Positions 1 through 64,000 of a stretch of 64,000 bases of DNA are shown piece by piece; the stretch's first letter is position 1; each line of letters begins with the position of its first letter. Location of the stretch: contig NZ_CP049056.1 of the NCBI RefSeq assembly GCF_011044155.1, positions 992,001 through 1,056,000 on the forward strand, read 5' to 3'. The notes below the pieces were generated by a model. It was not told the DNA's origin, searched no databases, and was given only the letters and a program-made list of their open reading frames with translations. A program made the translations under genes and the position numbers. Source of the stretch: Pikeienuella piscinae. Its GTDB lineage: Bacteria > Pseudomonadota > Alphaproteobacteria > Rhodobacterales > Rhodobacteraceae.

Positions 1-346
1 GAATCTCCTTGCGCGTCGAGCCGGCGGCGTTGGTCAGAAACGCCAGCTCCGCGCCGAGCGCCTTGAAACATTCGAGGACGGGGCGCATCGCCGCCGCATC
101 GCCGCCCTCATAGTAGTGCTTGCGCCCGGAGAGCATGGCGACCTCGATACCCTCAAGCCGACCCAGCGTGAGCGCGCCGGCATGGCCGCTGACGCCGGAG
201 ACCGGAAAGCCGGGAAGGTCCCCGAATTCGAACCGCGTCGCGCCCTCCAGCTCATCCGCCATCGCGCCGAGGCCAGAGCCGAGAACGAGGCCCATCCGCA
301 CCGGCGTCCGGGCTTTCGCGCGAATAATATCGGCGGCTGCGGTCAT
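1..346 (-). CDS. punA: Purine-nucleoside phosphorylase, C-terminus cut by window edge
   Basis: Cleaves purine nucleosides with phosphate to a free base and (deoxy)ribose-1-phosphate in cytosolic nucleoside salvage. About 115 N-terminal residues are visible. They carry the family landmarks LVLGSGLG (20-27, phosphate site), GHAG (54-57), a GRKHYYEG block (74-81) and TNAAG near residue 110. The ATG at 346 overlaps the stop of the upstream cytidine deaminase as ATGA, so the two salvage genes are probably co-translated. The remaining C-terminal half lies beyond base 1. I see no frameshift in the visible part. The identity is firm; the only limit is truncation. Confidence 0.93.
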   Translation of the reverse strand, partial: MTAAADIIRAKARTPVRMGLVLGSGLGAMADELEGATRFEFGDLPGFPVSGVSGHAGALTLGRLEGIEVAMLSGRKHYYEGGDAAAMRPVLECFKALGAELAFLTNAAGSTRKEI

Positions 347-735
347 GCTTCCCCATCCAGGCTGAACGCCTCCGGCAGCAGCGCGCCGAGGGTCCAGCGC
401 CCGCGCTCGCCCGCCGGCCCGGCAGAAATGACCGGCGTATCGGCGGCCGCGAATTCGGCGAGCTTTTGCCGACATCCCCCGCAGGGCGTGCAGGGGCGCG
501 CGCTGTCGGCCCAGACGCATATTTCCGCGATTCTGGTCTCTCCCGCCATGACCATGGCCGAGATCGCGCTTGGTTCGGCGCACCAGCCCTGCGGATAGGC
601 GGCGTTCTCGATGTTGCAGCCTGCGTAGACGGCCCCCGACGCCGCCCTAATCGCGGCGCCGACGCGGAACCGCGAATAAGGTGCGTGGGCGCGCGCGGCG
701 GCTGAACTGGCGGCCGCAATCAGATCGGCGGACAT
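343..735 (-). CDS. cdd: Cytidine deaminase
   Basis: Deaminates cytidine and deoxycytidine to uridine forms. At 130 aa it has the size of the small tetrameric class. The zinc and catalytic motif reads C52-A-E54 (a Cys ligand in place of His, as in the Bacillus-type enzymes), and the second zinc motif is PCGGCRQ (Cys85 and Cys88). CNIENA at 40-45 is the substrate-binding stretch. I chose the ATG at 735 because the family N-terminus begins there; an in-frame ATG at 768 would add eleven residues. The stop overlaps the punA start, so this is a cdd-punA salvage unit. The next gene upstream ends at 827 on the same strand. Confidence 0.93.
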   Translation of the reverse strand: MSADLIAAASSAAARAHAPYSRFRVGAAIRAASGAVYAGCNIENAAYPQGWCAEPSAISAMVMAGETRIAEICVWADSARPCTPCGGCRQKLAEFAAADTPVISAGPAGERGRWTLGALLPEAFSLDGEA

Positions 736-826
736 CGGCTTTCGGGCTCCCGGCTGGCTCGGCGTCATGATCGCCCGGCGAGCGCGGCGCGGCAAGCGCC
801 GATCCGTCGCCGGAGCCGGCCGCGCA

Positions 827-2251
827 TCACTCCTTCGCCCAGCTTTCCCGCTTGCGATAAATTGTGGATGGGCTGAGGTCGAGCACGCGCGCCGCCTTCG
901 GCACCGAACCGTCATGCGCGGCGATCGTCGCCTCGATGAACTCGCGTTCGACCTCCGCCATCGTGGCGCCGACAAGCGGCTCGACACGGGCTGAGACGCC
1001 GATCGGAGGGGCCGCGCCATCGGTCGCGATCGCGCCATTGCGCTGCGCCTGAGGTTGCGGCGCCTTCATGGGCTCGGCCAGACCCGGCGGCAGCATGTCC
1101 GGCGTCGCCTCCTCGCCGTCGTGCAGAAGGACGATATTCCACATCACATTCTGCAACTGGCGCATGTTTCCCGGCCATTGCAGATTGCGCATGATTTCGG
1201 CGAGCTCCGGCGAAACCCTGGTGAAGCGTTTGCCCTCATCGGCGGAATAGCGCCGCAGGAAGCTCTCCGCCGCCACGATCACATCCTCGCCGCGCTCACG
1301 CAATGGCGGCAGATGGATCGGGACGACATGCAGCCGGTAAAAGAGGTCCTCGCGAAAACGCCCGGCCCTCACCTCCTCCACCGGATTGCGATTGGTCGCG
1401 CAGATGATGCGCGCATCGACCTTGCGCGGGGTGGTCGCGCCCACCGGAGTTACGGTCGATGTCTGCAGAAAGCGCAGGAGTTTGGTCTGGAGCGCGAGAT
1501 CCATCTCGCAGATTTCATCGAGGAAAAGCGTTCCGCCATCGGCCGCAGCCGCCGCGCCGGGCTTGTCGGCTATGGCGCCGGTAAAGGACCCCCGCAAATG
1601 CCCGAACACTTCCGACTCGAGAAGATCGCGAGGAATGGCGCCGCAATTCAGCGCGATGAACGGGCCGTCGGCGCGTCCGGACTCCGCGTGGAGCGCCTGC
1701 GCAGCCACCTCCTTGCCGGCGCCGCTCTCGCCGGTGATGAACACCGTAGCGGTGGAGCGGCCAATCTCGCTGATCAGGTGATAGACCTCCCGCATGCCGG
1801 GAGAATCGCCGATGAAGCCATGAAAGCCGCCGACCTCGAGTTTCGGTTTTGCGCGCCGGGCGCGCCCGCTCTTCGCAATCTCCAGAAGCGCGTTATCGAC
1901 CGCAGAGAGAAGGCGTCGCTCATCGAAGGGTTTGACGAGGAAATCGAACGCCCCGCCGCGCATGGCGTCGACAGCGCGGTTGATCGAACCGTTGGCGGTG
2001 ATGACGATGACCTTGCCTGTCGGGTCGGCCTCACGCATCTCAGACAGAAGATCGAGCCCGTCGCCATCCGGCAGCATCAGGTCGAGCAGGACGAGCCGCC
2101 CCGACGCGCCCTTGTGCAACGCCTTTCCCTCGGCCGCCAGATAGGCGCACTCGACGGCGTGCCCCGCGTTCTTGAGGACGTTCTCGTACATCATCGCGAG
2201 AGAGCGCGTATCCTCGACCAGAAGCACGGGTTGGGACGCGCGCGTACTCAT
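827..2251 (-). CDS. LuxO-like sigma-54 response regulator
   Basis: NtrC-type activator of 474 aa that should drive sigma-54 RNA polymerase when phosphorylated. Domains in order: receiver (about 8-122, phospho-acceptor Asp57 in LLDLMLPD), AAA+ ATPase (about 145-370, Walker A GESGAGKE at 174-181, Walker B TLFLDEI near 241-247), and a C-terminal Fis-type helix-turn-helix (about 435-470). The C-terminal run VPKAARVLDLSPSTIYRK resembles Vibrio LuxO. The sigma-54 contact loop reads GSFTGA (221-226) rather than the usual GAFTGA. Its start overlaps the stop of the receiver-HPt gene by four bases, so that protein is its likely phosphodonor. Target genes are not evident nearby. No histidine kinase is in the window. 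Confidence 0.85.
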   Translation of the reverse strand: MSTRASQPVLLVEDTRSLAMMYENVLKNAGHAVECAYLAAEGKALHKGASGRLVLLDLMLPDGDGLDLLSEMREADPTGKVIVITANGSINRAVDAMRGGAFDFLVKPFDERRLLSAVDNALLEIAKSGRARRAKPKLEVGGFHGFIGDSPGMREVYHLISEIGRSTATVFITGESGAGKEVAAQALHAESGRADGPFIALNCGAIPRDLLESEVFGHLRGSFTGAIADKPGAAAAADGGTLFLDEICEMDLALQTKLLRFLQTSTVTPVGATTPRKVDARIICATNRNPVEEVRAGRFREDLFYRLHVVPIHLPPLRERGEDVIVAAESFLRRYSADEGKRFTRVSPELAEIMRNLQWPGNMRQLQNVMWNIVLLHDGEEATPDMLPPGLAEPMKAPQPQAQRNGAIATDGAAPPIGVSARVEPLVGATMAEVEREFIEATIAAHDGSVPKAARVLDLSPSTIYRKRESWAKE

Positions 2252-3045
2252 ACCGTCCTCGCTTTTCGCTCGGAGGCGATAAACGCGATGACATTGTCCA
2301 ATTCGGGCAAGGCGTCCTCCGCCAACGTCGCGGCGGCGTCTGCGTCCTGTTCCTCCGCCAGCCGGTTCAGTCGTTCGGATTGGCGCTGCAGGCGGGCCGC
2401 GCCGACCGTTCCCGCGACGGAGATGAGAATATGGCTAGCCCGCGCCATCAGGTCGAGATCAGCGTTCGCCCCAGCCTCCGAAATATCAGTTCTCGCCGTC
2501 TGCAGATCGGATTCGATCCGGACAAGCAGTTCGGGCATCGCGTCATCGCCGATCGAAGCCGCGAGGCTTTCATAAATCATGCGTTCGATCACTGCTCCGG
2601 GGGCCGGCGCGGCGCCAGCGGAGGTTTTCTCGGCGCGCCCATCCAGAAGCGAGAGGATATCGACGCCGAACTGCTTGATCGACGTAATCGGCTTGGCGAT
2701 CAGGCCGTCCGCGCCGACACCGGTGATCTTTTCCCGATGTTCCTGCATCGCATAAGCGGTGAGCGCGATCACCAGTGCATCGGAGAGCGGTCCTTCGTCG
2801 GCGCGGATCGCACGGATCACGTCAAGCCCGGAGACACGCGGCATCTCGATATCGATCAGAAGCACGTCATAGGTTCGCTCACGAAGCCTCTCCAGCGCGA
2901 TGGCGCCATCGGCCGCGATATCGACCTCCGCCCCCAATGTCTCCAGCATCTGGGTCGCGACAAGCTGGTTGGTGACGTTGTCCTCGGCCAACAGGATCGA
3001 CATGCCTTTCAGGCGATCGAGGTCGATCTCCGTCGCTGCATCCAT
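2248..3045 (-). CDS. Receiver-HPt phosphotransfer protein
   Basis: A 265-aa protein with an N-terminal receiver domain (about 15-130, Asp65 in LLIDIEMP) and a C-terminal histidine phosphotransfer domain whose likely acceptor is His205 (MARASHILIS, followed by GTVGAARL). It looks like an intermediate that passes phosphate between a hybrid kinase and the downstream LuxO-like regulator, playing the part of LuxU. The ATG at 3045 is chosen because AAGGAG lies 7 bases upstream. A longer open frame to 3084 lacks such a site. The gene overlaps its downstream partner as ATGA. The role is inferred from domains and coupling; the sensor is unknown. Confidence 0.8.
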   Translation of the reverse strand: MDAATEIDLDRLKGMSILLAEDNVTNQLVATQMLETLGAEVDIAADGAIALERLRERTYDVLLIDIEMPRVSGLDVIRAIRADEGPLSDALVIALTAYAMQEHREKITGVGADGLIAKPITSIKQFGVDILSLLDGRAEKTSAGAAPAPGAVIERMIYESLAASIGDDAMPELLVRIESDLQTARTDISEAGANADLDLMARASHILISVAGTVGAARLQRQSERLNRLAEEQDADAAATLAEDALPELDNVIAFIASERKARTV

Positions 3046-3085
3046 GTGCGGGCTCCTTGCAACCTCCGGGCGTCTCACGTCCAAT

Positions 3086-3120
3086 CTGCGCCAGTATAGG
3101 GATGCATTGCAAACTGCAAA
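3086..3120 (-). promoter_or_regulatory. Candidate sigma-70 promoter for the LuxU/LuxO-like pair
   Basis: On the minus strand a -35 TTTGCA (3120-3115), a 16-base spacer and a -10 TATACT (3098-3093) lie about 50 bases upstream of the ATG at 3045. The -35 sits inside a short repeat (TTTGCA G TTTGCA), which could be a regulator site. Pattern match only. Confidence 0.45.
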
Positions 3121-3242
3121 GCGCTGACCCGCGTCACGGCGCGCAAACGGGCGTGATTTCAGCTCGGACAGCGGTGCAATTCACCTGAAAGCCGTCCGCG
3201 GGGCGACGGCTACCGGTATAAACTAGCGCACGAACGCCCGCG

Positions 3243-5135
3243 TCAGCGCGGGAATCCGATCTTCGCCAGCGAATCGCGAATTTCATCGAGAATCGCCATG
3301 TCGTCGATCGTCGCCGGGGAACGAAAGCTCTCCCCATCCGCGATCTTGCCCATGATCGCGCGAAGGATTTTTCCGGACCGGGTCTTTGGCAGACGCTCGA
3401 CGATCACCGCGAGACGAAAGGCGGCGACCGGACCGATTCGCTCACGGATCAGCGCCACGCATTCGGCGATAATCTCCTCATGCGGTCGCTCCACGCCGCG
3501 ATTGAGACAGAGAAAGCCCATGGGAACCTGGCCTTTCAGGTCATCGGCGACCCCGATCACGGCGCACTCCGCGACATCGGGATGATCGGAGAGCACCTCC
3601 TCCATCGCCCCGGTCGAGAGCCGGTGTCCGGCGACGTTTATCACATCGTCCGTGCGCGCCATGATGTGGAGGTAGCCCTCCGCATCCTTCATTCCTGCGT
3701 CACCGGTTTCGTAGTAGCCGGGGAAGGTTTCGAGATAGGCATTGCGAAACCGCGCCTCGGCGTTCCAGAGCGTCGGCAAGCATCCGGGCGGCAGCGGCAG
3801 CTTCACCGCCACCGCGCCAAGCGTTCCGGGGGCCGCTTCATGCCCGCCTTCATCAAGAATCCGCACATCGTACCCCGGCATGGCGAGACCGGTGGAGCCG
3901 ACGCGGACCTCCAGATCGGGATCAAGTCCCACCGGCAAGCCGGTGATCGCCCAGCCGGTTTCTGTCTGCCACCAATGATCGACAACCGGCACGCCGAGAC
4001 GCTCCTGCGCCCAGTTCACCGTGTCGCTGTCCGAGCGCTCACCGGCGAGGAAGAGATAGTCGAGACCGGAAAGATCGTAAGCCCCGGCCAACTCGCCCTC
4101 GGGGTCTTCGCGCTTGATGGCGCGGAACGCCGTCGGGGCGGTGAAGAAGCTCTTCACCCCATGTTCGGCGATCACCCGCCAGAAGGCCCCGGCGTCGGGC
4201 GTGCCAACCGGTTTGCCCTCGTAGAGGATCGACGTGCACCCCCTGAAAAGCGGGCCATAGACGATATAGGAATGCCCGACCACCCACCCGACATCCGACG
4301 CGGCCCAGAAGACATCTCCGGTATCGACGCCATAGAGATTCTTCATCGACCAGTTCAGCGCGACGGCGTGCCCGCCCGCCGGGCGGACCACGCCTTTCGG
4401 CTGGCCGGTCGTGCCGGAGGTATAGAGAATATAGAGCGGGTCGGCTCCGCCGACCGGCGCGCAGGGCGCGGGCGATGCGCCCTCCTGAAACGCCTCCCAC
4501 TCCTTGTCGCGCCCCTCGATCAGCGTGGCCGGCCTTTGCGGACGTTGCAAGATGACAGTGAAACCGGGCTTGTGTTCGGCCTGTTCGATGGCGCCGTCGA
4601 GAAGCGGCTTGTAGTCGACCACCCGCCCCGGCTCGACCCCGCAGGAGGCGGCGATCACCGCCTTCGGTTTGCAATCATCGATTCTGACTGCGAGCTCATT
4701 CGACGCGAATCCGCCGAACACCACGGAGTGAACCGCGCCGATCCGCGCGCAAGCGAGCATGGCAACCGCCGCCTCGGCGACCATCGGCATGTAAATCATC
4801 ACGCGGTCGCCCGGTCCAACTCCCTTACGGGCCAGCGCGCCGCCAAGCCGCGCCGTCAATTCCTGCAACTCGGCATAGGTGACGACGCGCTTCGCGCCGG
4901 TCACCGGGCTGTCATGGATGATCGCCGCCTGATCGCCCCGCCCGGCGGCGACGTGCCGGTCGACTGCGTTCCAGCAGGTGTTCATCACGCCATCGACGAA
5001 CCATTCGTAAAGCGGCGCCTTCTCATCTGAAAGCGCGCGCGTCGGCTGAGTGACCCAGTCGATATCACCGGCCGCCGCCATCCAGAACGACTCGGGATCA
5101 GCGCGCCAGCTCTCATAAACCGCACGGTATTCCAT
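3243..5135 (-). CDS. prpE: Propionyl-CoA synthetase (AMP-forming)
   Basis: Activates propionate (and probably acetate) to its CoA thioester through an acyl-adenylate. At 630 aa it has the expected size, with the ATP-binding motif YTSGTTGQPKG in the middle and the C-terminal catalytic lysine motif KTRSGKILR near the end. The N-terminus MEYRAVYESW followed by DPESFW is typical of PrpE rather than of Acs. The ATG at 5135 has GGGAGG five bases upstream; an in-frame extension to 5246 has no such support. It appears to be a single-gene unit. An Acs-type specificity cannot be excluded by reading alone. Confidence 0.88.
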   Translation of the reverse strand: MEYRAVYESWRADPESFWMAAAGDIDWVTQPTRALSDEKAPLYEWFVDGVMNTCWNAVDRHVAAGRGDQAAIIHDSPVTGAKRVVTYAELQELTARLGGALARKGVGPGDRVMIYMPMVAEAAVAMLACARIGAVHSVVFGGFASNELAVRIDDCKPKAVIAASCGVEPGRVVDYKPLLDGAIEQAEHKPGFTVILQRPQRPATLIEGRDKEWEAFQEGASPAPCAPVGGADPLYILYTSGTTGQPKGVVRPAGGHAVALNWSMKNLYGVDTGDVFWAASDVGWVVGHSYIVYGPLFRGCTSILYEGKPVGTPDAGAFWRVIAEHGVKSFFTAPTAFRAIKREDPEGELAGAYDLSGLDYLFLAGERSDSDTVNWAQERLGVPVVDHWWQTETGWAITGLPVGLDPDLEVRVGSTGLAMPGYDVRILDEGGHEAAPGTLGAVAVKLPLPPGCLPTLWNAEARFRNAYLETFPGYYETGDAGMKDAEGYLHIMARTDDVINVAGHRLSTGAMEEVLSDHPDVAECAVIGVADDLKGQVPMGFLCLNRGVERPHEEIIAECVALIRERIGPVAAFRLAVIVERLPKTRSGKILRAIMGKIADGESFRSPATIDDMAILDEIRDSLAKIGFPR

Positions 5136-5232
5136 CGTCGCCTCCCATCTCTGCCGATCATCAATGGGAAAGCATGAATGACGAGAAGCGGCAAGTGCCG
5201 CGCGCCCGGCCGCGACGTTCCGTCGGGGTCGA

Positions 5233-5257
5233 CCGCCGGCGCACAAGGCGCCGGCGG
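5233..5257 (-). terminator. GC-rich hairpin behind the surface-protein gene
   Basis: Perfect 10-bp stem (5233-5242 with 5248-5257) and a 5-base loop, 24 bases past the stop of the gene ending at 5282 and upstream of prpE. No T-run follows on the minus strand, so it may be a Rho-assisted terminator or a 3'-end stabiliser. Confidence 0.5.
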
Positions 5258-5281
5258 CGTCTTCTGATGGAGCGGCCGGCT

Positions 5282-5986
5282 TCAGGCGACCTTGCGCCGA
5301 TACGCGGTGAAGCCCATCAGGCCGATCGCCGTGAGAAAGAGGGGCAGCGCCGCCGGAACCGGCACCGCCGAAAGCTCGAACTCGCCCGTGGCGACCGGCA
5401 ACACCGCTCGGTAACCGGCGGTTCCGTTCACCTCGCCCCCGGTGCCGACGCCCTGGTCCGCCCGTACGGACATGCCGTGGATGACGATCTCGCGCAGCGT
5501 CAGGTCAAAGAGGTCAGCGGCGCTCATCCCGGCGGCGAAGGCCGGCGTGGTCAGCAGGTCATACTGATACGAGAAGTCGATCGTTCCGTGAGGCGCCATC
5601 GGAAAACCGCCGGTTCCGGGAATCGTGTCGTCCCGCAACTCCAGAACAATCGGGCCGTAGGACGTCGCGCCTTCGAGCAATTCGACGAATCCATCGCCAT
5701 CGGCGTCCTGGGCGATAGTCGGCGATTGCGAGTTCGCCGGATTCCCATTGGCGTCGAAAAGACCGTGGATATGTTGGACGTGAAGCTGGTTCGCCTCCAG
5801 CCCTTTCGCGCTCACCTGCACGTCCAGCGTCATCGCCACATCGTCAAGAAGCAACTCAGCCATCCCGGTGACGCCGGAGCTGTTCAGCGCCACGAGGTCG
5901 GCCGTATAAGCGAAGGTCGCGGCGTCACCGGCGCGCGGCGCTGCAATCGCGAGCGCGGCGGCGGTCATCACAAGCATGCTTTTCAT
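5282..5986 (-). CDS. CHRD-like secreted protein with VPLPA-CTERM anchor
   Basis: A 234-aa exported protein. An N-terminal signal peptide (about 1-22, hydrophobic core TAAALAIAA) precedes a beta-rich domain with a QHIHG stretch, resembling CHRD domains. The C-terminus has the tripartite sorting signal of exosortase substrates: VPVPAALPLF, a short hydrophobic helix, and the basic tail YRRK. In Rhodobacterales such VPLPA-type tails direct processing by a dedicated exosortase, so the mature protein is probably on the surface or in exopolysaccharide. No exosortase gene lies in the window. It is monocistronic, with a hairpin on each side. Confidence 0.72.
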   Translation of the reverse strand: MKSMLVMTAAALAIAAPRAGDAATFAYTADLVALNSSGVTGMAELLLDDVAMTLDVQVSAKGLEANQLHVQHIHGLFDANGNPANSQSPTIAQDADGDGFVELLEGATSYGPIVLELRDDTIPGTGGFPMAPHGTIDFSYQYDLLTTPAFAAGMSAADLFDLTLREIVIHGMSVRADQGVGTGGEVNGTAGYRAVLPVATGEFELSAVPVPAALPLFLTAIGLMGFTAYRRKVA

Positions 5987-6019
5987 TGGGAGCCTCTCTA
6001 TCGAACAATGTTTTTCGTA

Positions 6020-6037
6020 ACGGGTCCAATGACCCGT
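6020..6037. repeat. Inverted repeat between maeB and the surface-protein gene
   Basis: ACGGGTC / GACCCGT, a 7-bp perfect stem with the 4-base loop CAAT, 34 bases upstream of the start at 5986 and 109 bases past the maeB stop. It could be a maeB terminator or an operator in the 5' region of the surface-protein gene. No T-tract is present on the relevant strand. Confidence 0.4.
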
Positions 6038-6145
6038 ACAAGGTACGATAGAAATCTCCCGAAAGTTTCACGCATTACGCGATCCATGCGCGAAGCGTTA
6101 ACTTTCGCATATCGCGCGCGGCGCGAATGCCGGATGAAGCCCGGT

Positions 6146-8413
6146 TCAGCCGCCCGCCAGCGCCGCGATATTGATCAATCCGCGCGCCGTGGCGGACGGC
6201 GTGACGATATGCGCTTTTCCCTCCAGCCCCATCAGGATCGGCCCGACGCCCATTCCCTTGCCGACAGTCTTCAGAAGGTTACGCGCGACGCTCGCCGCGC
6301 TGGCGTTCGGCATGACCAGAAGGTTGGCGGTTCCATGCAAGCGGCTCGACGGGAAGATTCGTTCACGCACCTTCGGGTCCATCGCGGTATCGGCGTGCAT
6401 CTCGCCCTCATACTCGAAATCGACGCCGGCCTCGTCCATCAAGCCGACAGCGCGGCGCATCTTCGCCGCATCGGGCTGACTGACGGACCCGAAATTAGAA
6501 TTGGAGATGAAGGCCGCTTTCGGTTCCTGCTTGAAGTCGCGCATGATCGCGGCCGAGGCCACGGCGATCTCGACGAGTTGCTCCGCCGAGGGATCCTCGT
6601 GCACATGGGTGTCGGCGATGAAAAGCGGCCCGGTGTCCATGATCAGCAGCGAAAGCGCGCCGATCGGATGACGCCCGTCACGCGCCAGGACGTCGGCGAT
6701 ATACTTCAGATGCCAGCCATATTCACCGAACAGCCCGCAGATCATGCTGTCGGCCTCGCCCCGGTGCACCATGGTCGCAGCGATTGCGGTCGTGTTGGTG
6801 CGGATGATCGCCTTCGCCAGGTCGGTCGAAACGCCGTCGCGCTTCTTCAGATCGTAATAGGTGCTCCAGTACTCGAAATAGCGCGGGTCATCCTCCGGGT
6901 TAACGATCTCGAAATCGGCTCCGGCCTTCAGCTCCACGCCCATCCTGTCGAGTCGATCTTGCACAACGCCGGGGCGTCCGATCAGGATCGGCGCGTCGAT
7001 CCCGTCCTGGAGCATGTTCTGCGCGCAGCGGAGCGCGCGCTCGTCCTCGCCCTCGGCGAAGACGATTCGTCGGGAGACCGACATCGCCCGTTCGAAGATC
7101 GGCTTCATCGCAAAGCCGGTCCGGAATACCGAGGAAAGAAGATTCTTCCGGTAAGCCTCGACATCCTCCAGCGGGCGCATGGCGACTCCGGTCTCCATCG
7201 CGGTCTTGGCGACGGCCGTGGCCACGACCGAGAGAAGGCGCGGATCGAAGGGCTTCGGGATCAGATAATCCGGCCCGAAGACGAGGTTCTCGCCCGAATA
7301 AGCCGCCGCCGCCTCCGCCGTCGAGGGCGCGCGGGCGAGCGCTGCGATGGCGTGGACGCAGGCGACCTTCATTTCCTCGTTGATTTCCGTCGCGCCGACA
7401 TCGAGCGCGCCGCGGAAGATGAACGGAAAGCAAAGAACATTGTTGACCTGATTCGGGTAATCTGATCGCCCGGTGGCGATCAGCGCGTCCGGCGCCGCAT
7501 CGCGGGCGACATCCGGCATGATCTCGGGCACGGGATTGGCGAGGCCGAAGATGATCGGCGCCGGGGCCATGGTCTTGACCATCTCCTGCGTCAGCACGCC
7601 GGGCGCCGAGACGCCAAGGAACATGTCGGCGCCCTTGATCGCGTCTTCCAGCGTGCGCGCGTCGGTCTCGCGGGCGTGAACCTGCTTGTCAGGCGTCAGG
7701 TCGTCGCGTCCCGCGTGGATGACGCCGGAGCGGTCGCAGACGAGGATGTTCTCACGCTTCACGCCCATGGTTATCAGAAGGTTGATGCAGGCCGTCCCCG
7801 CCGCGCCGCCGCCGGAGACGGTGAGCTTGATGTTCTCGAATTTCTTGCCGCCGAGCTTGAGCGCGTTGACCGCCGCGGCGCAGCAGACGATCGCAGTGCC
7901 GTGCTGGTCGTCGTGAAAGACCGGAATCCCCATGCGCTCCTTGCAGATTCGCTCAACCTCGAAACATTCTGGAGCCTTGATGTCCTCAAGGTTGATGGCG
8001 CCGAATGTCGGCTCCAAAGCGATCACGATCTCGGCCAGTTTCGCCGGGTCCGTCTCGTCCACCTCGATGTCATAGCAGTCGATATTGGCGAATTTCTTGA
8101 AGAGCGCCGCCTTCCCCTCCATCACCGGTTTGGAGGCCAGCGCGCCGATATTGCCGAGGCCGAGCACGGCGGTGCCGTTGGAGACGACGGCGACGAGATT
8201 GCCCTTGCCGGTGTAGCGCGCCGCGGCGGCCGCATCTTCCTCGATCGCCGTGCAGGCGTCGGCGACGCCGGGCGAGTAGGCGAGGGAAAGATCGCGCGCC
8301 GTCGTCATCGGCTTTGTGACGCGCACCTCGAGTTTACCCGGCCGGCCGTCCTCATGATAGCGCAGCGCGTCCTCGCGCAGCATGGCGCGGGCGTTGTTCG
8401 TGTCATCGGTCAC
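6146..8413 (-). CDS. maeB: NADP-dependent malic enzyme with phosphotransacetylase-like domain
   Basis: Oxidatively decarboxylates malate to pyruvate with reduction of NADP. The 755-aa length is that of the large MaeB class: malic enzyme N- and NAD-binding domains (about 1-425, with [10 protein letters not shown]-like [10 protein letters not shown] near 45 and [18 protein letters not shown] near 85) fused to a phosphotransacetylase-like domain (about 430-750) that usually acts as an acetyl-CoA sensor rather than an enzyme. The start is GTG at 8413, preceded by a GGGGGG run 8 bases upstream; the ATG seven bases inside is out of frame. It is a single transcription unit. Confidence 0.93.
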
Positions 8414-8707
8414 AGGAATTCCCCCCAGGGTGCGGCTTTGATTGCGCCAGTTTAGGCACGATTACCGCAGCCACGCCAGAAAAAGCGGACGGAAGGTGTC
8501 GACGGCGCGTCGTCCCGGCGACAATGACCGCGCGCTGGCGAATACAGAGCGGACGGGCGGACAAGCGCGCGCGGCGACCGGTTTCATCGTGACCGATATG
8601 GCCGCAACTTCGCATACGCGGACAGTGTCGCGTGATCCGGCGGACGCGCCGTTTGTGGGCAGCGGATCGCGGCGGCGGAACCCTCGCGCCGCCGCGGGCC
8701 GCGCATG
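8414..8707. other. Intergenic space, maeB to ctrA
   Basis: This 294-base gap should hold the maeB promoter. It also contains a ctrA-proximal hairpin, listed separately. I see no convincing gene or further motif in it. Confidence 0.5.
8668..8696 (-). terminator. Hairpin behind ctrA
   Basis: A 10-bp perfect stem (8668-8677 with 8687-8696) and 9-base loop begins 12 bases past the ctrA stop. No T-run follows, so the intrinsic-terminator call is tentative. Confidence 0.45.
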
Positions 8708-9421
8708 TCAGGCCAGGGCGGGCTCGGCCCCCTGGACTTCGGCCGGCGCGGGATCGCGCAGCACGTAACCACGGCCCCAGACCGTTTCGATGTACGTATG
8801 CCCGCCGGTCGCCGCCGCCAGCTTCTTGCGGAGCTTGCAGATGAACACGTCGATGATCTTCAGTTCCGGCTCGTCCATCCCGCCATAGAGATGGTTGAGG
8901 AACATCTCCTTCGTCAGCGTAGTGCCCTTTCTGAGACTCAGAAGCTCCAGCATCTGGTATTCCTTGCCAGTGAGATGCACCGGCGTTCCGTCGGCCTCCA
9001 CCGTCTTGGCGTCGAGATTGACCGCGATCCGCCCGGTCGAGATCACGGATTGCGCATGCCCCTTGGAGCGCCGGACGATCGCGTGGATTCTCGCGATCAA
9101 CTCGTCCCGGTCGAAGGGCTTGGTCATGTAGTCGTCCGCCCCGAAGCCGAACCCTTTCAGCTTGTCGTCGGTTTCCGTCATGCCCGAGAGAATCAGGATC
9201 GGCGTATCGATCTTGGCGACCCTCAGCGCCTTCAGCACGTCGTATCCGGTCATGTCCGGCAGATTGAGATCGAGCAGGATCAGGTCGTAATCATAGAGTT
9301 TGGCGAGTTCTATCCCCTCTTCCCCCTGGTCGGTGGCGTAGACGTTCAGATTCGCCTTCGCGAGCATCATCTCTATGCTCCGCGAGGTCGACTGGTCGTC
9401 CTCGATCAACAATACGCGCAT
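8708..9421 (-). CDS. ctrA: Cell-cycle master regulator CtrA
   Basis: OmpR-type response regulator of 237 aa. The receiver domain starts MRVLLIEDD and has the phospho-acceptor at Asp51 ([11 protein letters not shown]), the same number as in Caulobacter. The C-terminal winged helix carries [17 protein letters not shown] and [11 protein letters not shown]. In alphaproteobacteria CtrA controls division, flagellar and, in Rhodobacterales, gene-transfer-agent genes. The ATG at 9421 begins the canonical N-terminus and follows AAAGGAC; an in-frame extension to 9445 is not needed. sciP, an inhibitor of CtrA, lies directly upstream on the same strand. The 102-base gap between them carries TTAAC repeats that suggest autoregulation. 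Confidence 0.96.
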
Positions 9422-9446
9422 TTGGTTTGTCCTTTCTTTCCACACC

Positions 9447-9470
9447 CGTTAAGATTGATGCCACGTTAAG
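9447..9470 (-). promoter_or_regulatory. Paired CTTAACG repeats upstream of ctrA
   Basis: Two direct copies of CTTAACG (plus-strand CGTTAAG at 9447-9453 and 9464-9470) stand 17 bases apart, 26-49 bases upstream of the ctrA start. TTAAC is the CtrA half-site core, but the spacing is wider than the standard TTAA-N7-TTAA box. An adjacent inverted pair GGTAA / TTACC (9479-9483 and 9492-9496) may belong to the same control region. Confidence 0.5.
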
Positions 9471-9523
9471 GACAAAATGGTAAACGCGATATTACCTATA
9501 CGTGTATTTTTTCCGTACCACCC

Positions 9524-9799
9524 CTAGGGCGTGTTGCGAAAGTGTTTCAGCTTGGTGACGAGTAGCGCATGTGGGCCGTGCTTGGCGAAGGAATCGCGCC
9601 AGAGCGCAAGTTCCTCCGCGCTGAGATCGTAGCGCGCGCAAACCTCATCCTCCGTGATCGCGCCCGAATCCACCGCGGCGACGACAGCTGCCTTGCGACT
9701 CGCCACCCAGCGGGTGACGTTCGGAGGAGGCAGATCCTTTCTCATCCGCTCATGCAGTTTCCGAGCCCGCAGTTCGGCGAGGGGAACAATTTTACGCAT
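9524..9799 (-). CDS. sciP: SciP, small CtrA inhibitory protein (DUF1153)
   Basis: A 91-aa helix-turn-helix protein that starts with VPLAELRARKLHERMRKDLP, the hallmark of DUF1153/SciP. In Caulobacter SciP binds CtrA and blocks activation of its target promoters. The HTH is in the second half (AITEDEVCARYDLSAEELAL). The start at 9799 is fixed by GGGAG 7 bases upstream and by the conserved N-terminus. It is followed at 102 bases by ctrA on the same strand, an order I recall from Rhodobacter relatives, which places activator and brake at one locus. Confidence 0.92.
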   Translation of the reverse strand: MRKIVPLAELRARKLHERMRKDLPPPNVTRWVASRKAAVVAAVDSGAITEDEVCARYDLSAEELALWRDSFAKHGPHALLVTKLKHFRNTP

Positions 9800-9901
9800 C
9801 TGAAACTCCCACTTGGGCGGACAACACTGGCGCGATTCTGGCAAGCTCCGGCTAACATGCGATGAACGCGCGGGCTTGAGACCCGGCCCCGTCGCCGCTA
9901 G

Positions 9902-11053
9902 ATGACCGGGATGGATGGATCGCCCCGCTTCAACAGTCTGGGTTTCGCCAAGGCTCCCGCCGAGACACGCGTCGTCGTCGCCATGTCCGGCGGGGTCGAC
10001 AGTTCCGTCGTGGCGGCGATGCTGGCGCGCGAAGGTTATGACGTCGTCGGAGTCACGCTGCAGCTTTACGACCACGGCGCTGCGCTCGCGAAAAAGGGCG
10101 CGTGCTGCGCCGGGCGCGATATCCATGACGCCCGACGGGTCGCTGAGAAGATGGGTTTCGCGCATTACGTGCTCGACTACGAAAGCCGCTTCCGCGAGGC
10201 CGTGATCGACGAGTTCGCCGACCAGTATCTCGCTGGCTACACCCCGATCCCCTGCATCCGCTGCAATCAGAGCGTGAAGTTTCGCGATCTGCTAGCGACG
10301 GCGAAGGAACTGGACGCAGATTGTCTCGCCACCGGCCACTATGTCCGGCGCGTCGAGGGGTCGGCGGGGGCCGAGCTTCACCGCGCCGCCGACGCGGCGC
10401 GCGACCAGAGCTATTTCCTCTTCGCGACCACGCAGGAGCAGCTCGATTTCCTGCGTTTTCCGCTCGGCGGGCACGGCTCGAAAGCCGAAGTCAGGGGGAT
10501 GGCCGCGGAACTCGGACTCGCCATCGCCGACAAACCCGACAGCCAGGATATCTGCTTCGTGCCACAGGGCCGCTACGCCGACGTGATCGAAAAGCTGCGT
10601 CCCGGCGCGGCCGAGCCGGGCGAAATCGTCCATCTCGACGGCCGGACGCTGGGCGCGCATGACGGGATCATCCACTACACCATAGGCCAGCGCCGCGGCC
10701 TCGGACTCGGCGGCGGCGAGACCGGCGGAGAGCCGCTTTTCGTGGTGAAGCTGGAGCCGGAGACGCGCCGGGTGATCGTCGGCCCGCGCGGAGCGCTGGC
10801 GGTGCGCCGTGTGGCGCTGAGAGAAGTCAACTGGATCGGCCCCGGCGCGCTCAAGGACGCGCCCGAAGGCGGCTGGGAGGCGAAGGCGAAGCTCCGCTCC
10901 ACCCGCCCGGCCATCGAGGCGCGAATCCTGCCGTCCCCCGAAGGCGCCACCGTTGAATTGCTCTCGCCCGAAGAAGGCGTCGCCCCCGGTCAGGCCTGCG
11001 TCTTCTACGACGGCGAGCGCGTCCTCGGCGGCGGCTGGATCACGCGCGGCTGA
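9902..11053 (+). CDS. mnmA: tRNA-specific 2-thiouridylase MnmA
   Basis: Thiolates U34 of the wobble position in Lys, Glu and Gln tRNAs, using ATP and sulfur relayed to a catalytic cysteine. The 383-aa protein has the PP-loop SGGVDSS (29-35), the cysteine motif IPCIRCNQ near 117, ATGHYVRR, and the second active-site region DSQDICF near 215. A second in-frame ATG at 9911 is an equally possible start, since neither has a clear ribosome binding site. It converges with the glutathione peroxidase gene. Confidence 0.94.
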
Positions 11054-11070
11054 TCGGTCTCGGCGATCAG
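11050..11070. terminator. Small hairpin spanning two convergent stop codons
   Basis: CTGATCG / CGATCAG, 7-bp stem and 7-base loop, includes the stop codons of both mnmA and the peroxidase gene. It could serve both directions. Confidence 0.4.
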
Positions 11071-11606
11071 TTTCCGGGGAGAAGCCTTTCCACCGCGCCG
11101 GTGATCTCGGCGGACATCGGCTTAGTCGACGATCGCCATCCGGCCACGAAATCTCCGTTTGCGTCCAGAAGCACCTTGTTGAAATTCCACTGCGGCTCGA
11201 AGTCGTGCGCTGAAAGCAGCCACGCGTAGAAGGGATGCGCTTCCGATCCGGTCACCTTCGTAACCTCTGTCATCGGAATGGTCAGACCATAATTCACTGC
11301 GCAGAAATCCTTCACCGCGGCGTTAGAGGCCAGCTCCTGATTGAAAGCGTCGGAGGGCACGGCGACGATGGTGAAGCCCTGCTCGCGGTAGGCGTCGTAG
11401 AGCTCCTGCAATCCGGCGTATTGATAAGTGTAGCCGCAGCGCGAGGCGGTGTTGACAACCAGCACCGGCCCGCCGCGATAGGTGGCGAGGTCGATCTCTC
11501 CACCTTCGATGGCGCGAAAGGTGAAATCGGGCGCGGCGACGGCGGCGAGCGCCGTCAGGATGAGCGCGCACGCGCCGATCACCGCCGAAATCATGTTGCT
11601 CCGCAT
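11067..11606 (-). CDS. Exported glutathione peroxidase (cysteine type)
   Basis: Thiol peroxidase of the GPx family, 179 aa. A signal peptide (about 1-25, ending AAVAA) places it in the periplasm, which is unusual for the family. The peroxidatic residue is Cys57 in TASRCGYT (Cys instead of selenocysteine), and WNFNKVLLD holds the catalytic Trp/Asn. AGGAGG stands seven bases before the ATG at 11606 and settles the start; a longer frame to 11669 is not needed. Because glutathione is scarce in the periplasm, thioredoxin-like donors are a reasonable alternative. Monocistronic. Confidence 0.88.
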   Translation of the reverse strand: MRSNMISAVIGACALILTALAAVAAPDFTFRAIEGGEIDLATYRGGPVLVVNTASRCGYTYQYAGLQELYDAYREQGFTIVAVPSDAFNQELASNAAVKDFCAVNYGLTIPMTEVTKVTGSEAHPFYAWLLSAHDFEPQWNFNKVLLDANGDFVAGWRSSTKPMSAEITGAVERLLPGN

Positions 11607-11768
11607 CCCCAAACCTCCTGTCGTCGCTGTCACCATCAGGATTCGCCGCGCGGGGCGCAATGGTTTCAATCCGGGGTTTCATGCGAAGCGCGCGAAAACC
11701 TGCCGCGCGCAGTGGACAGCCGCCCCGCTCCGCGCCATCGTCCCGCCGATACCAGAAGGAGCCTTCGC

Positions 11769-13151
11769 ATGCCTGATCTCGACGCAATACTGGCCCAGCT
11801 CGATTCCGACAGGGACGCCGCCATCGAGCGGCTCTTCGCGCTTCTCCGAATGGAGAGCGTGTCGACGGACCCGGCCTACAAGGACGAATGCCGCAAGGCC
11901 GCCGAGTGGCTCGTGGAGGATCTGAAGAGCATCGGCTTCGAAGCAAGCATCCGCGATACGCCCGGCCACCCCATGGTGGTGGCGCATTCGGGCGGCGACG
12001 GCCCGCGCCTCCTTTTCTACGGCCACTACGACGTGCAGCCGGTCGATCCGCTGAATCTCTGGTCAGCGCCCCCCTTCGAGCCGGTGATCGCCGAGGGCGC
12101 GCAAGGGCCCGAGATCCGCGCGCGTGGCGCGACTGACGACAAGGGCCAGCTGATGACCTTTGTCGAATCCTGTCGCGCCTGGAAGGCGGTGACCGGCGCG
12201 CCGCCGCCCAATCTCACGCTGCTTTTCGAAGGTGAGGAGGAATCCGGCTCACCCTCGCTCGTTCCTTTCCTCGAGGCCAACAAAGAAGAACTGAAAGCCG
12301 ATCTCGCGCTCGTCTGCGACACCGGCATGTGGAACGCCGAGACCCCGGCGATCTCAACCATGCTGCGCGGCATGGTCAGTGACACGATCACCGTGAAAGC
12401 CGCGGACCGCGATCTCCATTCAGGCATGTTCGGCGGCCCGGCGGCGAACCCGATTCGGGTGCTCGCGAAAATCCTCGCCTCGCTCCACGACGAAGAGGGC
12501 CGCGTCACCCTGCCCGGCTTTTACGATGGCGTCGCCGACACGCCGCCCGAAATTCTGGCCCAGTGGAAGAAACTGGGCTTCAGCCATGAGGACTTCCTCG
12601 GCGCGGTAGGCCTTTCCACCCCCGCTGGCGAGAGCGACTACTCCACGCTGGAGCAGATCTGGGCCCGCCCGACGCTGGAGTTCAACGGCGTTTCCGGCGG
12701 CTATACCGGCGCGGGATTCAAGACCGTCCTGCCGGCCGAAGCCTTCGTGAAAATCTCCTGCCGGCTTGTCGGCGATCAGGATCCGGCCAAGATCCGCAAG
12801 GCGCTCCACCAGCGCTTCAAGAACATGCTGCCGCCCGATTGCACCGTCGAATTCGAGTCGAGGAATGGCGGCTCGCCGGGAATCGTCATGCCGGTGGACG
12901 ATCCGCGCTTCGAAGCGGCGCGCCGCGCGCTTTCCGATGAATGGCCGAACGAAGCCGCCTTCGCCGGCTGCGGCGGATCGATCCCGATCGTCGGACTGTT
13001 TCAGTCCATCCTCGGCATGAATTCGCTTCTCATCGGCTTCGGCCTCGACGATGACCGCATCCACTCGCCGAACGAAAAGTACTCGCTCACCAGCTTTCAG
13101 AAAGGCGCGCGCAGCTGGGCGCGGGTTCTGGCGGCGTTGAGCAAGGACTGA
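11769..13151 (+). CDS. M20-family metallopeptidase (dipeptidase)
   Basis: Zinc peptidase of 460 aa, probably a cytosolic dipeptidase or acyl-amino-acid hydrolase. The metal-site signature GHYDVQPV has His86 and Asp88, and FEGEEESGSPSL near 155 gives the general-base Glu. RDLHSGMFGG marks the dimerisation (lid) domain, and IHSPNEKY near the C-terminus holds the last metal ligand His. AAGGAG eight bases upstream fixes the ATG at 11769. The upstream in-frame extension is antisense to the peroxidase gene and is not coding. Substrate is unknown. Confidence 0.9.
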   Translation: MPDLDAILAQLDSDRDAAIERLFALLRMESVSTDPAYKDECRKAAEWLVEDLKSIGFEASIRDTPGHPMVVAHSGGDGPRLLFYGHYDVQPVDPLNLWSAPPFEPVIAEGAQGPEIRARGATDDKGQLMTFVESCRAWKAVTGAPPPNLTLLFEGEEESGSPSLVPFLEANKEELKADLALVCDTGMWNAETPAISTMLRGMVSDTITVKAADRDLHSGMFGGPAANPIRVLAKILASLHDEEGRVTLPGFYDGVADTPPEILAQWKKLGFSHEDFLGAVGLSTPAGESDYSTLEQIWARPTLEFNGVSGGYTGAGFKTVLPAEAFVKISCRLVGDQDPAKIRKALHQRFKNMLPPDCTVEFESRNGGSPGIVMPVDDPRFEAARRALSDEWPNEAAFAGCGGSIPIVGLFQSILGMNSLLIGFGLDDDRIHSPNEKYSLTSFQKGARSWARVLAALSKD

Positions 13152-13158
13152 CTGGCGC

Positions 13159-13428
13159 TCAATCGCGCTCGACGTCGATGACAGTCAGGTCCTCGACGTC
13201 GAGCCGGAGATCCCATTCCACGCCGTCGGCGTCACGCGCGTCGTCCACCTCCCAATAGGGGCCGTCCGCATCGTCGTCCTCCAATTCGATCTCGTCCCAG
13301 GATTTGTAGCCAAGCGCTTCAAGCGCGACGGAGATGCGCGCAGTCTCCTCCGGCGTCGGTGCCCGGTCGGCGACGGCTGTGCCTGCGCAAGCCATTGCTA
13401 GGACGAAAGCAGAGAGTGTGGCGCGCAT
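13159..13428 (-). CDS. Small secreted PepSY-like protein
   Basis: An 89-aa exported protein: signal peptide about 1-20 (AFVLAMACAGTAVA), then one compact acidic domain with GYKSWDEIELEDDD and a C-terminal DLTVIDVERD, the layout of PepSY-like domains that inhibit or bind partners in the periplasm. AGGAG 8 bases before the ATG at 13428 supports the start. It is convergent with the M20 peptidase and divergent from the desaturase. The assignment to PepSY is by pattern; no function is known. Confidence 0.7.
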   Translation of the reverse strand: MRATLSAFVLAMACAGTAVADRAPTPEETARISVALEALGYKSWDEIELEDDDADGPYWEVDDARDADGVEWDLRLDVEDLTVIDVERD

Positions 13429-13540
13429 CGTATATGCTCCTGAAAAGAGACCTCGGTCGCGCCAGTATCTAATAGCGCCGCCCTCCACACGCAAACCGTG
13501 CGGCGTTGACGCGCGGGCGTCCGCACGCGAATGCTGACGC

Positions 13541-14467
13541 ATGACCGACCAGACCGAAACAGTTGATCACCGCACCGTGCTCGCGGCGCTGCCGCCGGCG
13601 GCGCGCGCGGATTTCACCGAGCGCCGCGACGAGCCGGGGCTCCTCCGCCTTGGCCTTCACCTTGGCGCGATCCTGATCCTTGGCGCGGTCATCGCCGCGA
13701 AGCCGCCCTGGTGGGGCGTCCTCTTGCCGATCCAGGGCGTCCTCATCGTCTTTCTTTTCTGCCTTCTTCACGAGGCGATTCACGGCACGGCCTTCCGCAC
13801 GTCCTGGGTCAATACCGCGGCCGCGCGGATCGCGGCGTTCGCCCTCATGCTGCCGCCGGACTGGTTCCGCTATTTCCACCTCGCGCATCATCGTCACACC
13901 CAAGACCCGGCGCACGACCCGGAACTGGCGGCGCCTTGGCCGACGACATGGCGCGCCTATCTCTGGCGGGTTTCCGGCCTGCCAGTCTGGGCCGATCACG
14001 TGAAAACGCTCGTCCGCAACGCGCGCGGGCGCTGCGACGACGATTACGTCCCGCCCGCCGGACGCACGCGGGTGCGGCGCGAGGCGCGACTAATGCTGGC
14101 CGGCTACGCGGCCGTCGCGTCGCTGGCCTTCGGCTTCGGGGCGCAGGAGCTGATCTGGGTCTGGATTGTTCCCGCCTTGCTCGGCCAGCCGTTTCTGCGG
14201 CTCTATCTGATGGCGGAGCATGGCCGCTGCCCACTGGTCGCCAACATGCTGGAGAACACGCGCACCACCTTCACGACCTCGCTCGTGCGGCTCCTCGCAT
14301 GGAACATGCCCTATCATGCGGAGCATCACAGCCTTCCGGCCGCGCCGTTTCACCGCCTGCCGGATCTGCACGCGCGCATGGCCGCGCACCTGCGCGAAAC
14401 CGAGCGCGGATACGCGCGCTTTCACTTAAAGACGGCGGCCCGTCTCAGCCACTCCCGCGGAGCCTGA
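13541..14467 (+). CDS. Membrane fatty-acid desaturase
   Basis: Di-iron integral membrane desaturase or hydroxylase of 308 aa. Three histidine boxes are visible: HEAIHG (near 83), HLAHHRHTQDP (near 110) and HAEHHS (near 262). Hydrophobic spans lie at about 38-75, 90-105 and 190-225. The substrate could be an acyl chain or a carotenoid-like lipid. The ATG at 13541 has no strong ribosome binding site. The gene ends 22 bases inside the convergent small gene and directly before a 24-bp hairpin. Confidence 0.85.
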   Translation: MTDQTETVDHRTVLAALPPAARADFTERRDEPGLLRLGLHLGAILILGAVIAAKPPWWGVLLPIQGVLIVFLFCLLHEAIHGTAFRTSWVNTAAARIAAFALMLPPDWFRYFHLAHHRHTQDPAHDPELAAPWPTTWRAYLWRVSGLPVWADHVKTLVRNARGRCDDDYVPPAGRTRVRREARLMLAGYAAVASLAFGFGAQELIWVWIVPALLGQPFLRLYLMAEHGRCPLVANMLENTRTTFTTSLVRLLAWNMPYHAEHHSLPAAPFHRLPDLHARMAAHLRETERGYARFHLKTAARLSHSRGA

Positions 14468-14750
14468 GGGCGCCCTGACCCCTCCGCCGCGCCCGCTTCC
14501 GCCGGCGCGGCGGAGGGGTCAGGGCGCCTTCGCGCAATACCGCCGTCATCGGATGATCCGGGGCCTTGTCATGGTAATGGGCGAGCAGCGCGGCGGCGTC
14601 CGCGACGATGTCGCGGTCCGCCATCGCGCCGATCGCCCAATCGAAGAAGATTGTCCGGCAATCCGCAGCGCCGATCCCCTCGATCCGGTAGGCCTCAAGG
14701 ATCAGCGCGTGCGGATCGAGATCGCCGGTCGGGCCCTCGTTCTTGCGCAT
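14445..14750 (-). CDS. Small conserved-looking protein, basic C-terminus
   Basis: A 101-aa cytosolic protein of unknown function. The N-terminal part (GPTGDLDPHALILEAYRIEG, then DCRTIFFDWAIG) reads like a well-folded helical domain; the last 25 residues are proline- and arginine-rich. That tail is encoded by the 24-bp inverted repeat at 14469-14528, so its sequence may be dictated by the hairpin rather than by function. GGAGG stands just before the ATG at 14750. The gene follows the fba gene by 21 bases on the same strand and is probably co-transcribed. Confidence 0.72.
   Translation of the reverse strand: MRKNEGPTGDLDPHALILEAYRIEGIGAADCRTIFFDWAIGAMADRDIVADAAALLAHYHDKAPDHPMTAVLREGALTPPPRRRKRARRRGQGALRLRGSG
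14469..14528. repeat. Perfect 24-bp inverted repeat between convergent genes
   Basis: Arms 14469-14492 and 14505-14528 are exact reverse complements with a 12-base loop. The repeat begins two bases after the desaturase stop and lies wholly within the C-terminal coding part of the opposing small gene. It probably works as a bidirectional terminator; no T-run follows. Confidence 0.85.
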
Positions 14751-14771
14751 CCACCTCCCTTTCGGGTGCCC

Positions 14772-15701
14772 TCAGTCACGGCCCTTGTAGATGTCGATGA
14801 TGCGGCCGAGCATCTTCAGCGCTTCCTCACGCGGACGCTGGAAGGTGTTGCGCCCGATGATCGAGCCGTTGCCGCCGCCATCGCGGATCGCGCGGGCGTC
14901 GTCATAGACCGAGTTCTCGCCCTTCTTGGCGCCGCCCGAAAACACCACAAGCCGCCGCCCGTTGAACGCCGCCTGCATGCAATGCGCGACGCGTGCGGCC
15001 TGCGTGGAGATGTCGATCTTCTCGTCCTCGTAGACCTTTTTCGCCTCTTTCAATTCCAGATGGTCGGTGGAGAGCTTGATCTTGATGACATGCGCACCCA
15101 GAAGCGCGGCAATTTGAGCCGCATAGGCGGCGATGTCGATCGCCGTCTCGCCGTCCTTGGTCAGCGCCTCGCCGCGCGGATAGGACCAAATGACGGTGGC
15201 GACGCCCTTCGCCGCCGCCTCCTCGCGCATGGCGGAGATTTCCTCGAACATGTCCAGCGCCATGTCGGAGCCGGGATAGATCGTGAAGCCGATCGCCGCG
15301 CAGCCGAGGCGGAGCGCGTCATCGACCGAGGCGGTGACCGCCTGATTCTTACCGGCGGAGCTGGACATCAGCGAGTTGGCGCTGTTCGCCTTCAGGATCG
15401 TCGGAATCTGCCCTGAAAACGTGTCCGCACCCGCCTCCAACATGCCAAGCGGCGCCGCAAAAGCATTGAGGCCCGCGTCGATCGCCAGCTGATAATGATA
15501 GTGCGGGTCATAGGCGGCCGGGTTTGGCGCAAAGCTGCGGGCCGGGCCATGTTCGAACCCCTGGTCGACCGGCAGGATCACCATCTTGCCGGTTCCGCCC
15601 AGTTTGCCGGTCATCAACATCTGGCGGAGCTTGCCTTTGACACCGGGCGTCTCGCCCTCGTAACCGGCGAGGATCTTCTGAACGGCGCGCGTTGCTCTCA
15701 T
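14772..15701 (-). CDS. fba: Class I fructose-bisphosphate aldolase
   Basis: Reversibly splits fructose-1,6-bisphosphate into dihydroxyacetone phosphate and glyceraldehyde-3-phosphate by a Schiff-base lysine. The 309-aa protein belongs to the archaeal/DhnA-like class I group: ILPVDQGFEHGP near 45, HVIKIKLSTDH near 195 with the candidate Schiff-base Lys, and VVFSGGAKKGE near 245. The ATG at 15701 follows GGAG at 9 bases. It is in the same direction as gap, pgk and the SDR gene, giving a glycolysis/gluconeogenesis block. Confidence 0.92.
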   Translation of the reverse strand: MRATRAVQKILAGYEGETPGVKGKLRQMLMTGKLGGTGKMVILPVDQGFEHGPARSFAPNPAAYDPHYHYQLAIDAGLNAFAAPLGMLEAGADTFSGQIPTILKANSANSLMSSSAGKNQAVTASVDDALRLGCAAIGFTIYPGSDMALDMFEEISAMREEAAAKGVATVIWSYPRGEALTKDGETAIDIAAYAAQIAALLGAHVIKIKLSTDHLELKEAKKVYEDEKIDISTQAARVAHCMQAAFNGRRLVVFSGGAKKGENSVYDDARAIRDGGGNGSIIGRNTFQRPREEALKMLGRIIDIYKGRD

Positions 15702-15802
15702 CGGGATTTCTCCATCTCGAATTCTGTCATGTTGCTGAGTGCGGTAGCCCGGCTTGTCAACGGGGGTCAAGCGGAACATGACCGGTTTCACGCCGACGGC
15801 GC

Positions 15803-16597
15803 TCAGCCTTTCGCCATCAACCGCCCGGCGATGAAGGTGGAAAGCGCGGCGGGCGACAGTTTCGCGCCCCAGACAGATGCGTTGTTCATGACGCCGGGAA
15901 CGGCCACCGCCTTTCCGCGCAGCGCCGCCCGATAGCCGACGCGCGCCACGGCCTGCGGGTCCTGCGGCCGCATGAGCGAGAGGATGGGCGCGCCCCGCAT
16001 ATCGGCGGCGTCGAAAAATCCAGTCTCGGTCGGGCCGGGGCAGAGCGCGCTTACCGTGACGCCGGACCCCTTGAGTTCTGCGCCCAGCGCACGGCTGAGG
16101 CTGACGACATAGGCCTTGGTGGCGTGATAGACCGCCATTCCCGGCCCGGGCATGAACGCTGCGGTCGAGGCGACATTCAGGATGCGGCCCGCGCCCGCCG
16201 CCTTCATCACCATCACGGCCAGCTTCGTCAGCCGCGTCAGCGCCATGACGTTGACCTCGATCGAAGCCGCCTCGCGCGCCCAGCCGTCATCCCCGGCGCG
16301 CCCGCCGGCGAACCGCCCGTTCCGCCCGAGGCCGGCGTTGTTTATCAGGAAGTCGATGCGCCGTCCCGCGACAGCCTTCGACCAGAGCGCGTCGGCGCCG
16401 CCTGCTTCGGAAAGATCGGCGGCGATCGCTTCGACGCTGACGCCGTGCGCGGCGCGAAGTTCCTCCGCCAGCGCCTCGAGCTTGGCGCCGCTTCGGGCGG
16501 AGAGGATGACATTGCGTCCGTCCGCGGCCGAGAGCCGCGCGAGTTCAACGCCGATCCCGCCGGATGCCCCGGTGACCAGGGTCCAGGCGTCCCCCAT
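15803..16597 (-). CDS. Short-chain dehydrogenase/reductase
   Basis: Rossmann-fold oxidoreductase of 264 aa. It has the cofactor motif TGASGGIG (about 9-16), the NNAG motif (INNAGLGRNG near 93), and the catalytic YHATK (Tyr and Lys near 162-166) with the upstream Ser in NVAST. The arginine-containing turn after the second strand (SARSGAK) suggests NADP use. Substrate is not deducible. It is inserted between pgk and fba in the same direction with short gaps of 67 and 101 bases, so it is probably co-expressed with them. Confidence 0.85.
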   Translation of the reverse strand: MGDAWTLVTGASGGIGVELARLSAADGRNVILSARSGAKLEALAEELRAAHGVSVEAIAADLSEAGGADALWSKAVAGRRIDFLINNAGLGRNGRFAGGRAGDDGWAREAASIEVNVMALTRLTKLAVMVMKAAGAGRILNVASTAAFMPGPGMAVYHATKAYVVSLSRALGAELKGSGVTVSALCPGPTETGFFDAADMRGAPILSLMRPQDPQAVARVGYRAALRGKAVAVPGVMNNASVWGAKLSPAALSTFIAGRLMAKG

Positions 16598-16664
16598 CGC
16601 GTGTCCCCTCAATGGTTCGCCACCCGAGCTTAGAGGTGAAAGTGCGGCTGCGCCAATTTGCGGA

Positions 16665-17858
16665 TCAATCGACCGCCAGCGCCGCGACGCCGGGCAGCGT
16701 CTTGCCCTCCAGCCATTCGAGAAAAGCGCCGCCCGCGGTCGAGACATAGGAGAATCGCGCGCCGGCGCCGGATGCGTTCAGCGCCGCGACGGTGTCGCCG
16801 CCGCCAGCGACCGTCAGAAGACGCCCGGTCTCGGTCAGTTCCGCCGCCTTCAGCGCGGCGGCGTCGGTCGCAGCGTTGAACGGGGGAATCTCGAATGCGC
16901 CCAGCGGGCCGTTCCAGACCAGCGTACGCGCGCTTTCGAAACGGCGCGCGATGTCCTTCACGGTCTCCGGGCCGGCGTCGAGAATCATCGCATCGTTCGG
17001 ACATGCGTCCACCGCCACCACCTCATGCGCCGCCCCGGCGGCGAATTCGCGGGCGACCACCAGGTCGACAGGAAGGACGATCTCGCAGCCTGCCGCCGCC
17101 GCGCTCTCGACAATCGCGCGCGCCGTCGGCGCGAGATCATGCTCGCAAAGCGATTTTCCAACCTGCGCGCCTCGCGCCGCCAGAAACGTGTTGGCCATGC
17201 CGCCGCCGATCACGATCTGATCAACCTTCGAGGTGAGATTGCCGAGAAGTTCGAGCTTGGTGGAGACCTTGGCCCCACCGACCACTGCGATCACCGGCCG
17301 CTCCGGCTTCGAAAGCGCGGCGGTGAGCGCCGAAAGCTCCGCCGCCATCAGCCGACCAGCCGCAGACGGCATAAGCCGTGCGATCCCTTCCGTGGAGGCG
17401 TGGGCGCGATGCGCGGCCGAGAAGGCGTCGTTGAGAAATACATCGCCAAGCGCGGCGAGTTCCGCGGCGAAGCCCGTATCGTTCGCCTCCTCGCCGGGGT
17501 GAAAGCGCGTGTTCTCCAGCAGGAGCGCGCCGCCGGGGGCGAGCACGGCGATCGCGGCTTCAGCCTCGGGGCCGGTGGTCACGGGCGCGAACTTCACCGG
17601 AACATCGATCGCCTCGGCCAGCGCAGGCGCGATCGGGGCCAGCGACATCGAAGGCTCCACCCTGCCCTTCGGCCGGCCGAAATGCGCCAACAGCACCGGC
17701 TTGCCGCCCTTCGCCAGCACGTCGCGCACCGTCGGACCGACGGCGCTAAGCCGCGTCGTGTCCGTCACCACGCCGTCCTTCATCGGCGCATTGACATCCA
17801 CTCTCACCAGCACCCGCTTTCCCGAGAGATCCAGATCGTCGATCGTCTTGAAATTCAA
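16665..17858 (-). CDS. pgk: Phosphoglycerate kinase, TTG start
   Basis: Transfers phosphate between 1,3-bisphosphoglycerate and ADP. The 397-aa length is standard. Motifs: [11 protein letters not shown] near 15-25, FGRPKG near 62, the glycine-rich [10 protein letters not shown] near 195, and [11 protein letters not shown] near 350 at the nucleotide site. No ATG fits the family N-terminus: I place the start at TTG 17858, which has GGAGG five bases upstream and yields the conserved [13 protein letters not shown]. An ATG at 17903 is in frame but would add 15 unconserved residues. The gene lies 98 bases downstream of gap. Confidence 0.92.
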
Positions 17859-17956
17859 TGCCGCCTCCCCACCTGAATCCGCGCCGCGCTCAAGCGCGCT
17901 CATGCGCCGCCACGCGCGAACGCGCCGCCGCCCGGAGGCCGCGGCGCGTCCTGGTT

Positions 17957-18958
<1,002 letters not shown>

Positions 18959-19059
18959 GGCGTCCTCCTTCTGACCCGTGGCGCGCGCCGCTTATGCCAA
19001 GAGCCGAAAGGGAGCGCCAGCCCCCGCGCGCGCCTCTCGGCCGGCGGACGCAATTCCCC

Positions 19060-19393
19060 GCCGGGAATGCTCAAGCCATCAGCACCGGGCCGGTCGCCCG
19101 GCGTCTCAGCGGCTGATGCAGTCGGGCTTCATCCTGAACGGATCGCCCCGGTGGACAAGACTGCGGGCTGCTATCCGAGCGACTAGCCCCGTCGATTTCC
19201 GGCTCCGAGACAAGAAACGCGCTATGGCGCGTGGAGATCGAACGGTCGACCTCGACGAGGGCGACCGGGGTTTCGCCCACGCGCAGGGCAGTGAAATGGC
19301 CGAGCCGCCTCGGCGCCGGCGGATCGAGAACCTCGGCCAGGAACTTCGCCGTCACGCCGCATCGCCTGCATGGAGGATTCCGTGGCTCAACGT
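19060..19393 (-). pseudogene. Decayed VOC (glyoxalase-fold) family gene
   Basis: No frame here is open over a full gene, but three pieces read in family order as one VOC protein. LSHGILHAGDAA starts at 19390 and stops at a TGA. A second frame (19355-19191) reads FLAEVLDPPAP, then RVGETPVALVEVD and AFLVSEPEID. A third piece (19183-19106) reads ARIAARSLVHRGDPF, returns to the first frame and ends at a TGA, with a WLEH remnant further on. An ACG stands where the initiator ATG would be expected (19393). Thus two frameshifts and at least two stops. Composition matches the neighbours, so decay looks recent. Confidence 0.65.
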
Positions 19394-19438
19394 GGCGGCC
19401 AGAGAAGAAGCTCCGTTCAGCGCGCCCCACCCCGACGG

Positions 19439-20947
19439 TCAGCTTCGCTCGCGGAACTCCCGTTTCAGGATTTTGCCCGTGGCGTTGCGCGGCAATTCCT
19501 CGATGAACTCGACGCGCGCAGGGATCTTGAAGCGCGCGATCCTGCCCTGATGCGCGCTGGTCACCGCCTCGGCGTCGAGCCCGGAATCCGGCTTCGCGAC
19601 GAGGAAGGCGCACCCCACCTCGCCCCATTTCTCGTCCGGCGCGCCGACCACGGCGGCGTCGGCGACGCCGGGAATGGCGAAGAGCGCGTTCTCCACCTCG
19701 GCCGGATAAACATTCTCGCCGCCCGAAATATACATGTCCTTCCAGCGATCCACGATCCAGAGGTCGCCGTCGCCGTCCAGCCGCGCCGCGTCTCCGGTGT
19801 GGAACCAGCCATCGGTGAATTCGGTCTGATTCGCCTCCGGTCGGTTCCGGTAGCCGGGCGTGATGTTGGCGCCGCGCACCCAAAGCTCGCCAATCTCGTC
19901 GGGCGCGGCGTCGGCCCCATCCTCGCGCACCACCTTCAACTCACCGTGCAGGATCGGCCGGCCGGCGCTGCCGGGCTTCGCGAAGGCCATCTCCGGGGTC
20001 TGGAGCGAAACGCAGGGGCTGGTCTCCGTCATGCCGAACCCCTGAACGATGGGGACGCCCTTGGCCTTGTATGTCGCCAGCAGCGACACGGGCGTCGGCG
20101 CGCCGCCAACCGCCGCGGTGACGACGCCGGAGAAATCCGCGTCGGCGAACGACGGATGCTGACTCATGAAAAGGTAGATGGCCGGCACGCCTAGGAAATG
20201 CGTGATCCTCAGCGCCGGGTCGGAAATCAGCGAGAGCGCCAGTCCCGGCTCGAAGGCGCGCATGATCAGGTTCCGCCCGCCGGCATGCAGCACCGGCGTC
20301 GTATAGGTGTTGAGCCCCCCGGTATGGAAGAGCGGCAGCAGGGTGAGCCCGGTCGACGTCGGGTTGACGCCGGTCGGCACGCCGAGATTGACCGCGTTCC
20401 AGAACGCCATGCCATAGGTGTTGGGCGCGCCCTTCGGCCGGCCGGTGGTGCCGGAGGTGTACATGATCGTCCATGTATCCTCATGGCTCATCGCCTCCGC
20501 CCTGAAATCGCCGTCGCTCAAAGCCATCGCGGTCTCATAGGGTGAGGAGCCGCCGCCGCCGGTCGTCTCGACGACATGGCCGGTTTTCGCCGTCAGAGCG
20601 GCGACGATTTCAGCCGTCGCGCCGTCATGGATCAGGACCCTTGGCGCGGAATCGGAAAGAATGAAATCGATCTCCGGCGCCGCCAGCCGCCAGTTCAGCG
20701 GCAGGAAGATCGCGCCGATCATCGCGCAGGCTGAATGAATCTCCATCTGGTCGGTGGAGTTCATCGTCAGCACCGCGACCCGGTCGCCGCGCTTCACCCC
20801 GCATTGGCGCTGAAGATGCGCGGCGAGGCGGCGGCAGCGATCCTCGGCCTCGCGATAGGTGAAATCGCGCCCCGAATGGAGATCGGTCCAACAGGGCGCG
20901 TCTGGGCGCATGAGCGCGTGATGCGAGATCCAGTCGTAATGGCGCAT
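19439..20947 (-). CDS. Acyl-CoA synthetase, class I adenylate-forming
   Basis: A 502-aa AMP-forming ligase that activates a fatty or aromatic acid with CoA. The P-loop-like motif MYTSGTTGRPKG lies near 170, the GFGMTETSP motif near 310, GWFHTGDAARLD near 385, and the catalytic-lysine motif RNATGKILKREF at the C-terminus. The chain-length preference cannot be read. The ATG at 20947 follows GGGAGACGAGAC. It lies between tkt and gap in the same direction, an unexpected insertion in a sugar-phosphate block. The VOC remnant lies directly downstream. Confidence 0.88.
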   Translation of the reverse strand: MRHYDWISHHALMRPDAPCWTDLHSGRDFTYREAEDRCRRLAAHLQRQCGVKRGDRVAVLTMNSTDQMEIHSACAMIGAIFLPLNWRLAAPEIDFILSDSAPRVLIHDGATAEIVAALTAKTGHVVETTGGGGSSPYETAMALSDGDFRAEAMSHEDTWTIMYTSGTTGRPKGAPNTYGMAFWNAVNLGVPTGVNPTSTGLTLLPLFHTGGLNTYTTPVLHAGGRNLIMRAFEPGLALSLISDPALRITHFLGVPAIYLFMSQHPSFADADFSGVVTAAVGGAPTPVSLLATYKAKGVPIVQGFGMTETSPCVSLQTPEMAFAKPGSAGRPILHGELKVVREDGADAAPDEIGELWVRGANITPGYRNRPEANQTEFTDGWFHTGDAARLDGDGDLWIVDRWKDMYISGGENVYPAEVENALFAIPGVADAAVVGAPDEKWGEVGCAFLVAKPDSGLDAEAVTSAHQGRIARFKIPARVEFIEELPRNATGKILKREFRERS

Positions 20948-21128
20948 GTCTCGTCTCCCCTTGGCGGGGCGGTCTGAACGCCGCCCGTCAGGGAGAGACT
21001 AGTGCGGACACCAACCGGATTGCACCGTATTCCGCCCTCGGCGCGGCCGAACGACGACGATCCCGGCTCACGTGGGCCGGATTTCGCCTTCGGCGCCCAG
21101 CGCGCGCCGCAATACGCTCTCCGCAATC

Positions 21129-23138
21129 TCAGAGCAGGGCTTTCGCCGCGGCGGCCGCTTTCTCGGCGGTGATCCCGAAATGCTCGTAAAGCGCGGGCGC
21201 CGGGGCGGAGGCGCCAAAGCCCTCCATGCCTATGAAGGCGGCCTTGCGGCTGTCGCCGCGCTCGCCGGTCAGCCAACGATCCCAGCCGAAGCCGCCGGCC
21301 GCCTCGATCCCGACGCGGACGGCGCCGCGCGGCAACACCTTGCGCCGGTAGCTTTCGTCCTGCGCCGCGAAAAGCTCCCAAGACGGCATCGAAACGACGC
21401 GCGCGCCGATCCCCTCCGCCTGCAACGATTCCCGCGCCGCCATCGCGATCTCAACCTCGGATCCGGTGGCCAGCAAGATCGCCCGTCGCTTCCCCTCGGC
21501 CTCCGCCAGCACATAGGCGCCCTGCGCGGAGAGATTGCGGGTCTGATGCTTCACGCGCAACGTCGGCAGACCCTGCCTTGTCAGCGCCAGCACGCTCGGC
21601 CCGTTGAGGGTCAGCGCGATCTCCCAGGCCTCCGCCGTCTCCACCGCATCGGCGGGGCGCAGCACGGTCATGCCCGGCGTCGCGCGGAGCATGGCGAGAT
21701 GCTCGATTGGTTGATGCGTCGGCCCGTCCTCGCCCAGCCCGATGCTGTCATGCGTCATCACATAGACGACGCGCGCGCCCATCAGCGCCGAGAGCCGCAT
21801 CGCGCCCCGCGCGTAATCCGCGAAGCAGAGGAAAGTGCCGCCATAGGGGATGACCCCGCCATGCACCGCCATGCCATTCATCGCCGCCGCCATGCCATGC
21901 TCGCGGATGCCGTAATAGACATAGCGCCCTTCCGGGTGCTCGGCGGAGAAGACGCCCAGCCCCTCGGTCAGCGTGTTGTTGGAGCCGGTCAGATCAGCAG
22001 AGCCGCCGATCGTCTCCGGCGTAAGCGGGTTGATCGCGGCGAGCGCGTTCTCGGACGCCTTTCGGGTGGCGATCTTCGGCTGCGCCTCGCTGATCTCCTT
22101 TTTCAGGCGGCGAACGGCGCCGGAGAGTTTCTTCGGCGCTTCACCGGCCACGACACGCTCGAACTCCTCACGCCGGCGGGCGGAGACCTTCTCCAGCCGC
22201 GCGACCCATTCAGCGCGCGCGGGGACCCCGCGGGCGCCGACCTCGGCCCAGGCCCGTGCGACATCCTCCGGAATCTCGAAGGGTCCATGCTCCCAGCCAT
22301 AGGCCTTGCGCGCTGCCGCGATTTCCTCGGCGCCGAGGGGCGAGCCATGCGCCTTGGCGGTGTCCTGTTTGTTCGGCGCGCCGAGGCCGATATGGGTCTT
22401 GCAGCCGATCAGGGTCGGCCTGTCGCCAGCCTTCGCCTCGGAAAGGGCGCGATCCACCGCCACGGGATCGTGCCCGTCGACCTCGATCACGTTCCAGCCG
22501 GACGCGCGGAACCGCATCGGCTGGTCGGTGACGTCGGAGAGCCCCACGGCCCCGTCGATGGAGATGCCGTTGTCGTCCCAGAGCACGATCAGTTTCGAAA
22601 GCGCGTGGCGTCCTGCGAGACCGATCGCCTCCTGGCTGATCCCCTCCATCAGACAGCCGTCGCCAGCGATGACATAAGTATGATGGTCGACGAGCTTATC
22701 GCCGAATCGCGCCGCCATCGCGCGTTCGGCCATCGCCATGCCGACTGCGGTTGCGAGCCCCTGACCGAGCGGACCGGTCGTCGTCTCAATCCCCGCGCCA
22801 TGTCCGTATTCGGGATGGCCGGCGGTGCGCGCGCCGAGCTGGCGGAAATTCTTCAGCTGATCGAGCGGGAAATCTTCGTATCCCGTCAGATGCAGAAGCC
22901 CGTAAAGGAGCATCGAGCCATGCCCGGCGGAAAGCACGAACCGGTCGCGGTCCGGCCAGTCGGGCGCGGCGGCGTCGAATTTCAGGTGATTGCGAAACAG
23001 AACGGTCGCCACGTCGGCCATGCCCATCGGCATGCCGGGATGTCCGGATTGCGCGGCTTCAACAGCGTCCATTGCAAGAACGCGCAGCGCGGATGCCAGG
23101 CGCCAGTGGTCGGGATGGGCGGAGCGGAGAGCGGTCAT
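21129..23138 (-). CDS. tkt: Transketolase
   Basis: Thiamine-diphosphate enzyme that moves two-carbon units between sugar phosphates in the pentose-phosphate or Calvin pathways. The 669-aa protein has [14 protein letters not shown] near 33-46 and the ThDP motif from GDGCLMEG near 150 to the NG of DDNGISIDG near 182. The transketolase signature around [20 protein letters not shown] lies near 455-475. I take the ATG at 23138; a TTG six bases upstream is also in frame. Neither has a good Shine-Dalgarno sequence. It is divergent from the coiled-coil/zapA operon. Confidence 0.95.
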
Positions 23139-23313
23139 GTCCAAGGTACAGTGCGCTTTCGGTCAGATAACGGGACGTGATGTATCGTGGAACCGGTCTC
23201 TAAGGGTCTAGCCGCATTGCGGCAAGGCCTCTGGCTGGCGATAGTGTCGCCGCGGCGGGGGCGCGGGCGTCGATTCGGCGGCGCGCCGACAGATCGCGGG
23301 GAAAGGGACGGGC

Positions 23314-23772
23314 ATGAGTGAACTGAAAACGGCGACGGAGCGATTGACGGCGGCGGTTGGAGAGTTGGAGCGCACGCTTCACGCCGAGCGGCGCGAAGCG
23401 GCGGAGACGGCGCGCTCGGCCAAGGAGGCGATGCGGCTGCTCTCCCATGAGAAAGCCGCCGCCGCCGCGAAGGCCGAAGAAGCCGCCGCGCGCATCGCGG
23501 CGCTGGAAACGGAGCTGGCCGATTTGAGCGCCGGCGACCACACCGCGATGAAAGCGCTCGAAGCGCGTGCGGCGAAGGCCGAGCAGGCCGCCGCGGCGGC
23601 CCAGGCGGAGGCGAAGGCGGTCGCGGCCGAGCGCGACGCCGCGCTCAAGGAGATATCCACGCTGCGCGAAGCCCGAGACGGCGACGCCCAGCTTCGCGAA
23701 GAGGCGGCGCAGGCGCTCGACGCGGCGATCGGCGAGTTGAAGGTGCTGAGCCGGGCCGGGGCTCATGGCTGA
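23314..23772 (+). CDS. Coiled-coil protein upstream of zapA
   Basis: A 152-aa, alanine- and glutamate-rich protein predicted to form one long coiled coil (about residues 5-145, heptads of A/L/E/K), without signal peptide or membrane span. It overlaps zapA by eight bases and is therefore translationally coupled to it. By position and shape it may be a divisome accessory factor, in the manner of ZapB-like coiled coils, but that is inference; sequence gives no catalytic feature. AAAGGGAC precedes the ATG. Confidence 0.75.
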   Translation: MSELKTATERLTAAVGELERTLHAERREAAETARSAKEAMRLLSHEKAAAAAKAEEAAARIAALETELADLSAGDHTAMKALEARAAKAEQAAAAAQAEAKAVAAERDAALKEISTLREARDGDAQLREEAAQALDAAIGELKVLSRAGAHG

Positions 23773-24100
23773 GGTTTCCGTCAGGATCAGCGGCCGGGAT
23801 TATCTGATCGTCTGCGACGACGGGCAGGAGGCGCGGGTCGCCGCGCTCGCCCGCAGGATCGACGAGGAGGCGACGGCGCTGGCCGCCGGCGGCGGGCAGA
23901 TCACCGAGGCGCGGCTGCTGCTGATGTCGGCGCTGATGCTCGCCGACAAGCTCGACGAGGCGGAGCAGGCGCTCGAATCCGCGCCGCCGCCGGAGATGGC
24001 GTTCTCCGCGATGGACGAGACCGAAGCGCGCGCCGCCATCGACGCGGCGGCGGCACGGCTCGAGGCGTTGAGCGCCGGCGGCGCGTCGGAAGACGCCTGA
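23765..24100 (+). CDS. zapA: Cell-division protein ZapA
   Basis: A 111-aa FtsZ-ring stabiliser that bundles FtsZ protofilaments at mid-cell. The N-terminal globular part (VSVRISGRDYLIVCDDGQEA) is typical of the family, and a C-terminal helix rich in Ala/Glu should dimerise as a coiled coil. The start overlaps the preceding gene. The 6S RNA gene follows 42 bases later, the usual zapA-ssrS neighbourhood. Confidence 0.88.
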   Translation: MAEVSVRISGRDYLIVCDDGQEARVAALARRIDEEATALAAGGGQITEARLLLMSALMLADKLDEAEQALESAPPPEMAFSAMDETEARAAIDAAAARLEALSAGGASEDA

Positions 24101-24142
24101 ACGCGCGCCCTTCCCTTTCGACCGCGCCGGGACTATCTCTCG

Positions 24143-24312
24143 GGGAGGCGAGTTCTGTCCTTCCCGTGCCGGGGCGTGAATCCTAGTGGCCTTAAATCTT
24201 CTCGCGGGAGCTGGCTCTGCGTTCGACCCTGGTCTTACGCACCTGGCGCCCACCTGGTAACCCAGGTTCGCGAGGATCACCAACCCCGACGGTCGCGACG
24301 GGCTCGCCTGCC
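24143..24312 (+). ncRNA. ssrS: 6S RNA
   Basis: Global regulator RNA that mimics an open promoter and binds the sigma-70 holoenzyme in stationary phase. The central segment GAGCTGGCTCTGCGTTCGAC, then ACGCACCTGGCGCCCACCTG, is a recognisable alphaproteobacterial 6S signature. The ends can pair: AGGCGAG (24146-24152) with CTCGCCT (24303-24309), and CGGGG with CCCCG inside that, giving the closing stem of a long bulged rod. Its place behind zapA also fits. The exact 5' and 3' ends are estimates. In many relatives a 5-formyltetrahydrofolate cyclo-ligase gene follows; here it is a glutathione transferase. Confidence 0.87.
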
Positions 24313-24346
24313 GCCGCAGCAATCCGTCCGCGGAAGGATACCGGGC

Positions 24347-24961
24347 ATGTACACGCTCTACGGCTCCCCCACCTCCCGCGCCGCCCGCGTCATGTGGATG
24401 CTGGAGGAAATCGGCGCGCTCTATGAGGTGATCGACGCCAAACCGCATTGCGACGCGGTGCTGGCGCTCAACCCTTCCGGCAAGATCCCGGTGCTGGTCG
24501 ATACGGAGGAAGGCGAAGATCAGGCGATCTTCGATTCGACCGCGATCCTGCTCTATCTCGCAGAAAAACACGGTCAACTGACGATTCCGCCCGGCGCTCC
24601 GGGGCGGGCGCGAATGCTCAGCCTTGTGAGCTTCGCCGTCGACGATATCGAACAGCCCCTCTGGACCATGGTGAAACACGGTTTCACCCTGCCGGAGGAG
24701 GTTCGCGCGCCGGACGCCGTGCGTCCCGCGTGTCACTACGAGTTCGCCCGTGCGATGCAGGCGCTGGAAGCGTATCTCGGCGACGGCCCCTACCTGATGG
24801 GCGACGCGTTCACCGTACCGGATATCATCGTCGGCCATCTCGGCGGCTGGGCGAAGGCGACGCGCTTTCCGGTCCCCGAAGGCCGGATCACCGACTACAT
24901 GACAAGGGTCAGGAGCCGACCGGCGTGGCGGGTGGTGGCGAAAGCCCGCGCGGCGGCGTGA
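24347..24961 (+). CDS. Glutathione S-transferase
   Basis: A 204-aa two-domain enzyme. The N-terminal thioredoxin-fold domain starts YTLYGSPTSRAARVMWMLEE with the catalytic Ser/Tyr region at its beginning, then NPSGKIPVL (cis-Pro) and the glutathione gamma-Glu contact FDSTAILLYLAEK. The all-helical C-terminal domain has YLMGDAFTVPDII, the conserved N-capping motif. Substrate is unknown. The ATG at 24347 follows GGAAGGA. XdhC follows with a four-base overlap, so they form an operon. Confidence 0.9.
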   Translation: MYTLYGSPTSRAARVMWMLEEIGALYEVIDAKPHCDAVLALNPSGKIPVLVDTEEGEDQAIFDSTAILLYLAEKHGQLTIPPGAPGRARMLSLVSFAVDDIEQPLWTMVKHGFTLPEEVRAPDAVRPACHYEFARAMQALEAYLGDGPYLMGDAFTVPDIIVGHLGGWAKATRFPVPEGRITDYMTRVRSRPAWRVVAKARAAA

Positions 24962-25752
24962 ACGCAATCGGCCTCGCAGACACGCTGGCGGACCTTCTCG
25001 CCCGCGGCGCGCCTGCTGTCCTGATCAGGATCGAGAGCGTCGCGGGCTCCGCGCCGCGCGAAGCCGGGGCGGCGATGGTGGTCTCGGCGCAGGGGTCGAC
25101 CGGCACAATCGGCGGCGGCGCGCTCGAACACATGGCGATCGGGCTGGCGCGCGAGATGTTGTCCGACGGCGCGCGCGAGCGCGAGATCGACCAGCCGCTC
25201 GGCCCCGAAATCGGACAGTGCTGCGGCGGCCGCGTCCGATTGCGCCTCCGGCGGGCGGATGCTGCGACGCTTGACGCGCTCGCGGCGGCGGAAGCCGCCC
25301 TGACCCGCCCCGAGGCGCTGATCTTTGGCGCCGGACATGTCGGCGCGGCCCTCGCCCGCGCGCTGGCGCCCCTGCCTCTGTCGCTCCGCGTCATCGACGA
25401 GCGCGGCCCGCTTCTGGCGCCTCTCTCCGCGTTTGGTCGCACGGTCGAGACGGCGTTGCCGGAAGCCGAAATCTCGGCCGCCCCTCCCGGCGCCGCCTAC
25501 GTCATACTGACCCACGATCACGGGCTCGACTTCCTGATCGCCGAAGCGGCGCTGGCGCGCGCAGACGCCGCCTATATCGGCATGATCGGCTCGGCGACGA
25601 AGCGCGCGACGCTCGTCTCCCGTCTTTCGCGAGCGGGCGGGCCGCCCGCCGACCGGCTTGTCTGCCCGATCGGGGCCGCCGGCCCAAAGGATCGGCGTCC
25701 TTCGATCATCGCCGCGGCGACGGCGGCGGAAATCGCCGCCGCGCTATTCTGA
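24958..25752 (+). CDS. xdhC: Xanthine dehydrogenase maturation factor XdhC
   Basis: A 264-aa XdhC/CoxI-family protein that binds the molybdenum cofactor and helps insert it, sulfurated, into xanthine dehydrogenase. Features: the N-terminal XdhC domain with GSAPREAGAAMVVS and GTIGGGALE, the Cys pair in GQCCGGR near 85, and a C-terminal Rossmann-like domain (LIFGAGHVGAALA near 122). The start is GTG 24958, overlapping the transferase stop as GTGA. No xdhAB genes are in the window, so it is detached from its usual partners or serves another molybdoenzyme. Confidence 0.88.
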   Translation: MNAIGLADTLADLLARGAPAVLIRIESVAGSAPREAGAAMVVSAQGSTGTIGGGALEHMAIGLAREMLSDGAREREIDQPLGPEIGQCCGGRVRLRLRRADAATLDALAAAEAALTRPEALIFGAGHVGAALARALAPLPLSLRVIDERGPLLAPLSAFGRTVETALPEAEISAAPPGAAYVILTHDHGLDFLIAEAALARADAAYIGMIGSATKRATLVSRLSRAGGPPADRLVCPIGAAGPKDRRPSIIAAATAAEIAAALF

Positions 25753-25755
25753 GCG

Positions 25756-27096
25756 TTACTGCACGACCACAACAACGCGCCGGTTCGCCTCTTCGCGCCG
25801 GCAGACCGCGCCCGGCTTCACCGCCGGCGCGCTTGCGCCGAGCCCGACGAGCTTGAACCGGCGGCGATCGTTCAGCGCGGCCTCGTCGAAGCCGCGCTCT
25901 ATCAGCGCCGGGCGGATGATATCGCTGAAAACCGCCCGGGCGCGGGCGCTGGAAACCTCCTTGTTGTCCCGGCTTGAGCCGACGCAATCGGCGTGCCCGC
26001 TGAGTTGAATGCGCAGCGGCTCGCCGGGGTCCCGTTTCGCCAGCTCCGTCAGCAGCGCCGCGATCTGCGGGTCGTCCTCACGCGGAGTAAGGCGATTGAA
26101 GTCGAAATGGATCTGGAAGACCCGCGGCGGCGGCAAGCTGCTGGAGCGTTCGACGGCGCCGCTGAGACGCGGCGCCGCGGCGAGGTCCTCGGGGAAGAAA
26201 TCCACCTCTTCGCCCTCGCTTCCGTCGGAATCGAGTTGCGCCGCCGCCAGCACCCGGTCCAGCACGATCTCGCCGCCTTCCGCATCCTGCACCACGAGCC
26301 GGCCGGATTTCTCCGGATCATCCAACTCCGGCAGAAGGAAGATCAGGTTGTCCTTCAGCGCGAACGTCTTCGACCCTTCCTGCGCCGCGTGAAACCGATG
26401 GCAATGGTAGGGAATGCCGCCGTAATCCACCGCTCCCGGCGCAATCTGGTGGCCCTCAAGCTGTTCTCGCGCCCAGCGGTGATAAGAGACCTGCACCGTC
26501 GCGAACCAGTCCGGCGCACGCCGCAACGAACCGGGGAAACTCACCGCGTCGACCACGCCGCCACGCTGCTGGCTCAACGCCAGTTCAGACGTCTCCAGCG
26601 CGTCGCAATAGGCGGGATTGCTCAGATCGACCGGCGCCAGCGACTCGGGCTCGCCGCCATCGAGATGATCGAAGACCGGAACCAGCGGGGAAACGCCGTT
26701 CTCCGATGGTGGATTGGAGGCGGCCATGCTTGCCGCTTCGAGGAATTCTGCGGCGGTCGCCCAGTCGAACTCCTCACGCTCTTCGGCGGCGCCCTGGACA
26801 TATTCGCAAATCAGCGCCTTGCGGAACGGCCAGAGCGGATCGCCATTCCTCATTGTGGTCGCCTCGGCGCGGACATCCACAAGCGCGGCCTCGCGCGCGG
26901 CGTCCGTCGGGGCCGGCCCGTCGCCGTCGAGCGACGCGCGAAGCGCCGCCATGTGAATGCACCAGGGATCATCCGCCGCGACACCCAGCGCCGCGCGCCG
27001 CGCCGCCGGATCCCATGGATCCAGCGTCGTCTCCGGCGCCATTCCGCATCCGCCCGCGAGAAGCGCGAGCGCCAGTCCCCCCCACCTGATCATCAT
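25756..27096 (-). CDS. OmpA-domain lipoprotein
   Basis: A 446-aa outer-membrane lipoprotein. The signal peptide ends in the lipobox LAGGC (Cys17). Residues 20-310 form a domain I do not recognise, with scattered cysteines and a long acidic part. Residues about 325-446 are an OmpA/MotB-type peptidoglycan-binding domain: IHFDFNRLTPRED, LSGHADCVGSSRDN, then EANRRVVVVV. It is the last gene of a four-gene operon with an RsbW-like kinase, a STAS protein and a FecR-domain protein, one base behind the last. This suggests an envelope-linked signalling or structural module. Either ATG, 27096 or 27093, could start it. Confidence 0.82.
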   Translation of the reverse strand: MMIRWGGLALALLAGGCGMAPETTLDPWDPAARRAALGVAADDPWCIHMAALRASLDGDGPAPTDAAREAALVDVRAEATTMRNGDPLWPFRKALICEYVQGAAEEREEFDWATAAEFLEAASMAASNPPSENGVSPLVPVFDHLDGGEPESLAPVDLSNPAYCDALETSELALSQQRGGVVDAVSFPGSLRRAPDWFATVQVSYHRWAREQLEGHQIAPGAVDYGGIPYHCHRFHAAQEGSKTFALKDNLIFLLPELDDPEKSGRLVVQDAEGGEIVLDRVLAAAQLDSDGSEGEEVDFFPEDLAAAPRLSGAVERSSSLPPPRVFQIHFDFNRLTPREDDPQIAALLTELAKRDPGEPLRIQLSGHADCVGSSRDNKEVSSARARAVFSDIIRPALIERGFDEAALNDRRRFKLVGLGASAPAVKPGAVCRREEANRRVVVVVQ

Positions 27097-27097
27097 G

Positions 27098-27616
27098 CTA
27101 TTTCGCCCTTATCACGATCCTCGTCCCGGTCACCGCCAGATTGGTGTCGTTGCGTATCTTGACACTCATCCGGTCGGCTCCGCTCTTGGCGACCTCGCCC
27201 GCGGCGACCGAGACCACGCCGCGGCCCAGCCGCATACGAAATTCTCCGGTTCTTTCGGCGGCCTTGTAGACGTAGGTCGAGATTTCGACGCAGGTGTCGG
27301 CGACGCCGGAGATCGTCGTGTTATCGGTGAAAATCGCGTCGAATCCGCCGTTCGCGCCGGTCGCCACCGCGTCCGCGGCGTAAAGGTCCATGCCGACTTC
27401 GGCGTCCAGCTCGTCGAAGCCGCCGGATTTCGGGCGCAGGACCTTCACCTGCCCCTCGACCCGCTTCACGAAGCCGACCGTTTCCGCTCGCCGCGACGCC
27501 GCGGCGGCGTCCTCAGCCGGGATCTCAACCTGGCAAAGGCTCTTCACGTTCTGTGCGGAGACGCCGGGCGCCATGGTCGCGACGACGATTCCTGCGATGA
27601 TGACGGTGCTTTTCAT
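27098..27616 (-). CDS. Secreted FecR-domain protein
   Basis: A 172-aa exported protein with signal peptide about 1-21 (IIAGIVVATMAPGVSA). The rest is one FecR domain: GFVKRVEGQVKVLRP near 48-62, DAVATGANGGFDAIFTDNTT near 83-102, RMRLGRGVVSVAAGEVAK near 127-144, ending with VTGTRIVIRAK. Unlike iron-uptake FecR proteins it has no anti-sigma domain and is free in the periplasm. It overlaps the STAS gene by four bases and touches the OmpA lipoprotein gene, so a shared envelope job is likely. The ligand is unknown. Confidence 0.8.
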   Translation of the reverse strand: MKSTVIIAGIVVATMAPGVSAQNVKSLCQVEIPAEDAAAASRRAETVGFVKRVEGQVKVLRPKSGGFDELDAEVGMDLYAADAVATGANGGFDAIFTDNTTISGVADTCVEISTYVYKAAERTGEFRMRLGRGVVSVAAGEVAKSGADRMSVKIRNDTNLAVTGTRIVIRAK

Positions 27617-28008
27617 GTCTTTCCCCTTCGCCCCGCGTCACGCTCGGCCTTGAGCGCCGCCAGAGCCTGATCGATATCGGGATAATGCCGGACGAAAGGG
27701 GCGAATTTCAGCACGCCGCCAACCAGTTCGCCGCCCCCAGCCGCCACAATTCGCGCACCGTGCGTTTCAAGCTCCATATGCGCGGTCCGAAGCGTGCGAA
27801 GCGCGGTCGAGGAGAAGAGGACGACGCCGGACAGATCGACAACGACATCCGTCGCGCCCCCCTCTTCCATCGCCATCTCAACAGCCCTGCGAAGCGCGGC
27901 GCTCAGCGCCGTTAAACTGTCGGCGTGATAGTGACTGGCGCCGAAGAGCACGACGACCGCGCCCTCTTCGCGCCGAAGGGTGAACGGGAAACTCCCCCCG
28001 GCGGTCAT
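27613..28008 (-). CDS. STAS-domain anti-sigma factor antagonist
   Basis: A 131-aa single STAS domain, the type that binds an anti-sigma kinase when unphosphorylated. The phospho-acceptor Ser lies in VVLFSSTALRTLR near residue 70; DVVVDLSGV is the preceding strand. The ATG at 28008 lacks its own ribosome binding site but is overlapped by the stop of a 12-codon leader frame that has a strong one (see 28005-28043). A TTG at 28035 is in frame but lies 17 bases from that site. The next upstream gene encodes an RsbW-like ATPase, completing two parts of a partner switch. Confidence 0.8.
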   Translation of the reverse strand: MTAGGSFPFTLRREEGAVVVLFGASHYHADSLTALSAALRRAVEMAMEEGGATDVVVDLSGVVLFSSTALRTLRTAHMELETHGARIVAAGGGELVGGVLKFAPFVRHYPDIDQALAALKAERDAGRRGKT

Positions 28009-28043
28009 GGGCAAGCCGCCGGAGCGCGCGCGCAATCGCCCAT
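28005..28043 (-). promoter_or_regulatory. 12-codon leader frame coupled to the STAS gene
   Basis: AAGGAGG lies 9 bases before an ATG at 28043 that opens a 12-residue frame (MGDCARAPAACP). Its TGA overlaps the STAS ATG as ATGA, so STAS synthesis probably depends on re-initiation. It may be a true leader peptide or the sign of a lost longer N-terminus. Confidence 0.5.
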
Positions 28044-28092
28044 TTCTCGCTTCCTCCTTCCGGTCCGGTCAAGCTTACGCCGTATTTTCGGC

Positions 28093-28515
28093 TCAATCCA
28101 CATCGTGTTCACGGTGCTTACGGACCGAGAAGGTGGTCACGTTCCGCCCCGATTCGCGCTGGTAGGTAAGCTCGTCCGCGAAGGCGAGAACCATGGTCAG
28201 CCCCCGCCCGCCGAGCGCGTATTCTTGCGGCCGGGAGACGTCGCGCGGGGCGCGCGGATCGAAGCGCGGGCCGCGCGCGCTGATTCGGAGCGTGAGGTCG
28301 CGCTCGTCGGTCCAGACCTCGACCGTTATGTCGGGCGCCTCCTCACGCATGGCGCCATGAACGAGCGCGTTGGCCGCAAGTTCATCGAGCGCGAGGCCGA
28401 TACGGAGCGACTGACTCTGATCCGCGCCATCGGCGGAGCAAAACGCCTCCGCCGCCGCCGCCGCCTCGGCGACTTCGGTCAGCGTCTCGCCTATGCGCCG
28501 GCTCAGCCGAGCCAT
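28093..28515 (-). CDS. RsbW-like ATP-binding protein (serine kinase/anti-sigma)
   Basis: A 140-aa HATPase_c_2 protein of the anti-sigma kinase class, probably phosphorylating the STAS partner encoded next. The N-box reads ALDELAANALVHGA near 42-55 (Glu and Asn for Mg-ATP) and the G-box ALGGRGLTMV near 100-109. No membrane span. First gene of the operon. No PP2C-type phosphatase or sigma factor lies in the window, so the rest of the switch is encoded elsewhere. Confidence 0.82.
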   Translation of the reverse strand: MARLSRRIGETLTEVAEAAAAAEAFCSADGADQSQSLRIGLALDELAANALVHGAMREEAPDITVEVWTDERDLTLRISARGPRFDPRAPRDVSRPQEYALGGRGLTMVLAFADELTYQRESGRNVTTFSVRKHREHDVD

Positions 28516-28622
28516 CGAGCACCGCCTCTTTCGCGTTTCTCCGCCCGCATCGCCCCGTCCCGATCCAGTTCCAGAATGGCGGCTGATAATCCCTTCTCGC
28601 GGCTATTCGATGGCGCCGCCCT

Positions 28623-29378
28623 TCAGGACTTCCACTTTTTCGCCAACGCGTCGACCGCCTTGGCGAGCAGGTTCGTGTCGAGCCCGATCGAAAGAAAATT
28701 CGCCCCGGCGTCGCGATAGGCCTGGATCAGCGAATCGTCGAGCGTCATCACGCCCGCCGCCTTGCCGGCCTTGCGCGCGCGCGCGATCGCATCGAGAATC
28801 GTCGCCTTCACATCCGCCTGGCCCGGGTTGCCGATATGACCGAAATCGGCGGAGAGATCCGCCGGACCGAAGAAGACGCCATCGACGCCATCGACATCCA
28901 TGATCGCGTCCATGTTCGAGAGCCCGGTGCGCGTCTCGATCTGGACGAGAAGGCAGATATCCCTATTGGCGTCCGCGAGATAACCGGGATTGCGCCCGAA
29001 ATTCGTCGCCCGCGCGCCAAGCATCCCGACGCCGCGATTACCTTCCGGCGGATAGCGGGTGGCGGCGGCGAGCGCAGCGGCCTGCTCGGCCGTATCCACG
29101 ACCGGAACAAGGAAATTTCGCACGCCGACATCCAGCAGTTGCTTCAGATGGCGGGGATCGCGGTCGCGGATGCGAACGAAGACATCGACGTCATGCGGCG
29201 CGAGCGCGTTCACCTGCGCGACGATGGTGGCGAGATCGTTCGGCGCATGCTCGCCATCGATCAGCAGCCAGTCGAAACCCGCGGACGCGGATACTTCGCT
29301 GGTCAGCGGATGGGCGAGGCCGAGAAAGATGCCGTAGAGCGGCTCTCCGGTCTTCAGGCGGTCTTTGAAGCGGTTCAT
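28623..29378 (-). CDS. hpaI: 4-hydroxy-2-oxoheptanedioate aldolase HpaI
   Basis: Class II metal-dependent aldolase that splits 4-hydroxy-2-oxoheptanedioate into pyruvate and succinate semialdehyde, the last step of the homoprotocatechuate meta pathway. The 251-aa protein has LLIDGEHAPND near 34-44, LVQIETRTGLSN near 145 with the metal ligand Glu, and GVFFGPADLSADFG near 167 with the ligand Asp. The ATG at 29378 overlaps the hpaH stop. The assignment among HpcH/HpaI family members rests on the hpa context. Confidence 0.9.
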   Translation of the reverse strand: MNRFKDRLKTGEPLYGIFLGLAHPLTSEVSASAGFDWLLIDGEHAPNDLATIVAQVNALAPHDVDVFVRIRDRDPRHLKQLLDVGVRNFLVPVVDTAEQAAALAAATRYPPEGNRGVGMLGARATNFGRNPGYLADANRDICLLVQIETRTGLSNMDAIMDVDGVDGVFFGPADLSADFGHIGNPGQADVKATILDAIARARKAGKAAGVMTLDDSLIQAYRDAGANFLSIGLDTNLLAKAVDALAKKWKS

Positions 29379-30193
29379 GGGGTCTCCGGTCTTGCTTTGG
29401 CTATTGAACATGTGACGGCGCCGAGCGGCCCGAAATCGCAGGCGATGGTGTCGCCCGGGGCGCCGGTGACGGGGCGGGTGAAACTGCCGGAAAGGATGAA
29501 CTGCCCCGCATCCAGGGCGACGCTTTGCGCCGCGAGCCGGCGGGCGAGCCAGATAACGCCGTTCGCGGGGTGACCGAGCACGCCGGCGGCGACGCCGGTC
29601 TCCTCTACCACGCCGTTGCGCGTGAGAACCCCGGGGATCCAGGCCAGATCGACCGCGTCGGGCCGCATCGGCCGCCCGCCCCAGATCACCCCCGCGTTGG
29701 CGGCGTTGTCCGAGATCGTGTCCATCACCTTGCGCGGCCTTCCGGTTTCCGGGTCGTTCTGATGGCAGCGCGCATCGATCACTTCTATCGCGGGGATCAC
29801 ATAGTCCGTCGCGTTCATCACGTCGAAAATCGAGATGTCGCCAGCGAGGCGCTCCTTCAGCCGGAATCCGAGTTCGACCTCGAAACGCGGCCGGATGAAG
29901 CGATAGGGATCGATGGCGGCGCCGTCCGCGATCACCATCGTATCCAGCAACGCGCCGTAATCCGGCTCGTCGATCTGGCTCGCCTGCTGCATGGCGCGGC
30001 TGGTGAGGCCAATCTTGTGGCCGACCAGACGCTCGCCGCGCTCGACCTTCATCTTCACCCAGGCCCGCTGCACGGCGTAGCCGTCGGCGATAGTCATCTC
30101 CGGGTGATCGAGCGAGGGCTGGCGGACCTGAACGCGCGTCCGCTCCGCATTGTCATAGGCGGCGGCGAGCGCCTCGATCACATCCGGTTTCAT
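29375..30193 (-). CDS. hpaH: 2-oxo-hept-4-ene-1,7-dioate hydratase HpaH
   Basis: Hydrates 2-oxo-hept-4-ene-1,7-dioate to the 4-hydroxy compound that HpaI cleaves. The 272-aa FAH-superfamily protein has [11 protein letters not shown] near 58, FEVELGFRL near 103 (metal-binding Glu), and IEVIDARC near 136. It overlaps both neighbours by four bases (hpaG upstream, hpaI downstream), so the three genes are tightly coupled. Confidence 0.92.
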
Positions 30194-31026
30194 TCGTCCG
30201 CCACCCCATTCCTCAGAACACCGATCCCCGGCGCGCTCACTTCCACGACATCGCCTGGCTTCAGCCAGACCGGGGGGTCCAGCCTCGCCCCCGCCCCCGT
30301 CGGCGTCCCGGTGGCGATCAGGTCGCCGGGCCCAATCTCGGTGAATGTGGAAATGTATTCAATAATCTTTGCGAAAGGAAACGCCATCGACGCAGTGCTG
30401 TCCGATTGCCGCAATTCGCCGTTCACGCGCGTCTCAATTCGAAGATCGGTCACATCGAGCCTGTCGAGGCCCGTCTCCACCCAGGGACCGATCGCGCCGG
30501 AACGGTCCCAGTTCTTACCCTGCGTGACGTTGAACTTCCCGTGGCGCACCCAGTCCCGGATCGTGCCTTCATTCATCAGGGTGAGGCCGAAGACGTGGTT
30601 CATCGCTTCAGCCTGCGGGATGCGCCTGCCGGGCTTGCCGACGACCAGGACGATCTCGCCTTCGTAATCAAGCTGCTCCGATTCAGACGGCCTTATCAAC
30701 GGCTTGTCCGGTCCGGTGAAACTGAGAGGCGAACGAGCGAAGATCGACGGGTGCGCCGGCGCGTCGGAGCCGTCTTTGTACTCCTCGTTCCGATTCATGT
30801 AGTTGACGCCGATACAGAAGATCCGCCGCGCCTCCGGCATCGGTTGGTCGAACGAAATGGCGCGGGCGTCGTGATCGGGCGTGGCGGGAAGTACGCCTGG
30901 CGCGCCCGCTGCGATCAGATCCGTCATTGTTCTGAAACCACGCCGCACCGTCAGATCGGCCACACCGCCTTCGACGACCGCGCCGATCCGGGCGCCGCCG
31001 CCACATTCATATCGACAGTATTTCAT
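30190..31026 (-). CDS. hpaG: HpaG-type decarboxylase/isomerase (FAH family)
   Basis: A 278-aa fumarylacetoacetate-hydrolase-family enzyme. By context it decarboxylates and isomerises 5-oxopent-3-ene-1,2,5-tricarboxylate in the homoprotocatechuate pathway. Motifs: CIGVNYMNRNEEY near 72-84, YEGEIVLVVGKPGR near 119-132 (metal-binding Glu residues), and LIATGTPTGAG near 240. In E. coli HpaG has two fused FAH domains; here there is only one, so it probably works as a homodimer. The ATG at 31026 follows GAGGGGAT. It is the first gene of the leftward arm. Confidence 0.85.
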   Translation of the reverse strand: MKYCRYECGGGARIGAVVEGGVADLTVRRGFRTMTDLIAAGAPGVLPATPDHDARAISFDQPMPEARRIFCIGVNYMNRNEEYKDGSDAPAHPSIFARSPLSFTGPDKPLIRPSESEQLDYEGEIVLVVGKPGRRIPQAEAMNHVFGLTLMNEGTIRDWVRHGKFNVTQGKNWDRSGAIGPWVETGLDRLDVTDLRIETRVNGELRQSDSTASMAFPFAKIIEYISTFTEIGPGDLIATGTPTGAGARLDPPVWLKPGDVVEVSAPGIGVLRNGVADE

Positions 31027-31065
31027 ATCCCCTCGCTTGACAGCCGGCTTCATCCTCGATATTGC

Positions 31066-31077
31066 TTAACTCGTTAA
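31066..31077. promoter_or_regulatory. Candidate operator between the two hpa arms
   Basis: TTAAC-TC-GTTAA forms a perfect 5-bp inverted repeat in the 66-base divergent spacer, 16 bases before hpaF and 40 bases before hpaG. A single site here could govern both directions. MarR- or GntR-type repressors of hpa pathways use palindromes of this kind. No dedicated regulator is adjacent. Confidence 0.5.
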
Positions 31078-31092
31078 TTACCAGCGGTCAAC

Positions 31093-31484
31093 ATGCCCCA
31101 TCTCAGCTTCCAATACAGCGCCGGACTTGAAGCGCGCGCAGACCCTGGCGCTCTCGCGGCGACGCTCCGCGACGCCATGTTGGCGACCGGACTCTTCCCA
31201 CTCGGGGGAATCAGGGTGCGTGGATTTCGCGCCGACGTCGCGGTCATCGCGGATGGCGGCGCGCATGATTTTGTCGATATGGAGCTTCGTATCGGCGCCG
31301 GGCGCGACGAAGCGGCGAAAGCGGCCGCCGCCGAAACGATCTACGCCGCCGCTGAAAACTGGCTGCGGCCGCGCATCGGCGATGGCGGCTTCGCATTGAG
31401 CCTGGAGTTGCGCGAGATCGACGCCGCGCTCTCGATCAAGAGGTTCAACACGATCCGGGACTATCTTGAAAAGGCGGGAACTTC

Positions 31485-31488
<4 letters not shown>
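31093..31488 (+). CDS. hpaF: 5-carboxymethyl-2-hydroxymuconate isomerase HpaF
   Basis: Tautomerase-superfamily isomerase of 131 aa that converts 5-carboxymethyl-2-hydroxymuconate to its oxo form. The catalytic Pro follows the initiator (MPHLSFQYSAGL), and the C-terminal LELREIDAALSIKRFNTIRD is typical. It is the first gene of the rightward arm and overlaps hpaE by four bases. The ribosome binding site is weak. Confidence 0.92.
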
Positions 31489-32990
<1,502 letters not shown>

Positions 32991-33001
32991 AGGAGACCTG
33001 A

Positions 33002-33982
33002 ATGCCACTCCCCGCTCCCATCCTCCATCCGCCCTTCAACACCGTCCGGCTGTCGCACACGGTCTTCGACGTGACCGATCTGAAGGCTTCGCGCGCCTTC
33101 TGGTCCGGCACGCTCGGCCTTCAGGTGACGGCGGAGGCGGAGGGCCGCCTCTTCCTGCGCGCCATGGAGGAGCGCGGGCATCATTGCATCGTGCTCCGCG
33201 AAGCGAAGCTGCCGGCCGCGAACGCGCTCTCGTTCAAGGTTTGGGAGGAGGGTGACCTCGACCGCGCGAAAGACGCGCTGGAGATGTTGGGACGCCGGAC
33301 TTCATGGGTCGAGCGGCCTTATCAGGGCCGGACGCTCGCCTCATCCGACCCGCACGGGGTTCCGGTCGAGTTCTACGCCCGGATGGACCGTCTGCCTTCC
33401 ATCCACCAGAACTACGCCGCCTATCATGGCGTGAAGCCGCTCCGCATCGATCATTTCAACTGTTTCTCGCCGAATGTGGACGAAAGCGTCGCGTTCTGGA
33501 ACACGCTCGGCTTCCGCGTGACGGAATATACCGCCGACGAAGACACCGGCGCGCTTTGGGCGGCGTGGATGCACCGGAAGGGCGGCGTCCACGACATCGC
33601 CTTCACCAACGGGCTCGGCCCGCGCCTCCATCACACCGCATTCTGGGTCTCAACCCCGCTCAACATCATCGATCTTCTCGATCTGATGGCGACCACCGGC
33701 TATGTCGCGAATATCGAGCGTGGACCAGGGCGGCACGGCATCTCCAACGCTTTTTTCCTCTACGTTCTCGATCCGGACGGCCACCGGATCGAACTCTACT
33801 GCTCGGACTATCAGACCGTGGATCCGGACCACGAACCGATTCACTGGGACCTGAAGGACCCGCGGCGCCAAACGCTCTGGGGCGCGCCGGCGCCGAGAAG
33901 CTGGTTCGAAAACGGCTCGGCGTTCGCGGGAATCGCCCCGCGCGAGCCAGACCTGAAGGCGGCGCCGATCGTCGCTCCGTGA
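33002..33982 (+). CDS. hpaD: Homoprotocatechuate 2,3-dioxygenase HpaD
   Basis: Extradiol ring-cleaving dioxygenase, 326 aa, of the two-domain vicinal-oxygen-chelate type (related to the Brevibacterium Fe/Arthrobacter Mn enzymes). The likely metal ligands are His151 (RIDHFNC), one of the His pair 210/211 (RLHHTAFW) and Glu264 (HRIELYC). The N-terminal VOC repeat (about 15-130) lacks them, as expected. AAGGAGACCTGA gives a strong ribosome binding site. It catalyses the first ring-opening step of the pathway encoded on both sides of the divergent promoter. Confidence 0.94.
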   Translation: MPLPAPILHPPFNTVRLSHTVFDVTDLKASRAFWSGTLGLQVTAEAEGRLFLRAMEERGHHCIVLREAKLPAANALSFKVWEEGDLDRAKDALEMLGRRTSWVERPYQGRTLASSDPHGVPVEFYARMDRLPSIHQNYAAYHGVKPLRIDHFNCFSPNVDESVAFWNTLGFRVTEYTADEDTGALWAAWMHRKGGVHDIAFTNGLGPRLHHTAFWVSTPLNIIDLLDLMATTGYVANIERGPGRHGISNAFFLYVLDPDGHRIELYCSDYQTVDPDHEPIHWDLKDPRRQTLWGAPAPRSWFENGSAFAGIAPREPDLKAAPIVAP

Positions 33983-34194
33983 TCTGGCGCCGTGATATGG
34001 CGACCGTATGACGTGACAAAGAACACGGAGAAACGCTCCCTGCGTGAATCCTCTGTGAAATCATGTGTCTGTCCGCACATATCGGCGCAGCCCCCCCTTC
34101 ACATTCAGGTCGGAGGGGAACACATATCGGCCATCGGATCGCCGCAATGTGTTCTGGCAGGCGGTCCCCCCGAACCGAACGCTAAGGACAGATC

Positions 34195-34374
34195 ATGCTC
34201 GCCGAACCCCGTCCCGACACAAGCATCGCCGAAGATACGGCTCCGCTGAAGCTCGTCGTCGACAGGCAGCTGACTCCGGCCCGGCCGGCCCGCCGCGATT
34301 GGTCGAACGTCGTCTTTTCCGTCGCTTTCTGCGAAGAGGCCCGGCGCGATTTTGAGCGCCGCAATCTCAGCTGA
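34195..34374 (+). CDS. Small uncharacterised protein, 59 aa
   Basis: A 59-codon gene with AAGGA six bases before its ATG. The product has a polar N-terminal half and a C-terminal segment WSNVVFSVAFCEEARRDFER that looks amphipathic and folded. No signal peptide, membrane span or known domain. It ends where the monooxygenase gene on the other strand ends, with no gap. The 212-base upstream region has its own repeats and should contain a promoter. I do not recognise the family; coding status rests on ribosome binding site, codon pattern and position. Confidence 0.6.
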   Translation: MLAEPRPDTSIAEDTAPLKLVVDRQLTPARPARRDWSNVVFSVAFCEEARRDFERRNLS

Positions 34375-34695
34375 TCAGACGCCGCCCGCACCCGCGCCCA
34401 GCGACGCCACGACATCGACCGACATCCGGTAGAGCCGCCTGTCCAGAACCCTGAGCTTGCCCAGCTTCTCCTGAAACACCGCCATGTGAGGGGAGCGGAA
34501 ATGCGCCTGCAGCGCGGCCTCGTCGCGCCATTCCTCATAGACCCGGAAGCGGCGCGGATTCAGGATGTCGGCATAGAACCGATAGACGAAACAGCCGTCC
34601 TCCGCCGCCGAGCTTTCCATCATCGCCAAGGCGGCGCTCATCGCCGGCCACGCGTCCTCTGGGTGGAATTCGATCTCTCCGGTGATCACGATCAT
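34375..34695 (-). CDS. Antibiotic-biosynthesis-monooxygenase-fold protein
   Basis: A 106-aa ABM/dimeric ferredoxin-like protein. It begins VITGEIEFHPED and has CFVYRFYADILNPRRFRVYE, the usual central strand-helix pattern with EEWRDEAALQAHFRSPHM. Such proteins act as small oxygenases or quinol-handling enzymes, often on glyoxal-type or quinone substrates. Its ATG overlaps the chaC stop by four bases. Confidence 0.82.
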   Translation of the reverse strand: MIVITGEIEFHPEDAWPAMSAALAMMESSAAEDGCFVYRFYADILNPRRFRVYEEWRDEAALQAHFRSPHMAVFQEKLGKLRVLDRRLYRMSVDVVASLGAGAGGV

Positions 34696-35249
34696 GGCGC
34701 GGACGCTCCCGTCAACCGGGCGACGAGACCATGAAGCCGCGTGAGTTCCACGTCGTCAACACCCATTTCGGAAAGATGCGCGACGGTATTGTCGAGATAC
34801 TCGGCGTTGCTCCCCGCCGGACCAATCGCGCGGGCGATCACCGCCGCCTGCTCTTCAGGCGTTAGGCCGCCACGATATTGCTGATGGGCGCGGTCCATGA
34901 CGTAGGCCAGCGCGTCGACCTCGGCCCCGTCATCCGTCACCACCGGAAGGAATCGTTCAAGATAGGAATAGGTCACCAGTTCCCGCGCCCTGAGATAGGC
35001 GTGCGTCTCCTCACGCAGCGCGGCGGCGACGCGATAGACGATGCCCTCGCAGGCGCCTTCCGGATCCTCGTCAAGCGCGAGAACAAGCCCCGGATACTCG
35101 GCGGTGCCGCGATAGGTGATGGAATCGAGGCAGAAACGGCGGCGATAGCCGGCCAGTCGGGCGCGCCGGCGTTCGACGTGATCGAAACCCGGCTTCCACA
35201 TCAGCGAGCCATATGCAAAGACCCAGAGGTCGCGCGGTTCCCTAGCCAT
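34692..35249 (-). CDS. chaC: ChaC-like glutathione gamma-glutamylcyclotransferase
   Basis: A 185-aa enzyme that releases 5-oxoproline from glutathione in the cytosol. The N-terminal substrate-binding motif FAYGSLMWKPGF (about 11-22) and the catalytic Glu region near 115 fit ChaC. It forms an operon with the ABM-fold gene and is divergent from the DUF2125 gene; the two starts (35249 and 35299) are separated by 49 bases, so promoters overlap. Confidence 0.85.
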   Translation of the reverse strand: MAREPRDLWVFAYGSLMWKPGFDHVERRRARLAGYRRRFCLDSITYRGTAEYPGLVLALDEDPEGACEGIVYRVAAALREETHAYLRARELVTYSYLERFLPVVTDDGAEVDALAYVMDRAHQQYRGGLTPEEQAAVIARAIGPAGSNAEYLDNTVAHLSEMGVDDVELTRLHGLVARLTGASAP

Positions 35250-35298
35250 GGGAGGGTTTTACATCCGTCTCGCCGGCGCGGCCAGTCGGAGGTTGCAC

Positions 35299-36309
35299 AT
35301 GCTCAAATTCAAGCTGCTCGCCGGTTTGATCGTCACCGTGATAATCGGGGGGGCGCTCTGGTGGATGCTCGCCGCACGGACGCACGAGAACGCCGTCGCG
35401 GGCTGGCTAGAAGAGCGAAGGGAGCAGGGCTGGCTAGCCGAGGCCGACGTTTCCATCGCGGGTTTTCCGAACCGACTCGACGTGACGCTGCGCGACCTCG
35501 CGCTCGCCGACCCGGAATCAGGCTGGGCCTGGTCGGCGCCGAGGGTCGAGATCGACCAGGTGATCTACGATCCGACATTCTATGTCGTGACATGGCCGCC
35601 GGAGCAGCGCCTCGCCGCGCCCGGCGCGCGCGCGGTGCTGCGTTCGGAAAAGATGGCGGCGAGCTTTCGGGCCGAGCGGTCGGCGGCGCTCGGGCTGGTG
35701 CGCGCCTCGCTCGACATTCAGCGAGCCGCGCTCAGCGCCGAGGCGGGCTGGACCGCCGGCGCCGATCGACTCAACACGCATCTTCGCGCCGCGCCGGAAG
35801 CCGGCCCGGAGAACACCTACCAGTTCCGGCTCGACGGGGTGAGGCTGCGCCTGCCGGATTTCCTTCGCGAACTGGTCGACCCCGCCGGCGCGCTGCCGCC
35901 CGCAATCGAGACGCTGGCGTTCGATGGACACGCCGCGCTGGACAGGCCGCTCGACAGGCGCGCGCTGGAAGGGCCGAAGCCCGATATTCTCTCGTTCTCG
36001 CTGAATGACGGGATCGCGGAATGGGGCGCGCTCCGACTAGCCGTCACCGGATCGATGAAGGCCGACCGGGAAGGCTACGGTGAAGGCGAATTCGAAATAT
36101 CGGCGACCAACTGGCGTGCGATGCTGGACGCCGCGACCAACGCCGGCGCGCTCGCGCCCGGCTTCGGCGAAACGCTCAAAGCCGGGCTCGGATTCATCGC
36201 AAGACTCGGCGGCGACGGCGACAGGCTCGACGTGACGCTCGTGCTGTCGGGCGGCCAGGCGCGGATCGGGCCGGTGCCGATCGGCGCTGCGCCGCGACTG
36301 GCGGACTAG
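35299..36309 (+). CDS. DUF2125 protein
   Basis: A 336-aa exported or membrane-anchored protein typical of Rhodobacterales. An N-terminal hydrophobic helix (about 4-25, LLAGLIVTVIIGGALWWML) is followed by WLEERREQGWLAEADVSIAG, FPNRLDVTL and the conserved WPPEQRLAAPG stretch near 95. The body is beta-rich and predicted periplasmic. GGAGG six bases before the ATG at 35299 sets the start. Function unknown. Confidence 0.85.
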   Translation: MLKFKLLAGLIVTVIIGGALWWMLAARTHENAVAGWLEERREQGWLAEADVSIAGFPNRLDVTLRDLALADPESGWAWSAPRVEIDQVIYDPTFYVVTWPPEQRLAAPGARAVLRSEKMAASFRAERSAALGLVRASLDIQRAALSAEAGWTAGADRLNTHLRAAPEAGPENTYQFRLDGVRLRLPDFLRELVDPAGALPPAIETLAFDGHAALDRPLDRRALEGPKPDILSFSLNDGIAEWGALRLAVTGSMKADREGYGEGEFEISATNWRAMLDAATNAGALAPGFGETLKAGLGFIARLGGDGDRLDVTLVLSGGQARIGPVPIGAAPRLAD

Positions 36310-36747
36310 ACCCCGCGCTTCTCTCTGGCGGGCTGGCGTCGGCCCTGAGCCGGAACGGTTTTAGGCATGACCATGGCTATCCCAGATAGATTGTAGATTT
36401 TTTCGTATCCAGCTTGGCGATTTTCGGGACCGATCCGTTGATCGACACGCCCGAAGCTCGCGCCGCGCTCAGAGAAGACGCACGCGGAACTTTCAGAGTT
36501 CTTGCATCGGGCGTGGAAGGGTGAAAAGGCGACAGAATTCTGAGGAGTTTCACCGAGGGGTATTGGTCACTGAAATAACGGTGACATTCGTCAGCCTTTG
36601 GCTTAGGTCAACAACGACTGTTCTTGGCCCGTGTGGTGACACACTGGATATTGACCATTCGACAATTCCTCCGCCCTTCTGCGACTCAACTCATAGCGGA
36701 GTCCATCGCTCACTTTTGTCATTGACGAGAGCAACGCACGATAACGC
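36310..36747. other. Atypical intergenic region with possible gene remnant
   Basis: A 438-base gap, visibly richer in A and T than its surroundings, between DUF2125 and the extensin-like gene. One plus-strand frame after a stop (about 36393-36524) reads DPLIDTPEARAALREDA, a native-looking helix with no start codon, which may be the tail of a lost gene. An inverted pair GTCAC/GTGAC lies near 36569-36588. I find no complete gene, transposase or terminal repeat. Confidence 0.5.
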
Positions 36748-37470
36748 TCAGCGGCAATAATTCCCCATCCGGTAACGCGCCACGTCGAAATGGAAATGAT
36801 TGCGATGGTAGCGGTCGGCTTCCGGGCCAAGAACGGTGCCGAACGGTCCGCACGCCCCCGCCCAGACCGAACGCAGGTATTTCCTTTGAGCGCCCTTGCG
36901 CCGCCAACCGCTCTCGACTTCGACGACCTGGCCGCTCGCGAAGGTGAATTCTGAGATGTCGATGGCGTTGCCCTTCGCGTGCTCGGACAGCTTCGCGCCC
37001 TTGCGGCCATTCCGCCCGCGGCAGGCGTAGGACGCCGCCGGCTTCACCGCCGTGAGCTGCACCGAGAACGCCTTCCGCGCCGCGGGGCGCGCGGATTTCT
37101 CCATCCAGTCCGCCAGCGCGACGGCGGTGCGACAGTTTACTTCCGCCTTGCCGGTCAGCGCGACGCCCGCGACCTCGACGAGGCTGACCGGGGCCTCGAT
37201 GGCGCATCCCGGATGCGCGCCAGAAATCGATGGGATCTTCGCGCCGATCACGCGCGGATCGCCGCAAACCGGGCCAACGGGGCCGAGCGACGCGGACAGG
37301 ATACGCTGCGACGCGGGCTTCACTTTCGGCGCGACGCCACGCGGACTCGGCGTCGGCGCGGTTGCGGGCGCGGCCGAGGCGGCTTCCAGCGGCTCGCTCT
37401 CATCCTCGCCGAGCGTCTGGCACCCGACCATCAGAAACGCGGCGAGGCATATGCGCGTCCAGCCGCTCAT
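36748..37470 (-). CDS. Extensin-like lipoprotein
   Basis: A 240-aa exported protein of the extensin-like family. The signal peptide ends in a lipobox-like LMVGC near residue 17, followed by a Pro/Ala-rich linker (about 25-55). The C-terminal domain (about 70-240) has KLSEHAKGNAIDISEF and HRNHFHFDVA, with conserved His/Asp residues of LAS-type metallopeptidase folds. A peptidoglycan-modifying role is plausible but not shown. Its start overlaps the tyrA stop by four bases although the functions are unrelated. Confidence 0.82.
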   Translation of the reverse strand: MSGWTRICLAAFLMVGCQTLGEDESEPLEAASAAPATAPTPSPRGVAPKVKPASQRILSASLGPVGPVCGDPRVIGAKIPSISGAHPGCAIEAPVSLVEVAGVALTGKAEVNCRTAVALADWMEKSARPAARKAFSVQLTAVKPAASYACRGRNGRKGAKLSEHAKGNAIDISEFTFASGQVVEVESGWRRKGAQRKYLRSVWAGACGPFGTVLGPEADRYHRNHFHFDVARYRMGNYCR

Positions 37471-38408
37471 TCGCTCGGCTTTCGCACATCCGGTTTTCGT
37501 GTCGGCGCGCGGCCGAAATCGGGCGCCGCGGTGTCCTGCCCCGCGTCGATGATTCCGCGCCGGATCGCCCGGGTGCGGGTGAAATAATCGTGAAGCTGAT
37601 CCCCGTCGCCGGTGCGGATCGCCCGCTGAAGCGCGAAGAGCTCCTCGGTGAAGCGGCCAAGAATCTCCAGCGTAGCCGCCTTGTTGTTCAGGAAGACATC
37701 GCGCCACATCGTCGGGTCGGAGGCCGCGATGCGGGTGAAGTCGCGAAACCCGGCGGCGGAATACTTGATGACCTCCGACTTGGTCACGCGGCGCATATCG
37801 TCGGCGACGCCGACCATCGTGTAGGCGATAAGATGCGGTGCGTGGGAGGTGACCGCTAGCACGAGATCGTGCCGCTCGGGCGCCATCTCCTCGACATTCG
37901 CGCCGAGCGCCCGCCAGAAGTCGGCCAACCGGCCCTTCGCGCCCGAATCGCCCCCCGGTAACGGCGTGACCAGGCAATAGCGGTTATCGAAAAGCTCAGC
38001 GAATCCCGACTCCGGTCCGCTGTGCTCGGTCCCGGCCAGGGGGTGCGCGGGAACCACGTGAACATGCGCCGGCAGAACTTCGAGCGCTGCGATCACGGCG
38101 CCCTTGACCGAACCGACATCGGAGACGACGACCCCTTCCGCAAGCGCCGGGCCGATCTCCGCCGCGACCGCCCGCATTGCGCCGACCGGCACACAGAGTA
38201 TGACGAGATCCGCGCCCGCGACCGCCTCGGCCGCGCTTTCGGCGACCTCGTCGCACAGGCCGAGCCGTCGCGCGGCTGCGCGCGTCTGCTCGCTCCGCGC
38301 GTAGCCGACGATGCGCCCGGCCGCGCCGGCGCGCCTGGCCGCGAGAGCGATCGAGCCGCCGATCAGACCGAGCCCAATCAACGCCACCCGCTCGAAATGC
38401 GCGCTCAC
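37467..38408 (-). CDS. tyrA: Prephenate/arogenate dehydrogenase
   Basis: Oxidative decarboxylation of prephenate or arogenate, the committed step to tyrosine. The 313-aa protein has the NAD fold VALIGLGLIGGSIALAAR (about 8-25), DVGSVKGAV near 97, and the catalytic His in PAHPLAGTEHSG near 120. It starts at GTG 38408, overlapping the aminotransferase stop as GTGA. With hisC upstream it makes an aromatic amino acid unit. Substrate preference cannot be decided by eye. Confidence 0.92.
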   Translation of the reverse strand: MSAHFERVALIGLGLIGGSIALAARRAGAAGRIVGYARSEQTRAAARRLGLCDEVAESAAEAVAGADLVILCVPVGAMRAVAAEIGPALAEGVVVSDVGSVKGAVIAALEVLPAHVHVVPAHPLAGTEHSGPESGFAELFDNRYCLVTPLPGGDSGAKGRLADFWRALGANVEEMAPERHDLVLAVTSHAPHLIAYTMVGVADDMRRVTKSEVIKYSAAGFRDFTRIAASDPTMWRDVFLNNKAATLEILGRFTEELFALQRAIRTGDGDQLHDYFTRTRAIRRGIIDAGQDTAAPDFGRAPTRKPDVRKPSE

Positions 38409-39511
38409 GATACGCCCCGGAATGCGGCGACGGCCTCCGCGACGGCGACGCACGCGGCCTCGGTTCCGATCGAGATCCGTAAATGGCCGGCGAGGCCATA
38501 CGCCTCCATCCGCCGGGCGATGATCCCGCGCGCCTTCAGATAGGCATCGGCGGCCGCGGCGCCGGTCTCGGGCGCGGTTCCGAAATGCGCCAGCACGAAA
38601 TTGCATTCGGAACCTGTCGTCGGAACTCCGGCGTCACCTAGCGCGGCGGTGAGGGAAGCGCGAAGACGCAGCGTCTCCGCCTTTATCCGCGCCGTGTATT
38701 CGACATCGCGCATCGCCTCAGCCGCCGCGGCCTGCGCCGCCATGTTGAGGTTGTAGGGCCCGCGTATCCGGTTAATCACGTCGATGACATCCGGCGCCGC
38801 GTGCATCCAGCCGACGCGGAGCGCGGCGAGCCCGTATATCTTCGAAAAGGTCCGCGTCATCACCACGTTCGGCCGGCGCGCGATCAGCGATGCGCCGGCG
38901 TCAAAGTCCTCGGCGTCGACGAATTCGGCGTAGGCGCCGTCGATGACCAGAAGCGCGTTCTCCGGAACGCCGACCGCGAGCCGCTCGATCTCCTGCGCGT
39001 TCAGCCGCGTGCCGGTCGGGTTGTTCGGATTGGCGAGGTAGACCAGCCGCGTCCGCTCCGAGCACGCGGCGAGGAGCGCGTCGACGTCGGCTGTGAGATC
39101 CGTTTCCGCCGCGGCGACGGGCGTCGCGCCGTTCATCAGCGCGTAGGATGGGTAAAGCAGGAAGCCGTGCCGCGAATAGACCACCTCGTCGCCGTCGCGC
39201 GCATAGGCCAAGGCGAGAAGCTGCAGGAGCTCGTCCGAGCCGTTGCCGCAGATGATGCGATCCGGATCCAGCCCCTGCACCTCACCGATCGCGCGGCGAA
39301 GCGCGCCGCTGTCGGCGTCGGGATAGTCGGCGAGGCGGCAGGCGGCCTCCCGATACGCCGCGACGGCGCGCGGGCTCGGCCCCCAGGGGTTTTCATTGGC
39401 GGAGAGCTTGAAAGCCGGCGCGGCGCCGTCAATCCTCGCGCCGCCAACCTGATAGGGCGCGATCGCCATCACGCCCGGGCGCGGCGTCGCGGCCGCTCTC
39501 TCACTGGTCAT
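38405..39511 (-). CDS. hisC: Histidinol-phosphate/aromatic aminotransferase
   Basis: PLP-dependent class I/II aminotransferase, 368 aa. Landmarks: KLSANENPWGPSP near 35-47, GNGSDELLQLLA near 89, YLANPNNPTGT near 158, and the Schiff-base Lys in TRTFSKIYGLA near 225. HisC-family enzymes transaminate histidinol phosphate, and often phenylpyruvate or 4-hydroxyphenylpyruvate; the adjoining tyrA favours an aromatic role. Its Shine-Dalgarno sequence is buried in a hairpin (39519-39544). Confidence 0.9.
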   Translation of the reverse strand: MTSERAAATPRPGVMAIAPYQVGGARIDGAAPAFKLSANENPWGPSPRAVAAYREAACRLADYPDADSGALRRAIGEVQGLDPDRIICGNGSDELLQLLALAYARDGDEVVYSRHGFLLYPSYALMNGATPVAAAETDLTADVDALLAACSERTRLVYLANPNNPTGTRLNAQEIERLAVGVPENALLVIDGAYAEFVDAEDFDAGASLIARRPNVVMTRTFSKIYGLAALRVGWMHAAPDVIDVINRIRGPYNLNMAAQAAAAEAMRDVEYTARIKAETLRLRASLTAALGDAGVPTTGSECNFVLAHFGTAPETGAAAADAYLKARGIIARRMEAYGLAGHLRISIGTEAACVAVAEAVAAFRGVS

Positions 39512-39518
39512 CGCTTGT

Positions 39519-39544
39519 CCCTCCGCTCGACGGCGCGCGGAGGG
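39519..39544 (-). promoter_or_regulatory. Hairpin that covers the hisC Shine-Dalgarno sequence
   Basis: On the minus strand CCCTCCGC (39544-39537) pairs perfectly with GCGGAGGG (39526-39519); the latter contains the GGAGGG ribosome binding site seven bases before the ATG at 39511. The 8-bp GC-rich stem with a 10-base loop would block translation initiation unless opened. Confidence 0.5.
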
Positions 39545-39590
39545 TTTAGCGGCTCAGGCGCGGGCCGACCAGAGCGTTTTCAGGACCGCC

Positions 39591-40376
39591 TCAACCGGAA
39601 CGCCGCCAACGCCGATTGCGGAATCGTGACGCCGCCGGTTTCGGCGCGGGCCTGACGATGCCGCCAAGAACCTCCAGCGGTGTTTTCATCGTCGCCGGCG
39701 CCCCGGTGCGCGGCGCGGCGTAGGCGGTCTTCACCGCCTCGACAATGATCACGCCGGCGAGGCGGCGCGCATCCAGCCGGCGGCCCACCGCCTCCGCCGT
39801 CCGCGCCATGCGGATCCAGAACCGGCGCTGCGACGGCGGCGCGTAGAGCGCGGCGGAATGACCGACGGGTTCAAGCTGATGATCGCGCAGGAGGCGCTCA
39901 AGCTGGCTGAAAGAATAAGGCCTGCCGTGACCGAAAGGGTTGGCCTCCCGCCGCGCCCAGAGCCCGGTGCGATTGGGAACGATGATCAGCGCCCGCCCGC
40001 CCGGGGCCAGCACGCGGTGCGCCTCGGCCAACAGCGAGCCGGGACGTTCGGAGTTCTCGAGCGCGTGGACGATCAGCAAGCGATCCACGAATCCGGTGGC
40101 GAGCGGCCAGCGTCTGCCATCCGCGAGAACGCTCAGGTTCGCCCCGTCGACCGGCCAGTGAAACGCGCCCATCTCGGCCGGCATCAGACCGACCGCGCGC
40201 TGCGCCTTGCGCCGGAAAGGCCGGATGAAGGGCTGGCCGAACCCGAAAGAAGCGAGATTGCCGCCGCGCATTTCCGGCCAGTGGGCGTCGAGCGCGCCAC
40301 GAATCGCCATCTGCGCCACGCGGCCGAGCGGGGTGCGGTAATAAAACCGCCTCAACTCGATCACGTCGAGATGCAT
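39591..40376 (-). CDS. Class I SAM-dependent methyltransferase-like protein
   Basis: A 261-aa protein whose central part (about 85-155) resembles the methyltransferase type 11 fold: RLLIVHALENSERPGSLLAE and HRVLAPGGRALIIVPNRTG. The usual glycine-rich SAM motif near the N-terminus is not clear, so catalysis is uncertain. The C-terminus is basic. It is divergent from gloB. Such a pair with the glyoxalase II gene is common in relatives, but the substrate is unknown. Confidence 0.8.
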   Translation of the reverse strand: MHLDVIELRRFYYRTPLGRVAQMAIRGALDAHWPEMRGGNLASFGFGQPFIRPFRRKAQRAVGLMPAEMGAFHWPVDGANLSVLADGRRWPLATGFVDRLLIVHALENSERPGSLLAEAHRVLAPGGRALIIVPNRTGLWARREANPFGHGRPYSFSQLERLLRDHQLEPVGHSAALYAPPSQRRFWIRMARTAEAVGRRLDARRLAGVIIVEAVKTAYAAPRTGAPATMKTPLEVLGGIVRPAPKPAASRFRNRRWRRSG

Positions 40377-40434
40377 GCTATCACCGCCTCCGCTACTCTC
40401 TCCGCGAATCTAGCCATTCATGGAAGGCTTGCCC

Positions 40435-41196
40435 ATGTCTATCGAGACAATCGTCATTCCCTGCCGGGAAGACAATTACGGCTACATCCTGCGCGACGCC
40501 GCCACAGGCGTCGTCGCCGTCGTGGACGCGCCGGAAGCCACGCCGCTGATCGCGGCGCTGGAGGAACGGGGGTGGGGTCTCGATCTGATCCTGCTCACCC
40601 ATCACCACCACGACCATATCGACGGCGTGGAGGCGCTTCGGTCGCGCTTCGGCGCCAAGGTCTTCGGTGCGGCCGCGGACGCACACCGGCTGCCGCCGCT
40701 CGACAGGGAACTCGCCGAAGGCGACGAGGTCGCGGTCGGAGAAAGCGCCGGACGGGTGATCGACGTCTCGGGCCACACGGTCGGCCATGTCGCCTATCTC
40801 TTCGATGGTTCGGCCTTCACCGCCGACAGTCTCATGGCGCTCGGCTGCGGACGGGTTTTCGAGGGCACGCACCTGATGATGTGGGAGAGCCTTTCAAAGT
40901 TCCTCGGACTGCCGCCGGAGACGCTGATCTATTCCGGTCACAATTACGGCGCCGCCAATGGCCGCTTCGCCCTGTCGATCGAACCGGAGAACGACGCGCT
41001 GAGGCATCGTATTGAGCGGATCTCAGAAGCCGACGCCGCCGGAAAGCCGATCTGCCCGACGACGCTGGCGGAGGAGTTGGCGACGAACCCGTTTCTCCGG
41101 GCACGCGAGCCTGGCGTGAAGGCGGCGGTCGGGCTGGATGGGGCAGACGACGCCGGAGTTTTCGCCGAGATCAGGCGGCGCAAGGATCGGTTCTGA
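40435..41196 (+). CDS. gloB: Hydroxyacylglutathione hydrolase (glyoxalase II)
   Basis: Hydrolyses S-lactoylglutathione to lactate and glutathione in methylglyoxal detoxification. The 253-aa metallo-beta-lactamase-fold protein has the dinuclear metal motif THHHHDH (55-61), GHTVGHVAYLF near 105, and GHNY near 168. The start at 40435 has GGAAGG 8 bases upstream; an ATG at 40420 would overlap that site. The gene lies divergent from the methyltransferase-like gene. Confidence 0.93.
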   Translation: MSIETIVIPCREDNYGYILRDAATGVVAVVDAPEATPLIAALEERGWGLDLILLTHHHHDHIDGVEALRSRFGAKVFGAAADAHRLPPLDRELAEGDEVAVGESAGRVIDVSGHTVGHVAYLFDGSAFTADSLMALGCGRVFEGTHLMMWESLSKFLGLPPETLIYSGHNYGAANGRFALSIEPENDALRHRIERISEADAAGKPICPTTLAEELATNPFLRAREPGVKAAVGLDGADDAGVFAEIRRRKDRF

Positions 41197-41199
41197 CCC

Positions 41200-41556
41200 C
41201 TAATCCACCAGCTTTAGCCGTTTCGAATCGAAGACCCGCATCACCTGTTTCAGCTCGGCGCCACGTTTCAGGACGCGCCCGTCGTGGCCGTACACCGCGT
41301 AGGCCCCCTGCTTCGCCGCAAAGCGGGGATTCTTCTCAATTCGAAACAGCGGATGCTCCGTCGCCCGGCGGAACACCGAAAAGACCGCCCGCTCGGAGAG
41401 AAAGTCGATCGAATAATCGCGCCATTCGCCCGCCGCGACCATGCGACCGTAGACGTTCAGAATCACTGAGAGTTCGGTCCGATGGAAAGTGACCCGCTCC
41501 TCAGCGCCCCGTCCCCCGGGTTTTCGCCCGAAGGCGGTCGTTGATATTACATTCAT
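41200..41556 (-). CDS. DUF2794 protein
   Basis: A 118-aa cytosolic protein of the alphaproteobacterial DUF2794 family: FHRTELSVILNVYGRMVAAG, then EWRDYSIDFLSERAVFSVFR and KQGAYAVYGHDG. Function unknown. The start at 41556 gives the family N-terminus without a strong ribosome binding site. It is convergent with gloB, three bases apart. Confidence 0.82.
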   Translation of the reverse strand: MNVISTTAFGRKPGGRGAEERVTFHRTELSVILNVYGRMVAAGEWRDYSIDFLSERAVFSVFRRATEHPLFRIEKNPRFAAKQGAYAVYGHDGRVLKRGAELKQVMRVFDSKRLKLVD

Positions 41557-41836
41557 GGGGAAATCTGACCCCGACGAAGCCGAAATGGCAAGCATTTACG
41601 GGCGCGGACGACCCCCGGCGCTCCGAAGAAACCACGAATTCGCCCGATTTCGGCCTTCGGTTCGCCATGTCACCCGCCGAGATTAACATGACAGCAAGCG
41701 ATTGCTGGCCCGACGTCGCGTTATTCAGCCCCCACCCCGAATCGCGACGTCGGGCGTGTTTCCCACACCTTGGCCGCCCTTTCCCGACTCTCGGCGCCGC
41801 GCTACATGTCGCTCCACTCAGACACGGAGAAAGACC
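41557..41836. other. Divergent spacer with two stacked hairpins
   Basis: This 280-base gap separates the DUF2794 gene and the gamma-glutamyltransferase gene. It holds a 13-bp perfect stem (41708-41720 with 41743-41755, 22-base loop with two C-runs) directly preceded by CAGCAA-GCGA-TTGCTG. The paired hairpins suggest a structured leader, a small RNA 3' end or a terminator. No coding potential is seen. Confidence 0.5.
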
Positions 41837-43417
41837 ATGCGCGACTTCCACATGCCCGGCCGATCCGGCGTTTTCGCCATGAACGGCATCTGCGCCACAT
41901 CCAGCCCGATCGCGGCGCAGGCGGCGGTGGCGATCCTTGAGGATGGCGGTAACGCGATGGACGCGGCCATCACGGCCGCGGTGCTGCTCGGCCTTTGTGA
42001 GCCGTCTTCGACCGGGATCGGCGGCGACATGTTCGCGCTGATCCGCCCGGCCGGAGGGGAAAAGATCACCGGCTTCAACGCTTCGGGCCGCGCGCCCGCC
42101 GCGCTCGACGCGGCGCGTCTGCGCGACGCGGGCGAAAGCGCAATTCCGCTCCGCTCTGCGCACGCGGTCACAGTGCCCGGCGCGATCGACGGCTTCTGTC
42201 GTCTGGCCGAGGATTGGGGACGGAAGGGACTCGCCGCATGTCTCGCGCCCTCTATCCGCTACGCTGAGGAAGGGGTCCCGGTCGGCCCGCGCACCGCGTT
42301 CGACTGGAAGAAGAACGCCGCTACGCTTCAGGGCGACGGCGCGAAACATTATCTCGACAATGGCGCGCCTTACGCGCTCGGCGCGGTGTTCCGCGCGCCC
42401 GGACAGGCCGAGATCCTCCGCCGTGTCGCCGAACAGGGCCGGGCCGGTTTCTACGAGGGCGAGGTGATGGAGGACATGGTCGACAGCCTGCGGGCGCTCG
42501 GCGGGCTCCACACCGCCGAGGATTTCGCGGCGACCGCGGCGGATTACGTCAATCCCGTCTCCGCGACCTATCGCGGCTATGAGTTGGTTGAGCTGCCGCC
42601 GAACGGCCAGGGGGTGACCGCGCTCCTCATCGCCAACATCCTCTCGCATTTCGATGTCGCTTCACTCGACCCGTTCGGCGCCGAGCGCGCGCATCTGGAG
42701 GCGGAGGCCACCAAGCTCGCCTATGAGGCCCGCGACCGTTTCGTCGCCGACCCGGCGCATGCGCTGACAGACCGGATGCTTTCGACCGAGACGGCGAAGC
42801 GGCTCGCCGCGCTGATCGACATGAACCGCGCCGCGCCGACGCCGCCGCCGGCCGCCGCCGCGGTGCACAAGGATACGGTCTATCTGACGACGGCCGACAA
42901 GGACGGCATGGTCGTCTCGATGATCTACTCGATTTTCCACGCCTTCGGCTCCGGTCTCGCCTCGAAGAAATTCGGCGTCAACTTCCAGAACAGGGGCGCC
43001 GGATTCGTGCTGACCGACGGGCATCCGAACGAACTGAGGGGCGGCAAGCGTCCGCTTCACACGATCATCCCCGCGATGATCCGCAAGGACGGCAAGCTGT
43101 TCGCGTCTTACGGCGTGATGGGCGGGCAATACCAGTCCACCGGCCATATGCGAGTTTTGAGCAATATCGCCGATTTCGGCATGGACCCGCAGGAGGCGCT
43201 GGACGCGCCGCGCGCCTTCGCGGATCCCTATGACGGCAAGCTGCACATCGAACGCGGCTATTTCCCCGAGGCGCGCGCGGAACTGGAGAAGCGGGGCCAT
43301 GTGCTGTTGACCCCGGACGCGCCGATCGGCGGCGCGCAGATGATCCGTCTGCATGAGAACGGCGTCTATGAGGGGGCGTCGGACCCGCGAAAGGACGGCT
43401 GCGCCATCGGCTGCTGA
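41837..43417 (+). CDS. ggt: Gamma-glutamyltransferase family hydrolase
   Basis: Ntn-type hydrolase precursor of 526 aa that self-cleaves to two subunits. The large-subunit signature GGNAMDAAITAAVLLGLCEP lies near 35-54, the STGIGGDMF stretch near 56-64, and the region around HKDTVYLTTADKDG near 347-360 holds the candidate nucleophile Thr. The C-terminal TGHMRVLSNIADFGMDPQEA is typical. Export is not evident (no signal peptide), so it may be a cytosolic GGT-like amidase. CGGAGAAAG precedes the ATG at 41837. Confidence 0.87.
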   Translation: MRDFHMPGRSGVFAMNGICATSSPIAAQAAVAILEDGGNAMDAAITAAVLLGLCEPSSTGIGGDMFALIRPAGGEKITGFNASGRAPAALDAARLRDAGESAIPLRSAHAVTVPGAIDGFCRLAEDWGRKGLAACLAPSIRYAEEGVPVGPRTAFDWKKNAATLQGDGAKHYLDNGAPYALGAVFRAPGQAEILRRVAEQGRAGFYEGEVMEDMVDSLRALGGLHTAEDFAATAADYVNPVSATYRGYELVELPPNGQGVTALLIANILSHFDVASLDPFGAERAHLEAEATKLAYEARDRFVADPAHALTDRMLSTETAKRLAALIDMNRAAPTPPPAAAAVHKDTVYLTTADKDGMVVSMIYSIFHAFGSGLASKKFGVNFQNRGAGFVLTDGHPNELRGGKRPLHTIIPAMIRKDGKLFASYGVMGGQYQSTGHMRVLSNIADFGMDPQEALDAPRAFADPYDGKLHIERGYFPEARAELEKRGHVLLTPDAPIGGAQMIRLHENGVYEGASDPRKDGCAIGC

Positions 43418-43437
43418 CCGGCCCGCCGCGATCAGCG

Positions 43438-43884
43438 TCAGCGGATGCCGTTCGCGGCCTGAGTCTCGCGCAGGAAGGAGATCACCGTCTCCACCGTCTC
43501 GGGGCTCATGTCGGGTTGCGGCGGCATGTCGCCGAAATTCCAGTGGTGCGCCTTCACCCCGTTGCGGACCGCGCGGCGGATCGATTCGTCTCCGTGGTGC
43601 GACGGCTCGTAAATCCGGTGAATGAGCGGCGGCCCGCCCGGCCCGCCGGCCGCGTCGCGGCCGTGGCAGGCGGCGCAGGCGGCGTTGAACGCGACCCGGC
43701 CGCGCGCGCCGTCCCGGCTGAGTTCGGGCGTCGAAGCGGCGGCGGGGGCGGCGCTTTCATAGGCGCGCTCGGCGGCGCTCTGGTCGTTCGCTTTTGACCA
43801 GAACAGCCACGCCCCGCCAATCAGCAACGCCGTGGACAGCGCGAGAGCGCCAATCCCCGCCGACCTTTTTCCCGCGCCGGCCAT
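43438..43884 (-). CDS. Membrane-anchored c-type cytochrome
   Basis: A 148-aa monohaem cytochrome c. An uncleaved-looking N-terminal helix (about 11-30) anchors it to the inner membrane, with the rest in the periplasm. The haem motif is CAACH (70-74) and the probable sixth ligand Met sits in GDMPPQPDM near 120. GGAGG precedes the ATG at 43884. It is divergent from a CueR-type regulator, and a CueR-like operator with TTGACC -35 faces this gene, so copper control is likely. The redox partner is unknown. Confidence 0.87.
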   Translation of the reverse strand: MAGAGKRSAGIGALALSTALLIGGAWLFWSKANDQSAAERAYESAAPAAASTPELSRDGARGRVAFNAACAACHGRDAAGGPGGPPLIHRIYEPSHHGDESIRRAVRNGVKAHHWNFGDMPPQPDMSPETVETVISFLRETQAANGIR

Positions 43885-43920
43885 CGTGGCCCTCCGCCTT
43901 GACTTCGCGATCCCCCCTAA

Positions 43921-43944
43921 TCATTCCGGTCGCGGGAAGGTCAA
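43921..43944 (-). promoter_or_regulatory. CueR-like operator/promoter of the cytochrome gene
   Basis: On the minus strand a -35 TTGACC (43944-43939) runs into ACCTTCC-N7-GGAATGA (43941-43921), close to the CueR consensus ACCTTCC-N7-GGAAGGT. It points toward the cytochrome gene starting at 43884 and lies 14 bases before the cueR start on the other strand. Confidence 0.65.
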
Positions 43945-43957
43945 GCGGAGAGCACGG

Positions 43958-44344
43958 ATGCGGATCGGAGATGCGGCGGCGATGGCTGGGTTGCCGGTCA
44001 AGACGGTGCGCTATTATGCCGATATCGGCCTTGTTTCGCCGTCCCGCGCGACGAACGGGTATCGCGACTATTCCAACGCGGACGCGCGCCGGCTCGGCTT
44101 CATCGGCCGGGCGCGCGCGTTGGGTTTCACGCTCGCGGAGTGCCGCAGGCTGCTGGCGCTCTACGAGGACGAGACCCGCGCGAGCGCCGATGTCAAGGCG
44201 ATCACCGAAGAGCATATCGCCGCGCTCGACGCCAAGATGGCGGCGCTGGCGACGCTCCGGAACGAACTGGCGAGCATCGCCGACGCCTGCGCCGGCGACG
44301 CCAGTCCGCGCTGCCCGATCATTGAACATCTGGCGAGCGGCTGA
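43958..44344 (+). CDS. cueR: CueR-type copper-responsive MerR regulator
   Basis: A 128-aa MerR-family activator. The N-terminal winged helix reads GLPVKTVRYYADIGLVSPSR, a dimerisation helix follows, and the C-terminal metal loop has Cys111 and Cys119 spaced C-x7-C (CAGDASPRCPIIEHL), as in E. coli CueR (112 and 120). The SADVK stretch near 76 carries the Ser that goes with Cu(I), Ag(I) and Au(I) sensing rather than zinc. GGAG seven bases before the ATG supports the start. No copper ATPase or multicopper oxidase gene is adjacent; the divergent cytochrome gene is the visible target. Confidence 0.9.
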   Translation: MRIGDAAAMAGLPVKTVRYYADIGLVSPSRATNGYRDYSNADARRLGFIGRARALGFTLAECRRLLALYEDETRASADVKAITEEHIAALDAKMAALATLRNELASIADACAGDASPRCPIIEHLASG

Positions 44345-44380
44345 CCGTGGCGTTATGCATCGTCCCCTAAGGAGACGCAG

Positions 44381-45283
44381 ATGGAGAAGTCCCGCGCCAT
44401 GAAACGCGACTGGATCGCCACCGCCCGCACCCTGAGTGAGGCGCTGCCCTATATGCAGCGCCACCACGGCGCCACCGTCGTGGTGAAGTTCGGCGGGCAC
44501 GCTATGGGAGACGAGGAGGCGATGGCGAATTTCGCACGCGACATCGTCCTGATGAAGCAATGCGGGCTGCACCCCGTCGTGGTCCATGGCGGCGGACCGC
44601 AGATCGACGACATGCTGAAACGATTGAAGATCGAGTCGACCTTCATCGACGGCAAGCGCGTCACCGACGAGGCGACCGTGGAAATCGTCGAGATGGTCCT
44701 CGCCGGGCGGATCAACAAGCACATCGTGCGGGCGCTGAACGCGCAGGGCGGCCGCGCGGTCGGCCTTTCAGGCAAGGACGCCGATCTCATCGTCTGCGAA
44801 AAGGCGCTGAAATGGATCAAGGATCCCGAGAGCAACATCGAGCGGGTTCTCGACCTCGGCTTCGTCGGCCAGCCGGTCGAAGTGAACCCGGATGTGCTCT
44901 TCATGTTCATCGAGGGTGATTTCATTCCCGTCGTGGCGCCTGTCGGGGTCGGGCGCGACGGCGAGACCTACAATATCAATGGCGACACCGCCGCCGGGGC
45001 CGTGGCCGGCGCGATGAACGCCGACCGGTTGCTGCTGCTCACCGATGTCGCAGGGGTAAAAGACGCCGAGGGCGACGTCATCACCCGCCTCACTGCGGAG
45101 ACCGTTCAGGGCCTGACAGAGGAAGGCGTGATCGCTGGCGGCATGATTCCGAAGACGGAGACCGCGCTCGACGCGATCCGCGCCGGGGTCAAGGCCGTGG
45201 TGATCATGGACGGACGCGCGCCACACGCGTGCCTGCTGGAGCTTTTCACCGAACATGGCGCGGGAACGATGATCCTGCCCTGA
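44381..45283 (+). CDS. argB: Acetylglutamate kinase
   Basis: Phosphorylates N-acetylglutamate in arginine synthesis. The 300-aa amino-acid-kinase-fold protein has VVKFGGHAM near 33, VVHGGGPQI near 64, and [16 protein letters not shown] near 198. [18 protein letters not shown] near 250 is the substrate region. AAGGAGACGCAG gives a good ribosome binding site for the ATG at 44381; a second ATG six codons in is less supported. Monocistronic. Confidence 0.95.
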
Positions 45284-45295
45284 GAGGGAAGACTC

Positions 45296-45313
45296 CTGAC
45301 AAGATGCTGTCAG
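45296..45313. promoter_or_regulatory. Candidate operator of the WYL regulator
   Basis: CTGACA-AGATGC-TGTCAG, a perfect 6-bp inverted repeat with 6-base spacer, in the 145-base gap between argB and the WYL regulator. Placement suggests autoregulation. Confidence 0.5.
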
Positions 45314-45428
45314 CAGGGGGCTGATACGGCTTTTCGGCGGCGATCGGCGCCGTGACCGGAGGGAGGACCGGAGATGAGGCTGATTGGCGCGCGAGGCGGC
45401 CGCCCTCCCCCCCTCCGCGCGGCCGTTG

Positions 45429-46142
45429 ATGCGCCGCGCGGGACGCCTTTTCCGACTGATAGAGGAGCTTCACGGCCGGCGTCTCGCGCTCACGGCGGCG
45501 ACTCTCGCGGCGAATCTTGAGGTTTCGCCGCGGACGATCTACCGCGACATCGCCGCGCTTCGAGCCTCCGGCGCGCCGATCGACGGCGAGGCCGGCGTCG
45601 GCTACCGGCTCGACAAGTCCTACCATCTGCCGCCGCTGATTCTCGACGGGGACGAGGCGCTGGCGCTTCTCGCGGGACTCAGCTTCACCCGCGCCTTCAC
45701 CGACGACGAACTGGCGCATGCGGCCGAGAGGGCGGAGACGAAGATTCGCGCCGTTCTCGACGATGCGGGTCTGCGGCGCGCGGATCGCTCGCCCTACGAA
45801 ACGCCGGCGCGTGGCTGGACGCCGGATCAGCGGGCGCTGCATCTGAAGATCAGGAAAGCCTGCGAGGCGCGCGTCAAGCTGAAGATCGATTATCGCGACG
45901 AGACGGGCGCGCCGACCGGGCGCGTGGTCCACCCCTATCTGCTTGTGCGCTGGCGCGCGGTCTGGACGCTGGTGGCGTGGTGCGAGCTTCGCGCCGCCGA
46001 ACGGCATTTCCGCATCGACCGGATCGAGCGCGCCGAGCGTCTCGACGAAGGATTCGCCGACCCGCCGCCAGCGCTCCGCGCGGAGCTCCGCGCGTGGGCC
46101 GATGGTAGCGAGCCGGATGGCCGCCGCGCGCGCGTCAGCTGA
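45429..46142 (+). CDS. HTH-WYL domain transcriptional regulator
   Basis: A 237-aa YafY-like regulator. The N-terminal HTH_11 winged helix (RRAGRLFRLIEELHGRR, then LEVSPRTIYRDIAAL) is followed by a WYL ligand-sensing domain (about 120-220; KLKIDYRDETGAPTGRVV and the WTLVAWCELRAAERHFRIDR strand). I place the start at ATG 45429, where the family N-terminus begins, though its ribosome binding site is poor. A strong GGGAGGACCGGAG stands before an out-of-frame ATG at 45374, separated by a C-rich run, so a leader or a lost frame is possible. It overlaps the convergent GntR gene by eight bases. Confidence 0.8.
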   Translation: MRRAGRLFRLIEELHGRRLALTAATLAANLEVSPRTIYRDIAALRASGAPIDGEAGVGYRLDKSYHLPPLILDGDEALALLAGLSFTRAFTDDELAHAAERAETKIRAVLDDAGLRRADRSPYETPARGWTPDQRALHLKIRKACEARVKLKIDYRDETGAPTGRVVHPYLLVRWRAVWTLVAWCELRAAERHFRIDRIERAERLDEGFADPPPALRAELRAWADGSEPDGRRARVS

Positions 46143-46812
46143 CCGCGCCGTCGCCGCGGCGCACACCGGCCTTCAGCGCCGCAGCGAGGTGGTGGAATTT
46201 CTCGCCCTGCACGGCGACATGGGTCCTGAGCGCATCACCCGCGCGCGCCTCGTCCGCCGCGCGAAGCGCCGCGACGATCTCCTCATGCTCGGCCATGGAT
46301 TGCGCGATCCTGCCCTTCAGATAGAGTTGCATCCGCCGATAGGGGCGGAGCCGGCGATGCAGGCGCGCGGCTTCGCCGGCGAGGAAGCCGTTGCCCGATT
46401 CGTTGTAGATGGCGTGGTGAAAGATCTCGTTCGCGCGGTAATAGCCATCGATATCCTCCGCCGCCATCGCGGCGCGGCATGCGCTGTTCGCCGCGTCGAG
46501 CTCCTTGAGGCGCGCCGGCGCGATCCGCCGCGCCGCGAGCCGGCCGCAGACCGACTCCAGTTCCGCCATCACTTCGAACATTTCCAGAAGCTCCACCGGT
46601 CCCGGCTGCTGGATAAAAACCCCGCGCCGAGGCAGTTGCTCGATCAAGCCGGAGGCCGCGAGGCGCTGGAACGCTTCGCGCACCGGGGTGCGCGAGACGC
46701 CGAACCGTTCGGCCAGCGCGACCTCGCTCAGCCGCTCGCCATCCGCGAATTCCCCGGTGACGATCATCTGTTCCAATGCGTCGGCGATGCTGTCGGCCGC
46801 CCTGGCGTCCAT
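46135..46812 (-). CDS. matR: GntR/FCD regulator of the malonate operon
   Basis: A 225-aa GntR-family regulator: N-terminal winged helix (RLSEVALAERFGVSRTPVRE near 28-47) and C-terminal FCD effector domain (about 85-215) with metal-type His residues in EIFHHAIY. It is divergent from the TRAP-matAB operon, and a TGTATACA palindrome sits between them. The organisation matches the rhizobial malonate regulator MatR, which represses in the absence of malonate. AGAGGACAAC supports the ATG at 46812. Confidence 0.85.
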   Translation of the reverse strand: MDARAADSIADALEQMIVTGEFADGERLSEVALAERFGVSRTPVREAFQRLAASGLIEQLPRRGVFIQQPGPVELLEMFEVMAELESVCGRLAARRIAPARLKELDAANSACRAAMAAEDIDGYYRANEIFHHAIYNESGNGFLAGEAARLHRRLRPYRRMQLYLKGRIAQSMAEHEEIVAALRAADEARAGDALRTHVAVQGEKFHHLAAALKAGVRRGDGAVS

Positions 46813-46842
46813 GTTGTCCTCTGAATGCAAAGCCGGATGAAC

Positions 46843-46850
46843 TGTATACA
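46843..46850. promoter_or_regulatory. GTATAC-core operator for the GntR regulator
   Basis: The perfect palindrome TGTATACA lies 30 bases upstream of the GntR start and six bases before the -35 of the divergent transporter promoter. FCD-type GntR proteins commonly bind TTGTATACAA-like sites. Confidence 0.6.
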
Positions 46851-46856
46851 AAATTA

Positions 46857-46885
46857 TTGACACTGGATGCAACGACGAAGATCAT
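46857..46885 (+). promoter_or_regulatory. Sigma-70 promoter of the malonate operon
   Basis: A consensus -35 TTGACA (46857-46862), a 17-base spacer and a -10 GATCAT (46880-46885) lie 52 bases before the first gene. Confidence 0.6.
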
Positions 46886-46937
46886 CGCGCGATCAAATTC
46901 CGGGGAATCGCACCCGGAACACAACCGGGAGAGAAAC

Positions 46938-47921
46938 ATGAAACTGAGCACCTCACTCATGGCCGCCGCCGCGCTGGCGCTCGCCGCGGGCGCTGCGGGG
47001 GCGACCGAGCTTCGTCTCAGCCATCAATGGTCGACCAGCGATGTCCGCCACAAGGTCGCGCAGATGGTCGCCGACGAGGTCGCTGCCGCCGATGTCGATC
47101 TGGAGATCAAGATTTTCCCGTCGGGATCGCTCTTCAAGGCGCGCGAGCAGTACAACCCGCTCACCCGCGGCCAACTCGACATGACCGTCTTTCCGCTGTC
47201 CTATGCGGGCGGTCAGCAGCCGGCCTATAACCTGACACTGATGCCGGGCCTGGTGAAAAACCACGATCACGCCGCGCGCATGAACACAAGCCCGTTCATG
47301 GAGGCGATCGAGGCGATCCAGGCCGAAGACGACGTGATGACGCTGGTCCACGGCTATCTCGCGGGCGGCTTCGCCGGCGTCGACAAGTGCATCACGGCCC
47401 CCGAGGATGTGGAAGGGCTTCAGACCCGCGCAGCCGGCAAGGCTTTCGAGCAGATGCTGGCCGGCGCCGGCGCCTCGATCGCCTCCATGGCGTCGTCGGA
47501 GATCTACAACGCGATGCAGACGGGCGTGCTGCAAGCGGCGAATACCTCCTCCTCGTCCTTCGTCAGCTATCGCATCTTCGAGCAGGTGAGTTGCTACACG
47601 CCCGCCGGCGATTACGCGCTCTGGTTCATGTATCAGCCGCTCCTGATGAACAAGTCGACCTTCGAGGACCTGACCCCCGAGCAGCAGGAAGCGCTTACCG
47701 CCGCCGCCGCCAAAGCCGAGGCGTTCTACCTCGAGGAGGCCAAGAAGGAAGATGCGGATTCGGTCAAGGTGTTCGAGGAGAACGGTGTCGAGATCGACCA
47801 GATGACCGAGGCGGAGTTCAACGCCTGGCGCGCGATCGCCAAGGAGACCTCCTACAAGAATTTCGTCGAAGAGGTTCCGGACGGGCAGAAGCTGCTCGAC
47901 ATGGCCCTCGCGGTCGAGTGA
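46938..47921 (+). CDS. matP: TRAP transporter solute-binding protein, probably malonate
   Basis: Periplasmic DctP-type receptor of 327 aa with signal peptide about 1-22 (AAAALALAAGAAGA). The mature part starts TELRLSHQWSTSDVRHKVAQ, has the family ARG-like carboxylate site in GLQTRAAGKAF near 158, and QTGVLQAANTSSSSFVSYR near 195. Genes for the small and large TRAP permeases follow, then malonyl-CoA enzymes, so malonate is the likely ligand, as in Sinorhizobium MatPQM. GGGAGAGAAAC precedes the ATG. Confidence 0.87.
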   Translation: MKLSTSLMAAAALALAAGAAGATELRLSHQWSTSDVRHKVAQMVADEVAAADVDLEIKIFPSGSLFKAREQYNPLTRGQLDMTVFPLSYAGGQQPAYNLTLMPGLVKNHDHAARMNTSPFMEAIEAIQAEDDVMTLVHGYLAGGFAGVDKCITAPEDVEGLQTRAAGKAFEQMLAGAGASIASMASSEIYNAMQTGVLQAANTSSSSFVSYRIFEQVSCYTPAGDYALWFMYQPLLMNKSTFEDLTPEQQEALTAAAAKAEAFYLEEAKKEDADSVKVFEENGVEIDQMTEAEFNAWRAIAKETSYKNFVEEVPDGQKLLDMALAVE

Positions 47922-47937
47922 CAGGCGCAATCCGGGC

Positions 47938-47961
47938 GGGGCGGCCGGCGACGGCCGCCCC
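47938..47961 (+). repeat. Intercistronic hairpin with GCGA tetraloop
   Basis: GGGGCGGCCG-GCGA-CGGCCGCCCC is a perfect 10-bp stem with a GNRA-type loop, 17 bases after the binding-protein stop. Such hairpins stabilise the upstream mRNA, keeping binding protein in excess over permease. Confidence 0.65.
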
Positions 47962-47984
47962 ACGTTCCACGAGGGGAGCAGGCG

Positions 47985-48533
47985 ATGTCGGGTAGCGTCT
48001 CCACCCGTATCGCGCGCACCGGCGACAACCGTTTCTTGAAATTTGTCGCGGCGGTCTCCACGCTCGCCGGCTGGGTTTCGGCCGCAATGATCCTCGCGGC
48101 GGTGCTGATCACCTGCGAGATGATATTCGTGCGGTTCGTCCTGAACCATTCCACTATCTGGCAGACCGAGACGGTGATCTATCTGGTTATCTCATCGACG
48201 CTCATCGGCCTGCCCTATGTTCAGAGGCTCAGGGGCCACGTGAATGTCGACCTCTTTCCGATGTCGCTGAAAGGACGCGCGCGGCTCTGGCTGGCGCTGC
48301 TGACCCTCGGCGTAACCATCGCCGTGGTCGCGGTGATGTTCTGGTACGGCTATGAATACTGGCGCTTCTCCTGGGACCGGAACTGGAAGTCGGACACCGT
48401 CTGGGGCGCCAGGCTCTGGATTCCTCTTTTCGCGCTTCCCGTCGGGTTCGGGCTGTTGCTGCTTCAGCTCTCCGCCGACCTGGTCGCGCTGATCCTGAAG
48501 ATCGAAAAGCCCTACGGGCTGGAGGAGAGCTGA
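47985..48533 (+). CDS. matQ: TRAP transporter small permease
   Basis: DctQ-type membrane subunit, 182 aa, with four predicted membrane helices (about 30-55, 65-85, 100-125, 145-170). The conserved NHSTIWQTETVIYLVISSTL near 55-74 is in place. It is needed with the large permease for sodium-driven uptake. GAGGGGAGCAGGCG precedes the ATG at 47985. Its stop overlaps the next start by one base (TGATG). Confidence 0.88.
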   Translation: MSGSVSTRIARTGDNRFLKFVAAVSTLAGWVSAAMILAAVLITCEMIFVRFVLNHSTIWQTETVIYLVISSTLIGLPYVQRLRGHVNVDLFPMSLKGRARLWLALLTLGVTIAVVAVMFWYGYEYWRFSWDRNWKSDTVWGARLWIPLFALPVGFGLLLLQLSADLVALILKIEKPYGLEES

Positions 48534-49849
48534 TGGATCCGCTCGTTCTCGGCCTCGCGGTCGCCGTCGTCACGGTGCTGGTCCTCTTCTCCGGGATATC
48601 CGTCGCCGTCGGATTGCTGACGGTCGCGGCCGGCTTCCTGATCGTCTTCGACGGCATGCGTTCGCTGGAGCTGATGCCGGAGATCTTCTTCGCCAAGCTC
48701 AACGATTTCGCGCTGCTGGCGATTCCGATGTTTATCCTGATGGGCGCCTCCATCGCCTCTACCCGCGCCGGCGCCGATCTCTACGAGGCGCTTGAGCGCT
48801 GGCTGACGCGGGTGCCCGGCGGTCTGGTGATCTCCAATCTCGGGGCCTGCGCGCTGTTCTCTGCGATGTCCGGCTCCTCGCCCGCCACCTGTGCGGCGAT
48901 CGGCAAGATGGGCATTCCGGAAATGAGGAAACGCGGTTATCCGGACGGCGTCGCCGCCGGTTCGATCGCCGCGGGCGGCACGCTCGGCATTCTCATCCCG
49001 CCCTCAGTGACGATGATCGTCTACGGCATCGCGACAGAAACCTCCATCGGGCGGCTTTTCCTCGCCGGGGTCCTGCCGGGGATGCTGCTCGTCGGGCTGT
49101 TCATGCTCTGGTCGCTCTACTCGACATGGCGCTCCGGCGACGGCTCGATCCTCTCCACCCGCCGCTATTCATGGCGCGAGCGGCTGGAGATCATGCCGCG
49201 CGTCCTGCCGTTCCTGCTCATCATCCTCGGCGTGCTCTACGCGATGTATGGCGGCGTGGCGACGCCGTCCGAGACTGCGGCCGTCGGCGCGCTTCTCTGC
49301 CTTGTCGTCGCGATCATCATCTACCGACTGATGGAGCCAAGCCGGCTCTGGGTGGTTCTGCGCGACAGCACAAAGGAAAGCGTGATGATCCTCTTCATCA
49401 TCGCGGCCGCCGGCGTTTTCTCCTACATGCTCTCGTCACTCTTCATCACCCAGTCGATCGCGGGGTGGATCGGCGGGCTCGACGTCAACCGATGGGTATT
49501 GATGGCGGCGATCAACGTCTTTCTGCTGATCGCCGGGTTCTTCCTGCCGCCGGTGGCCGTGATCCTGATGGCGGCGCCGATCCTCATGCCGATCCTCACC
49601 ACCGCCGGTTTCGACCCGATCTGGTTCGCCGTCGTGCTGACGATCAACATGGAGATCGGGCTGATCTCTCCGCCGGTCGGGCTGAACCTTTACGTCATCA
49701 ACGGCATCGCGCCCGACATTCCGCTGAAGACCATACTTGTCGGATCGCTCCCCTACGTCGCCTGCATGGTCGTCGCGATCATATTGCTCTGCATGTTTCC
49801 GGACATCGCCACCTGGTTGCCGGACGCGGTCATGGGGCCCGAGATATGA
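48533..49849 (+). CDS. matM: TRAP transporter large permease
   Basis: DctM-type permease of 438 aa with about twelve hydrophobic helices. Motifs: FFAKLNDFALLAIPMFILMG near 47-66, AIGKMGIPEMRKRGYPDG near 122, GGTLGILIPPSVTMIVYG near 146, and a mirrored second half ending in IGLISPPVGLNLYVINGIAP near 376. It forms the translocation channel. It overlaps both neighbours, TGATG upstream and ATGA downstream, so the operon is tightly coupled. Confidence 0.92.
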   Translation: MDPLVLGLAVAVVTVLVLFSGISVAVGLLTVAAGFLIVFDGMRSLELMPEIFFAKLNDFALLAIPMFILMGASIASTRAGADLYEALERWLTRVPGGLVISNLGACALFSAMSGSSPATCAAIGKMGIPEMRKRGYPDGVAAGSIAAGGTLGILIPPSVTMIVYGIATETSIGRLFLAGVLPGMLLVGLFMLWSLYSTWRSGDGSILSTRRYSWRERLEIMPRVLPFLLIILGVLYAMYGGVATPSETAAVGALLCLVVAIIIYRLMEPSRLWVVLRDSTKESVMILFIIAAAGVFSYMLSSLFITQSIAGWIGGLDVNRWVLMAAINVFLLIAGFFLPPVAVILMAAPILMPILTTAGFDPIWFAVVLTINMEIGLISPPVGLNLYVINGIAPDIPLKTILVGSLPYVACMVVAIILLCMFPDIATWLPDAVMGPEI

Positions 49850-51120
49850 CGCTCCTCGCCGACCTTCTCACCACGCTTTTCGAGCGTGCACGCGACGCCG
49901 CCTGGGGCGGGTCCGAGGACGAGAGAACGCCAGAAGCGCTCGCCGACGCGCTGGTCGCCAGGGGCGGCGAGGCCGGCGGTTTCATTCTCGCCCGCGCGCT
50001 GCTCGATCGCTACGCCCTGCTCGACGAAGACGCGAAACGCGCCTTCTTCGTCCATCTGACCGAGGCGATGGATGTCGATCCCGGGCGCCTCACCGCCGCC
50101 GCCGCCGCTTACGCCGCGACGCCGGACAAGCCCGCATACGCCGAGTTGATGGAGGCCGCCGAGCCGCCGCGGCAGGAGCTGATCCGCCGGCTCAACCGCG
50201 CCCCCGGCGCGACCAAGCGGTTGGTCGAGATGCGGAACGATCTGCGCCGCATCGGCGGGCGCGACCCAAGCCTCGGCCGGCTCGATCTCGATTTCCTGCA
50301 TCTCTTCGTGTCGTGGTTCAATCGCGGCTTCCTCGTGCTGCGACCCATCGACTGGGACACGCCGGCGAGCGTGCTGGAGAAGATCATCGCCTATGAGGCG
50401 GTTCACGAGATTTCGAGTTGGGAGGACTTGCGCCGCCGACTCGCCCCCGCCGACCGGCGCTGTTTCGCCTTCTTTCACCCGGCGATGGCCGACGATCCGC
50501 TTATTTTCGTCGAAGTGGCGCTGACGCGAGGCGTCCCGGGCTCGATCGTCTCCCTCCTCGCGGAGGACCGGAAACCGACCCCGGCCCACAAGGCCGACAC
50601 CGCGGTCTTCTATTCGATCTCGAACTGCCAACCCGGCCTCGCCGGCGTCTCGTTCGGCAACCTCCTGATAAAGCAGGTGGCGGAGGATCTCGGCCGCGCG
50701 CTGCCGGGGCTGAAGTCCTATGTGACGCTTTCACCCATCCCCGGCCTGCTGGACTGGCTGAAAGAAGACGGGCGCGAGGCGGATTCGGGTGAGGAACTGA
50801 AGGCGCTCACCGCGGAGTATCTTCTAAACGCCAAACGCGCCGACGGTGCGCCGCGCGACCCTGTCGCCCGGTTCCACCTTTCGAACGGCGCGCTTGTTCA
50901 TGCGATCCATGCGGATGCGGACCCTTCGCCGCGCGGCATGGCGCAATCCGGCGGCGCGATGGTCAACTATCTTTACGACCTCGACCGGATCGCCGAAAAT
51001 CAGGAGAGTTTCGCCGCGCGGGGGCCAGTCGCCGCCTCCAAGCCGGTGCGGACGCTGGCCGAGGCCGGCGCGAAACTCGTTCAGACCAGGAGCCCGAAGA
51101 ATGGCAAACCCGCTCTATGA
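49846..51120 (+). CDS. matA: Malonyl-CoA decarboxylase
   Basis: Converts malonyl-CoA to acetyl-CoA and CO2 in the cytosol. The 424-aa protein has the helical N-terminal domain (about 1-140) and a GNAT-like catalytic domain. Conserved parts are FFHPAMADDPLIFVEVALT near 205, FYSISNCQPGLAGVSFGNLL near 250, and a C-terminal FHLSNGALVHAIHADAD with the catalytic His region. It overlaps the permease stop as ATGA and overlaps matB by 20 bases. Confidence 0.93.
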   Translation: MTLLADLLTTLFERARDAAWGGSEDERTPEALADALVARGGEAGGFILARALLDRYALLDEDAKRAFFVHLTEAMDVDPGRLTAAAAAYAATPDKPAYAELMEAAEPPRQELIRRLNRAPGATKRLVEMRNDLRRIGGRDPSLGRLDLDFLHLFVSWFNRGFLVLRPIDWDTPASVLEKIIAYEAVHEISSWEDLRRRLAPADRRCFAFFHPAMADDPLIFVEVALTRGVPGSIVSLLAEDRKPTPAHKADTAVFYSISNCQPGLAGVSFGNLLIKQVAEDLGRALPGLKSYVTLSPIPGLLDWLKEDGREADSGEELKALTAEYLLNAKRADGAPRDPVARFHLSNGALVHAIHADADPSPRGMAQSGGAMVNYLYDLDRIAENQESFAARGPVAASKPVRTLAEAGAKLVQTRSPKNGKPAL

Positions 51121-52612
51121 CGCCCTATTCGGCCCGCACGAGGGGAGGGCGACGCCATTCCTGATCCTCCCGGACGGGCGCGAGATCAGCCACGACGCCT
51201 TTCTGAAAACCGCCTCCCGCTACGCCAGCGCCATCACCGCAGCCGGGCTCGCCGCGGGTGACCGACTGGCGGCGCAGGTCGCGAAATCGCCGGAGGCGCT
51301 TGCGGTTTACGCCGCCTGCGTGAAGGCGGGCGTGGTCTTTCTCCCGCTCAACACCGGCTACACTCCGACCGAGGTGAGCTATTTCGTCGAGAACGCCGGC
51401 GCGAAGCTTCTGCTCGCGGACCCCCCCGCCGCCGGCGACCTTGCGCCGGTCGCTAGAGCCGCCGGCGCCATGCTGGAGACCCTTGGCGCGCATGGCGACG
51501 GGAGCCTCGCCGAGAAGGCGGCGCGCGCGTCCGACAACTTCCCGCCCGCAGCGCGGGAAGAGGGCGACCTCGCCGCGCTCCTCTATACTTCCGGCACAAC
51601 CGGCCGCTCCAAGGGCGCGATGCTGACGCAGAAGAACCTGCTCTCGAACGCGCGCACCCTCGTCAACTATTGGTGCTTCACAGCCGGGGACCGGCTGCTT
51701 CACGCCCTGCCGATCTTTCACACGCACGGGCTCTTCGTCGCCACCAACACCATCGCGATCTCCGGCGGGGCGATGATTTTCCTGCCCAAGTTCGATACGG
51801 AGGCGATGATCCGGCTGATGCCGCAGGCGACATCGATGATGGGCGTGCCGACCTTCTACACACGCCTTCTGGATGATCCGCGCTTCGACCGCCCGCTGAC
51901 GAGGCGGATGCGGCTCTTCGTCTCCGGTTCGGCCCCGCTCCTCGCCGAGACGCACCGCGCATTCGAGGCCCGGACCGGCCATCGCATCCTGGAGCGTTAC
52001 GGGATGACCGAAACCAACATGAACACCTCGAACCCCTATGAGGGCGAGCGCCGCGCCGGCACGGTCGGCTTTCCCCTGCCCGGCGTCGAGTTGAAAATCA
52101 CCGACCCCGAAACCGGCGTCGAATCGCCGCAAGGCGAGGTCGGCGTGATCGAAGTGCGCGGCCAGAACGTTTTCAAGGGCTATTGGGGCATGCCGGAGAA
52201 GACGAAGGAGGAACTTCGCGAGAACGGGTTTTTCATCACCGGCGATCTCGGGCTGATCGACGAAGACGGCTATGTGCAGATCGTCGGGCGCGGAAAGGAC
52301 CTGATCATTTCCGGGGGCTTCAACGTCTACCCCAAGGAGGTCGAACTGATCCTCGACGACCAGCCGGGCGTTCTGGAAAGCGCCGTCGTCGCCGCGCCGC
52401 ATGCCGATTTCGGCGAAGCGGTCGTCGGCTTCATCGTGCCCGCCGCGGGAGCCGCGCCCGACCTGGCTGCGATCGAGGCGGCGCTCGCCACCTCCCTCGC
52501 GCGCTACAAACAACCGAAGAAACTGATCCTGATCGAAGCGCTGCCGCGCAACACGATGGGCAAGGTGCAGAAAAACGCCCTGCGCGACCAGGTGAAAGGG
52601 CTCTTCGCCTGA
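51101..52612 (+). CDS. matB: Malonyl-CoA synthetase
   Basis: Activates malonate with ATP and CoA, feeding matA. The 503-aa adenylate-forming enzyme has LLYTSGTTGRSKGAML near 155-170, YGMTETNMNTSNPYEGERR near 300-318 (the Arg-rich site typical of malonate activation), and the catalytic Lys in PRNTMGKVQKNALRDQ at the C-terminus. AGGAG eight bases before the ATG, within matA, drives its translation. Together with matA and the TRAP genes it turns external malonate into acetyl-CoA. Confidence 0.94.
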   Translation: MANPLYDALFGPHEGRATPFLILPDGREISHDAFLKTASRYASAITAAGLAAGDRLAAQVAKSPEALAVYAACVKAGVVFLPLNTGYTPTEVSYFVENAGAKLLLADPPAAGDLAPVARAAGAMLETLGAHGDGSLAEKAARASDNFPPAAREEGDLAALLYTSGTTGRSKGAMLTQKNLLSNARTLVNYWCFTAGDRLLHALPIFHTHGLFVATNTIAISGGAMIFLPKFDTEAMIRLMPQATSMMGVPTFYTRLLDDPRFDRPLTRRMRLFVSGSAPLLAETHRAFEARTGHRILERYGMTETNMNTSNPYEGERRAGTVGFPLPGVELKITDPETGVESPQGEVGVIEVRGQNVFKGYWGMPEKTKEELRENGFFITGDLGLIDEDGYVQIVGRGKDLIISGGFNVYPKEVELILDDQPGVLESAVVAAPHADFGEAVVGFIVPAAGAAPDLAAIEAALATSLARYKQPKKLILIEALPRNTMGKVQKNALRDQVKGLFA

Positions 52613-52624
52613 GGCCGCGCCGGC

Positions 52625-53092
52625 TCAGCCGCCCGCCTCGGCCTTTTTCGTCCAACCGCCGGCATCGGTCTCGGCCCAGTAGATCGCCTTCAGCCCGGCG
52701 GCCGTCATCGTCTTCCACGCGGCGCGCGCGGCGGCGAGCGCCGCTTCGTCATGGCCGTCGAAGAGCAGAAGCGCGCGGATGTAGTCGCCGACCTCCGCCG
52801 CCGTAGCCTCCGCTCCATCGACCAGCATCAGCACATCCGGGCTGTTCGGCGTCTCCGTCCCGGCCGTGAGATAGACCGGTTGGCGCGGCCCTTCGCCGTC
52901 CTCCGGGCCGCCATGGGGCAGGAAGCCATCCTCGCGATATGTCCACAGATGGCGGTTGAGCGCCTCGGCGCGTTCGCGCGATCCGGCGCGGAGCACCACC
53001 TTCCACCCGCGTTCGAGACATTTCTCCAGCAGTCCGGGCACGGCGGCTTCGAGCGGCCGCCGGGTCAGGTGATAAAAGAGAATCTCCGCCAC
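52625..53092 (-). CDS. holC: DNA polymerase III chi subunit
   Basis: A 155-aa clamp-loader accessory subunit that links the polymerase to single-strand-binding protein. It starts EILFYHLTRRPLEAAVPGLL and has KCLERGWKVVLRAGSRERAE and LNRHLWTYREDGFLPHG, the usual Rhodobacterales form. It follows pepA by 12 bases on the same strand, a common pairing. Confidence 0.9.
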   Translation of the reverse strand: MAEILFYHLTRRPLEAAVPGLLEKCLERGWKVVLRAGSRERAEALNRHLWTYREDGFLPHGGPEDGEGPRQPVYLTAGTETPNSPDVLMLVDGAEATAAEVGDYIRALLLFDGHDEAALAAARAAWKTMTAAGLKAIYWAETDAGGWTKKAEAGG

Positions 53093-53104
53093 AATCGTCC
53101 CGGC

Positions 53105-54610
53105 TTAACGCTCATATCTGTCCGCGATCAACTGGTTCAGCGCACGCACTCCCCATCCCGTCGCGCCGGCGGGCGCGAGGTCGGTCTCCGCCTTGACCGA
53201 AGCCGTGCCGGCGATGTCGAGATGGATCCAGGGGGTCCCCTCTTTTATGAAGCGCTTGAGAAACTGTGCGGCGGTAATCGAACCCGCAGCCCTGCCTCCG
53301 ACATTCTTCATGTCCGCGAGGCGGGATTTCAGCAGCTTGTCATAGGCCGGGGCGAGCGGCAGCCGCCACGCCCCCTCGCCCGCCGTCTTTGCGGCCGCGA
53401 GGAACGCGTCGCAGAACGCATCGTCGTTCGAGAACACCCCGGCGTGCTCATGCCCGAGCGCGACGATGATGGCGCCGGTCAGCGTCGCAAGGTTGATCAC
53501 GCCCGCGGGCTTGAACCGCTCCTGCGCGTACCAGAGCGCGTCGCAGAGGACGAGACGCCCTTCGGCGTCGGTGTTGATCACCTCGACCGTATCGCCCTTC
53601 ATCGATCTCACGATATCGCCGGGACGCTGCGCATTGCCGGCGAGCATGTTCTCGACGATGCCGACGATGCCGACGACATTGGCTTTCGCGTTCCTCAACG
53701 CCAGCGCCCGCATCAGCCCCGCGACGGCGCCGGCGCCGCCCATGTCCATCGTCATGTCCTCCATGCCGCCCGCAGGCTTGATGGAGACTCCGCCAGTGTC
53801 GAAGACCACGCCCTTGCCGACAACGCAAAGCGGCGCTTCATTACCGCCACCGGACCATTTCATCACCACGAGCTTCGATTCGTCGTCCGACGCCATGCCG
53901 ACGGCGAGAAGCGCATTCATGCCGAGCGCCTTCATCTCCGCCTCGCCGAGGATCTCGACCTCCAGGCCGAGGGCCGCCATCGCTTCGAGCCGCGCGGCGA
54001 AATCACCGGTGGTCAGGATATTGGCCGGTTCATTGACCAGATCGCGGGTGAAGAACACCCCTTCGGTCAGCGCCGCCAACGGGGCGGAGGCGCGGGCGAC
54101 GGCCTCGGCGTCGGCGCTCACGAAAGCGACTGAGTCGTTCGTTTTCGCCACGCCAGCGCCATCCTGATCGTCGCCCTCGTCACTCTCGTCGCCGGTCTTG
54201 TAGACATCGAATCTGTAGCGCCGCAGCGCGAAGCCGAAGGCGATCTCGGCCTCGGTCGCGGAGCCGCCCGCGCCCCATAGCGTCACCGGTCCGCGTCCGG
54301 CGGCCTTCGCGGCCGCCGCGCCGGCCTTGCGCGCGGCGTTCTCGTCCGGCTCCTCGCCAAGCCCGACAACGATGAGTTTCTCCGCCTTCACGCCGGCAGG
54401 ATATGCGAGCGTGCCGATATCGCCGGCTTTCCCCTTGAACTCCTTGCCTGCGACAAGACGGCCGACGGCGCCGTCAGTCAGACCGTCCGCCTCCGCGGCG
54501 CCGGGGCTGAGCGCGCCATCCTTCAGTGTGAAGACGACGATGGAGCCTGAGGCTTCGGCCATCACGACTGAATCGGACGATGTGAACGCGATCTCGACGG
54601 GCTGGGTCAT
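53105..54610 (-). CDS. pepA: Leucyl aminopeptidase
   Basis: Dizinc M17 aminopeptidase, 501 aa. The signature NTDAEGRL lies near 352-359; the metal site includes GKGVVFDTGGVSIKP near 262 and MDMGGAGAVAG near 287. Residues about 155-170 form an acidic insert (ESDEGDDQDG). The ATG at 54610 with GAGG upstream is preferred over an in-frame ATG at 54628. First gene of a pepA-holC unit. Confidence 0.95.
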   Translation of the reverse strand: MTQPVEIAFTSSDSVVMAEASGSIVVFTLKDGALSPGAAEADGLTDGAVGRLVAGKEFKGKAGDIGTLAYPAGVKAEKLIVVGLGEEPDENAARKAGAAAAKAAGRGPVTLWGAGGSATEAEIAFGFALRRYRFDVYKTGDESDEGDDQDGAGVAKTNDSVAFVSADAEAVARASAPLAALTEGVFFTRDLVNEPANILTTGDFAARLEAMAALGLEVEILGEAEMKALGMNALLAVGMASDDESKLVVMKWSGGGNEAPLCVVGKGVVFDTGGVSIKPAGGMEDMTMDMGGAGAVAGLMRALALRNAKANVVGIVGIVENMLAGNAQRPGDIVRSMKGDTVEVINTDAEGRLVLCDALWYAQERFKPAGVINLATLTGAIIVALGHEHAGVFSNDDAFCDAFLAAAKTAGEGAWRLPLAPAYDKLLKSRLADMKNVGGRAAGSITAAQFLKRFIKEGTPWIHLDIAGTASVKAETDLAPAGATGWGVRALNQLIADRYER

Positions 54611-54922
54611 GCTGGCCTCATGTTGCATGCGGTGGAACGGGTTGATTTTGGCCAGAGGCGTAGCGCGATTTGGCGCGGGCGCCTAGGCTCGCGGTCGAAC
54701 AGGCGCTACACGCTCGAACCTGATCGAGGATAGATTCGTCGCCGGAGGCGCGGTATTGACCTACGTGGTTGTAGGCGCCGGTTGGAAACTCCAGTCTCGC
54801 ACGATGGCCAACGACGCTGAGGGGCGTCAGATGCGAATTCGCTTCGGGATCGCGATCCCGGCGGCGGCAAGACAATAGCGCCGGGTCCAACGATTCCGGC
54901 GCGCAGTGAACGAGGATGCTTC
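54611..54922. other. Spacer between divergent pepA and surA
   Basis: A 312-base gap with no recognisable gene. In several Rhodobacterales, from memory, lptF, lptG and lptD lie here, divergent from pepA and leading into surA. I see no remnant of them. The region must contain both promoters. Confidence 0.5.
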
Positions 54923-56155
54923 ATGACGATGCTGTCGACAACGCGGCGGGTGAGCGGCGGGTTACTGGCCACGCTGGCTTTCGCCGTCGCGGCCGCGGCG
55001 CAGACCGCCTTCGCGCCCGCGGTGATCGTGAATGACGACATCATCACCTATTACGATGTCGGGCAGCGCGCGAAGCTCCTGCAACTGAGCGGCGCCCAGC
55101 CCGGACCGCAGCTCAACAGCGCCGCGGTTGAGCAACTGATCGACGACCGGCTGCGCGCGCAGGCCGGGCGGCGGGCGGGGCTCAGCGCCGACCCCGAGGA
55201 GTTGAGCGCCGCGATCGAGGAATTCGCGCAACGCTTCAATCTCGATGGCGCGGGCTTTCTGGCCAAGACCAGGAGCGCCGGGATCGACCGGCAGGCGCTG
55301 GACAGTTTTCTCGGCTCCCAGGTTGTCTGGCGCGAGCTGGTGAATGCGCGATTTGGCGCGCGCGCCACGCCCTCCGAAGTCGAACTCGATCAGGAGATCG
55401 CGCTCGCCGCTGCGAGCCAGACAAAATCGTATCGGATCTCGGAGATCGCCATCCCGGCCGGTCCCGGTCAGGAAGCCGAGGCGCGCGCGGCGCTTGAGCG
55501 GATCATGCGGGAACTCCGCCGCGGCGCCGATTTCGCGACGCTCGCCCGGCGCTACAGCCGCGCCCCGTCGGCGGCCAATGGCGGCGATGTCGGCTGGGTG
55601 CCGGACAGCATGCTGCCCCCCGATCTGGCGCAGATAATGGCGAACACGCCGCCGGGCGGCGTCACGCCGCCCGTCGCGGCGCCGGGCGGCGTGTCGATTT
55701 ATCGCGTTGGCGACACCCGCGACGAGGTCCCGCCCTGGGCGCGCGAGAGCGAAGTCACGCTTCGCCGAATCGCGGTGCCGCTCGACGGCTCCGGCCAAGA
55801 CGCGACGGCCGCGGCGATGGCCACGGCCGAGGACCTGAAGGCGCAGGCCAACGGCTGCGGCTCGCTTCCCGAACTCGGCGGCCGGGCGACGGTGGAATCG
55901 ATTGACCGAAAGCTCGTCTCCGCCCTGCCTGGCCCGGTCCGCGATGCGGTGCAGCTGCTGCAATCGGGACAGGCGTCGCGCCCGGTCGCCGCGAATGACA
56001 GCGTCGATATCTTCATCGTGTGTGAACGCAGCGGCGGCGTCGACGAAGAAACCCGCGCGCAACTTCGCGACCAGATCCGCACCCGCCGCCTGACACGGCT
56101 TGCCGAAGGCTTCCTGCAGGATCTCCGGCGCGAAGCGGTGATCGAGCGGCGCTGA
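54923..56155 (+). CDS. surA: Periplasmic peptidyl-prolyl isomerase/chaperone SurA
   Basis: Outer-membrane-protein chaperone of 410 aa. Signal peptide about 1-30 (LATLAFAVAAAAQTAFA). The N-terminal SurA domain has VIVNDDIITYYDVGQRAKLL, and a parvulin domain follows (about 165-270) with ATLARRYSRAPSAANGGDVG and GWVPDSMLPPDLA. A second, weaker isomerase-like region precedes the C-terminal helix. GAGGA precedes the ATG. It abuts pdxA directly (TGA then GTG). Confidence 0.9.
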   Translation: MTMLSTTRRVSGGLLATLAFAVAAAAQTAFAPAVIVNDDIITYYDVGQRAKLLQLSGAQPGPQLNSAAVEQLIDDRLRAQAGRRAGLSADPEELSAAIEEFAQRFNLDGAGFLAKTRSAGIDRQALDSFLGSQVVWRELVNARFGARATPSEVELDQEIALAAASQTKSYRISEIAIPAGPGQEAEARAALERIMRELRRGADFATLARRYSRAPSAANGGDVGWVPDSMLPPDLAQIMANTPPGGVTPPVAAPGGVSIYRVGDTRDEVPPWARESEVTLRRIAVPLDGSGQDATAAAMATAEDLKAQANGCGSLPELGGRATVESIDRKLVSALPGPVRDAVQLLQSGQASRPVAANDSVDIFIVCERSGGVDEETRAQLRDQIRTRRLTRLAEGFLQDLRREAVIERR

Positions 56156-57142
56156 GTGCGCGAACCCGCCGCCGCACCGCTCGCCATCACGATGGGCGAC
56201 CCCGCGGGGATCGGCGGCGAGGTTCTGGTCCAGGCCTGGCGCGCCGGCGCGCTTGCGGCGCCGTTCTTCGCGATCGACGACCCGGAGCGACTCACGGCGC
56301 TGGGCGCCGAGGTCGTTGAGATTGGCGAGCCGGAGGACGCCCTCTCGCTCCCCCTGGGCCGTCTCGCAGTCCTTCGTGAGTCGCTTAGCGCTCCGGCGCA
56401 GCCCGGCGCGCCGGATCCGGCCAACGCCGGCGCAGTGATCCGCTCGATCAAGCGCGCGGTCGGGTTCGCGCTCAAGGGGCGGGCCGGCGCGGTCGTCACC
56501 CTGCCGATCAACAAGAAGGCGTTGAAGGACGGCGCCGCCTTCGCCTACCCTGGCCATACGGAGTTTCTGGCAGCGCTCTCAGGCGCCCCGCTGCCGGTGA
56601 TGATGCTGGCCGCGCCCGGGCTTCGCACTGTTCCCGTCACCATCCACATCCCGCTTTCAGAAGCCCCGAAGCAACTGAACGCGCGATTGATCGAAGAGAC
56701 CGGCGCGATCCTCGCGGCCGCGCTCATCAGCGATTTCGCCATCGCGCGCCCACGCATCGCCGTCGCCGGGCTGAACCCCCATGCCGGCGAAGGCGGCGCG
56801 ATGGGGGGCGAGGATGCGGCGCTGATCGCCCCCGCCGTCGCCGCGCTGAGGGCCCGCGGCGTCGAAGCGTTCGGCCCGCTTCCCGCCGACACGATGTTCC
56901 ACGCGGCGGCGCGCGCCCGTTACGACGCGGCGCTCTGCATGTATCACGACCAGGCGCTGATCCCCGTGAAGATGCTCGACTTCGCGCGCGGGGTGAACGT
57001 GACGCTCGGCCTGCCGTTCATCCGCACGTCGCCGGATCACGGTACCGCGTATGACATCGCGGGAACCGGCCGGGCCGACCCCGCGAGCCTGATCGAAGCG
57101 GTGAACATGGCCGCCGGCATGGCGGCGCGGCGGGCGGCATGA
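56156..57142 (+). CDS. pdxA: 4-hydroxythreonine-4-phosphate dehydrogenase
   Basis: Pyridoxal-phosphate synthesis enzyme that oxidises 4-phosphohydroxy-threonine with NAD. The 328-aa protein has [13 protein letters not shown] near 11-23, the metal-binding GHTEFLA near 132, [11 protein letters not shown] near 203, and [13 protein letters not shown] near 262 with ligand residues. It starts with GTG 56156 directly after the surA stop. Operon surA-pdxA-rsmA. Confidence 0.95.
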
Positions 57143-57984
57143 GTGAATCCACCGTCGCTGACGGCCTGCCCCCGCTTCGCGAGGTGATCGCGCGGCACGG
57201 GATTTCTGCGCGAAAATCGCTCGGACAGAATTTCCTTCTCGACCTCAATCTCACCGGCCGGATCGCCCGCGCCGGAGCGCCGCTGGCGGAGACCGAAGTG
57301 GTGGAGATCGGACCGGGACCGGGGGGGCTGACCCGCGCGCTACTGTCGAATGGGGCGCGGAGAGTGATCGCGATCGAGCGCGACTCGCGCTGCCTCGCGG
57401 CGCTGGAGGAGATTTCCGCGCGCTGGCCGGGACGGCTTGAAATTATCGAAGGCGACGCAATGGAGATCGACCCGCGGCGGCATCTGACCGGGCCGGCTCA
57501 GATTATCGCCAACCTGCCCTATAATGTCGGCACCGCGCTTCTCGTCGGCTGGATGAGCGGCGCGGACTGGCCGCCCTGGTGGTCGCGTCTCACCCTGATG
57601 TTCCAGAAGGAAGTGGCCGAGCGCATCACCGCCGCGCCCGGCGACGGCGCCTATGGTCGGCTTTCGGTTCTGGCCCAGTGGAGGGCGACGGCGAAGATCG
57701 CATTCGAGGTCTCCCCCCGCGCGTTCACCCCGGCGCCGAAAGTGACGTCCGCCATAGTGACGATCAGCCCGGGCGCGCCCGTGGCGGAAGTGGACCCGCA
57801 TATGCTGGAGCGGGTGGTCGCGGCGGCGTTCGGACAACGCAGGAAAATGCTGCGCCAGAGCCTCAAGCGGCTTGGCGATCCGGCGCCGCTGCTCGACGCC
57901 GCCGGGATCGACGGCGCAAGACGAGCGGAAACGCTGACGCTCATGGAATTCTGCGCGTTGACCAGGGCGCTTCAGGACGGCTGA
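57139..57984 (+). CDS. rsmA: 16S rRNA dimethyladenosine transferase
   Basis: Dimethylates two adjacent adenines at the 3' end of 16S rRNA (KsgA). The 281-aa protein has [14 protein letters not shown] near 26-39, the SAM motif [14 protein letters not shown] near 54-67, and the catalytic [11 protein letters not shown] near 129-139. [14 protein letters not shown] is also typical. It overlaps pdxA by four bases. Confidence 0.95.
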
Positions 57985-58009
57985 CGCCGCCCGGGCGATC
58001 CAGGCCTCC

Positions 58010-58675
58010 CTATTCCGCGGCTTCAGCGGAAGGTTCGTCAGCCTTTTCCGAAACAGCTTTCGGAGTCTTCGGACGAGCTCTTCGCGGTCGACGCTCGGCC
58101 GGCTTCGCCTGACTTTCCGGAGTCTCGACAATCTCGGAGGCCCGCTCCACATCGCCGATCGCAGCAAGCCCGTCCGCCGGCGGCTGCTCGTCGGCGCTCG
58201 GCGCGCTCTGCTCGGCCTTTTCACGGGCGCCGCCTTCGCGGCGGCCCTGCTGGCCGCTGCCTTGCTCGGATTGCGCGCTGTCATCGTCGCCGGTCTGGGC
58301 GCCGTTCCGCCCACCCGTCTGGCCGGAGCGCGCGCCGTTGGCCTCGCCTCCGTCCTGGCTGTCGCGCTCCCCGCCGCCATGCTGCTGGTTCTGCTCACGC
58401 CGATCGGGCGCGGCGGCTTCCTGCGCTGCGATCAGTATGCGCGCGTAATGCTCGGCGTGCTGAAGGAAATTTTCAGCAGTCACCCGGTCGCCCGAAAGCT
58501 GGGAATCGCGCGCGAGCGAAAGATACTTGTCGATAACCTGCTGCGGCGTGCCCCGCACTTTGCCTTCCGGCCCCGCGCTTTCATAGACGCGGTTCGGCGA
58601 GTGGCCGACGCCGCCGCCGCCCCGGTTTCGATTGTTCTTTCCGCGCGAGCGCCCGGATTTCTGAGAAGGTCTCAT
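58010..58675 (-). CDS. DUF4167 RNA-binding-like protein
   Basis: A 221-aa alphaproteobacterial DUF4167 protein. The basic N-terminus (KSGRSRGKNNRNRGGGGV) precedes the conserved core RVYESAGPEGKVRGTPQQVI and FLQHAEHYARILIAAQE (about 30-85). The rest is a low-complexity, Gln/Gly/Asp-rich disordered tail. RNA binding is suggested by composition only. It starts at ATG 58675 and follows prmC and prfA on the same strand. Confidence 0.82.
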   Translation of the reverse strand: MRPSQKSGRSRGKNNRNRGGGGVGHSPNRVYESAGPEGKVRGTPQQVIDKYLSLARDSQLSGDRVTAENFLQHAEHYARILIAAQEAAAPDRREQNQQHGGGERDSQDGGEANGARSGQTGGRNGAQTGDDDSAQSEQGSGQQGRREGGAREKAEQSAPSADEQPPADGLAAIGDVERASEIVETPESQAKPAERRPRRARPKTPKAVSEKADEPSAEAAE

Positions 58676-58881
58676 TGCATACGTCTCGGTCGGTTGACTG
58701 ATATTCCGATAGCGCCCGATATGAAGGGCGCGGCCCCGATCCCGTCGCGACATCGCCGCCGGATCACCCGTTCCTGTATGGGTCACGTTCGTCCGCCCAA
58801 GCGCGCAATCAGAGAAGGTGATCACGCCGGACACGACAGAGACTAGCGCCCCATGGCGGTCGCCACAAGCCCAAATGGAGA

Positions 58882-59736
58882 TCAGGGTTTCCGGCGGTAC
58901 TCCAGGCAGCGATCGCGCCCGTCCATATCGCGATGAACGATCGGGTGCGGCCAGCCGAACGCGGCGAATATAGTCGCCGCTTGCGCCGCCTGATCCGGCC
59001 CGATTTCGAACAACGCGCGTCCGCCGCGGCGCAGATAGCAGGCGAGATCGGGGGCGATCCGCCGATAGGCGTCAAGTCCGTCGCCGCCCGGCGTCAGTGC
59101 GATCCGCGGCTCATGCTCCAGAACTTCCGGTGAAAGCCCGTCCATTTCCGCGCGGGCGATATAGGGCGGGTTGCAGAGGATCATGTCGAAGCCTTCTGTC
59201 AGCCCGTCAAGCCAGTCGCCCAGCCGCATCTCCGCCCGGTCGGCGATTTCAAGCGCCGCCATATTGCGCGCCGCGACCGCCAGCGCCGCGCGCGATGCGT
59301 CGATACCGAGGCCTGTCGCCTCCCGCCGCTCGGCGAGAACCGTCCCAAGAAGACAGCCTGAGCCAACCCCGAGATCGAGAACCCGCGCCGGCGGCGCGGC
59401 GCCGGCGGCCCTCTCCAGCGCGGCCGCAATCAGAGTTTCGGATTCAGGACGCGGGTCGAGCACATCGGGCGTCACTTCGAACCACCGCCCCCAGAACGCG
59501 CGCCCGCCGACGATATGCGAGACCGGCGCACGCGCCTCCCTGCGCGACAGCGCGGACTCGAACCGCACGCGCGCCTCGGCGGTCGCCGCCTCCCCGGCCC
59601 TCGAGACCAGAGCCGGGGCGTCGAGCCCGGTCGCCCAGCGCAGAAGCAGCTCCACGTCCCGCGCCGCGTTCTCCACCCCGGCTTCCGAAAGCCGGGCGGT
59701 CGCGCGGCGGCGCAGTTCTGCGTAACTCTCGCTCAC
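58882..59736 (-). CDS. prmC: Release-factor glutamine methyltransferase
   Basis: Methylates the Gln of the GGQ motif in release factors. The 284-aa protein has the SAM fold [18 protein letters not shown] near 117 and the substrate motif NPPY ([10 protein letters not shown] near 184). PRPESETLI near 94 is also characteristic. The start is GTG 59736, overlapping the prfA stop as GTGA, so enzyme and substrate are made together. Confidence 0.94.
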
Positions 59737-60788
59737 GGCTCCATGGCCGCGAGCCGCGCCGCCTCGTCCGCCGCGGTCAGCGCTTCGATCAGTTCGTCGA
59801 GATCGCCCTGCATCACCTGCTCCAGCCGATAGAGCGTGAGGCCGATCCTATGGTCGGTGACGCGGCCCTGCGGAAAGTTGTAGGTGCGGATCCGTTCCGA
59901 CCGGTCGCCGGAGCCCACCTGCCCCTTGCGATCCGCCGCGCGCGCCGTATCCGCCTCCCGGCGGGCCTCGTCGAAGAGCCGGGCGCGAAGCACCTCCATG
60001 GCGCGCGCCCGGTTCTGGTGCTGGGACTTCTCCGAGCTCGTCACCACGATGCCGGTCGGCAAATGGGTGATGCGCACGGCTGAATCCGTCGTGTTCACAT
60101 GCTGCCCGCCGGCGCCCGAGGCGCGCATGGTGTCGATCCGGACGTCCGAATCTGCGATCGCGACGTCAATCTCCGCCGCTTCGGGCAGCACAGCCACCGT
60201 CGCGGCGGACGTATGGATGCGCCCGCCGCTCTCGGTCTCCGGCACGCGCTGCACGCGGTGAACGCCGCTCTCGAATTTCAGCGCGGCGAAGACGCCCCGG
60301 CCACGAATCGCGGCGACAAGTTCCTTCAAGCCGCCTAGCTCGGTCAGCGATTCCTCGAGGGTCTCCGTCTTCCAGCCGCGCGCCTCCGCGAAGCGGACAT
60401 ACATCCGCCAGAGGTCCGCGGCAAAAAGCGCGGCCTCCTCGCCGCCGGTTCCAGGACGGATCTCGATGATCGCCGGGCGGGCGTCGGCCGCGTCCTTCGG
60501 GATCAGCGCGCGCCGCATCCGCGCCTCCATCGCGGGCAGCGCCGCGTCGAGCACCGCGATCTCCTCGCGCGCCAGATCAACCATTTCCGGGTCGTGTAGT
60601 AGAGCCTCGGCGGCGGCGCGTTCATCCAGCGCCTTGAGATAGGCGGCCGCCTCCTCCGCGATCGGCTTCAGATCCGCGTACTCCTTCGACAGCGCCGCCA
60701 GTTCATCGGGCGCCATCGCACTGGAGAGCTTCGCCTCGAGAAAACCGAGACGCTGGACAATCTGCTCAATCTTGTCGCGCTTGATCAT
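59733..60788 (-). CDS. prfA: Peptide chain release factor 1
   Basis: Terminates translation at UAA and UAG. The 351-aa protein has the universal [18 protein letters not shown] with GGQ near 225, [16 protein letters not shown] near 109, and [20 protein letters not shown] near 293. The C-terminal decoding region fits RF1 rather than RF2. It is coupled to prmC. A hairpin stands just upstream of its start. Confidence 0.96.
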
Positions 60789-60792
60789 GGCG

Positions 60793-60819
60793 CCCTCTTC
60801 GCCGCAGCGGCGAAAAGGG
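60793..60819 (-). terminator. Hairpin between the DUF1801 gene and prfA
   Basis: Arms 60793-60804 and 60808-60819 pair with one C/A mismatch around TTCGCCG-CAG-CGGCGAA. It starts at the base next to the upstream stop and ends just before the prfA ATG at 60788, so it either ends the upstream message or shapes the prfA leader. Confidence 0.45.
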
Positions 60820-61215
60820 TCAAGGCGCCGCCTTGCGTCGTGACTTGTAGGTCAGCGCGGCGCGGATCAATGGGCGAAGCGGCGCGGCCCCCTCCCGTCC
60901 GATCAGCGCCGCCCGCCGTCCCTCGGTTCGAGCGCCCTCCCCCGCTATATGGCGATACTCATCGATCAGAGTTGTCCCGCAGTGAACGAAAAGAGCCGGC
61001 GTCCCATCCCTCACGACGCCCAGGCGGATCGGCGTTCCACAGCCGCCGGGCGCGACATAGCTCGGCTGCCCCCATTTCAGTGAGGCGATGAGCGGCCCGA
61101 GGTCGAGGGCGCGCGCCTCTTCAGCAATCGCGGAGCGCGCGGCGCGGAGCCGCCCCCGCGCCATGTCCGGAAATGCGGCGAATGCGGCCTCGACCTCCGG
61201 CGGATCGGCGCTCAC
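60820..61215 (-). CDS. DUF1801 protein
   Basis: A 131-aa cytosolic protein with the DUF1801/YdhG-like fold: [31 protein letters not shown], and a final [11 protein letters not shown]. Function unknown. It begins with GTG 61215, overlapping the sulfotransferase-like gene stop as GTGA. Confidence 0.78.
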
Positions 61216-62117
61216 CGCGCGCCGCCGAGAAAAGCGTCGGCGTGGTCAGGAAAGCAGCGCCGTGCCAGCGCCTCATTTTCCTCGGCGAACAACTCCGCGA
61301 GCGCGTCGAGCCGCGGATCGGAGGGACGAAACCCGCCGAACCTGTCGGCCGGAAATCGGCGGGTCAGCCGCGCGTTCATGCGCGAGCGCCCCTTTTTCGT
61401 CCAGGCGATGCGATTGAACGCGCGCGAAGCGACGACGGCGAGATGAGAGGCGGAGACATTCGCCGCATGGACCCGGGTGAAGTCGATCCCGGCGCCGTCG
61501 AGCCCCGCGCTCTCAAAAAAGGCGCGGACATAGGCTTCCGCCCCCTCCGCCTTGACGATCTCGAACGGCAGGAGCGCAACGCGTCCCTCACCGAGGCGCG
61601 TCTCGAACGCCCGCGCGACGCGCGCCCATGATAGCCGGTCTGGCGCGATCGCCTCATCGAGCCAGCGCCGGAATCCCCGCCGCTCACGGTGCAGCTTGAC
61701 CCGGTGAACATAGGACGACACCAGAAAGCCGCGCTGCTGGCGGACGGTGAGCACGGCGCGAATATCGTCGAAGGGCAGATTGGCGATCACCTCGGCGCTC
61801 AAATCCGCCCGCTCGAACCCGCCGGGGCCGTTCCACCCGCCGAGCAGAAACCCGCTGCAGAACCCTTCCTCCGAGATGAGGACGGTGTCGACATCGGCGA
61901 ATTCCGCGGCGAAGGCGTCCAGCGCCGCGCGCTCCATCGGCTTCCCCCCGCGGGTTGCGGACCTGCAGGCCCGCATGAAGGGCGAGCGCCGGAAGTTCGC
62001 CGGCGTGAGCACGACGATCCCCCGCTTCTGGAGCACGTCCCGATGGGCGTGCAAGAACCGCTGGAGCGTCGATGTTCCGGTCTTCGGCGCGCCCGGATGG
62101 ATGATCAGTCGAGGCAT
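61212..62117 (-). CDS. Sulfotransferase-like P-loop protein
   Basis: A 301-aa protein with an N-terminal nucleotide (PAPS)-binding loop, IHPGAPKTGTSTLQRFLHAH (about 5-24), and a 3'-phosphate motif candidate VRQQRGFLVSSYVHR near 130. The fold fits the sulfotransferase superfamily acting on polysaccharide or lipid. Similar solitary genes are frequent in marine Rhodobacterales; the acceptor cannot be guessed. AGAGGGTGGCG precedes the ATG at 62117. Confidence 0.75.
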   Translation of the reverse strand: MPRLIIHPGAPKTGTSTLQRFLHAHRDVLQKRGIVVLTPANFRRSPFMRACRSATRGGKPMERAALDAFAAEFADVDTVLISEEGFCSGFLLGGWNGPGGFERADLSAEVIANLPFDDIRAVLTVRQQRGFLVSSYVHRVKLHRERRGFRRWLDEAIAPDRLSWARVARAFETRLGEGRVALLPFEIVKAEGAEAYVRAFFESAGLDGAGIDFTRVHAANVSASHLAVVASRAFNRIAWTKKGRSRMNARLTRRFPADRFGGFRPSDPRLDALAELFAEENEALARRCFPDHADAFLGGAR

Positions 62118-62229
62118 CGCCACCCTCTTCGCTTGACGGCGGAGGAGGTACGGAGCGCGCCGGCGGAAGTCAATCACGCCACCCGCGGCGAGAGTTTATC
62201 AAGTGCGAAAATTCGCGTATGATGCGCCA

Positions 62230-62529
62230 ATGAAGCTTCTGCCGCTCGCCGCCCTCATGGCGCTTGTCGCCAGCGCCGCCACCGCCGATCCGCTCTTCCA
62301 GCGGCCGAAGGCGAAGGAGGGACACCCCTATCCGGACTGCTATTGCACCAATCGCGGAGAGCGGGTGGAGATCGGTGAAATGAGCTGCCTGCATATCGGC
62401 GGACGCGAATTCACCGCGCGCTGCGGCATGTCGTTGAACAACCCGGCATGGCGCGACAAGACCGAAGGCTGCGCCCCGACGCCGCTTAGCCAATCGCGTC
62501 CGATGTCAGAGATTTCCGAGCCAGGCTGA
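62230..62529 (+). CDS. Small secreted cysteine-containing protein
   Basis: A 99-aa exported protein: signal peptide about 1-19 (LLPLAALMALVASAATA), then PYPDCYCTNRGERVEIGEMS, CLHI and ARCGMSLNNPAW. Five cysteines (two in DCYC) suggest disulfides. I recognise a recurrent small alphaproteobacterial family but know no function. It converges with, and overlaps by 24 bases, the DUF1499 gene. Confidence 0.75.
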   Translation: MKLLPLAALMALVASAATADPLFQRPKAKEGHPYPDCYCTNRGERVEIGEMSCLHIGGREFTARCGMSLNNPAWRDKTEGCAPTPLSQSRPMSEISEPG

Positions 62530-62970
62530 GATTCGCGCCTCGTTGACGCCCCAGTCGCTCTTCCCGTAGCGCGAGCGCGAGTGGATATAGAGTGCGGCGC
62601 CGCCGTCCACGGAAACCGCGCGCACTGAAATATAATCGGGAAACCCCATCAGCATGGAGCGTTGAACCAGGGTAAGGATTCCGCCGCTCTCATCGAGCAG
62701 GCCCACACGCGGCTCGGCCAGCGCCATGTCGCGAAAGCGGGCGATGAGCGATTCCGGCGGCTCGTCATAGACCGGCGATACTGCATCCGCACCGTCGGCT
62801 TCCGGTCTCACGACATATTCATTCAAAGCGCCGGAGGCCGTGATTGCCGCCGGGTCCTCGCGCCAATCCGCGGCGTCGTCGGGAGCGAGGCGCACCCAGA
62901 TGGCGAAGGCGATGAACGCGACACAGATTGTGGCGATAATCCAGAGAAGCGCTCTGGCGATGCGACTCAC
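62506..62970 (-). CDS. DUF1499 protein
   Basis: A 154-aa protein with one N-terminal membrane helix (about 5-25, [20 protein letters not shown]) and a periplasmic DUF1499 domain ending in [19 protein letters not shown]. Function unknown. The start is GTG 62970, overlapping the ispG stop as GTGA. Confidence 0.82.
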
Positions 62971-64000
62971 TCGGCGGCCTTCATCGCGACGGCCTGCGCT
63001 GCCTCGATCTCGGCGGCGCGTTTTTCGACCAGCTCGACGATATGATCGATCATCCGCTCATTGCCCATCTTGTGATCCTGACGGCCCGCCAGATAGACCA
63101 TGCCGGAACCGGCCCCGCCGCCGGTGAAGCCGATATCAGTCATCAACGCCTCGCCCGGCCCGTTCACAACGCAGCCGATGATCGAGAGGCTCATCGGCGT
63201 CCTGATATGCTCCAGCCGTTTTTCGAGCTCGGCGACCGTGGCGATCACATCGAAGCCCTGGCGTGCGCAGGACGGACAGGAGATGATGTTCACTCCGCGA
63301 TGACGAAGCCCGAGCGATTTCAGGATCTCGAAACCGATCTTCACCTCCTCCACCGGATCGGCGGACAGCGAAACGCGGAGCGTGTCGCCAATCCCCATCC
63401 AGAGGAGATTACCGAGTCCGATGGCGGACTTGATCGAGCCCGTGACATACCCCCCCGCCTCGGTGACGCCGAGATGGATCGGCGCGTCGGTAACGTCCGC
63501 CAACCCCTGATAAGCTGCGGCGGCGAGAAAGACGTCGGAGGCTTTCACGCTGATCTTGAACTCGTGAAAATCATTGTCTTCAAGAATGCGGATATGGTCG
63601 AGTCCGCTCTCGATCATCGCCTCGGGACATGGTTCCGCGTATTTTTCCAGCAGATGCTTCTCGAGGCTCCCGGCGTTGACGCCGATACGAATCGAGCAAC
63701 CGTGATCCTTCGCGGCGCGGATCACTTCGCGCACCCGCTCGGGCGCGCCGATATTGCCGGGATTGATGCGCAGGCACGCCGCGCCCGCCTCGGCCGCCTC
63801 AATCGCGCGCTTGTAGTGAAAGTGGATATCCGCGACCAGCGGCACCGGGCTTTCACGGCAGATCTCGCGAAACGCCTTTGTCGACGCCTCGTCCGGGCAT
63901 GAGACGCGAACGATGTCGGCGCCGGCTTCAGCGCAGGCCAGCACCTGTTCTATGGTCGCTTTCGCGTCGGACGTCAGCGTGTTGGTCATCGTCTGAACGG
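62967..64000 (-). CDS. ispG: 4-hydroxy-3-methylbut-2-enyl diphosphate synthase, N-terminus cut by window edge
   Basis: Iron-sulfur enzyme of the non-mevalonate isoprenoid pathway (IspG/GcpE), acting before IspH. The visible part opens [11 protein letters not shown] at the window edge and includes [21 protein letters not shown], and the cluster cysteines in [12 protein letters not shown] and GCVVNGPGE. About 30-45 N-terminal residues lie outside the window. The ATG at 63989 is internal, not the start. It is followed by the DUF1499 gene with a GTGA overlap. Confidence 0.94.

What the first reader, a model, noticed from the sequence alone, without database searches (positions are those of the whole stretch)
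25756..28515. Partner-switch proteins in one operon with FecR-domain and OmpA-domain envelope proteins
An RsbW-like kinase, a STAS antagonist, a secreted FecR-domain protein and an OmpA lipoprotein lie in one direction; the last three genes overlap or touch. Partner switches normally control a sigma factor or a cyclic-nucleotide or phosphatase output, none of which is present here. The link of a cytoplasmic switch to two exported proteins suggests either envelope-stress output or a secreted scaffold whose amount is set by the switch. The N-terminal 290 residues of the lipoprotein are unrecognised. The pair is in reverse order to the rbaV-rbaW switch I recall from Rhodobacter.
Basis: partly seen in the sequence, partly recalled or inferred. 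Interest (0 to 1): 0.65.

Follow-up and report, generated by a model that had tools for sequence, protein, structure and literature searches.

The report
Envelope-sensing partner switch, split across genome
Four neighbouring genes that looked like an odd mix of an internal on/off switch and two cell-envelope proteins turn out to be most of one signalling pathway, whose missing membrane part lies elsewhere in this genome and sits beside the same kinds of genes in other bacterial families; the envelope proteins are therefore more likely the pathway's sensor side than its product.

Summary
In detail: an RsbW-like kinase, a STAS protein, a short secreted FecR-domain protein and an OmpA-family lipoprotein lie in one direction at 28515-25756. 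The arrangement is kept in all four held species of the genus; its FecR was found in only 1 of 393 sampled genera of the family. The genome holds one SpoIIE-type PP2C phosphatase, a CHASE2-PP2C about 282 kb away. In four other alphaproteobacterial families its full-length relatives sit in one cluster with STAS, an MBL-fold hydrolase, a short OmpA lipoprotein and a short FecR protein; in three of these an RsbW-like kinase is also there. The window's FecR groups with those FecRs (100/100), its lipoprotein shares their pre-OmpA module, and its PP2C nests in the cluster clade. Published FecR-CHASE2 clusters carry a cyclase or histidine kinase, so FecR follows the CHASE2 sensor. Best model: lipoprotein and FecR act on CHASE2, PP2C dephosphorylates STAS, STAS engages the kinase; the target is unknown. 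It is not RbaVWY. The kinase's adenine-contacting Asp is Ala in all four species, so kinase activity is doubtful. I found no description of this cluster in the papers searched.

The parts
28093..28515 (-). RsbW-like HATPase_c_2 (anti-sigma-kinase type) protein, 140 aa; N-box E45/N49 and G2 box GGRG kept, G1-box Asp replaced by Ala80
   Evidence: PF13581 E 1.1e-19; A80 invariant in 4 species; aligned to SpoIIAB; acidic residue at this place in the other kinases
27613..28008 (-). single-domain STAS protein, 131 aa; candidate phospho-acceptor Ser67 in LFSSTALRTL
   Evidence: STAS E 3.5e-6; aligned to SS[VAI]GLRAL of the related clusters
27098..27616 (-). secreted protein, signal peptide plus one FecR domain, 172 aa
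   Evidence: FecR E 5e-4; groups 100/100 with the FecRs of CHASE2-PP2C clusters
25756..27096 (-). OmpA-family lipoprotein, 446 aa: lipobox Cys17, genus-specific region ~20-240, pre-OmpA module ~245-325, OmpA domain ~328-446 with the Asp370/Arg385 positions that bind peptidoglycan in this family
   Evidence: OmpA E 4e-6; OmpA C-domain structures; module E 2.9e-6; D and R invariant

Best explanation
The four genes are the cytoplasmic and outer-envelope parts of one trans-envelope partner switch. Its membrane component is the genome's only SpoIIE-type phosphatase, a CHASE2-PP2C encoded at G000:C1:733346-735568, about 282 kb away. Proposed working: the OmpA-domain lipoprotein, tethered to outer membrane and peptidoglycan, and the periplasmic FecR-domain protein set the state of the periplasmic CHASE2 domain. 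CHASE2 controls the cytoplasmic PP2C, which dephosphorylates the STAS protein at about Ser67. Unphosphorylated STAS binds the RsbW-like protein, and one of the two acts on a target not yet identified. Shown by computation: gene content, conservation, grouping of the window FecR, PP2C and lipoprotein with cluster proteins, and the catalytic residues of PP2C. Inferred: the order FecR/OmpA to CHASE2, dephosphorylation of STAS, and the existence of a downstream target. Doubtful: that the RsbW-like protein of this genus is still a kinase.
For: One SpoIIE PP2C in the genome, fused to CHASE2; one clear stand-alone RsbW-like protein; two STAS domains by Pfam STAS, one of them in a SulP-like transporter by inspection. 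Full-length CHASE2-PP2C relatives exist in other alphaproteobacterial families: of 12 loci read, 10 have STAS just upstream and 11 have an MBL hydrolase there (one a fragment at a contig end). In 5 loci of 4 families OmpA lipoprotein plus short FecR lie head-on to the PP2C gene, and in 4 loci of 3 families an RsbW-like kinase is in the cluster. Window FecR joins the 5 cluster FecRs at 100/100, apart from 15 others including 4 of its own genome. Window PP2C nests in the cluster PP2C group at 100/98. The lipoprotein shares the pre-OmpA module, E 2.9e-6 against at best 5.9 for shuffles. PP2C Asp524, 542, 669, 721 and 722 are invariant. In species G003 the distant PP2C, STAS and the lipoprotein's start are all broken, while neighbours at both loci are intact. 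FecR-CHASE2 clusters with other outputs are published: CHASE2 histidine kinase (PMC5192318) and CHASE2 adenylate cyclase (PMC9239204). In S. meliloti an outer-membrane protein, NsrA, acts upstream of CHASE2 cyclases (stated in PMC13001267).
Against: In this genus the CHASE2-PP2C is not next to the four genes, so the link rests on other families and on co-occurrence. The kinase tree does not firmly join the window kinase to the cluster kinases. The G1 Asp is lost. An MBL homologue was found but in another context. Seven of the 12 related loci lack FecR/OmpA beside the PP2C gene, some of them at contig ends. No expression or interaction data exist.
Confidence: 0.7

Rival explanations
1. One reading: the switch is upstream, and FecR and the OmpA lipoprotein are its output (envelope-stress response or a secreted scaffold whose amount the switch sets).
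For: Overlapping genes allow co-regulation; both exported proteins are co-transcribed with the switch by inference.
Against: No transcription factor or sigma factor in the set. In the five related loci with OmpA/FecR, these lie on the strand opposite to MBL-PP2C, so they are not simply the tail of that operon. FecR accompanies CHASE2 with three different outputs (PMC5192318, PMC9239204), which fits input rather than output.
Confidence: 0.12
2. The RsbW-like protein of this genus no longer phosphorylates STAS. The switch works by binding alone, or another kinase phosphorylates STAS, and CHASE2-PP2C still supplies the envelope input. (A variant inside the best explanation, not exclusive of it.)
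For: Adenine-contacting Asp of the G1 box is Ala80 in all four species; it is Asp in the four cluster kinases and Asp or Glu in the rest of the aligned set. This Asp is needed for ATP binding in GHKL ATPases (general knowledge).
Against: N-box and G2 box are intact and the STAS serine is kept, which suggests phosphorylation still occurs; conserved PP2C aspartates suggest a phosphate is still there to remove.
Confidence: 0.3
3. It is the Rhodobacterales RbaV-RbaW-RbaY system in rearranged form.
For: Same kind of proteins, same family of bacteria; RbaVW also have no known sigma target (PMC3999984).
Against: RbaY is a REC-PP2C (PMC3999984), while the only PP2C here is CHASE2-PP2C. Fifteen family kinases form their own group at 92/93 without the window kinase. 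The STAS of those members have DSSGLG, the window has FSSTAL. Gene order is opposite.
Confidence: 0.04
4. Two unrelated gene pairs that happen to be neighbours.
For: 84 bp between kinase and STAS; FecR of this type found in only one sampled genus of the family.
Against: Kept in four species, and the same components cluster in other families.
Confidence: 0.03

Closest known systems
BiofilmReg operon of Burkholderia (response regulator, LysM-FecR protein, CHASE2 histidine kinase, DUF4136 lipoprotein; PMC5192318)
   Same: FecR-domain exported protein plus CHASE2 membrane receptor plus lipoprotein-type protein as the periplasmic side
   Different: Output is a two-component phosphorelay; here it is a PP2C with STAS and an RsbW-like protein, and the lipoprotein is OmpA-type
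CHASE2 adenylate cyclase - FecR clusters (Campylobacterota, PMC9239204; S. meliloti CyaD1/CyaD2/CyaK with NsrA, PMC13001267)
   Same: FecR or outer-membrane protein paired with a CHASE2 receptor; signal runs from envelope to cytoplasm
   Different: Output is cAMP. This genome also has such a pair separately (L096: FecR, TPR, CHASE2 cyclase)
RbaV-RbaW-RbaY of Rhodobacter capsulatus (PMC3999984)
   Same: STAS protein, RsbW-like kinase and unlinked PP2C, no sigma factor beside them
   Different: REC-PP2C instead of CHASE2-PP2C, no envelope proteins, gene order reversed, different kinase group
SiaABCD of Pseudomonas aeruginosa (PMC7647112)
   Same: Membrane PP2C with a partner-switch pair; NCBIfam SiaA is among the best models for the PP2C part (far below its cut-off)
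   Different: No CHASE2, FecR or OmpA part is known to me there, and no SiaD-type cyclase lies beside the genes here
RsbU/RsbV/RsbW of Bacillus
   Same: Logic of phosphatase, antagonist and kinase
   Different: No sigma factor here; sensor is a periplasmic CHASE2 domain

Membership tests
Partner-switching (Rsb-type) module | STAS protein with phosphorylatable Ser/Thr | tested here: met
   Ser67 aligned with the SS motif of related STAS
Partner-switching (Rsb-type) module | GHKL Ser/Thr kinase with N, G1 and G2 boxes | tested here: not met
   N and G2 boxes present, G1 Asp is Ala80 in all four species
Partner-switching (Rsb-type) module | PP2C (SpoIIE-type) phosphatase with catalytic Asp residues | tested here: met
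   single SpoIIE-type gene in the genome, unlinked; Asp residues invariant
Partner-switching (Rsb-type) module | STAS binds the kinase in a phosphorylation-dependent way | not testable with these tools
   needs interaction assays
RbaVWY of Rhodobacterales | REC-PP2C phosphatase | tested here: not met
   only PP2C is CHASE2-PP2C
RbaVWY of Rhodobacterales | kinase groups with RbaW-type kinases of the family | tested here: not met
   15 family kinases form a group at 92/93 without it
RbaVWY of Rhodobacterales | gene order STAS then kinase | tested here: not met
   kinase then STAS; STAS then kinase in most other family members examined
FecR-CHASE2 envelope signalling modules | secreted FecR-domain protein | tested here: met
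FecR-CHASE2 envelope signalling modules | CHASE2 receptor encoded next to FecR | tested here: not met
   in this genus the CHASE2 gene is about 282 kb away; adjacent in 5 related loci
CHASE2-PP2C cluster of Alphaproteobacteria (described here) | PP2C, FecR and lipoprotein related to the cluster forms | tested here: met
CHASE2-PP2C cluster of Alphaproteobacteria (described here) | MBL-fold hydrolase between STAS and CHASE2-PP2C | tested here: inconclusive
   a homologue of the subfamily exists at about G000:C1:954749-955580, lacking part of the N-terminal region and in another context; about 40% of the genome scanned
FecI-FecR cell-surface signalling | FecR as transmembrane anti-sigma with adjacent ECF sigma and TonB-dependent receptor | tested here: not met
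   the protein shows a cleavable-type signal peptide only; none of the adjacent genes scanned is a sigma factor or TonB receptor

The most novel reading that the evidence does not exclude
Alphaproteobacteria use an undescribed trans-envelope partner switch in which a peptidoglycan-bound OmpA lipoprotein and a periplasmic FecR protein gate a CHASE2-PP2C phosphatase. In this genus the RsbW-like partner has become a non-ATP-binding pseudokinase, so the switch state is set by the envelope-controlled phosphatase and by binding rather than by its own kinase.
Probability: 0.25. Interest if true: 0.75.

Novelty: new variant of a known kind. Interest (0 to 1): 0.62.

Why it matters
Periplasmic inputs to partner switches in Gram-negative bacteria, and the role of FecR-domain proteins beside CHASE2 receptors, are poorly understood. 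If the model holds, it gives a defined pathway from outer membrane and peptidoglycan to a STAS/RsbW switch, with its components named and a clear order of action to test. It also makes FecR a general periplasmic partner of CHASE2 sensors, whatever their output.

Tried and rejected
AlphaFold of the whole lipoprotein with 4 sequences gave pLDDT 48, and of residues 236-446 with 8 sequences 61.5, with only the OmpA domain confident. No fold search was run, because a low-confidence model would give meaningless matches. Sequence search of solved structures found nothing convincing for the FecR protein or STAS. Plasmid records hold no relative of the lipoprotein and no full-length CHASE2-PP2C. One scan of the named genome collection found only the three sister species already held, all metagenome assemblies. 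Rejected: membership in RbaVWY, chance neighbourhood, and FecI-FecR type signalling. Considered and left open: the MBL hydrolase as effector. It is the steadiest neighbour of the CHASE2-PP2C gene in other families, but its place in this genome is unclear.

Full report
OBSERVATION. The four minus-strand genes are at the stated places: kinase 28515-28093 (140 aa), STAS 28008-27613 (131 aa), FecR protein 27616-27098 (172 aa) and lipoprotein 27096-25756 (446 aa). STAS and FecR overlap by 4 bp, FecR and lipoprotein are 1 bp apart, and kinase and STAS are 84 bp apart. Pfam supports HATPase_c_2, STAS and OmpA; FecR scores below Pfam's cut-off. The flanks are unrelated metabolic genes: HpaI-type aldolase and FAA hydrolase upstream, XdhC and a GST downstream.

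CONSERVATION. The window lies at 992001-1056000 of a 4.37 Mb single-contig genome, whose nearest named relatives are Rhodobacteraceae or Alphaproteobacteria metagenome assemblies. The four genes occur together in the same order in all four held species of the genus. A FecR profile of this type found no other bearer among 394 genomes of 393 genera of the family.

WHERE THE MISSING PARTS ARE. The genome has one SpoIIE-type PP2C, one clear stand-alone RsbW-like protein (the next hits that were read look like histidine kinases) and two STAS domains by Pfam STAS, one of which is in a SulP-like transporter by inspection. The PP2C is a CHASE2-PP2C of 741 aa at G000:C1:733346-735568, beside genes that look like QmcA and NfeD by inspection and with no FecR neighbour. 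Among 61 relatives a full-length match was seen only in the genus: full in G000 and G001, a fragment in G002, broken in G003; the other genomes give PP2C-only or CHASE2-only matches.

THE DECISIVE COMPARISON. A class-wide search found CHASE2-PP2C relatives of about 700-760 aa in other alphaproteobacterial families. Twelve of these loci were read. Ten have STAS just upstream of the PP2C gene, and eleven have an MBL-fold hydrolase there (one a fragment at a contig end). Five loci from four families (G475; G679 and G587; G673; G487) have an OmpA lipoprotein of about 205 aa and a short FecR protein of about 150 aa head-on to the PP2C gene. Four of those five also have an RsbW-like kinase in the cluster. 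In G475 the order is STAS, MBL, CHASE2-PP2C, then OmpA and FecR on the other strand, then kinase.

IS IT THE SAME SYSTEM? FecR: the four window-type FecRs and the five cluster FecRs form one group at 100/100, apart from 15 other FecR domains including four from this genome. PP2C: the window type nests inside the cluster group at 100/98, together with one further PP2C (G556) and apart from 19 other PP2Cs. Lipoprotein: a profile of the region before the OmpA domain, built from cluster lipoproteins only, finds the window lipoprotein at E 2.9e-6 and its two sisters at 1.5e-5 and 2e-4, while 300 shuffles give at best 5.9. This assigns residues about 245-325; residues about 20-240 remain genus-specific and unknown. 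Kinase: it is outside the RbaW-type group of its own family, but its exact place is poorly supported. In species G003 the distant CHASE2-PP2C has two in-frame stops and a frameshift, STAS has an in-frame stop and the lipoprotein start is out of frame, while neighbouring genes at both loci are intact. Joint decay of unlinked genes supports one pathway, though it rests on one metagenome assembly.

MECHANISM. Shown: the components, their grouping and intact PP2C aspartates. Inferred: FecR and the peptidoglycan-type OmpA lipoprotein act on the periplasmic CHASE2 domain. The reason is comparative: FecR accompanies CHASE2 with a histidine kinase (PMC5192318), with adenylate cyclase (PMC9239204; also this genome's L096, and FecR lies beside a CHASE2 gene in loci L102, L103 and L104) and with PP2C (this work). 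What stays constant is the sensor pair, not the output. In S. meliloti an outer-membrane protein, NsrA, lies upstream of CHASE2 cyclases (PMC13001267). PP2C would then dephosphorylate STAS and shift its binding to the RsbW-like protein. The final target is unknown, as for RbaVW (PMC3999984).

DEPARTURE. The Asp of the kinase G1 box, which contacts adenine in GHKL ATPases (general knowledge), is Ala80 in all four species. It is Asp in the four cluster kinases and acidic throughout the rest of the aligned set. The STAS acceptor serine and the other kinase boxes are kept. Whether this protein still phosphorylates STAS is open, and a standard partner-switch label should carry that caveat.

KNOWN OR NEW. 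It works like a partner switch with a FecR-CHASE2 front end. It is not RbaVWY (PMC3999984). Searches of the held library for CHASE2 together with STAS, SpoIIE or partner-switching found no description of this combination. That library lacks most subscription papers, so absence there is not proof. Rating: new variant of a known kind.

Noticed in passing
window 28093-28515: G1-box Asp of the RsbW-like protein is Ala80 in all four species of the genus, although the other kinases examined keep an acidic residue; a candidate pseudokinase.
   Followed up: partly
L054 7255-8700 and L101 8647-10838 (species G003): STAS, the start of the lipoprotein and the unlinked CHASE2-PP2C are all interrupted, while neighbouring genes are intact: apparent joint decay of the pathway in one species.
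   Followed up: partly
L096 3746-14001 (G000:C1:105745-116000): A second FecR protein with a TPR protein, near a CHASE2 guanylate/adenylate cyclase and what look like two-partner-secretion genes: a parallel FecR-CHASE2 module in the same genome.
   Followed up: partly
L224 10750-11580 and 15154-15621: MBL-fold hydrolase of the same subfamily as in the clusters, a few genes from what looks like a cyclic-nucleotide-binding protein; possible dispersed member or a paralogue.
   Followed up: partly
L164 4270-5944: Two STAS domains in tandem upstream of the MBL gene in cluster G475, so one switch may have two antagonists.
   Followed up: no
L069 5939-9572: In G000 the CHASE2-PP2C gene follows genes that look like QmcA (SPFH) and NfeD and precedes an ABC-F-like gene; the QmcA-NfeD neighbourhood is kept in G003, so this position is probably ancestral in the genus.
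   Followed up: partly
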